32,116 bases of DNA, taken from the NCBI GenBank assembly GCA_016928315.1, contig JAFGKZ010000217.1, positions 1 through 32,116 on the forward strand, written 5' to 3'. Made by a program: the position numbers and the translations under genes. Shown here piece after piece: positions 1 through 32,116 of this stretch; positions within the stretch are counted from its first letter, which is position 1, and the number at the start of each line of letters is the position of its first letter. The notes beneath the pieces are model-generated. The model had not been told where the DNA came from and did no database searches. It worked only from the letters and a program-made list of their open reading frames with translations. The DNA is from Calditrichaceae bacterium. GTDB lineage: Bacteria; Calditrichota; Calditrichia; Calditrichales; Calditrichaceae.

Positions 1-420
1 ACGCTGTCCAATGCTATGGATGTGGGCGACCCAAGCAACTTTGTCCGGATTGAAGCCTTATTCGATAAAAATATTAATCGAATTCGACAACATATTTACA
101 GTGATTCGGCAACCGATCAGGAAACGATCGCAACCATTAAATCGATTTATGAACAATATAAGTATATAATCGATCCGCATGGCGCCGTCGGTTGTTTTGT
201 AAATGAAAAATACAGAAAAATAAATCCAGGGCCGGCACATGCTGTTGTTTTGGAAACTGCCCATCCCGCTAAATTCGCTGATTGCGTTGAACCGGCATTG
301 AACATGAAGATTGAAATGCCGGCAAGATTGGCAGCATGTCTGAATAAGCAAAAAAATGCTCTCAAAATATCCTCGGATTTTAATACCTTCAGAGAAGGGC
401 TTATCGCCGAAATGAAGTAA
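1..420 (+). CDS. thrC: Threonine synthase, C-terminal part (5' end outside the window)
   Basis: The reading frame is already open at base 1 and runs 139 codons to a TAA, so this is the last third of a gene whose start lies upstream. Threonine synthase is the PLP enzyme that converts O-phosphohomoserine to threonine in the cytoplasm. Recognisable family motifs are NAMDVGDPSNFVR at the start of the visible part, DPHGAVG in the middle (about 58 residues in) and ETAHPAKF about 80 residues in, all typical of the C-terminal half of the E. coli/fungal-type (longer) threonine synthases. The PLP lysine would lie in the missing part. About 200 bases without a gene separate it from carA, so it is probably the end of a separate transcription unit. 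I see no damage in the visible part. Confidence 0.88.
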   Translation, partial: TLSNAMDVGDPSNFVRIEALFDKNINRIRQHIYSDSATDQETIATIKSIYEQYKYIIDPHGAVGCFVNEKYRKINPGPAHAVVLETAHPAKFADCVEPALNMKIEMPARLAACLNKQKNALKISSDFNTFREGLIAEMK

Positions 421-613
421 GGGAGAAGCATTCCTTGCGCCGTTTATTTGAAAAGATATAACTTGTGTAAAAATGCTTTATCCCTAAAAAATATCCCTAA
501 ATTTTTATTAAATATCTTGCATATTTATTTGCGACTGAGCCAATATTTCATTAAACTATAATCCCAAAAAACGTGCTTTTTTAAGCAGAAATTTTATACC
601 AAAAGAGTGAAAC

Positions 614-628
614 GGGAGGTTGTTTATT
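614..628 (+). promoter_or_regulatory. carA ribosome-binding site with an ambiguous start (TTG or ATT)
   Basis: A strong GGGAGG lies at 614-619. The TTG at 620-622 follows with no spacer, which is sterically poor for initiation. The in-frame ATT at 626-628 would have a 6-nt spacer. An in-frame TGA at 608-610 excludes any earlier start. The initiation codon is therefore non-ATG whichever is used. Confidence 0.6.
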
Positions 629-1693
629 ACTCAAAAATCTGCAAAATTAATTCTTGAGGATAATCTTGTTTTAGAAGGTACTTCATTTGGTTTTCCACAG
701 TCAAGAGCGGGTGAGGTTGTTTTTAACACAGGGATGGTTGGTTACCCCGAAGCTTTGACTGATCCATCATATAAAGGTCAAATTTTAACATTCACCTTTC
801 CCCTTATTGGAAATTATGGCATTCCGCCCGGAAAACAATCGGCTGATTGGGAACGCTATTTTGAATCCATGTCCGGGATGGTCAGCGGGCTGATTGTATC
901 TGACTACTCGGATGATCATCATCATTGGAATGCCGATACCAGTCTGGCTAACTGGTTATACAATCAAAAAATACCGGCGGTTACCGGGATCGATACGCGG
1001 ACATTAACACGGCATATCCGGGAAAAAGGTGTGATGCTTGGAAAAATAGTTATTGATGACAGTGATGTTGCGCTGTATGATCCGAACATTGAAAACCTGG
1101 TTGAGCAGGTTAGTATATCGAAACCAGAAGTAATTGGAGAAGGCGGCAAGCGAATCCTGTTGATTGATTGCGGCTGCAAACACAGCATTATTAAAGAGCT
1201 GTCCCGGCGTAATGTGGAAATCTTCCGCGTGCCCTGGAATTATCCGATCCGCGAAGAAAAATTTGACGGATTGTTAATATCCAGCGGCCCCGGCGATCCC
1301 AAAATGTGTAAAGAAACCATAACTGAGGTGCAATGGGCTATACAGCAGGATAAACCGACATTTGGAATCTGCCTTGGGCATCAGCTTATGGCATTAGCTG
1401 TCGGCGGGGATACTTATAAAATGAGTTATGGGCATCGCAGCCAGAACCAGCCGGTTATCTTAAATACGGGCCAAAAAAGTTATATTACCTCACAGAATCA
1501 TGGCTTTGCGGTCGATGTGAAATCACTGCCCAGGGGTTGGGATGCTCTTTTTAAAAATTTAAACGATGATACCTGTGAAGGACTTATTTATAAATCGGGG
1601 AAATTTATAAGCAGTCAGTTTCATCCTGAAGCTTCTCCGGGTCCGGTGGATACTTCTTTTTTGTTTGATCAATTTTTAGAAATGATAACATAA
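620..1693 (+). CDS. carA: Carbamoyl-phosphate synthase small (glutaminase) subunit
   Basis: CarA hydrolyses glutamine and passes ammonia to CarB to make carbamoyl phosphate for pyrimidines and arginine. The protein has the N-terminal CPSase small-chain domain (residues 1-150) and a class I glutamine amidotransferase domain with GICLGHQ (Cys251) and FHPE (His335, Glu337). Sequence such as MVGYPEALTDPSYKGQIL and PLIGNYGIPP resembles the eukaryotic CAD/CPS1 and Bacteroidota form more than E. coli CarA. The length (357 aa) is normal. No ATG is available: the frame is closed by TGA at 608-610. The only near-cognate starts before the conserved KSAKLILED block are TTG at 620, which abuts GGGAGG (614-619), and ATT at 626, which has a normal 6-nt spacing. 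I give the TTG. carB follows after 22 bases. Confidence 0.95.
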   Translation: MFITQKSAKLILEDNLVLEGTSFGFPQSRAGEVVFNTGMVGYPEALTDPSYKGQILTFTFPLIGNYGIPPGKQSADWERYFESMSGMVSGLIVSDYSDDHHHWNADTSLANWLYNQKIPAVTGIDTRTLTRHIREKGVMLGKIVIDDSDVALYDPNIENLVEQVSISKPEVIGEGGKRILLIDCGCKHSIIKELSRRNVEIFRVPWNYPIREEKFDGLLISSGPGDPKMCKETITEVQWAIQQDKPTFGICLGHQLMALAVGGDTYKMSYGHRSQNQPVILNTGQKSYITSQNHGFAVDVKSLPRGWDALFKNLNDDTCEGLIYKSGKFISSQFHPEASPGPVDTSFLFDQFLEMIT

Positions 1694-1715
1694 TATTAGA
1701 TAGAAAATAAAATTA

Positions 1716-4700
1716 ATGGCAAAAAAGGTATATAAAAAAATTCTTATTTTAGGCAGCGCGGCCTTAAAGATTGGTGAAGCCGGTGAATTTGACTATTCCG
1801 GGAGCCAGGCTATAAAAGCTTTAAAAGAAGAAAATATTGAAACGGTTTTGGTTAATCCAAATATTGCAACCATACAGACTTCAAGACATCTGGCCGATAA
1901 AGTATATTTTATTCCCGTTACAGTTGATTATGTGGAGCAAGTAATTAAAAAGGAAAAACCACAGGGAATTCTGCTAAGTTTTGGCGGGCAAACCGCTCTG
2001 AACACTGGTTTGGATCTTTTCCATAAAAGTATACTGAAAAAGTACAACGTGGACATTTTAGGTACTCCGGCCGAAACAATCATCGATACGGAAGATCGTG
2101 AGAAATTTATTCAAAAACTCAATGCCATTGATGTTAAAACTGCCCGCAGCGATGTAGCAACTTCCACAAAAGATGCGTTGGCAGTGGCAAAAAAAATTGG
2201 TTATCCGGTGATGGTGCGTGTGGCTTATGCCCTCGGTGGTTTGGGATCAGGTATCTGTCAGGATGAGGATGAACTTAAGGAAAAAGCTGATAAAGCTTTT
2301 GCATACGCACCGCAAATATTAATTGAAGAATATCTTTCCGGCTGGAAAGAAATTGAATACGAAGTTGTTCGTGATCGGATTGATAACTGTATTACGGTTT
2401 GTAATATGGAAAATTTTGATCCGATGGGCATTCATACCGGTGAAAGTATTGTTGTGGCGCCCAGTCAGACTTTGACGAATCGCGAATATCATCTGCTGCG
2501 CGAAATATCCATCCGGGTCATTCGCAGTCTTGGCATTGTGGGTGAATGCAATATTCAATATGCGCTGGATCCAAAATCGGAAGATTACCGGGTTATTGAA
2601 GTGAATGCCCGCTTATCCAGGAGCTCTGCGCTGGCATCAAAGGCAACCGGCTATCCCTTGGCTTTTGTTGCAGCCAAGTTAGCGCTGGGTTACACACTGC
2701 CCGAATTAAAGAACAGCGTAACGAAAACGACATCAGCCTTTTTTGAGCCGGCCCTTGATTACGTGGTGGTTAAAATTCCGCGCTGGGATTTGAAAAAGTT
2801 CAGACTGGTGTCTCACAAGATCGGTTCCGGAATGAAATCAGTTGGTGAAATTATGGCTATCGGCAATCATTTTGAAGAAGCCCTGCAAAAGGGTTTGCGC
2901 ATGCTGGAAATCGGAGCTGTGGGATTGGTTGGTAATACTAACTTTCACTTTAAAAATATATCGGATGAACTGGCCGCGCCAACTGATGAACGTATTTTTG
3001 CGATCATGCAGGCATTTCAGCAAGGATTTACGGTTGAGGATATTCATAAAATATCGCACATAGACAGCTGGTTCCTGTATAAGCTGGAACGGGTTGCAGA
3101 AATTGCCAATCAGCTATCCTTGTTTGATATAAGTATGCCGCCGGAAAATTTATTGCGTAAAGCTAAACAGTCGGGTTTCTCAGATAAACAAATTGCTTTA
3201 CTATGCAAAAATGATATTGCTAAGGTGAGGGATTGGCGCAATCAATACAATATAAAACCCTTCATCCGCCAGATCGATACGATGGCAGCCGAGTACCCTG
3301 CGGTGACCAATTATCTTTATCTGACTTATAATGCCGTTGCCGATGATGTATCCAAACCGGAAAAAGAGTCCGTGATGATTTTGGGTTCCGGATCGTACCG
3401 AATTGGCAGTTCGGTTGAATTTGACTGGTGCTGTGTGCATTCTGCTCTAACCTTAAAAGAATTGGGATATTATACCATCATGCTGAATTATAATCCTGAA
3501 ACCGTCAGCACGGATTATGATCAGGTGGATATGTTGATTTTTGATGAGATTAGTCTGGAAACAGTGACCGATATATTTGATAAACTGCAGTCCAAAGGCG
3601 TTATTATATCAATGGGTGGGCAGATACCCAATAATCTGGCTATGCCTCTGAAAAAAGCCGGCATAAATGTGCTTGGCACCGATCCAGATAAAATTGATAA
3701 TGCTGAAAATCGTAATAAATTTTCCAGTATGCTCGATAAATTGAATATTAACCAGCCGGTCTGGAAGGAATTGACTTCCATTTCAGGCGCTTTCGCGTTT
3801 GCTAAAAAAGTGGGTTATCCTGTGCTTGTGCGGCCATCGTATGTGTTGAGCGGCGCCGCTATGGCTGTAGCCTCTAATGATGAAGAATTGGAAAGATATC
3901 TCAATCGGGCTGTGACTATTTCTCCGGAATTTCCAACGGTTATCAGTAAATTTCTGCTCAATGCTAAAGAAATTGAATTTGATGCAGTTGCTCAAAATGG
4001 TGAGGTTCTCATCTATGCCATATCCGAACATGTGGAAAATGCCGGTGTGCATTCCGGTGATGCTACATTAGTTTTTCCTGCTCAGCGATTGTATCTGGAA
4101 ACTATTCGAAAAGTGCGCATGATATCCAGCAAAATTGCTAAAGAGCTGAAAATAAATGGCCCGTTTAATATCCAGTTTATCGCCAAAGATAATGATGTTA
4201 TGGTTATTGAATGTAATCTGCGGGCTTCGAGAAGTTTTCCCTTTGTATCAAAAATCCTAAAATTCAATTTCATCGATTTTGCCACTAAAGTGATTATGAA
4301 GAAACCATTTTCTAAACCGGATCGATCTGCATTCGAATTAAATTATGTGGGTGTTAAGGCGCCGCAATTCTCTTTTACCCGTCTGGCTGGCGCCGATCCG
4401 ATTCTTGGTGTGGAAATGACTTCTACAGGCGAAGTGGCCTGTATTGGTGATGATTTTAATGAAGCTTATATAAAGGCATTACAGGCGGTTGGATTCCGAT
4501 TTCCCTTTAAAAATGTACTGCTTTCAACCGGCTCAATTGAATCCAAAGCTGATATGCTGGAATCGGTGCGCATGTTGTCAAATCAGGACATTAACTTTTA
4601 TGCGACCCACGGCACAGCAAAATTTTTACGTGATAACAATATACCCAATACAGAACTCAACTGGCCTCTGGATAAAGAAGATCCCAACGTGATTGATTAC

Positions 4701-4910
4701 ATCAAAGAGGGACAAATTGATCTGGTGATCAACATTCCAAAGAATTACCAGAAAGATGAATTAACAAACGGTTATTATATCCGCCGGGCTGCCGTTGATT
4801 ATAATGTGATGCTGATATCCAATCGCCAGATTGCCATGCGTCTGATTGAAGCTATGGCCCACACACCGCTCGATAAGCTGCATGTAAAAAGCTGGGATGA
4901 GTATCATTAG
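1716..4910 (+). CDS. carB: Carbamoyl-phosphate synthase large subunit (CAD/CPS1-like type)
   Basis: CarB (1064 aa) uses bicarbonate, two ATP and ammonia from CarA to form carbamoyl phosphate. It has the expected duplicated architecture: a first carboxyphosphate ATP-grasp half (about 1-400, with GEAGEFDYSGSQ, YALGGLGSGIC, EVNARLSRSSALASKATGYP), an oligomerisation segment (about 400-545), a second carbamate ATP-grasp half (about 550-930, with GSSVEFDWCCVHS, RPSYVLSGAAM, ECNLRASRSFPFVSK), and a C-terminal MGS-like allosteric domain. Blocks such as LSRSSALASKATGYPLAF and SYVLSGAAM are shared by Bacteroidota CarB and eukaryotic CAD/CPS1, and differ from E. coli-type CarB. The start is ATG, 22 bases after carA, and the two surely form one operon. 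No frameshift was seen. Confidence 0.97.
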   Translation: MAKKVYKKILILGSAALKIGEAGEFDYSGSQAIKALKEENIETVLVNPNIATIQTSRHLADKVYFIPVTVDYVEQVIKKEKPQGILLSFGGQTALNTGLDLFHKSILKKYNVDILGTPAETIIDTEDREKFIQKLNAIDVKTARSDVATSTKDALAVAKKIGYPVMVRVAYALGGLGSGICQDEDELKEKADKAFAYAPQILIEEYLSGWKEIEYEVVRDRIDNCITVCNMENFDPMGIHTGESIVVAPSQTLTNREYHLLREISIRVIRSLGIVGECNIQYALDPKSEDYRVIEVNARLSRSSALASKATGYPLAFVAAKLALGYTLPELKNSVTKTTSAFFEPALDYVVVKIPRWDLKKFRLVSHKIGSGMKSVGEIMAIGNHFEEALQKGLRMLEIGAVGLVGNTNFHFKNISDELAAPTDERIFAIMQAFQQGFTVEDIHKISHIDSWFLYKLERVAEIANQLSLFDISMPPENLLRKAKQSGFSDKQIALLCKNDIAKVRDWRNQYNIKPFIRQIDTMAAEYPAVTNYLYLTYNAVADDVSKPEKESVMILGSGSYRIGSSVEFDWCCVHSALTLKELGYYTIMLNYNPETVSTDYDQVDMLIFDEISLETVTDIFDKLQSKGVIISMGGQIPNNLAMPLKKAGINVLGTDPDKIDNAENRNKFSSMLDKLNINQPVWKELTSISGAFAFAKKVGYPVLVRPSYVLSGAAMAVASNDEELERYLNRAVTISPEFPTVISKFLLNAKEIEFDAVAQNGEVLIYAISEHVENAGVHSGDATLVFPAQRLYLETIRKVRMISSKIAKELKINGPFNIQFIAKDNDVMVIECNLRASRSFPFVSKILKFNFIDFATKVIMKKPFSKPDRSAFELNYVGVKAPQFSFTRLAGADPILGVEMTSTGEVACIGDDFNEAYIKALQAVGFRFPFKNVLLSTGSIESKADMLESVRMLSNQDINFYATHGTAKFLRDNNIPNTELNWPLDKEDPNVIDYIKEGQIDLVINIPKNYQKDELTNGYYIRRAAVDYNVMLISNRQIAMRLIEAMAHTPLDKLHVKSWDEYH

Positions 4911-4990
4911 TATTATGTGTATTTTTTATTTTACTTCATAAAGAGTATTTGGCTTAAAGGCAAATGTAATTAAGGTTCTTCTTCTAACCC

Positions 4991-5027
4991 CAGCCTTAAG
5001 GCTGTGATTTTTTATGGGCTTGAGCCC
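4991..5027. repeat. Pair of short inverted repeats, REP-like
   Basis: Two adjacent compact palindromes sit in the carB-tetR spacer: a perfect 14-bp CAGCCTTAAGGCTG (4991-5004) and GGGCT-TG-AGCCC (5016-5027), followed by AACCCGTGG (5034-5042). Clusters of short GC-rich palindromes like these are typical of REP-type elements mobilised by IS200-like (RAYT) transposases in many Gram-negative genomes. No transposase is present here. The first palindrome is followed by a run of T (5008-5013), so it could also act as a carB terminator. Which role it has cannot be decided from a single copy. Confidence 0.45.
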
Positions 5028-5100
5028 TAATTCAACCCGTGGTGTTTTCAAGAGATTCTTCTATGGTTTGTCCCTCCGAATGATATAATTAAAAAAAATA

Positions 5101-5132
5101 CTTGATAAAAAAAAATTTATATTGTAGTTTTA
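5101..5132 (+). promoter_or_regulatory. Possible Bacteroidota-type promoter of the efflux operon
   Basis: CTTG at 5101-5104 and TAGTTTTA at 5125-5132 are separated by 20 bases. This approximates the -33/-7 arrangement (TTTG, 19-21 bases, TAnnTTTG) described for Bacteroidota primary-sigma promoters, and the sigma factor encoded in this window resembles the Bacteroidota one. The -7 element touches the TetR-type operator at 5129-5146, which is a sensible place for repression. The match is partial. Confidence 0.3.
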
Positions 5133-5172
5133 ACCATACGGTTAAACAAAAAGGTTAAAACTAATGGTTAAA
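5129..5172 (+). promoter_or_regulatory. TetR-family operator: palindrome plus 13-bp-phased half-sites
   Basis: A perfect inverted repeat TTTAACC-ATAC-GGTTAAA occupies 5129-5146, of the size bound by TetR-family dimers. The right half-site GGTTAAA then recurs at 5153-5159 and 5166-5172, giving three direct copies at an exact 13-bp period. The second copy overlaps the AAGG Shine-Dalgarno (5151-5154). The third begins on the G of the tetR start codon (ATG 5164-5166). The site lies directly upstream of the TetR-family gene, so autoregulation is the natural inference. Confidence 0.65.
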
Positions 5173-5796
5173 CCAGATGATAAAGAAGAAATTATCCTGA
5201 AAGCAGCCATGGAAGTCTTTGTGGATAAAGGACAGTATGGCGCTAAAATGCAGGAAATTGCCGATAAAGCCGGCATAAATAAAGCGCTGCTTCATTATTA
5301 TTATCGAAGCAAAGAAAAGCTGTATGTTCATATTTTCAAATTTATCTTTAAAAAAATTATGGATGAAGTAGTGGAGTTACTTCATTCTGATCTGCCGTTT
5401 GAAGAATTTTTAAAAACATTTATCTCAAAATACATTGATGTTCTTATAAAAAATCATCGTTTTCCCATGTTTATAATGCGGGAGCTGAGTCAAGGCGGTA
5501 AGATAGTTAGTAATGCCTTGAAAGAAGCAATACCAAGTGAACTATCTGCACATTCACCCGGGATTGAAATTATAGAAGAGGCAATGAACAGGGGAGAGAT
5601 TGTTAAAATGGATCCACGACAGATTATTCTAACCGTAATTGGTTCCAGTCTTTTTTATTTTATGGGCGAGCCCATAATTCGAGTACTTTTGCTCAATGAA
5701 GAATCTTTTGATCGTGAGAGATTTTTAGAGGAAAGAAAGGAGGCTATTTTTAATATTATTTATTATGGCCTTGCGCCCCGGGGAGAGAAACAATGA
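5164..5796 (+). CDS. TetR/AcrR-family transcriptional repressor of the efflux operon
   Basis: This is a 210-aa one-component repressor. The N-terminal TetR helix-turn-helix covers about residues 8-55, with the recognition region around EIADKAGINKALLHYYY and the following SKEKLY characteristic of the family. The remaining 150 residues are the all-helical ligand-binding and dimerisation domain, which is not conserved enough to name a ligand. It is the first gene of a cluster with a TolC-like protein, a membrane fusion protein and an ABC exporter, and its stop overlaps the tolC start (ATGA). This mirrors E. coli cecR (ybiH) with ybhGFSR. It probably represses its own operon through the palindrome just upstream and is released by a toxic compound. 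The ATG start fits a modest AAGG 9 bases upstream. Confidence 0.9.
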   Translation: MVKPDDKEEIILKAAMEVFVDKGQYGAKMQEIADKAGINKALLHYYYRSKEKLYVHIFKFIFKKIMDEVVELLHSDLPFEEFLKTFISKYIDVLIKNHRFPMFIMRELSQGGKIVSNALKEAIPSELSAHSPGIEIIEEAMNRGEIVKMDPRQIILTVIGSSLFYFMGEPIIRVLLLNEESFDRERFLEERKEAIFNIIYYGLAPRGEKQ

Positions 5797-7094
5797 AATA
5801 TAAAATATCAATGGTAATATTATTTTTATTATTTGTATTTATATGTGCTGCAATACCACAATCACTAAAAGAGACAATTGACTTCGCTTTGGGAGCAAAT
5901 CCGGTTATTGCTGCGGGTAAATCTCAGGTTGAGGAATCCAGACTGGATGCTAAATCAACCAGCCGGTCCACATTGCCGCAAATTGATTTTGATGCTTCTT
6001 ATCGCCATGTGAGTGAGATAGCGCAGTTGAAATTTCCGCCAGCCAATCCATTAGGTTTAACGAATGTAAACTTAGGCGTCTATGATACTTATGAAACCGG
6101 ATTAACGGCCAGTTATTTGTTATTTAGTGGTTTTGCGCAAAAAAATCTTGTTGCCATTAAAGACCAAACATTCAAATTAAACAATCAACAATTAAAAAAG
6201 ACCGAAAAATCTATTGCTTTGGAAGTGATCGTAAAATATCGTCAGGTACAAAGTTATCAACTGGAAGTGGAAGCGCTCAATACAGCTAAGCAGCGCATTA
6301 ATCTGCAAATAAAAAGAATCAAGGCCCTGGTAAATCAGGGTATGGCATTATCACTGGATACACTTTCACTTTCCTTGTCAAGATTAAATAATGATCAAAA
6401 AACAATTGCGGCCCAGGCAAACCTGGAAACGGCAAAACAGGAACTGACTTCATTGGTTGGTCAAGAAATTATACCTAATAAAGAAATAGGTGTAAATGAA
6501 GGTGATATTATTTCTCTTTTTAATTCAGAAATGAATAATGATCTGCAAATGTTGAATACCCGAAAAAGCATTATGCAAACCAGCCAGGCCGTCACAAAGT
6601 CCGGTTATTATCCAAAGATCGGTTTATTTGCCGGAGTAAAATATGCCAAACCCGGTGTGAATTTTATTGAAAATGACTGGATGACTTATGGCGTTTGGGG
6701 TGTTAACCTGAACTGGAATTTGTTTAAATGGGGGGCCGATTATTTAAAAAGTCAGTCCCAGAAAGCCGCAATCAAGGCTATTGAGTTTCAATATCAAAAT
6801 CTGATCAACCAACTAAAAACCAAATACGATGCAGCTATCCGTGAATATAAAGCTCTGCAGAAACAGACTAAAGTTGCAATGACTGCACGAAATCTGGCGA
6901 AACGCAAAATGGAAATTATTCAATCCAGGTATAATGAAGGTATGAGTTCTGTAACTGAATTCAACGACGCTAACCTGGAATTGACCGACGCTGAAATCAA
7001 TATGCAAAGACAGTCCATTTTGTTGGCAATCAAGCGCGGCGAAATTGACTATCTTAGCGGAAAACCCATTAATGAATGGAGTACAGAGAAATGA
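5793..7094 (+). CDS. TolC-family outer-membrane efflux channel
   Basis: This 433-aa protein of the outer-membrane efflux protein family starts with a signal peptide (MKYKISMVILFLLFVFICAA) and cleaves probably after about residue 22. The mature part shows two repeated alpha-helical coiled-coil/beta units (OEP repeats). Landmarks are SLKETIDFALGANPVIAAGK near the mature N-terminus, the first beta strand TGLTASYLLFSGFAQ and its counterpart WGVNLNWNLFKWGAD in the second half, and a closing RYNEGMSSVTEFNDANLEL. It would form the trimeric channel across the outer membrane and periplasm for the ABC exporter encoded downstream. It overlaps tetR by 4 bases and the next gene by 4 bases (ATGA both times), which implies translational coupling. 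Confidence 0.92.
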   Translation: MKYKISMVILFLLFVFICAAIPQSLKETIDFALGANPVIAAGKSQVEESRLDAKSTSRSTLPQIDFDASYRHVSEIAQLKFPPANPLGLTNVNLGVYDTYETGLTASYLLFSGFAQKNLVAIKDQTFKLNNQQLKKTEKSIALEVIVKYRQVQSYQLEVEALNTAKQRINLQIKRIKALVNQGMALSLDTLSLSLSRLNNDQKTIAAQANLETAKQELTSLVGQEIIPNKEIGVNEGDIISLFNSEMNNDLQMLNTRKSIMQTSQAVTKSGYYPKIGLFAGVKYAKPGVNFIENDWMTYGVWGVNLNWNLFKWGADYLKSQSQKAAIKAIEFQYQNLINQLKTKYDAAIREYKALQKQTKVAMTARNLAKRKMEIIQSRYNEGMSSVTEFNDANLELTDAEINMQRQSILLAIKRGEIDYLSGKPINEWSTEK

Positions 7095-7972
7095 AATATT
7101 TAAAATACGCTGCCTCACTTATAATAATTTTTTTTATTCTGCATTGTACTGATGCTAATGATAACAGCATTACCTACAATGGCCGCGTTGAAGCCGATAT
7201 CATCAGTCTTTCTGCTCAAGTGGGCGGAACGCTGGACATGGTTAATATCGAAGAAGGCGATGTAGTCAAGAAAGATCAGCTCTTAATGAAAATTAATACT
7301 GATAAAATTGAGCTTCAGATTAAAAGCCAGCAAGCGCAGATTATTGAACTGCAGGCAAACCTGGCTGCGAATACGGCACAAGTTAAGCAGGTAGATGCCC
7401 AATTAAAACTGGCGCAGCAGACTTTGGATAAAACTAAAACGCTGGTAATCGAAGGCGCTGCCACTGAACAACAGCAGGATGAACTTGAATCCAAAGTTGA
7501 TGTTTTACGGGCTCAAAAAGAGGCCTTGTTAACCAATAAAAAAATGCTGCAAGCTAAAGAACAACAACTGAATGCTGCAATAGAAATGACACAAATTTCT
7601 CTTAGTGATGCAAGTATTACTTCACCGATTGATGGCGTTATTTTAAATCGATTTCTGGATAAGGGCGAGCTAGTTGCTCCTGGACGAGCATTGGTCGAGC
7701 TTGCGGATTTATCGAAAATGAAGATAACTATATATGTATCAACAGAACAATTAAGTCGGATAAAAATTGGTGATAAAGTAAAAGTCCGTGTAGATGGCGT
7801 TGATGAATTGTTAGAGGGTATGATTTATTGGATTGCCAGCGAATCTGAATTTACACCAAAAACCATTTTAACGGAAGAAACAAGAACAACACTGGTATAT
7901 GCAGTAAAAGTAACAGTGGCCAATCCGGATGGCGTTCTGAAAATTGGCATGCCGGTGGATGTAATATACTAG
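7091..7972 (+). CDS. HlyD-type periplasmic membrane fusion protein (YbhG-like)
   Basis: This is a 293-aa periplasmic adaptor linking the inner-membrane ABC exporter to the TolC-like channel. Order of parts: N-terminal hydrophobic anchor or signal (about residues 4-18), first half of the biotinyl-lipoyl-like domain (GRVEADIISLSAQVGGTLD onward), a long alpha-helical coiled-coil hairpin rich in Gln, Ala and Leu (about 55-170), the second half-motif ASITSPIDGVILNRFLDKGE, then a beta-barrel domain. The hydrophobic stretch ends in ILHC, and this Cys is not in a convincing lipobox. I choose the ATG at 7091, which overlaps the tolC stop as ATGA, over an in-frame ATG at 7076 because the downstream start leaves a clean signal sequence and matches the coupling seen elsewhere in the operon. 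Confidence 0.9.
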   Translation: MKYLKYAASLIIIFFILHCTDANDNSITYNGRVEADIISLSAQVGGTLDMVNIEEGDVVKKDQLLMKINTDKIELQIKSQQAQIIELQANLAANTAQVKQVDAQLKLAQQTLDKTKTLVIEGAATEQQQDELESKVDVLRAQKEALLTNKKMLQAKEQQLNAAIEMTQISLSDASITSPIDGVILNRFLDKGELVAPGRALVELADLSKMKITIYVSTEQLSRIKIGDKVKVRVDGVDELLEGMIYWIASESEFTPKTILTEETRTTLVYAVKVTVANPDGVLKIGMPVDVIY

Positions 7973-8077
7973 CAGATGGTAGTGGCAGGTGCAGGTAGCA
8001 GCAGAATCTGTCATACTAAACGGAGTGAAGCATCTTATAAACAAAAAAGAGAAATAGAAATATTAAAATGATAAAAA

Positions 8078-9019
8078 ATGATTCCCATTGTTATAAATAA
8101 TCTCAAGAAGTCCTATGGAGCAGTTCAGGCAGTAAAAGGCGTTTCCTTTGAAGTGGAAGTTGGTGAAGTATTTGGGTTGATCGGTCCTGATGGCGCTGGA
8201 AAAACAACTATCATCCGAACACTGGTGTCTTTACTGGATCCCGATGAGGGTGAGATTATTTTTATGGGTAAAAATGTTATCGGCAATACTAAATTTGTCC
8301 GTTCCAATATTGGTTACATGCCCCAGCGATTCAGTTTGTATCGTGATTTGACTGTAGAGGAGAACCTGAGATTCTTTGGTGATCTGTTTAAAGTTTCTAC
8401 TGATGTACAAGATAAGTTGATGAAAAAACTATATGCCTTCTCTAAACTGGCACCCTTTAAAAATAGGCGAGCCGAGGCTCTATCGGGTGGAATGAAACAG
8501 AAGCTGGCTTTGTCCTGTATGCTGATGCATCAGCCGAAAGTGATTGTGCTTGATGAGCCCACTTTTGGCGTCGACCCGGTTTCGCGAAGTGAGTTCTGGG
8601 ATATTCTAAAATCATTAGCACACGAGGGAACCAGTGTTCTGGTATCCACAGCCTATATGGATGAAGCAGAATTATGCGATAAGATAGCTTTAATGTTTCA
8701 GGGTAACTTTTTAGCTTTGGATAAACCCGATAAACTGCTGCAATCGTATGAATTTCCTTTATATCTGATTGAGACAGATCAGGTGCATACAGCATATAAT
8801 AAATTATACAAACTGGAAGAATTTTCAGACTGTAATTTATTTGGTAATGGGCTGCATGTATCGGATAAAAACAATTATGGAGAAGCCGGGATTAAAGGAA
8901 TTCTTGATAAAAAACAGGTCGAATACAAATCCGTTCATCGTATCGAAGCAGATTTGGAAGATATCTTTCTTAAATTGATAAAAGACGGATCAGAAACCTC
9001 TGGTCGGGAGCAGAGATGA
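8078..9019 (+). CDS. ABC exporter ATPase, first of a pair (N-terminal half of YbhF equivalent)
   Basis: This 313-aa nucleotide-binding protein belongs to the drug/antibiotic exporter (CcmA/YbhF) family. Walker A is GPDGAGKTT (residues 36-44), with Asp where most family members have Asn. The Q-loop region is YMPQRFSLY (80-88), the signature LSGGMKQ (135-141) and Walker B VIVLDEPTFGVD (155-166), followed by the H-loop region, where the usual TTH is STA. An extension of about 80 residues follows the ATPase core. The gene starts about 105 bases after the membrane fusion gene and overlaps the next ATPase (ATGA). In E. coli YbhF both ATPases are one polypeptide, while here they are separate genes. 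The H-loop change suggests this is the weaker ATPase of an asymmetric pair (inference). Confidence 0.9.
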   Translation: MIPIVINNLKKSYGAVQAVKGVSFEVEVGEVFGLIGPDGAGKTTIIRTLVSLLDPDEGEIIFMGKNVIGNTKFVRSNIGYMPQRFSLYRDLTVEENLRFFGDLFKVSTDVQDKLMKKLYAFSKLAPFKNRRAEALSGGMKQKLALSCMLMHQPKVIVLDEPTFGVDPVSRSEFWDILKSLAHEGTSVLVSTAYMDEAELCDKIALMFQGNFLALDKPDKLLQSYEFPLYLIETDQVHTAYNKLYKLEEFSDCNLFGNGLHVSDKNNYGEAGIKGILDKKQVEYKSVHRIEADLEDIFLKLIKDGSETSGREQR

Positions 9020-9756
9020 CTAATAGCGGTTATACAGTACATGTAGAGAATCTGACTCGGATGTTCGGTACCTTCAAAGCGGTAGATAACGTGTCTTTTC
9101 AAGTAAAACCGGGAGAAATTTTTGGATTCCTTGGGGCAAATGGAGCTGGTAAAACAACAACAATCCGCATGCTCTGCGGTTTATTGCTTCCAACCTCCGG
9201 TAAGGCAATAGTTGCTGGTTATGATGTTTATAAAGATACTGAGGCCATAAAGCGCCATATTGGTTATATGGCTCAGCGATTCAGTCTGTATGAAGATTTG
9301 ACTGTCAGGGAAAATATTGAGTTTTATGGCGGTGTGTATGGACTGAATCGTAAACAAATTAAAACAAAAACGGCAGAATTACTGGATTATTTAAAACTAT
9401 GGGAACATGCGGATAAACTAACAGCCTCGCTTCCTTTGGGGTGGAAACAACGTATGGCGCTTAGCACAGCGCTTCTGCACAATCCGGATTTGATATTTCT
9501 TGATGAACCGACCAGTGGTGTTGACCCTGAATCCAGGCGGAACTTCTGGATGCTGATATATGAACTTTCTGAACAGGGCAAAACCATATTCGTCACTACT
9601 CATTTTATGGATGAAGCGGAATACTGTCACCGGCTGAGCATTATGCGGGATGGTAAAATTGTGGAGCTGGATAAACCGCAATCATTAAAACAAAAATATA
9701 AAGCTGACACCATGCAGGATGTATTTATGAAAGTAGTTCAAAAGGTAGAAGCATGA
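9016..9756 (+). CDS. ABC exporter ATPase, second of a pair (C-terminal half of YbhF equivalent)
   Basis: This 246-aa ABC ATPase is paralogous to the preceding gene; both share the block QRFSLY-x-DLTV-x-EN after the Q-loop. Walker A is GANGAGKTTT (40-49), Walker B LIFLDEPTSGVD (159-170) and the H-loop VTTHFMDEAE. The signature motif is degenerate: LPLGWKQR (139-146) replaces LSGGQxQR. The same kind of LPLG motif occurs in the second ATPase half of YbhF, so this is a family trait rather than decay. Together with its neighbour it should form a heterodimer in which complete ATP sites combine motifs from both subunits. Its start overlaps the previous stop and its stop overlaps the next start (ATGA), so the four ABC genes are tightly coupled. 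Confidence 0.92.
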   Translation: MTNSGYTVHVENLTRMFGTFKAVDNVSFQVKPGEIFGFLGANGAGKTTTIRMLCGLLLPTSGKAIVAGYDVYKDTEAIKRHIGYMAQRFSLYEDLTVRENIEFYGGVYGLNRKQIKTKTAELLDYLKLWEHADKLTASLPLGWKQRMALSTALLHNPDLIFLDEPTSGVDPESRRNFWMLIYELSEQGKTIFVTTHFMDEAEYCHRLSIMRDGKIVELDKPQSLKQKYKADTMQDVFMKVVQKVEA

Positions 9757-10856
9757 ATCAGATTTTACTGAGTATTATAAAAAAAGAATTCTGGCATATT
9801 CTACGTGATCCGCAAACCCTGGTGATCATTTTATTAATGCCTATTTTAATGCTCTTCCTGTTTGGCTACGCCATCACCCTTGAAATGAAAGATATCACTA
9901 CAGTAATTATCGATCATTCCAAAACGCCGCATAGCAGGCAATTTATTGAAAAGATCAGGTCTACGGATTTTTTTAATATCACTGGTTTTAATATTCCCGA
10001 AAGCCAGATCGAAGATATCTTTTTCCGACGACAGGCGCGATGTGTATTGGTAATTCCTTCTGATTTTGCTTCCGATCTGCAAACAGAGATGCGCACAAAA
10101 ATTCAACTTATAATCGATGCCAGTGATCCCAATGCAGCCAATTTTATAAATAATTATTTTGCCCAGTTGAGCATGCGATATAATAATGAAAATAATCCGC
10201 GGCTGGCCATGCCTTTTAGTGTTGAGCCGAGAATATTTTATAATCCCGACTTGAAATCTGATTACTTTTTTGTTCCCGGCTTGATAGCTGTTCTTATCCT
10301 GTTGATCAGCGCTCTTTTAACAAGCATAGCCATTGTGCGTGAAAAAGAAATTGGTACGATGGAACAGATACTGGTAAGCCCGGTGCATCCAGTTCAGATT
10401 ATAATTGGTAAGGTCATTCCTTATACCATTCTCGGTTTTATTGACAGTATCCTTATTCTGCTGGTTGGACATTTTTGGTTCGGTGTTCCTGTGATTGGTT
10501 CAATTGTTTTTTTGCTGTTTGCGTTGGTGATATATATTCTAACCGGTTTGAGTTTCGGTTTAATGATATCTACCATCACAGACTCCCAGCAAATGGCCAT
10601 GATGGCTGCCTTGCTTTCAACCATTCTGCCAACCATTATGCTCAGCGGATTTATTTTTCCGATAAAGAGTATGCCGCTCATTTTTCAATATGTCAGCAAG
10701 ATTGTACCGGCAACCCATTTTCTGGAAATCATTCGGGGTATCATGTTGAAGGGAAATACATTACTGGATTTAAAAGTTCAGCTTGGATATTTATTTGGCC
10801 TGGCCGGATTGTTAATTTTGGTTAGTGTCAGAAAATTCAGTACGAAGCTGGAGTAA
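9753..10856 (+). CDS. ABC-2 type exporter permease, first subunit (YbhS-like)
   Basis: This is a 367-aa inner-membrane permease. It has one N-terminal membrane helix (about 22-42, preceded by KKEFWHILRDPQTLVII), then a large extracytoplasmic domain (about 45-170). Five further hydrophobic segments follow (about 172-365). The cytoplasmic coupling loop IVREKEIGTMEQILVSPV between the second and third helices is diagnostic of ABC-2 permeases of the YhbS/YhbR type. It pairs with the next gene to form the heterodimeric membrane channel driven by the two ATPases upstream. The gene overlaps the preceding ATPase by 4 bases and ends 2 bases before the next permease. Confidence 0.92.
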   Translation: MNQILLSIIKKEFWHILRDPQTLVIILLMPILMLFLFGYAITLEMKDITTVIIDHSKTPHSRQFIEKIRSTDFFNITGFNIPESQIEDIFFRRQARCVLVIPSDFASDLQTEMRTKIQLIIDASDPNAANFINNYFAQLSMRYNNENNPRLAMPFSVEPRIFYNPDLKSDYFFVPGLIAVLILLISALLTSIAIVREKEIGTMEQILVSPVHPVQIIIGKVIPYTILGFIDSILILLVGHFWFGVPVIGSIVFLLFALVIYILTGLSFGLMISTITDSQQMAMMAALLSTILPTIMLSGFIFPIKSMPLIFQYVSKIVPATHFLEIIRGIMLKGNTLLDLKVQLGYLFGLAGLLILVSVRKFSTKLE

Positions 10857-10858
10857 TT

Positions 10859-11983
10859 ATGCACCGGATCCTATATTTAATACAGAAAGAATTTCGTCAG
10901 ATTCTGCGACAGCGTGCCTATCTTGGTTTAATTTTTATAATGCCTTTTTTACAAATAGTCGTTCTGGGATTTGCTATTACAACGGATGTTAAGAATGTAC
11001 CAATTACCATTGTGGATGAAGATCATTCGGCCATGAGCCGGCGGTTGGTTGACGCCTTTTCTGTGACACAATCATTCGATTTTCAGGGTCTAAGTCAATC
11101 CAGCAATCAGGCTAAAGAAGTGATGAAGCGTGGCCTGGTAAAATTAATCCTTCACATTCCTCCTGATTTTGAAAAAGATTTGAAAAATAATGTACACCCG
11201 AAGGTCCAGGCTATTGTGGACGGTGTGGATGGGAATACAGCCGGTATCGCTCTGGCTTATGTTAATCAGATTGCTGTAAAACTACAGCAGGAGTGGTATA
11301 GTGAGATGGGTTTGCATCCTGAAGAATTATTAGAGGTGCATCTGACCGAAGTGGAAACACGCATGGCTTACAATGCTGCGCTGGAAAGTGTTAATAATAT
11401 TGTTCCGGGTATATTGGCTGTGCTGCTTATGGCTGTCACTGCATTTTTAACTGGAATGAGTATTGTTAGGGAAAAGGAGATCGGCACCCTTGAACAGTTA
11501 ATGGTCACTCCAATCCAAAATATAGAGCTGGTTCTTGGAAAAGTAGTACCCATGCTGGTGGTCGCATTTTTGTTATTTAATGTGGGGATGCTGGGAGCGG
11601 GATTAATTTTTGGTCTTTGGATGAAAGGGAATTTATTTTCACTTTACCTTATGCTGGTATTTTTTTGCCTATCTACACTGGGTCTTGGAATTTTTGCTTC
11701 CACAATTGCAAAAACTCAACAGCAGGCTATGTTTATCGCCTGGTTTTTTATGGTTTTTGCCATTCTTTTATCCGGATTTTTTGTCCCGATTGAAAATATG
11801 CCTGATTTTATACAAATGATAACCTACCTGAATCCGGTTCGATACTTTATGGTGGTCATTCGCGAAATCTACTTAAAAGGAACAGAAATACAGTTTTTAT
11901 GGAAAGAGGGTTTAGCTATGTTAGTTTTTGGATTGGTTACTTTTATTTCTGCCAGCCTGCGTTTCCATAAACGGTTGAACTGA
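10859..11983 (+). CDS. ABC-2 type exporter permease, second subunit (YbhR-like)
   Basis: This is a 374-aa permease paralogous to the preceding gene and with the same layout: N-terminal helix after QKEFRQILRQRAYLGL, a periplasmic domain (about 45-170), then five hydrophobic segments. The loop IVREKEIGTLEQLMVTPI aligns position by position with that of the first permease. It completes the predicted TetR-regulated tripartite exporter (TolC, HlyD, two ATPases, two permeases). The substrate cannot be told from sequence; relatives are linked to drug, chloramphenicol/cefoperazone or cation resistance (E. coli YbhFSR). It is the last gene of the operon: about 220 non-coding bases follow before the hydrogenase operon. 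Confidence 0.92.
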   Translation: MHRILYLIQKEFRQILRQRAYLGLIFIMPFLQIVVLGFAITTDVKNVPITIVDEDHSAMSRRLVDAFSVTQSFDFQGLSQSSNQAKEVMKRGLVKLILHIPPDFEKDLKNNVHPKVQAIVDGVDGNTAGIALAYVNQIAVKLQQEWYSEMGLHPEELLEVHLTEVETRMAYNAALESVNNIVPGILAVLLMAVTAFLTGMSIVREKEIGTLEQLMVTPIQNIELVLGKVVPMLVVAFLLFNVGMLGAGLIFGLWMKGNLFSLYLMLVFFCLSTLGLGIFASTIAKTQQQAMFIAWFFMVFAILLSGFFVPIENMPDFIQMITYLNPVRYFMVVIREIYLKGTEIQFLWKEGLAMLVFGLVTFISASLRFHKRLN

Positions 11984-12156
11984 CGGTTTTTTCTAAAGAG
12001 GATACTATTTATAATTTTTTCATTTTTCTTTCCAATAATTAAGAAATAACACTTTACTTTTACAATATCTGGGAATAAATTCACAATAACAGAATTGAAT
12101 ATTATGTCGAGTTCACTGATGCCATGCTATTACGACTTGATGTTATATTCACATTG

Positions 12157-12172
12157 TGGCACAAAAATTGTA
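12157..12172 (+). promoter_or_regulatory. Candidate sigma-54 (-24/-12) promoter for the hydrogenase operon
   Basis: TGGCAC at 12157-12162, five A residues and TTGTA at 12168-12172 fit the sigma-54 consensus TGGCACrNNNNTTGCW with the correct 12-base distance from the GG to the G of the second element. The only important mismatch is T for C in the -12 GC. The predicted start would be near 12183, leaving a leader of about 23 bases before the hydB ATG at 12206, which has GGGGA at 12195-12199. Hydrogenase genes in several bacteria are known to be transcribed by RNA polymerase with sigma-54. The activator is not encoded in this window. Confidence 0.6.
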
Positions 12173-12205
12173 AAACAGGCATCAAACACTATGTGGGGAT
12201 TCCTT

Positions 12206-13270
12206 ATGAGTAAAGAATTTAATTCAAAATTAACGGATCTAAAACGCTACTTCTTCAATGAATCTGATGTCAGGAAATTTATAGATTTTCTTATGACAAA
12301 AGCAGAGGTAATTGCTCCCCAAACAAAAGGCGAGCAGTCTTTCGCTTACAATGTTGTAAAAAATAGTTCAGACGTGGCGCTTGAATATCCGCGTACCATG
12401 CAGCCTCTGAAGAAATATTTTTTACCGCCGGTAGAAACATTGCTTACTTTTAAGATGAGTTCAAATGAATTCAGCGAAGAAGTCATCGAGGCCAAAAAGC
12501 AGATTTTTTTTGGCATTCATTCTTATGAAATGAAGGGCATTCATTTGCTGGACTACTGTCTTGGAAAAGGAAAGCCCGAATCAAATTATCTAAAACGACG
12601 CGCAAATGCACTGATTATCGGCATCTCATATAAACCAGATAAATATCATTTTGCGACTTCTCTGGGGATCGATATTGAAGAAACAGAAGGATTTGCTTTG
12701 TTTTTTGAAAAAGTTACGGAAGGATATCTGGTATTTGTGGTAACGGATGAGGGGGCAGAGCTGATTAAAGATTTTAGCGGCGGTAAACCTATTGATGAGC
12801 AAGTTAATATTGAAGAATTACCACAGCAGGCTAAGATCAAATATCACTATAATCGTTTACCGCAGGTCTTCGAACATGTTTATAATTCCAGAGTATGGGA
12901 TCATTTTGCAGATAAATGTGTCGGATGTGGAACATGCAATTTATTATGTCCAACTTGCTACTGCTTTGACGTACGTGATGAAGTCGGATTGAATGCGGAT
13001 GATGGAAAGCGTCAGCGGTTTTGGGATGGTTGTATGTTAAATTCATTTGCTGAAGTTGCCGGAGGCGAGAATTTCAGGAATAAACTTGCTGCGCGTATGC
13101 GGCATCGTCTTTATAGAAAATTCAGCTACATTACAAAATCTTCGGGTGAATTACATTGCGTTGGTTGCGGCCGTTGTACAAGGTATTGTCCAGCCGATAT
13201 TAGTATTGTAGAAATTATTAATAGTCTAATCGAAGATTACAGCGCACAACAGAAGAAACAGGCTGTCTAG
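12206..13270 (+). CDS. hydB: Group 3b [NiFe] hydrogenase, beta (iron-sulfur) subunit
   Basis: This 354-aa subunit resembles the beta subunit of cytoplasmic sulfhydrogenases and carries electrons between the hydrogenase core and the flavin subunit. It has two C-terminal 4Fe-4S motifs: CVGCGTCNLLCPTC (Cys238, 241, 244, 248) and CVGCGRCTRYCP (Cys318, 321, 324, 328). The N-terminal 230 residues belong to the HydB/AsrA-type domain, with FFGIHSYEMKGIHLLDYC near 101-118. The frame is open from 12095, but I choose ATG 12206: it has GGGGA at a good distance, gives the usual N-terminus, and lies just downstream of the sigma-54-like promoter, which sits inside the longer open frame. It is the first gene of hydB-hydG-hydD-hydA. 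Confidence 0.92.
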   Translation: MSKEFNSKLTDLKRYFFNESDVRKFIDFLMTKAEVIAPQTKGEQSFAYNVVKNSSDVALEYPRTMQPLKKYFLPPVETLLTFKMSSNEFSEEVIEAKKQIFFGIHSYEMKGIHLLDYCLGKGKPESNYLKRRANALIIGISYKPDKYHFATSLGIDIEETEGFALFFEKVTEGYLVFVVTDEGAELIKDFSGGKPIDEQVNIEELPQQAKIKYHYNRLPQVFEHVYNSRVWDHFADKCVGCGTCNLLCPTCYCFDVRDEVGLNADDGKRQRFWDGCMLNSFAEVAGGENFRNKLAARMRHRLYRKFSYITKSSGELHCVGCGRCTRYCPADISIVEIINSLIEDYSAQQKKQAV

Positions 13271-13290
13271 CCCTGGGGTGAGGAAATAAT

Positions 13291-14130
13291 ATGTTAACAA
13301 ATACCACAGAAATGAAAGATTTATATTATCCGCTGATGTCGGATATTATTAAGGTTGAGCAATTAACGGCTACTGAAAAAAGGTTTGAAATTGCTCTGCC
13401 TGACAATCAGGTTTTAAATCATAAACCTGGCCAGTTTGTGGAAGTATCCCTGTTTGGTTTTGGCGAGGCTCCAATTTCAATCAGTTCTTCTCCGACCAAA
13501 ACGCCTGCGTTCGATTTAACCGTTCGGCGGACAGGAAAATTGACTGACAAGATGCATGAATTGGCGGTCGGAAGCAAACTAGGCATTAGAGGTCCGTTTG
13601 GCAATGGATTCGATGTGGATTTTATGAAGGGCAAAGATATGCTCTTCATTGCTGGCGGCATTGGGTTGGCGCCTCTTAAATCATTAATAGACTATACAAT
13701 TGATAAACGCAAAGATTTTGGCCGCATTATAATTGTGTATGGAACCAAACATCCTTCTGAGATACTTTTTTCCAATGAAATAGAAAAATGGAAAAATTTG
13801 AAGGATGTTGAATTTCACATGACGGTTGACCGGCCGGATGATAATTGGAAAGGCAACATAGGCGTTATTACAACGTTAATTCCACCACTGGAAATTAATG
13901 TGGAAAATACCATTGCCTCCATCGTTGGCCCTCCTATTATGTATAAATTTGTTTTAATGTCACTTAATAGTAAACGAATACCGGATGAAAATATTTACAT
14001 GTCACTTGAACGCAGAATGAAATGCGGGGTTGGTAAATGCGGTCATTGCCAGATCAATCATAGTTATGTATGTCAGGATGGTCCGGTCTATCATTATCCG
14101 AAAGCTAAAGAATTGGAGGAAGCGGTATGA
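13291..14130 (+). CDS. hydG: Group 3b [NiFe] hydrogenase, gamma subunit (FAD/NAD(P)-binding reductase)
   Basis: This 279-aa diaphorase subunit exchanges electrons between the hydrogenase and NAD(P)H. It has the ferredoxin-NADP reductase fold: an FAD-binding barrel (about 15-105, with PGQFVEVSLFG and PISISSSP), an NAD(P)-binding domain (about 110-225, with AGGIGLAPLKS at 121-131 and VYGTKHPSEILF) and a C-terminal [2Fe-2S] loop CGVGKCGHC (Cys245, 250, 253) completed by Cys261. The same architecture occurs in PyrK, but the position between hydB and hydD settles the identity. The spacing to hydB is 20 bases with a GAGG ribosome-binding site. The stop overlaps the hydD start (ATGA). Confidence 0.93.
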   Translation: MLTNTTEMKDLYYPLMSDIIKVEQLTATEKRFEIALPDNQVLNHKPGQFVEVSLFGFGEAPISISSSPTKTPAFDLTVRRTGKLTDKMHELAVGSKLGIRGPFGNGFDVDFMKGKDMLFIAGGIGLAPLKSLIDYTIDKRKDFGRIIIVYGTKHPSEILFSNEIEKWKNLKDVEFHMTVDRPDDNWKGNIGVITTLIPPLEINVENTIASIVGPPIMYKFVLMSLNSKRIPDENIYMSLERRMKCGVGKCGHCQINHSYVCQDGPVYHYPKAKELEEAV

Positions 14131-14903
14131 GCGCGCAGGCAGTTAAATCCAAACCTAAAGTAGCTTTCTTCGATTTTACTAGCTGCGAAGGTTGCCAGCT
14201 TAATAAATTGAATTTTGAAAATGAGTTGCTGGATATATTAGAATTGGTTGATATTGTTGAGTTCAGAGAGGCCATGGATGATAAAGCGGATGCGTATGAT
14301 ATTGCTTTTATTGAAGGCAGTATCAGTACGCCGACCTGTATTGAACGGATACATGATATCCGCCGTCGTTCCAAAGTATTGGTTGCCCTTGGTCAATGCG
14401 CCGTGACCGGAGGAATAAATGCTATGAAGAACTCCCATCCATCGGAATGGGTGCAGGAAACAGTTTACGGAAAGGATAAATATCTTTTTCCATCGATACC
14501 TGCCCAACCGGTGAGCGCCATTGTAAAAGTGGATTATGAAGTACGCGGCTGCCCGATGAGCGCGCCGGAGTATCTTCATGTCTTTAAATCGTTAGTTTTG
14601 GGCAGAAAGCCTGAACCGCCTGATTATGCAGTTTGCGTTGAGTGTAAACTTAAAGAGAATGAATGTGTACTGGAAAAAGGCATGTTTTGTCTCGGGCCAA
14701 TCACACGGGCTGGTTGTGATGCCTTGTGTCCTTCGAACGGACAGTATTGCACCGGTTGCCGCGGAATGGTATCGAATATTAATGAAAAGGGCGCTGTGGA
14801 TATGTTAAAGAAACATGGTTTTTCTACAGAAGAAGCGATTAAAAGAATGAAGTTGTTCAATACGAATGAGGTTGATAAACAAATAAGTTGGGGGAGAAAA
14901 TGA
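14127..14903 (+). CDS. hydD: Group 3b [NiFe] hydrogenase, delta (small) subunit
   Basis: This 258-aa small subunit holds the chain of three iron-sulfur clusters next to the [NiFe] site. The proximal cluster ligands are visible as FTSCEGCQLN (Cys20, Cys23), LGQCAVTGGIN and VRGCPMSAPEY. The C-terminal cysteine-rich part (CVECKLKENECVLEKGMFC, then TRAGCDALCPSNGQYCTGC) supplies the other clusters. There is no twin-arginine signal peptide, so the enzyme is cytoplasmic, as expected for group 3. It overlaps hydG by 4 bases at its start and hydA by 4 bases at its end. Confidence 0.95.
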   Translation: MSAQAVKSKPKVAFFDFTSCEGCQLNKLNFENELLDILELVDIVEFREAMDDKADAYDIAFIEGSISTPTCIERIHDIRRRSKVLVALGQCAVTGGINAMKNSHPSEWVQETVYGKDKYLFPSIPAQPVSAIVKVDYEVRGCPMSAPEYLHVFKSLVLGRKPEPPDYAVCVECKLKENECVLEKGMFCLGPITRAGCDALCPSNGQYCTGCRGMVSNINEKGAVDMLKKHGFSTEEAIKRMKLFNTNEVDKQISWGRK

Positions 14904-16204
14904 GCAAAGATCTGACTATTAATGTTCATCATATAACCCGGGTCGAAGGTCATGGTAATATCGTAGTGGATATGAAAAATGGCGCACTGAAAAAAGCACA
15001 ACTTGAGATTGTTGAAGCCCCCCGCTTTTTTGAAGCGATGTTGAAAGGCCGTAATTTCCATGAAGTAGCGATCATAACTTCCCGAATATGCGGAATCTGT
15101 TCATTGGGCCATCAGATGACTTCTCTAAAAGCTACGGAAGCTGCGTTAGGCCTGGAAATAAGCGAGCAGACGGAAATATTGAGAAAAATTCTGGTTAATG
15201 GTTCAACCTTTCAGAGTAATGTGCTGCATGCATTATTTTTAGCAACACCCGATTTTCTTGGCGTCGGTTCCGTATTTCCACTGGTTAATACACATAAAGA
15301 TGTTGTTTTAGCTGCTCTGCGCTTGAAACGTCTGGCTAACGAAATTGGCGAGATTGTAAGCGGCAGGGCGGTTCATCCAATCAGCTGTGTGCCCGGTGGT
15401 TTTACAAAATTGCCAAGCGAAAAAGAATTGGCTGCATTAAAAGAGAAAATCATCAAAGAAGGTCTGCCGGATGCCAATTTTGTAATTGATGTGGTCGCTT
15501 CGCTGGCAGATAAAATTCCGCAGTTCGAACGTGAAACAGAATATATCAGCGTTTATAACGATAAAGAATACGGCTTATACGACGGTGTGATCCGCTCTTC
15601 TGATACCGGTGATACGCCTGTGGAAAACTATCTTGACGTAACAAATGAATTTGTTGTTCCGCACTCTACCAGTAAGCATGCTAAGTTTAACCGCAGCTCC
15701 TATTTTGTCGGCGCATTAGCGCGGTTCAACAATAGTTATAATTTGCTTAAAAAAGAAGCTAAGGATGTTGCTGCAAAACTTGGATTATCTGCGCCGAATT
15801 TTAATCCGTACATGAACACAGTCGCTCAGGTAGTAGAAGTTGTGCATTGTGTTCTTGATACAATTAATCTGATTGATACGTTACTTGAAAAAGGTATAAA
15901 AAACGAGAAGCCGAATCAGGAACCGACAAAATATGGGCGTGGTATAGCCACCACCGAAGTTCCGAGAGGAATATTATTTCATGATTATACCTATAATCGG
16001 CAGGGAATGATTGAGACGGCAAACTGTATTATCCCAACAGGCCAGAATTTAGCAAATATTGATGATGATATGAAAAAATTGGTTCCTGAAATTATTGATG
16101 AAGGTAAAGAAAAAATTACCCATAAACTGGAAATGCTGGTACGGGCCTATGATCCTTGCATATCCTGTTCGGTGCACATGCTGGATGTTACATTTGAAGA
16201 ATAA
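14900..16204 (+). CDS. hydA: Group 3b [NiFe] hydrogenase, alpha (large, catalytic) subunit
   Basis: This 434-aa catalytic subunit carries the Ni-Fe(CN)2CO centre. The nickel ligands are all present: RICGICSLGH (Cys64, Cys67) near the N-terminus and DPCISCSVH (Cys420, Cys423, His426) at the C-terminus. Eight residues, MLDVTFEE, follow His426 and would be the peptide removed by the maturation protease after nickel insertion; that protease is the next gene. The RVEGHGN motif (residues 14-20) is the standard N-terminal large-subunit signature. I choose ATG 14900, which overlaps the hydD stop as ATGA and follows GGGGAG, over the in-frame TTG at 14888. The enzyme would couple H2 oxidation or evolution to NADP(H), possibly with sulfur reductase activity as in Pyrococcus. 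Confidence 0.95.
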   Translation: MSKDLTINVHHITRVEGHGNIVVDMKNGALKKAQLEIVEAPRFFEAMLKGRNFHEVAIITSRICGICSLGHQMTSLKATEAALGLEISEQTEILRKILVNGSTFQSNVLHALFLATPDFLGVGSVFPLVNTHKDVVLAALRLKRLANEIGEIVSGRAVHPISCVPGGFTKLPSEKELAALKEKIIKEGLPDANFVIDVVASLADKIPQFERETEYISVYNDKEYGLYDGVIRSSDTGDTPVENYLDVTNEFVVPHSTSKHAKFNRSSYFVGALARFNNSYNLLKKEAKDVAAKLGLSAPNFNPYMNTVAQVVEVVHCVLDTINLIDTLLEKGIKNEKPNQEPTKYGRGIATTEVPRGILFHDYTYNRQGMIETANCIIPTGQNLANIDDDMKKLVPEIIDEGKEKITHKLEMLVRAYDPCISCSVHMLDVTFEE

Positions 16205-16211
16205 GTGATTC

Positions 16212-16667
16212 ATGCTTAAAGTAATCAGTCTCGGAAACGAGCTGCGTGGTGATGATAGTGTAGGACTTGTGGTTCTAAATGAATTGCGAAGTATGGAGTT
16301 ACCGGCACCTTTAATGCTTATCGATGCGGGATCAGACGCTTTCATTGTGCTGGAACACTTGATGGCAAGCGATCCGATCCTTCTTATAGATTGTGCCCGG
16401 ATGGGCAGGCAGCCGGGAGAAGTGATAAAATTTAAAGTTAATGATTCAAATATAAAATCATTTGAAAAATCGATTTCGTTACATGGTTTCAGTTTTGCCG
16501 AAGTATTTAAAATGGCAAGACAATTTGGTTCTGTCCCAGATTGTTCAATTGTTGGGATTGAACCAAAATCTATAGAATTTGGACAAAAATTATCCGATGA
16601 AGTGAAGCAAAATCTTCCTTCAATCATAAAAATGGTTATCGAGGAGGCCAAACAATATGGCAACTAA
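16212..16667 (+). CDS. Hydrogenase maturation endopeptidase (HybD/HycI family)
   Basis: This 151-aa protease clips the C-terminal peptide from the hydrogenase large subunit. It begins with the family signature ISLGNELRGDDSVGL. The three nickel-sensing residues known from HybD (Glu16, Asp62, His93) correspond to Asp15, Asp60 (IDCARMG) and His91 (SLHGFSF). Asp replaces Glu at the first position, a conservative change common in this family. It lies 7 bases after hydA, so it is almost surely dedicated to the HydA of this operon, whose predicted C-terminal tail is MLDVTFEE. It overlaps the next gene by 11 bases. Confidence 0.92.
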   Translation: MLKVISLGNELRGDDSVGLVVLNELRSMELPAPLMLIDAGSDAFIVLEHLMASDPILLIDCARMGRQPGEVIKFKVNDSNIKSFEKSISLHGFSFAEVFKMARQFGSVPDCSIVGIEPKSIEFGQKLSDEVKQNLPSIIKMVIEEAKQYGN

Positions 16668-17046
16668 AAAAATTCTCATCATTGATGATGATATCGATCT
16701 GGTTGAAGCAATGCGCCTAACGCTGGAAAGCGCAGGTTTTGAAGTTATCGATGCGCAGGATGGGAAGAAAGGTCTGGAAAAAATAACATCCGGCTCGCCC
16801 GATCTGATTATTTTGGATGTAATGATGGGAACGCAGGATGAAGGTTTTCATGTAGCCTATCAGATAAAAAATAATCCTGATACAAGTGATATCCCGGTGA
16901 TAATGGTTACCGCTGTAGGGCAGGAAACCGGGTTTTCATTCGATAAAGAAAAAGATGAGGACTTTTTACCCGTCAATGAGTTTCTGGAAAAACCAATTGA
17001 TCCGGATACATTAATTGAACTGGTAAAAAAGAACCTGGGACAATAA
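16657..17046 (+). CDS. Stand-alone receiver-domain response regulator linked to the hydrogenase
   Basis: This 129-aa single-domain response regulator has no output domain. The acidic pocket is Asp10/11/12, the phosphoacceptor Asp54 (LDVMMG), the switch Thr85 and the conserved Lys112 (EKPID). Between beta-4 and beta-5 it has a longer loop (about residues 88-108, with FSFDKEKDEDFLPVNEF) than CheY or Spo0F. From memory, receivers of this kind with a similar SFD-x-DFLPVxEFxEKP stretch occur beside hydrogenase genes in other anaerobes. Its start lies inside the protease gene (11-base overlap), so it belongs to the hydrogenase operon. With no DNA-binding or AAA+ domain it cannot itself be the sigma-54 activator. 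The kinase at 17204 is the obvious partner candidate. Confidence 0.88.
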   Translation: MATKKILIIDDDIDLVEAMRLTLESAGFEVIDAQDGKKGLEKITSGSPDLIILDVMMGTQDEGFHVAYQIKNNPDTSDIPVIMVTAVGQETGFSFDKEKDEDFLPVNEFLEKPIDPDTLIELVKKNLGQ

Positions 17047-17077
17047 ATTATACTTACATAAAAATACCTCTGTTATT

Positions 17078-17126
17078 AAGCGCAGAGTTGATTATTTATT
17101 TTACTGAACACTTTGCGCTTTTTTCT
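17078..17126 (+). terminator. Weak candidate terminator after the hydrogenase operon
   Basis: AAGCGCA (17078-17084) can pair with TGCGCTT (17114-17120), followed by a T-rich run (17119-17124). The loop is long (29 bases) and the stem only 7 bp, so this is a weak intrinsic terminator at best. It is the only hairpin with a T-run I found between the receiver gene and the kinase gene. Confidence 0.3.
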
Positions 17127-17203
17127 ATTTATTATAGTAATCGTTTGGGCATGACTATTTCATTATATTCATAATATTCCTATATTTATTGAGAACTATC
17201 TAA

Positions 17204-18568
17204 TTGTCAATCGGGAAAGTAAAATTGAAATTAAATTATTACTCGCTTGATCGATTTCCATTTTTAAATACGGTTATTTTAAAATCACGGTTAGCGTGGT
17301 CCATCCGCCTGCGCTGGCTGGCTGTAGCCGGGTATTTTTTAGCAACCATAGTAACTGAAGTTTTTTTTGAGATTTCCCTGCCGTACAGACAGATATGGAT
17401 CGTACTTTTTAGTCTTGCATTTCTAAATCTTATTTACCAAGCTTCATTATGGATACAAAAAGAATTTTCGTTTCCTGCAGAAATTATCATACTTCATATT
17501 CATATTATTATAGATTTAATTTGTTTAACTCTATTGATACATTATTCCGGAGGGATAGAAAATCCCGTATATCTGTTCTATATATTTCACATTGTTATTA
17601 GCAGCATATTATTTTCAAAGTCTTCTCCATTTATAATTGCGACGCTGGTTGTAATTCTATTTTTTTCCCTGGTTTATCTGGAATATAATGGTATAATTGC
17701 ACATTATTGTTTATATGAAATCAGCATTCATGATAGTTTATTAGCTGTTGTTCTTATTTTAATTGTATTTTTTATTACCGTTTATGTGACAGAATATATC
17801 TGTACTACATTTATGCGTATTTACCGGGACAGTAAACGGATTATCGATAAACAAAATAAGCAGCTCATTGAAGCGGATAAAGAAAAAACGCGATTTTTCC
17901 AATTTGCATCGCATGAATTAAAGGCGCCTGTTATTGCTATTAAATCAACATTGGATGGCGTTACCAAGAGTTTTGCCGGCAGCCTCGATCCAAAGATACT
18001 TGATTTATTGCAGCGGGCTTCGAAGCGGTCGACACAGCTTCTTACCATACTAAAAGAGTTATTGGAGCTATCCCAAAAACGAAATATCAAAACGATTATG
18101 GAAAATGAGAAAATAGATATCAATAAAATATTAAATGATACGATTAGAAATGAAAAAACCTCTGCCGAACAAAAAAATATTACATTAAATTTGGATCTGA
18201 ACAAGAACGATATCACTACCTGCGGCAGATATGAGGATTTTGAAAAAGTATTTGGTAATCTTATAAATAATGCAATCCGATATAGCCCTAATAACAGCGT
18301 TATTAATATTAAATCTGAAGTTAATAATCATAATTTTATTTTTGAAATTCAGGATACAGGTATCGGTATACCCGATAATGAAATACATAAGATATTTGAA
18401 GAATTTTATCGGGCTGAATCGGCTAAGAAACTGGTTAATTTTGGGACAGGGCTGGGATTAAGTCTTGTTAAGCAGATTGTAGAAAATTACAGCGGTAAAA
18501 TATCGGTTAAATCAAAAGTGGATCGGGGTTCGACGTTCAGAGTAACTATTCCCATCAAAACGTGTTAA
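17204..18568 (+). CDS. Membrane sensor histidine kinase
   Basis: This 454-aa histidine kinase has six predicted membrane helices in the first 200 residues (about 36-55, 64-84, 95-112, 120-138, 142-160, 178-200). A short linker leads to the dimerisation/phosphoacceptor domain with FASHELKAP (His237) and then the HATPase domain with N-box NLINNAIRYSP, G1 box DTGIGIPD and G2 box GTGLGLSLVKQ. The membrane sensor has no obvious ligand motif. It lies 157 bases after the receiver gene of the hydrogenase operon and may phosphorylate it (inference from proximity). The start is uncertain: TTG 17204 has no good ribosome-binding site, while the in-frame TTG at 17225 follows GGGAAAG. ATG is absent from the early part. 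Confidence 0.9.
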   Translation: MSIGKVKLKLNYYSLDRFPFLNTVILKSRLAWSIRLRWLAVAGYFLATIVTEVFFEISLPYRQIWIVLFSLAFLNLIYQASLWIQKEFSFPAEIIILHIHIIIDLICLTLLIHYSGGIENPVYLFYIFHIVISSILFSKSSPFIIATLVVILFFSLVYLEYNGIIAHYCLYEISIHDSLLAVVLILIVFFITVYVTEYICTTFMRIYRDSKRIIDKQNKQLIEADKEKTRFFQFASHELKAPVIAIKSTLDGVTKSFAGSLDPKILDLLQRASKRSTQLLTILKELLELSQKRNIKTIMENEKIDINKILNDTIRNEKTSAEQKNITLNLDLNKNDITTCGRYEDFEKVFGNLINNAIRYSPNNSVINIKSEVNNHNFIFEIQDTGIGIPDNEIHKIFEEFYRAESAKKLVNFGTGLGLSLVKQIVENYSGKISVKSKVDRGSTFRVTIPIKTC

Positions 18569-18592
18569 TTAACTTCGCGGAGCAAAACTATA

Positions 18593-19054
18593 ATGAAAAT
18601 TGGCGGGCTTGTAGAACAGGGAAATCTGGTAATGTATACAATTACTTCGCTTGCAGATCAACCCGGTGTTGCCGGCCAGGTATTAAATGCTTTGGCGGAT
18701 GCTAAGATCAATCTGGAATTTATTACTGAGATTTCATATAGGGATAATTCTGCGGTGATGTCATTTTGCATAAATGCTGATTTAATGGATGCCGCTGATA
18801 AATTAATCCAGGAAAATGTGAATGTGAAATCTTTAAAAATCAATAAAATTGAGTATGTTAACATCCTTGGTGTGTATGGACCTCATTTTCGGGAAAAACC
18901 GGGTATTGCCGCTGTTTTCTGTTCATTACTTGGTGAGGCAGAAGTAAATATTCTTGGTATATCAAGTAGTATTTCGACCATATCCTGTATTATTGATGTG
19001 CGTGATTTTGAAAAAGCGAAGAGTCTGCTTTTAACCAGATTCGAACTTCCATAA
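18593..19054 (+). CDS. ACT-domain-only protein (aspartokinase-regulatory-domain-like)
   Basis: This 153-aa protein is built of two ACT domains (about residues 10-75 and 85-150) and nothing else. The first begins VMYTITSLADQPGVAGQVLNA. The second ends with SISTISCIIDVRDFEKAKSLL, which resembles the C-terminal ACT of aspartokinase (where TSEIKISCVI-type sequence is common). No catalytic domain is attached, and the gene is complete with a normal ATG start. It may be an amino-acid-sensing regulator, or a partner of a catalytic subunit encoded elsewhere. It starts 24 bases after the kinase gene, so the two may be co-transcribed. Function is otherwise unknown. Confidence 0.82.
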   Translation: MKIGGLVEQGNLVMYTITSLADQPGVAGQVLNALADAKINLEFITEISYRDNSAVMSFCINADLMDAADKLIQENVNVKSLKINKIEYVNILGVYGPHFREKPGIAAVFCSLLGEAEVNILGISSSISTISCIIDVRDFEKAKSLLLTRFELP

Positions 19055-19067
19055 GCGGTTTTAAAAA

Positions 19068-19101
19068 AAATATAAAGAAAATACAATTTTTCTTTATATT
19101 T
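19068..19101. other. Perfect 14-bp AT-rich hairpin between the ACT gene and deoB
   Basis: AAATATAAAGAAAA (19068-19081) and its exact reverse complement (19088-19101) flank a 6-base loop. It starts 13 bases after the stop codon of the ACT gene. The right arm ends in a mixed A/T stretch, not a clean T-run. It may act as a terminator for the upstream genes or as an mRNA 3'-end stabiliser; an operator for deoB, whose start is about 100 bases further on, is another possibility. Confidence 0.5.
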
Positions 19102-19204
19102 GATATAGACAAATTTTATGATTTTTGATAAATTTCCAACTTTATTATGTCATAATCATCGCACTTTTTGCAAATTTTTTGTTTCCTATACTTAAAGATG
19201 AGTT

Positions 19205-20380
19205 ATGAATAAAAAACGGGCAATTGTAATAATTATTGATGGCGTGGGGGTTGGCGAAATGCCTGATGCATCCAATTATGGCGATCAGGGTAGTCATACG
19301 CTGGCTAATATGGCCGCAGTTGTTGGTGGCTTGCATCTGCCCAATCTTGAAAAGATGGGATTGGGTAAAATTGCACCCATACAGGGACTCAATGGTTCTT
19401 TAAAAGCTTTAGCCAATTATGGTAAAATGGCGGAAAAATCGAAAGGTAAAGATTCGACAACCGGGCATTGGGAATTGGCTGGATTAATTGTCAACCATCC
19501 TTTTCCCACATATCCTGAAGGATTTCCAAAAGAAGTAATCAGTCAGTTTGAGCGGAAAATAGGCCGTGAGACACTAGGGAATAAACCAGCATCGGGCACA
19601 GAAATTATTAAAGAATTAGGTGAAGAACATATTAAAACAGGAAAACCAATCGTATACACATCGGCGGACTCAGTTTTTCAGATTGCTGCACACGAAGAAG
19701 TAATTCCCCTGAATGAATTGTATGATATGTGTGAGATTGCCCGGAAAATGCTGACCGGTAAGCATGCTGTTGCCCGCGTAATTGCAAGACCCTTTATTGG
19801 AAATACCGCAAGTGATTTCAGCCGGACTAAATACAGGAAAGATTTTTCCTTGAAACCTTTTGGTAAAATAATGCATCAAATATTTCAGGATAATGAAATA
19901 GCAACTGTCGCGATTGGTAAAATAAATGATTTATATGCTTTCACCGGAATCACAAAAAGTACACATACAAAAACTAATACGGAAGGGATGTCTGCTCTTT
20001 TAGAAGAATTGGATGAAACTGAATCCGGATTTATTATGGCCAATCTGGTGGATTTTGATATGCTCTGGGGACATCGAAACGATCCGACCGGGTTTTATGA
20101 GGGGCTTAAGGCGTTTGATCAATGGCTGCCGCTTTTTATTGAGAAATTAAACGAAAATGATTTACTTATAATCACAGCAGATCATGGCAATGACCCGACT
20201 ACCATAAGTACCGATCATTCAAGAGAGTATGTCCCCGTATTGGCTTATGGTCCAGGATTGAAATCAGATCAGAATATTGGCACGAGGGATACTTTTGCTG
20301 ATCTTCAGGCGACTTTGGCCGAATATTTCACTGTACCGTCAACGGGAGCCGGAAAGAGTTTTTTAAATCTGCTTAATTAG
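19205..20380 (+). CDS. deoB: Phosphopentomutase
   Basis: This 391-aa member of the alkaline phosphatase superfamily interconverts (deoxy)ribose 1-phosphate and 5-phosphate during nucleoside breakdown or salvage, using two Mn ions. The first metal motif is IIDGVGVGEMPDA (Asp12), the phosphorylated threonine is in KDSTTGHWE (Thr85, matching the numbering of the Bacillus cereus enzyme), and the C-terminal metal site is TADHGNDPTT followed by STDHSREYVP. The length is typical. It starts the operon with two microcompartment vertex genes 15 bases downstream. This suggests sugar-phosphate metabolism as the context for those genes, since product deoxyribose 5-phosphate would feed an aldolase (DeoC) that is not in this window. 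Confidence 0.96.
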   Translation: MNKKRAIVIIIDGVGVGEMPDASNYGDQGSHTLANMAAVVGGLHLPNLEKMGLGKIAPIQGLNGSLKALANYGKMAEKSKGKDSTTGHWELAGLIVNHPFPTYPEGFPKEVISQFERKIGRETLGNKPASGTEIIKELGEEHIKTGKPIVYTSADSVFQIAAHEEVIPLNELYDMCEIARKMLTGKHAVARVIARPFIGNTASDFSRTKYRKDFSLKPFGKIMHQIFQDNEIATVAIGKINDLYAFTGITKSTHTKTNTEGMSALLEELDETESGFIMANLVDFDMLWGHRNDPTGFYEGLKAFDQWLPLFIEKLNENDLLIITADHGNDPTTISTDHSREYVPVLAYGPGLKSDQNIGTRDTFADLQATLAEYFTVPSTGAGKSFLNLLN

Positions 20381-20395
20381 ATAAAGGATCAAATT

Positions 20396-20668
20396 TTGCT
20401 TTTAGGAAAAGTAATAGGAACCGTTTGGGCAACACGCAAGGATGAAAAGTTAACCGGCTTGAAACTCTTGCTTGTTCGTCACGTTGAACTGGATTATAGC
20501 ATGAAAAAATCCTATGTGGTGGCGGCGGATACGGTTGGCGCAGGCATTGGCGAAATCGTATTGTTAACAACCGGCAGTTCTGCCCGCCAATCCAAATTAA
20601 CGGAAGGTAAACCGGTTGATGCTGTGGTTTCCGGGATTATAGATAAATTAGATTTGGCAGATAACTAA
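20396..20668 (+). CDS. EutN/CcmL-family microcompartment vertex protein, copy 1
   Basis: This 90-aa protein of the EutN/CcmL (BMV) family forms the pentamers that cap the vertices of bacterial microcompartment shells. The family signature is plain: GKVIGTVWATRKDEKLTGLK at the N-terminus (residues 4-23) and AADTVGAGIGEIVLLTTGSSAR in the middle (about 44-65), with a C-terminal VVSGIIDKLD strand. The start is TTG at 20396 with AAAGGA upstream; no ATG is available before the conserved GKVIGTVW. It sits 15 bases after deoB and 1 base before a second copy. No BMC-H or BMC-T shell-hexamer gene is in the window. Confidence 0.93.
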   Translation: MLLGKVIGTVWATRKDEKLTGLKLLLVRHVELDYSMKKSYVVAADTVGAGIGEIVLLTTGSSARQSKLTEGKPVDAVVSGIIDKLDLADN

Positions 20669-20669
20669 C

Positions 20670-20939
20670 ATGAATTTAGCGCGCGTAATCGGGACAGTTT
20701 GGGCTACCCGTAAAGACCCGAATCTTGAAAACTTAAAAATGCAGATTTTGCAGCCGATTACGGTTAGCGAAAAAGATATAGGGGCACCAATAATTGCCGT
20801 TGATACAGTTGGCGCAGGCGCAGGCGAAACGGTTTTCTATGTTACTGCTTATGAAGCTGTTATTCCTTTAGAAAACAAACCAGCCTTATGCGACGCCTCG
20901 ATTGTGGGCATTGTAGATCGAATTGAAATGAGAGAATGA
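20670..20939 (+). CDS. EutN/CcmL-family microcompartment vertex protein, copy 2
   Basis: This 89-aa paralogue of the preceding gene carries ARVIGTVWATRKDPNLENLK (residues 4-23) and AVDTVGAGAGETVFYVT. The two proteins differ at many positions outside the shared motifs, so this is an old duplication rather than a recent one. Many microcompartment operons carry two or three vertex genes, but next to hexamer genes, which are missing here. The start is ATG, 1 base after the first copy, and the next gene starts 4 bases downstream. The pair is thus in the middle of a tight operon. Confidence 0.93.
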   Translation: MNLARVIGTVWATRKDPNLENLKMQILQPITVSEKDIGAPIIAVDTVGAGAGETVFYVTAYEAVIPLENKPALCDASIVGIVDRIEMRE

Positions 20940-20943
20940 GTTT

Positions 20944-21258
20944 ATGACACTCTGGAACAATATTAAAAAAGGTCTCATGGAAGGGATTCATACAGCAACA
21001 GATAAAACATCAGAGTACACAAAAATTGGCAGAATAAAAATTGATATATTAGGCGTAAAAAAAGAGATTGAAGAAAAGCTGCTCGAACTTGGCGGACGCT
21101 TGTATGATAAAATTGTTGAAAAAGATCAATATGATATTCAAAACGATAAATACATAATGCAGCTCATTGAGCAAGTTAAAGAGCTGGAAAATGAATTAAA
21201 AAAATATAGTCAGGAATTAAATAGAATTAAAATTGATGATGGCATCGATCTGGATTGA
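20944..21258 (+). CDS. Small coiled-coil protein of unknown function
   Basis: This is a 104-aa hypothetical protein that I do not recognise. The first 30 residues are amphipathic (TLWNNIKKGLMEGIHTATDK). Residues 30-95 are strongly charged and predicted helical, with heptad-like patterns (ILGVKKEIEEKLLELGGRLYDKIV and MQLIEQVKELENELKKY), so a coiled coil is likely. There is no signal peptide or membrane helix. It sits between the second vertex gene (4 bases) and the sigma-factor gene (113 bases). The ILGVKKEIEEKLLELGGRLYD stretch is reminiscent of small coiled-coil proteins often found near division or envelope genes, but I cannot assign it. Confidence 0.7.
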   Translation: MTLWNNIKKGLMEGIHTATDKTSEYTKIGRIKIDILGVKKEIEEKLLELGGRLYDKIVEKDQYDIQNDKYIMQLIEQVKELENELKKYSQELNRIKIDDGIDLD

Positions 21259-21371
21259 GAAATAAAATATTTATGATGCACGTTTTGAAATAGAAGGAAA
21301 TAACTATAACGATTTAAATAATCCGGTATTGTTGCCTGATCATTTAAAATTAACAGTTCGAGGTAAAATAA

Positions 21372-22217
21372 GTGAGTGATTTTTTTATTAGTAAAAATCA
21401 ATCGTTAGAGAATTATTTACGAGAAATCGGCGAAGTCAGACTTTTAACCCCTGAAGAAGAAATTGAATTAGCCCAAAAAATTAAACAAAATGATCAAAAA
21501 GCTTTAAAAAGACTGGTAAGCGCAAATTTACGATTTGTGGTGAGCGTAGCAAAATCATACCAAAACTATGGTCTTTCGTTAGAAGATTTGATTAATGAAG
21601 GTAATTTGGGTTTAATGAAAGCTGCATATCGTTTTGATGAAACCCGTGGATTTAAATTTATTTCCTATGCGGTGTGGTGGATTAAACAATCCATTTTACA
21701 GGCCATTGCCGAGCAGTCCAGGCTGGTTCGGCTTCCGCTAAACAGAGTGGGAACATTAACAAAGATTGGTAAAGTTTATAGTATGCTTGAGCAGGAATTT
21801 GAACGCGAACCTACGCCGGAAGAAATTGCCAGTGTGCTGGAAGTGGATAGCGGCGATATCACGGATACTATTAAAATGGCAACGCGATCTGTATCTATGG
21901 ATTCGCCTTTGCAGAAGAACAGCGACAGCCGATTAATTGATATTATACAAAATCAGCAGGACCCCGAACCGGATTCCGAAGTTATGGGCGAATCGCTCAA
22001 AGAAGAAGTCAATCATATCCTTTCCACTTTAACGGCCCGTGAAGCGCGCATTTTAAAACTATATTTCGGTTTGGATGGAGAAAAACCGCATACGTTAGAA
22101 GAAATTGGCGTAAAATTTAAACTTACCAGAGAAAGAGTGCGGCAAATTAAAGAAAAAGCCTTACGTAGATTACGTCATAGTTCCAGAAGTAAAGTATTAA
22201 GGTACTATTTAGGTTAA
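21372..22217 (+). CDS. rpoD: Primary-type sigma-70 family RNA polymerase sigma factor
   Basis: This 281-aa sigma factor has regions 1.2 ([22 protein letters not shown]), 2 ([53 protein letters not shown]), 3 ([26 protein letters not shown]) and 4 ([45 protein letters not shown]). Region 1.1 and the non-conserved insert of Proteobacterial RpoD are lacking. The size and the C-terminal [11 protein letters not shown] closely resemble the Bacteroidota primary sigma factor. It could be that housekeeping factor, or a closely related alternative (RpoS-like) one; region 2 looks primary-type. The GTG start follows GAGGT at a reasonable distance. A strong terminator follows at 22247. Confidence 0.93.
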
Positions 22218-22246
22218 AAAAAATACATTTTAATGAAAAAATTCCT

Positions 22247-22279
22247 AAACTCCGCTTGATCGCGGAGTTTTTTTTTTAT
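22247..22279 (+). terminator. Strong intrinsic terminator after the sigma-factor gene
   Basis: AAACTCCGC (22247-22255) pairs perfectly with GCGGAGTTT (22262-22270) across the 6-base loop TTGATC, and the stem runs straight into a run of T (to about 22277). It closes the deoB to sigma-factor operon. Confidence 0.9.
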
Positions 22280-22408
22280 AATTTTGATATAAATCACAAC
22301 TTGCCTGATAATTTATTGACCAGAAGGCTAAGATTATAATTGTTCGTGACGATTTCTAACCATAGAAATCATACGGGGTTATACTGTCTTCTAAGTGAGG
22401 ATTGATGG

Positions 22409-23350
22409 ATGAAAGATGAATCAAGACTAATATTTATTTCAAGAGATCAAAAAAAGTACAAAGAAATTATTGTATCCCGCGTAAAACTTTTTACTTATAT
22501 ATCAATATTTTTAATCGCCTTTTTAGTTACAGGTAAGTTTGGTTTAGATTTACTGATCAATTTTAGCCATAATTCCAAAATTGAACGGTTAGAGAGAACC
22601 AATATGGTTTTAGAAACACGTATCCAGGAAATGTCCTCAAAAATTAAGAATATTGGTGAGAAGATTGATATTGTAGCTAATATGGATGATGAATTACGTA
22701 CTCTGTTAGGAATGGAAAAAATTAGTGATGATATTAGAAATGTTGGTATCGGTGGTTCTAATTACGAAATTGATTTTACTGATGAAGTGTCCGGTTTTGA
22801 TCAGAACTTCGAATTAGGACAGCAACTGATGGAATTATCCAGATTTGAAAGAGAAGTTAAGCTGGAACATAGCAGTTATGAAGATTTGTACTCCACTTTC
22901 TACCATAAACAGGATTCTATCGCTTTTTTACCAGCTCTTCGTCCGATATTAAAAGGCGTTGTATCAAGTAAATTTGGCATGCGTACACACCCGGTTTTAA
23001 AGGTCCGGCGCCATCATGATGGTCTGGATTTTTCTGCGCCAAAAGGTACGCCGGTTTATGCTACGGCGGATGGCGTGGTAAGACATGCAGGTAGAAATGG
23101 CGGTTATGGCAATATGGTTATTATTAATCATAAATATGGCTTTGAAACCCGTTACGGTCATCTGAATAAATTTGTAGTGAGACCCGGGCAAACGGTTAAA
23201 CGTGGCGATAAAATAGGCGAAGTTGGAAATACTGGTTTAACTACGGCATCTCATCTGCACTATGAAGTAAAACATAATGGTAAAGTAGTGGATCCCAGTA
23301 TCTATTACTTTGATGATAAAATTTTAAATGAACAGGTTGTTCATAATTAA
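22409..23350 (+). CDS. M23 (LytM/Gly-Gly endopeptidase-like) peptidase, inner-membrane anchored
   Basis: This 313-aa cell-envelope protein is predicted to cleave, or regulate cleavage of, peptidoglycan cross-links. Residues 1-24 are cytoplasmic and basic, and a membrane helix (about 27-45) anchors it. A coiled-coil segment (about 52-100, IERLERTNMVLETRIQEM) leads into a linker and the C-terminal M23 domain (about 175-310). Zinc ligands are intact: HHDGLDF (His203, Asp207) and SHLHYEV (His284), with the usual YGHLNKFVVRPGQTVKRGD stretch, so it should be an active enzyme, unlike EnvC-type activators. It stands alone between two terminators (22247 and 23372) and so is probably a monocistronic unit. 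Confidence 0.92.
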   Translation: MKDESRLIFISRDQKKYKEIIVSRVKLFTYISIFLIAFLVTGKFGLDLLINFSHNSKIERLERTNMVLETRIQEMSSKIKNIGEKIDIVANMDDELRTLLGMEKISDDIRNVGIGGSNYEIDFTDEVSGFDQNFELGQQLMELSRFEREVKLEHSSYEDLYSTFYHKQDSIAFLPALRPILKGVVSSKFGMRTHPVLKVRRHHDGLDFSAPKGTPVYATADGVVRHAGRNGGYGNMVIINHKYGFETRYGHLNKFVVRPGQTVKRGDKIGEVGNTGLTTASHLHYEVKHNGKVVDPSIYYFDDKILNEQVVHN

Positions 23351-23371
23351 ATAGCTGACTCTATTAAAACC

Positions 23372-23402
23372 AAAAAAACCGCCAACAGGCGGTTTTTTTT
23401 TA
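23372..23402 (+). terminator. Strong intrinsic terminator after the M23 peptidase gene
   Basis: AAAAAAACCGCC (23372-23383) pairs with GGCGGTTTTTTT (23388-23399) across the loop AACA, with further T to 23401. The A-rich and T-rich flanks make it a usable terminator on both strands. Confidence 0.92.
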
Positions 23403-23436
23403 TCCAAACTTAAAAAAATTGCGAAAAGAATAATCT

Positions 23437-24747
23437 ATGAAAATTAATTTTATAATTTTATCGTTTGTGGTGGTTCATTTTGCCCTTTCACAGGAACTGG
23501 ATGTTGTGCATGTACCTATCGGGATCAATTCGGAACCGGCTAATGCTCCGGTTAAGCTTGAGCTCATTCACAGGAAGCAGATGTATAATACCAGACCGGA
23601 CTCAGCAGCCGATGTTTACGATGGCAGAGTGCATTCACCCAAATCAGCGATATTTAATGCATTATCCCATAAACTCTATATAAATGCTCTGGAAGGATAT
23701 GTAACATTAGTATATAATGACAGCACTTTTAAATTTATAAATAGAATCGATCACAAATTCCAAGCAGATGATTCCAGCTTATTCAATAATGAATCGACAG
23801 TGTTTGATTATAAATATGCCTACCGAAAAGACAGCTTTAACATATTTAGTGGAAAACCCGTAGAATCTTGTTTATCGCATAACGGCAAATATCTATGGGT
23901 AACTTACTATCGCAGAAGTTATGATGCCAATGCCATCAGCCCATCAGCTGTGGCGATTATTGATACCGAAACGGATAAAATTGTCCGGGTAATGCCATCA
24001 GGGCCATTGCCTAAAATGATTGCCGCTTCGCCGGATAACAAATACATTGCAGTTACACATTGGGGTGATAATACAATTGGTATTATTGATATTCAAAGCG
24101 ACACGGTTAGTCAGTTCCGCTATATTAAACAGTTTATTGTCGGTTATAAGCAGACATTCGATTTTGAACCAGGTGAAAAAATTGATCGCGATAATGATTG
24201 CGGCTATTGTTTAAGAGGTACCGTATTTACACCCGATAACAAATACCTGCTGGTATCCAGGATGGGTGGCGGTGGTATCGCCATATTCGATATGGTTAAT
24301 CTGAAGTATTTAGGCACGGTGTTCGGGATGAAATCCAATCTTAGGCATATTGTAATTAATAATGATGATATTTACATCAGTTCAAATTTAACCGGATTTG
24401 TACAAAAAGCGAAATTGCAGGATGTAATCGAAAATAAATTAAAAAATCCCGGCAAGGATACTCAGTTTACTGACTGGCAGAGCTGTTATACCGGTGGTGT
24501 CGGCGCACGGACTATCTGTGTGTCGTCGGACGGACGATATATTTTTGTCGCTGTCAACAATGACAGCAAAATTGCAGTGATCGATTCTCAGACGATGCGT
24601 TTAATTTCTAATATTTCTTGTGATTCTTATCCGGTTGGTATGGCATTGTCTCATAATGATAGAACGTTAGTGGTAACTTCTCAGGGTAAGCGGGGACAAG
24701 GAGGACACTCGGTAATGATGTTCAACATTGAATATGTGGATAAATAG
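23437..24747 (+). CDS. Exported YncE/YVTN-type beta-propeller protein
   Basis: This 436-aa protein has a signal peptide (MKINFIILSFVVVHFALSQE, cleavage probably near residue 18). The rest consists of beta-propeller blades of the YncE/YVTN/NHL kind. Repeated blade phrases are SPSAVAIIDTETDKIVRVMP, MIAASPDNKYIAVTHWGDNTIGIIDIQ, GTVFTPDNKYLLVSRMGGGGIAIFD, ICVSSDGRYIFVAVNNDSKIAVIDSQ and GMALSHNDRTLVVTSQG. Several cysteines are present, including DCGYC, which may form disulfides in the periplasm. There is no haem (CxxCH) motif. Such proteins bind partners or ligands; the exact role is unknown. It follows the terminator of the M23 gene and appears to be a single-gene unit. Confidence 0.85.
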   Translation: MKINFIILSFVVVHFALSQELDVVHVPIGINSEPANAPVKLELIHRKQMYNTRPDSAADVYDGRVHSPKSAIFNALSHKLYINALEGYVTLVYNDSTFKFINRIDHKFQADDSSLFNNESTVFDYKYAYRKDSFNIFSGKPVESCLSHNGKYLWVTYYRRSYDANAISPSAVAIIDTETDKIVRVMPSGPLPKMIAASPDNKYIAVTHWGDNTIGIIDIQSDTVSQFRYIKQFIVGYKQTFDFEPGEKIDRDNDCGYCLRGTVFTPDNKYLLVSRMGGGGIAIFDMVNLKYLGTVFGMKSNLRHIVINNDDIYISSNLTGFVQKAKLQDVIENKLKNPGKDTQFTDWQSCYTGGVGARTICVSSDGRYIFVAVNNDSKIAVIDSQTMRLISNISCDSYPVGMALSHNDRTLVVTSQGKRGQGGHSVMMFNIEYVDK

Positions 24748-24874
24748 TACTCAGACTAAAAAATAATCAATTTTCCGGCAAATATTATAAAAATAAAGCT
24801 TACAAATACTTGAAATAGTTATTTCCTGATATTATACTACTTTTTTATTTGAAAATGAAATACAGGAGATAGAT

Positions 24875-25161
24875 GTGTCCGTATCGAAGGAAGAAATTGA
24901 AAAAATTGCCCAGCTAGCCCGGCTTAATTTAAAGGATAATGAAATTAATCAAATAGAAGGACAAATAAATCAGATATTAGAGTATGTGAAAAAACTGGAT
25001 GAACTGGATACGGATCATGTCGAACCTTTATCACATACGCTCGATCTGAATAATGTTTTTCGCGAAGATATTGTCCGTGAATCTCTTCCTCGTGATAAAG
25101 CTCTGGAAAATGCTCCGCTTAAGTCGGATAAATTTTTTAGAGTGCCTAAGGTGATTAAAAA

Positions 25162-25165
<4 letters not shown>
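24875..25165 (+). CDS. gatC: Asp/Glu-tRNA amidotransferase subunit C
   Basis: This 96-aa GatC belongs to the GatCAB complex, which converts Glu-tRNAGln and Asp-tRNAAsn to the amidated forms. Family features are the N-terminal EEIEKIAQLARLNLKDNE helix, the QINQILEYVKKLDELDTDHVEPLSH stretch and the C-terminal LPRDKALENAP and FFRVPKVI. The start is GTG at 24875, preceded by AGGAGA. gatA and gatB are not adjacent; instead kdsB overlaps the gatC stop by 4 bases (GTGA). The tight coupling with kdsB and pyrG groups envelope and nucleotide genes. Confidence 0.95.
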
Positions 25166-27541
<2,376 letters not shown>

Positions 27542-27666
27542 TCTTGTCCCGGTCTATTAATCAAACCATAAATATTATCTTTTATAATATCTGGCTTCTT
27601 CTCTAAAATAATTTGTTTCAAGTATAAGATAATATTAACTTTAGCTTAAATATATGGATTGCAATA

Positions 27667-28602
27667 ATGAGCGCTACTTTTTGGGACTTGTTTGATAATC
27701 TGCTTAAACAGGCGGAAAGTGAATTTCTAAATTTTAATTATGATGGAGCCGTTGCCGCTTGGCAGAATTATTATAAAATTACAGCAAAAAAAGAATATAT
27801 AAATATTCTTCAGGAACTGGAAGAAACATGGTCTGCAGAGACATTCAAAGATATTCCAACACTTCAGCGGCTTTTCACATTATTACAATCATATAAAGAT
27901 AAATTCAACAAGAAAGAAATAAGTAACTATACTTTTCAGCTTTATAAAAAATTATTGATTAAAATTTATAAGCAGAATTTTCAGAGTACGGCTCAAAATG
28001 AAGTAACTACAGAGGCGGGAATATTTGAATACCTGGCGGGTAACAATCAGGCGGCAGCAAGTATTTTATCAGCTGTAATCGAATCGGATCAGGAATCAAT
28101 GATCGCCCGTATCTATCTGGGACACACCTTAATTGCCCTTAAAAACCAGCGTGATGCTATTGCAATTCTATCACAAAATCTTATTTTAAATGCCGATAGA
28201 CTTCACGCTGATGATCTGTATTTGTCTCAGTTTAAAATGTTATATGGCAAATTATATTCTTCTATAAGTAATGCAGAAGAAGCTGCCTGGTTGATGCCGT
28301 TCGAATCATGGTTTCGCAATTGGCTGATTTTCGATGAAGATAAAGTCTTTTATAACCTGATCAGAAAGAAAGAAACCAATGAACGCATTGTCCAGGTTAA
28401 GTATTATTCATATGAACGCTATCGGCATTTTGCACGCTGTTTATATATTGCCGAATATGCGCGGCATCATCTAAAAAAAGAAGCAGGCCTCGTGCTGGAA
28501 CAGGAAAAATACATGGCCAGGCTGGACAGCCATTTATTTAACCGGTATCGAAAAAAACGTAAAGAAATCAAACCGCCTATGCGAAAAGTGCGGTCAGTTT
28601 AA
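27667..28602 (+). CDS. Uncharacterised helical-repeat (TPR-like) protein
   Basis: This is a 311-aa cytoplasmic protein with no signal peptide and no enzyme motif. Residues 15-45 (LLKQAESEFLNFNYDGAVAAWQNYY) and 120-175 (AGIFEYLAGNNQAAASILSAVIES, ARIYLGHTLIALKNQRDAIAIL) look like TPR helix pairs. The C-terminal 100 residues are rich in aromatic and basic residues and end in a strongly basic tail (RYRKKRKEIKPPMRKVR), which could bind nucleic acid or membrane phospholipid (inference). I do not recognise the family as a whole. It lies between pyrG and a HAD phosphatase with clear gaps, so it may be its own unit. Confidence 0.7.
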   Translation: MSATFWDLFDNLLKQAESEFLNFNYDGAVAAWQNYYKITAKKEYINILQELEETWSAETFKDIPTLQRLFTLLQSYKDKFNKKEISNYTFQLYKKLLIKIYKQNFQSTAQNEVTTEAGIFEYLAGNNQAAASILSAVIESDQESMIARIYLGHTLIALKNQRDAIAILSQNLILNADRLHADDLYLSQFKMLYGKLYSSISNAEEAAWLMPFESWFRNWLIFDEDKVFYNLIRKKETNERIVQVKYYSYERYRHFARCLYIAEYARHHLKKEAGLVLEQEKYMARLDSHLFNRYRKKRKEIKPPMRKVRSV

Positions 28603-28678
28603 AGTATATTTTTTATAATTTAAAGTGCGGTTATCGTAATTATTTTCATTTTTTATATTTTAGCAGGGAGTTTAAAAT

Positions 28679-29317
28679 TTGATTAAAGGAATTCTTTTTG
28701 ATTTTGACGGCGTTGCAGTTAAGAGTATGGAGCAGCATTATGAAGCCTGGAGCAAGGCGTTAGCGGACAAAGGGTGTTCTATTGAAAAAGAAGATTTTTA
28801 TATGCTCGAAGGCCAGGGGGTGAAAGAGATTTCAAATGCCATTGGCCGAAAATTTCATCTAAATCAAAAAGACATGAATGAGCTTGTTGAAAAAAAAACA
28901 TTTTATTACAATCAAATTATGAAGCTGGAGTTTTATCCATATTTCTTTGAATTACTGGATGTTCTTAAAAATAAAAAGTTGAAACTGGGCGTTGTGACGG
29001 GTGGGGCAAAATCTCGGGTTGCAGACGTAGTCAAAAACCATTTTAGTGAATATTTTGAATGTTTAGTCACCGTAGATGATGTTCAGCACGGTAAGCCATA
29101 TCCTGATCCGTTTTTAAAGGGGGCAGAAATTTTGGGCTTGAAATCTGATGAATGTATTGTAATTGAAAATGCCCCAAAAGGCATTGAAGCGGCGGTAAAA
29201 GCCGGGATGACGGTGATTGCCGTTAAAACGACGCTTACAGAAAAATATCTGGATCAGGCGCACTTTATAGTTAATGATTTTCGGCAGGTTGAACAGACAA
29301 TTCTATCTTTGCTTTAA
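28679..29317 (+). CDS. HAD-superfamily hydrolase (beta-phosphoglucomutase/phosphatase-like)
   Basis: This 212-aa protein belongs to HAD subfamily I with a small alpha-helical cap (about residues 16-85). Motif I is FDFDGVAVKS (nucleophile Asp8, acid Asp10), motif II LGVVTGG (Thr near 104), motif III HGKPYPDPF (Lys) and motif IV VIENAPKGIEAAVKAGM. In motif IV the second acidic residue of the usual ED is Asn (EN), a variant seen in part of the family. The substrate cannot be predicted: phosphosugars are the usual guess. The start is TTG 28679, with GGGAG 7 to 10 bases upstream. It precedes the queuosine operon by 99 bases and may be unrelated to it. Confidence 0.88.
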   Translation: MIKGILFDFDGVAVKSMEQHYEAWSKALADKGCSIEKEDFYMLEGQGVKEISNAIGRKFHLNQKDMNELVEKKTFYYNQIMKLEFYPYFFELLDVLKNKKLKLGVVTGGAKSRVADVVKNHFSEYFECLVTVDDVQHGKPYPDPFLKGAEILGLKSDECIVIENAPKGIEAAVKAGMTVIAVKTTLTEKYLDQAHFIVNDFRQVEQTILSLL

Positions 29318-29416
29318 TCCGACTATAACTTGATTTTGATCTGAAGAGAAATATTCGCTAAATTCCCGCACTTTTAAATTGAAAAGTATTAAATAATAAA
29401 ATGGTGTTCTTCATTT

Positions 29417-29785
29417 ATGTATAAATTGTCCGCATTACAGAATTTTTCATCAGCGCATTATTTGAATGATTATAATGGTGATTGCGCGCGTTTACACGGC
29501 CATAACTGGAAGGTTTTGGTGGAAGTGTCGGCTGCTAAATTAGATGCCAGCGGGATGGCTGTAGATTTTAAGGATTTAAATGAGATAGCCTGGAAGGTAA
29601 TTGGAAAATTTGATCATCAGGTTATCAATGAAATTGAACCATTTAAAACAATCAATCCCACGGCTGAAAATCTTGCCCGTTATTTCTATGAAGAAATTAA
29701 GAATTACCTGCCTGATAACGTAAAAATGGGAAAAATCGGGCTGTGGGAAACGGAAAAGTATCTGGTCGAATACTGTGAATTATAA
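29417..29785 (+). CDS. queD: 6-Carboxy-5,6,7,8-tetrahydropterin synthase
   Basis: QueD converts 7,8-dihydroneopterin triphosphate to 6-carboxytetrahydropterin in the queuosine pathway. This 122-aa protein has the pterin-synthase zinc ligands His14 (FSSAHYL), His27 and His29 (LHGHNW), the catalytic Cys23 (GDCARLHGH), and a C-terminal GKIGLWETEKYLVEY. It is the first gene of queDEFC; its last 11 bases overlap the start of queE. The folE gene that would supply the substrate is not in the window. Confidence 0.94.
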   Translation: MYKLSALQNFSSAHYLNDYNGDCARLHGHNWKVLVEVSAAKLDASGMAVDFKDLNEIAWKVIGKFDHQVINEIEPFKTINPTAENLARYFYEEIKNYLPDNVKMGKIGLWETEKYLVEYCEL

Positions 29786-30446
29786 GCCGCTGGTTGAAAA
29801 GGAAAACGCTTTACGAATTAATGAAATTTTTTATAGCATTCAGGGTGAGTCCACCTATGCTGGAATGCCCTGCGTATTTGTGCGATTAACTTACTGTAAT
29901 TTACGATGCAGTTTTTGCGATACCGAATATGCCTTCTTTGAAGGCGATTATAAATCTTTTGATGATATTTTTTCTGAAATAAAAAAATATAACTGTTCTT
30001 TAATAGAAATTACCGGCGGTGAGCCGCTGCTGCAGAAAAATGTAATGCCATTTATGACTATGCTCTGCGATATGGGCTATGAAGTCTTAATTGAAACCGG
30101 CGGTCATATGGATATTTCCGGCATTGACGACAGGGTGAAGCGGATAATGGATATCAAATGTCCGGGCAGCGGTGAGTCGGATAAAAATTACTGGCAGAAT
30201 CTGAATTTGATCAAAGAGTCTGATCAGATAAAATTTGTAATCAGCAATCATGAGGATTATAAGTGGGCAAAGAACATTATAGAAAAGTATGATCTGAATA
30301 AAAAATGCCAGTTATTAATGTCTCCGAATTTTAACAAAACAAAGAATAAAACCTTAGCCGAATGGATTTTAGCTGATCAATTGGATGTGCGGTTTCAAAT
30401 ACAGATACACAAATATATCTGGCCGCCGGATCAGCGGGGCGTATAA
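29775..30446 (+). CDS. queE: 7-Carboxy-7-deazaguanine synthase (radical SAM)
   Basis: QueE is a radical SAM enzyme that contracts the pterin ring to give 7-carboxy-7-deazaguanine. The 223-aa protein carries the radical SAM cluster motif CNLRCSFC (Cys41, Cys45, Cys48), preceded by the family motif SIQGESTYAGMPCVFVR, and the SAM-binding GGEP at 81-84. The C-terminal half has the family's MDIKCPGSGE and VKFVI-type strands (KFVISNHEDY). The start is GTG 29775 inside the queD end. The 15-base gap to queF carries a GAGAGG ribosome-binding site. Confidence 0.95.
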   Translation: MNYKPLVEKENALRINEIFYSIQGESTYAGMPCVFVRLTYCNLRCSFCDTEYAFFEGDYKSFDDIFSEIKKYNCSLIEITGGEPLLQKNVMPFMTMLCDMGYEVLIETGGHMDISGIDDRVKRIMDIKCPGSGESDKNYWQNLNLIKESDQIKFVISNHEDYKWAKNIIEKYDLNKKCQLLMSPNFNKTKNKTLAEWILADQLDVRFQIQIHKYIWPPDQRGV

Positions 30447-30461
30447 AAGAGAGGTTATATC

Positions 30462-30821
30462 GTGGCAGAAATAGAAGTTTTTAAAAATCAATTTCCCGAA
30501 AGAGATTATTTTATTACACATGTGAACGAAGAGTTTACGTCGGTTTGTCCGAAAACAGGTTTACCTGATTTTGGTACTATTACCATTAACTACATTCCGG
30601 ATAAACTATGTCTGGAATTAAAAGCCCTGAAATATTATTTCCTGGAATTTCGCAATCAGGGTATTTTTTACGAAGCCGTTACCAATACCATTCTTGATGA
30701 CCTGGTTCAAGCCTGCCAGCCGCGCTATATGGAAGTCAGAGGTGATTTTACAACACGGGGTGGATTACATTCCACGGTGATTGCAGTTCATGATCCTGAT
30801 AAACGGGGTTCGTTTAAATGA
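30462..30821 (+). CDS. queF: NADPH-dependent preQ0 reductase (unimodular QueF)
   Basis: QueF reduces the nitrile of preQ0 to the amine preQ1 with NADPH. This is the short, single-domain form (119 aa), with the active-site Cys29 and Asp36 in VCPKTGLPDFG and the diagnostic QueF motif ELKALKYYFLEFRNQGIFYE. The C-terminal part RYMEVRGDFTTRGGLHSTV is normal for the short form. The start is GTG at 30462 with GAGAGG upstream. Its stop overlaps the queC start (ATGA). Presence of QueF indicates that the pathway runs to preQ1 and hence queuosine, not to archaeosine or 7-deazaguanine DNA marks alone. Confidence 0.95.
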   Translation: MAEIEVFKNQFPERDYFITHVNEEFTSVCPKTGLPDFGTITINYIPDKLCLELKALKYYFLEFRNQGIFYEAVTNTILDDLVQACQPRYMEVRGDFTTRGGLHSTVIAVHDPDKRGSFK

Positions 30822-31510
30822 GCAAATCCAAAGCGGTTGTTCTTGTCTCCGGCGGGATGGACAGTTGCGTCACAACAGCCATCGCTGCACAGGAATATGA
30901 ACTCGTATTTCTGCATCTCAACTACGGGCAGCGTACTGAAAAACGTGAGCTGCAGGCGTTTAATGACATCGCTGATCATTACGGTGTAACGCAGAAACTG
31001 GTGGTTGATGTTCAGTTTCTAAAAGAGATCGGCGGATCGAGTTTAACGGACAGGCGCATCGAAGTAAGTAAAGCGGATCTGGAAACAATAGAAATTCCAA
31101 CCAGTTATGTACCCTTCCGCAACGGTAATATTCTTTCCATTGCAGCCAGTTGGGCGGAAGTTATTGGCGCAACGAAAATATTTGTCGGGGCGGTGGAGGA
31201 GGATTCTTCCGGCTATCCCGATTGCCGGCATACTTTTTTTGCAGCCTTTCAGCAGGCCGTTAATCTCGGAACCAAACCGGATACCACCATCGAAATCATA
31301 ACCCCGCTGATCCATTTAACAAAGGCTGAAATTATAAAAGAGGGGCTGCGCTTAAAAGCCCCCCTGGAAAAAACCTGGTCCTGCTATCAAAGCGAAGACC
31401 TGGCCTGCGGCGTGTGCGATAGCTGCGCATTGCGGTTACAAGGATTTCAACTGGCCGGGCTGGAAGATCCAATTGAATATAAAGTGAGGCCAAGATATAC
31501 CCGGGTATAA
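30818..31510 (+). CDS. queC: 7-Cyano-7-deazaguanine (preQ0) synthase
   Basis: QueC turns 7-carboxy-7-deazaguanine into preQ0 with ATP and ammonia. This 230-aa member of the PP-loop ATPase family has SGGMDS at 11-16 and the four-cysteine zinc site Cys189, Cys197, Cys200, Cys203 (SCYQSEDLACGVCDSC). Other hallmarks are LNYGQRTEKRE, YVPFRNGN and GYPDCRHTFF. It closes the queDEFC operon. The downstream flank has no terminator of recognisable strength before the low-complexity region. Confidence 0.96.
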   Translation: MSKSKAVVLVSGGMDSCVTTAIAAQEYELVFLHLNYGQRTEKRELQAFNDIADHYGVTQKLVVDVQFLKEIGGSSLTDRRIEVSKADLETIEIPTSYVPFRNGNILSIAASWAEVIGATKIFVGAVEEDSSGYPDCRHTFFAAFQQAVNLGTKPDTTIEIITPLIHLTKAEIIKEGLRLKAPLEKTWSCYQSEDLACGVCDSCALRLQGFQLAGLEDPIEYKVRPRYTRV

Positions 31511-32116
31511 ATTCCAAATTTCAAATCACAAATACCAAACAAAACTCAAGCACTAATTTCCAAATGCCGGACAAACGGTAAATATCAAATCACTCATTTC
31601 ATAAAAATCCCAACTAACAAAAGCCAAATTCCAAAAATCAAACAACATATTCCAAACAACTTCAAAAATTAAAACCTTATTAAACAATAAAACCTATTGT
31701 CCTAAAACCTTGTTATACCAACTCATAAAGTAAAAAATGATTAATTCATTTATGCTGCTAAGATTATGCTTCTAAGAAGATTGTTTAAGAAAATAGAAAT
31801 TAACCTTCAATAATTTTAATAGAGAAACAATACGATAATACAGTTATTAAATTTATTTATTGGAATTTATAATTAGTTGGGAATTTGGATTTTAGCAAAT
31901 GGATATTGAAAGTTTTTTGTCACGTGCTATTTGAGTTTATTTTTGGTTCTTCCGATTGTAGGGTACATAAACAAAAGCAGATGAATTTTGCATTGAGTTT
32001 TAATTGTATTTTGAATAAAAGTTTATCAAAAAACATGTTTGATAATTTAACGTGAGTTCGATGTAAGAAATTCAATTAAATAAATTAGGAAAGTTAGTTG
32101 GAAATGGCTATATAAC
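31511..32116. other. Gene-free tail (606 bases): G-poor low-complexity block and its opposite-strand counterpart
   Basis: I see no gene, RNA gene or terminator that I can support here. Bases 31511-31680 are made of scattered imperfect copies of a CCAAAT/ATTCCAAA theme with only about 7 G in 170 bases (for example 31624-31632 CCAAATTCC and 31655-31659 CCAAA). Bases 31861-31893 carry the complementary theme (TTAGTTGGG 31873-31881, GGAATTTGG 31880-31888). The pieces recur in the same order on both sides, so they are not one simple hairpin. The rest is AT-rich sequence with a 14-bp tandem repeat at 31750-31777. Confidence 0.6.
31750..31777. repeat. 14-bp tandem direct repeat, two copies
   Basis: TTATGCTGCTAAGA (31750-31763) is followed immediately by TTATGCTTCTAAGA (31764-31777), with a single mismatch. 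It lies between the two halves of the low-complexity region. It resembles an iteron or a slippage product; two copies alone say little. Confidence 0.7.

What the first reader, a model, noticed from the sequence alone, without database searches (positions are those of the whole stretch)
20396..21258. Two orphan microcompartment vertex genes in a deoB operon, with no shell hexamer nearby
Two tandem EutN/CcmL-family genes (each with the GxVIGTVWATRKD and DTVGAGxGE signatures) lie directly behind phosphopentomutase and ahead of a small coiled-coil gene and a sigma factor. Shells need many hexamer (BMC-H/T) subunits and only 12 vertices, yet no hexamer gene is seen within 11 kb downstream or 20 kb upstream. 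Known sugar-phosphate and Planctomycetes-type compartments handle deoxyribose phosphate, so the deoB link is suggestive. The pair may be a satellite of a compartment locus elsewhere, or vertex proteins with a shell-free role.
Basis: partly seen in the sequence, partly recalled or inferred. Interest (0 to 1): 0.62.

Follow-up and report, generated by a model that had tools for sequence, protein, structure and literature searches.

The report
Scattered vertex genes of deoxyribose microcompartment
Two genes for the corner pieces of a bacterial protein organelle sit behind a DNA-sugar enzyme gene, far from the rest of the shell genes; comparison across related bacteria indicates that the scattered organelle breaks down deoxyribose from DNA, a function that had not been assigned to this kind of scattered compartment in the papers I could read.

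Summary
Window 20396-20668 and 20670-20939 encode two BMC-P (EutN/CcmL) proteins directly behind deoB, with no hexamer gene in the window. They are not orphans. The same genome (phylum Calditrichota) carries BMC-H, BMC-T, an aldehyde dehydrogenase with an encapsulation-peptide-like N-terminus, Pta and PduS on another contig that has no vertex gene. Two further single-EutN satellites exist; the four EutN genes are four paralogue classes (A-D). In 30 of 31 EutN-bearing genomes BMC-H is also present. The class-C vertex gene, at a contig edge here, is followed in 14 of 14 relatives by deoC, and in 10 also by deoA. That DeoC carries an encapsulation-peptide-like N-terminus; DeoC from genomes without a compartment mostly does not. 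The deoB-EutN-EutN-sigma string recurs in Ignavibacteria and related lineages, where DeoC is usually tagged too and BMC-H is always present. Best reading: a dispersed (FRAG/MIC-like) microcompartment that degrades deoxyribose 5-phosphate, working like SPU compartments. A shell-free role is disfavoured. New here: a candidate signature enzyme (DeoC) for a type published as having none, and the conserved deoB link. No experiment was done, and deoC itself is missing from this draft genome.

The parts
19205..20380 (+). deoB, phosphopentomutase (deoxyribose 1-P to deoxyribose 5-P)
   Evidence: TIGR01696 487 bits (cut-off 341), PRK05362 528 bits; only copy in the genome; directly upstream of the EutN pair in all eight family genomes whose pair lies at this locus (G000, G001-G003, G005, G006, G008, G009) and in G024
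20383..20388 (+). AAAGGA, likely ribosome-binding site of EutN-A, 7 nt before TTG 20396
   Evidence: sequence
20396..20668 (+). EutN-A, BMC-P vertex protein, paralogue class A
   Evidence: PF03319 106.5 bits; best PDB 5v74 E 5.5e-23; class A in tree
20670..20939 (+). EutN-B, BMC-P vertex protein, paralogue class B
   Evidence: PF03319 92.3 bits; best PDB 5v74 E 1.4e-11; class B in tree; 1 bp after EutN-A stop
20944..21258 (+). cc104, small coiled-coil-like protein of unknown function; belongs to the deoB-sigma string, not to the compartment
   Evidence: no Pfam/NCBIfam match; next to deoB also in BMC-less genomes G026, G029, G034, G035, G039
21372..22217 (+). RpoD-like (probably primary) sigma factor without region 1.1; housekeeping neighbour
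   Evidence: Sigma70 r1.2-r4, best NCBIfam RpoD, 94-98% identical across the order
22247..22270 (+). terminator-like hairpin with T run, the only one downstream of deoB; suggests one transcription unit deoB to sigma
   Evidence: 2 found against 3.3 expected in shuffles, so weak by itself

Best explanation
The pair are two of four vertex (BMC-P) paralogues of one bacterial microcompartment whose genes are dispersed over the chromosome. The main operon (contig C203: BMC-H with a C-terminal extension, ParA-like ATPase, Pta, BMC-H, aldehyde dehydrogenase, PduS, BMC-T) has no vertex gene; vertices come from this locus (A, B), from contig C23 (C) and from contig C290 (D). The compartment most likely processes deoxyribose from DNA. 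Proposed steps: DeoA releases deoxyribose 1-P; DeoB, from the same operon as vertices A and B and probably cytosolic, makes deoxyribose 5-P; this enters the shell; an encapsulated DeoC, whose gene follows vertex gene C in relatives, cleaves it to glyceraldehyde 3-P and acetaldehyde; the encapsulated aldehyde dehydrogenase turns acetaldehyde into acetyl-CoA and Pta makes acetyl-P. The shell would retain acetaldehyde. Shown by sequence: gene families, gene order, co-occurrence, encapsulation-peptide-like termini. Inferred: encapsulation, substrate, direction of flux, co-transcription. In this draft genome deoC and deoA themselves are not seen and are assumed to lie beyond the edge of C23.
For: Own genome: four BMC domains, all on C203 with AldDh, Pta, PduS, ParA and no EutN; four EutN genes at three other places. 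Co-occurrence in 60 genomes: EutN and BMC both present in 30, both absent in 28, discordant in 2 (Fisher p 1e-14, relatedness ignored). In G005, the one EutN-only genome, the AldDh of the main operon is missing too, so an assembly gap is likely. In a single-contig relative (G004, 4.98 Mb) the vertex triplet, vertex D and the main operon lie at 2.81, 2.58 and 0.39 Mb. In G024 (another family) PduS and BMC-T sit beside EutN-D, ACT and DUF711. Classes A, B and C have orthologues in compact loci of class relatives that hold BMC-H, AldDh, BMC-T and a RpiB-DeoC fusion. EutN-C is followed by deoC in 14 of 14 relatives and by deoA in 10. All 19 DeoC of the dispersed type have the EP-like helix (e.g. 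MSSITPEVIERIISQVIAE), against 1 of 15 DeoC from BMC-less genomes or second copies, and 14% of background proteins; AldDh 15 of 15. deoB lies upstream on the same strand in 32 of the 80 best EutN-A loci, 24 of them also with the sigma gene, mostly Ignavibacteria and related MAGs; 28 of 28 genomes examined from that set have BMC-H, and 20 of 24 DeoC with intact N-terminus there match the strict EP pattern.
Against: deoC and deoA were not found in this genome (87% complete; C23 ends just past EutN-C), so the key enzyme rests on relatives. The six genomes of sister family f2 keep EutN-A/B and tagged DeoC but have no deoB. In the Caldithrix-like genera deoB and the vertex triplet are apart. DeoB shows no EP (2 of 7, near background). 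The EP pattern was defined after seeing the sequences, and related genomes are not independent. No test of assembly, encapsulation or activity.
Confidence: 0.72

Rival explanations
1. Plain satellite with an incidental deoB neighbour: the pair caps the compartment encoded on C203, but its place behind deoB is a historical accident and the compartment's substrate is some other aldehyde source.
For: f2 genomes have the EutN pair beside cc104-sigma with no deoB anywhere. deoB-cc104 is a neighbourhood also found in BMC-less genomes. Published annotation of the Caldithrix abyssi locus found no signature enzyme (PMC4207490).
Against: A second vertex gene of the same compartment sits beside deoC(-deoA) in 14 of 14 relatives, with an EP-like tag on DeoC. 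The deoB-EutN-EutN link is seen in distant lineages in 32 loci. Orthologous vertices occur in RpiB-DeoC loci.
Confidence: 0.2
2. The EutN proteins have a shell-free role (for instance pentamers acting on DeoB or on the sigma factor).
For: No hexamer gene near the pair; vertex genes are in a housekeeping-type string; G005 has four EutN and no BMC hit.
Against: EutN and BMC-H co-occur almost perfectly; the G005 main operon's AldDh is missing too; BMC-less genomes keep deoB-cc104 but have no EutN.
Confidence: 0.04
3. Decaying remnants of a former compartment locus.
For: Scattering of shell genes could reflect breakdown; the main operon of this genome lacks the EutJ-like gene of relatives and has a MazEF-like pair in its place.
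Against: All four EutN and four BMC domains are intact and conserved over many genera in the same places; EutN-A is 71-88% identical across the order.
Confidence: 0.03

Closest known systems
FRAG BMCs (Sutter et al. 2021, PMC8217296)
   Same: Shell genes spread over several genomic places, a BMC-P triplet, found in Ignavibacteriae and closely related phyla; an AldDh is sometimes near
   Different: The paper lists FRAG1-7 as lacking an obvious signature enzyme; here an EP-tagged DeoC and deoB/deoA linkage give one. There is a fourth vertex class (D). Membership by the paper's shell-protein HMM groups could not be tested.
MIC locus of Caldithrix abyssi (Axen et al. 2014, PMC4207490)
   Same: AldDh, Pta-type phosphotransacylase, PduS and shell genes in one main locus, as on C203
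   Different: The paper calls it a metabolosome with incomplete core for want of a signature enzyme; the vertex satellites and tagged DeoC are not described in the passages read
SPU (sugar phosphate utilisation) BMCs
   Same: DeoC plus CoA-acylating aldehyde dehydrogenase chemistry; vertex classes A, B, C orthologous to those of RpiB-DeoC loci of class relatives
   Different: DeoC stands alone with its own EP-like helix instead of beside or fused to RpiB; Pta instead of PduL; genes dispersed; deoB next to vertices
HO BMC of Haliangium ochraceum
   Same: Best solved-structure match of both proteins is 5v74 (the HO shell, from memory); the 2021 catalogue notes that some HO genomes have a pfam01791 aldolase elsewhere with an EP-like N-terminus
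   Different: Different phylum and locus layout; here the tagged DeoC is consistently beside a vertex gene
beta-carboxysome satellite loci (CcmK3/K4 etc.)
   Same: Shell genes kept away from the main locus, perhaps for separate regulation
   Different: There hexamers are relocated; here all vertices are, and next to pathway genes

Membership tests
BMC-P (EutN/CcmL) vertex proteins | PF03319 domain over the full length | tested here: met
   106.5 and 92.3 bits, positions 1-83 of the 83-position model
BMC-P (EutN/CcmL) vertex proteins | Pentamer that caps a shell vertex | not testable with these tools
   Only sequence similarity to solved vertex proteins such as 5v74 and 4i7a
BMC satellite locus (Axen 2014 / Sutter 2021 definitions) | Only PF03319 or only PF00936 genes, contiguous, with other shell genes elsewhere in the genome | tested here: met
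   Only PF03319 here; PF00936 only on C203. Strictly no locus of this genome has both domains, so there is no 'main locus' in the 2021 sense
FRAG BMC | Shell genes dispersed over several loci | tested here: met
   C203, C16, C23, C290; up to 2.4 Mb apart in the single-contig relative G004
FRAG BMC | BMC-P triplet | tested here: met
   Classes A, B, C (plus D) in the tree
FRAG BMC | Shell proteins in the published FRAG HMM groups | not testable with these tools
   Supplementary HMMs not held
SPU BMC | DeoC-type aldolase (pfam01791) with the compartment | tested here: inconclusive
   Absent from this draft genome but beside EutN-C with EP-like tag in 14 of 14 relatives
SPU BMC | RpiB (pfam02502) in the locus | tested here: inconclusive
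   RpiB is fused to DeoC in class relatives, not beside deoC in the dispersed type as far as neighbours were read; rpiB was not searched genome-wide
SPU BMC | CoA-acylating AldDh with phosphotransacylase | tested here: met
   AldDh PRK15398 678 bits, Pta PF01515 340 bits; the phosphotransacylase is Pta-type, not PduL

The most novel reading that the evidence does not exclude
The dispersed microcompartments of Calditrichota and Ignavibacteria, published as lacking a signature enzyme, are DNA-scavenging deoxyribose 5-phosphate metabolosomes: encapsulated DeoC, AldDh and an EP-tagged ACT-domain protein (a cargo class I did not find described), four dedicated vertex paralogues in Calditrichota, vertices A/B made from a deoB-to-primary-sigma transcription unit so that vertex supply follows housekeeping transcription, and a ParA ATPase with a winged-helix-like BMC-H extension that positions the compartment on the nucleoid.
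Probability: 0.3. Interest if true: 0.7.

Novelty: new variant of a known kind. Interest (0 to 1): 0.56.

Why it matters
The 2021 catalogue of microcompartments left the function of FRAG compartments open and expected it to be revealed by environmental correlation. If the dispersed compartments of Calditrichota and Ignavibacteria are of that kind, a growth or packaging test (thymidine or DNA as substrate, with tagged DeoC) could assign it directly. It would also show that a complete organelle can be kept in working order over long evolutionary time with its vertex, cargo and facet genes at separate chromosomal sites.

Tried and rejected
Plasmid records gave only distant EutN hits below 60% identity. 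I first read the EutN pair as inserted between deoB and cc104, because deoB-cc104 is contiguous in BMC-less genomes; the same deoB-EutN-EutN-sigma order in Ignavibacteria makes later loss or relocation at least as likely, so polarity is left open. The sigma factor as a compartment regulator: rejected, it is 94-98% conserved across the order. cc104 as a compartment part: rejected, it stays next to deoB in genomes without a compartment. DeoB as cargo: no EP signal above background. G005 as a hexamer-free EutN genome: its main-operon AldDh is missing too, so a missing contig is likelier. Promoter matches in the region are at chance level. Structure prediction was not run: the sequence match to solved BMC-P already settles the fold and a monomer model would not test pentamers.

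Full report
OBSERVATION. Two complete EutN/CcmL (BMC-P) genes lie at 20396-20668 and 20670-20939 on the + strand, 15 bp behind deoB (19205-20380) and followed 4 bp later by a 104-aa coiled-coil-like gene (20944-21258) and then an RpoD-like sigma gene (21372-22217). Pfam scores are 106.5 and 92.3 bits against a cut-off of 25. Both match solved vertex proteins over their whole length, best 5v74, which I recall as the Haliangium ochraceum shell. The only terminator-like hairpin after deoB is at 22247-22270, behind the sigma gene, so deoB to sigma may be one transcription unit; this is inference.

THE REST OF THE SHELL. A search of the whole genome (291 contigs, 87% complete) found four BMC domains, all on contig C203, and four EutN genes: the pair, one at the very end of contig C23 and one on C290. 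The C203 operon is: BMC-H with a C-terminal extension, ParA-like ATPase, a 98-aa protein, Pta, BMC-H, aldehyde dehydrogenase (PRK15398, 678 bits), PduS-like protein, double BMC-T. It has no vertex gene. So the pair is one of three vertex satellites of a dispersed compartment.

CONSERVATION AND CO-OCCURRENCE. In 60 genomes EutN and BMC occur together in 30, are both absent in 28 and disagree in two. One of the two, G005, also lacks the operon's aldehyde dehydrogenase, which points to a missing contig. In the single-contig relative G004 (4.98 Mb) main operon, deoB, vertex D, vertex triplet, deoC and deoA are at about 0.39, 1.41, 2.58, 2.81, 3.83 and 4.31 Mb. The string deoB-EutN-A-EutN-B-cc104-sigma is present in eight genera of the family, counting this one, and in G024 of another family. 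Sister family f2 has EutN-A-EutN-B-cc104-sigma, behind a patatin-like gene where that was read, and no deoB at all. deoB and cc104 are neighbours also in genomes with no compartment, so cc104 and sigma are not compartment genes.

FOUR VERTEX CLASSES. A maximum-likelihood tree of 96 EutN proteins separates classes A, B, C and D (short alignment, some deep forks weak). A, B and C have counterparts in compact loci of class relatives, which hold BMC-H, AldDh, BMC-T and a RpiB-DeoC fusion; DeoC and RpiB are the two enzymes shared by all SPU compartments (PMC8217296). D is found only where its neighbour, an ACT-domain protein with an EP-like N-terminus, is found.

THE MISSING ENZYME. In this genome contig C23 ends 76 bases beyond the EutN-C gene, and deoC and deoA were not found. 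In 14 of 14 relatives with that satellite, EutN-C is followed on the same strand by deoC, and in 10 of them by deoA. All these DeoC carry about 60 extra N-terminal residues beginning with an amphipathic helix such as MSSITPEVIERIISQVIAE, also in the Caldithrix-like genomes where deoC stands elsewhere. With a strict pattern, 19 of 19 DeoC of dispersed-type genomes match, against 1 of 15 from BMC-less genomes or second copies and 14% of background proteins; AldDh 15 of 15; ACT protein 18 of 18; DeoB 2 of 7. G006 is an internal control: its DeoC beside EutN-C has the helix, its second DeoC does not. The pattern was made after seeing sequences and the genomes are related, so the counts are descriptive.

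BEYOND THE PHYLUM. The 80 best EutN-A loci in 84,980 species genomes include 32 with deoB upstream on the same strand, 22 to 2,086 bp away, and 24 of these also have the sigma gene; most are Ignavibacteria or MAGs filed near them, often with a VapBC-like pair between deoB and EutN-A. All 28 genomes examined from this set have BMC-H. 25 have deoC; of 24 with an intact N-terminus 20 match the strict EP pattern. In several of them deoC is 8 to 14 kb from the BMC-H genes.

LITERATURE. Axen et al. 2014 describe the Caldithrix abyssi locus as AldDh, Pta and PduS without an apparent signature enzyme (PMC4207490). Sutter et al. 2021 define FRAG compartments as fragmented over up to six places with a BMC-P triplet, in Ignavibacteriae and close phyla, list FRAG1-7 among types with no obvious signature enzyme, and note EP-like pfam01791 enzymes for some HO genomes only (PMC8217296). 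Searches for deoxyribose together with microcompartments found no paper that assigns DeoC to the fragmented type; preprints and most subscription papers are not held.

CONCLUSION. The pair is a vertex satellite of a dispersed microcompartment, most likely one that degrades deoxyribose 5-phosphate. Shown: families, gene order, co-occurrence, EP-like tags in relatives. Inferred: packaging, substrate, flux, co-transcription, and the presence of deoC in this genome. The kind of system is known; the function of this dispersed variant and the conserved deoB link appear to be new.

Noticed in passing
L009 12060-13402 (contig C203): A BMC-H protein with a C-terminal winged-helix-like extension (weak MarR_2 match) lies directly beside a ParA-like ATPase, conserved in the main operon of the order. 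It could tether and position the compartment on the nucleoid, like McdA-type systems.
   Followed up: partly
L093 6434-8631 (contig C290): EutN-D, ACT-domain protein with EP-like N-terminus, and DUF711 form a fixed trio found only in dispersed-type genomes; the ACT protein may be an unusual cargo or regulator.
   Followed up: partly
L009 16754-17334: A MazEF-like toxin-antitoxin pair sits in the main shell operon where relatives have an EutJ-like gene; no EutJ match was found in the fetched stretches of this genome.
   Followed up: partly
L073 804-2156 and f2 genomes: An archaeal-type GlmM homologue (TIGR03990) precedes EutN-C in many family members and in genus g13; it might supply phosphopentomutase activity in deoB-less f2 genomes.
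   Followed up: no
L272, L278, L285, L293 (between deoB and EutN-A): VapBC-like (AbrB-type and PIN-type) genes are wedged between deoB and EutN-A in many Ignavibacteria.
   Followed up: no
window 12095-16667: Looks like a soluble NiFe-hydrogenase operon (iron-sulfur, NAD/FAD, small and large subunits, maturation protease), judged by eye only.
   Followed up: no
G026:C106:4038-4673: A genome with no EutN or BMC hit (80% complete) still encodes a RpiB-DeoC fusion, either a compartment lost or one in an assembly gap.
   Followed up: no
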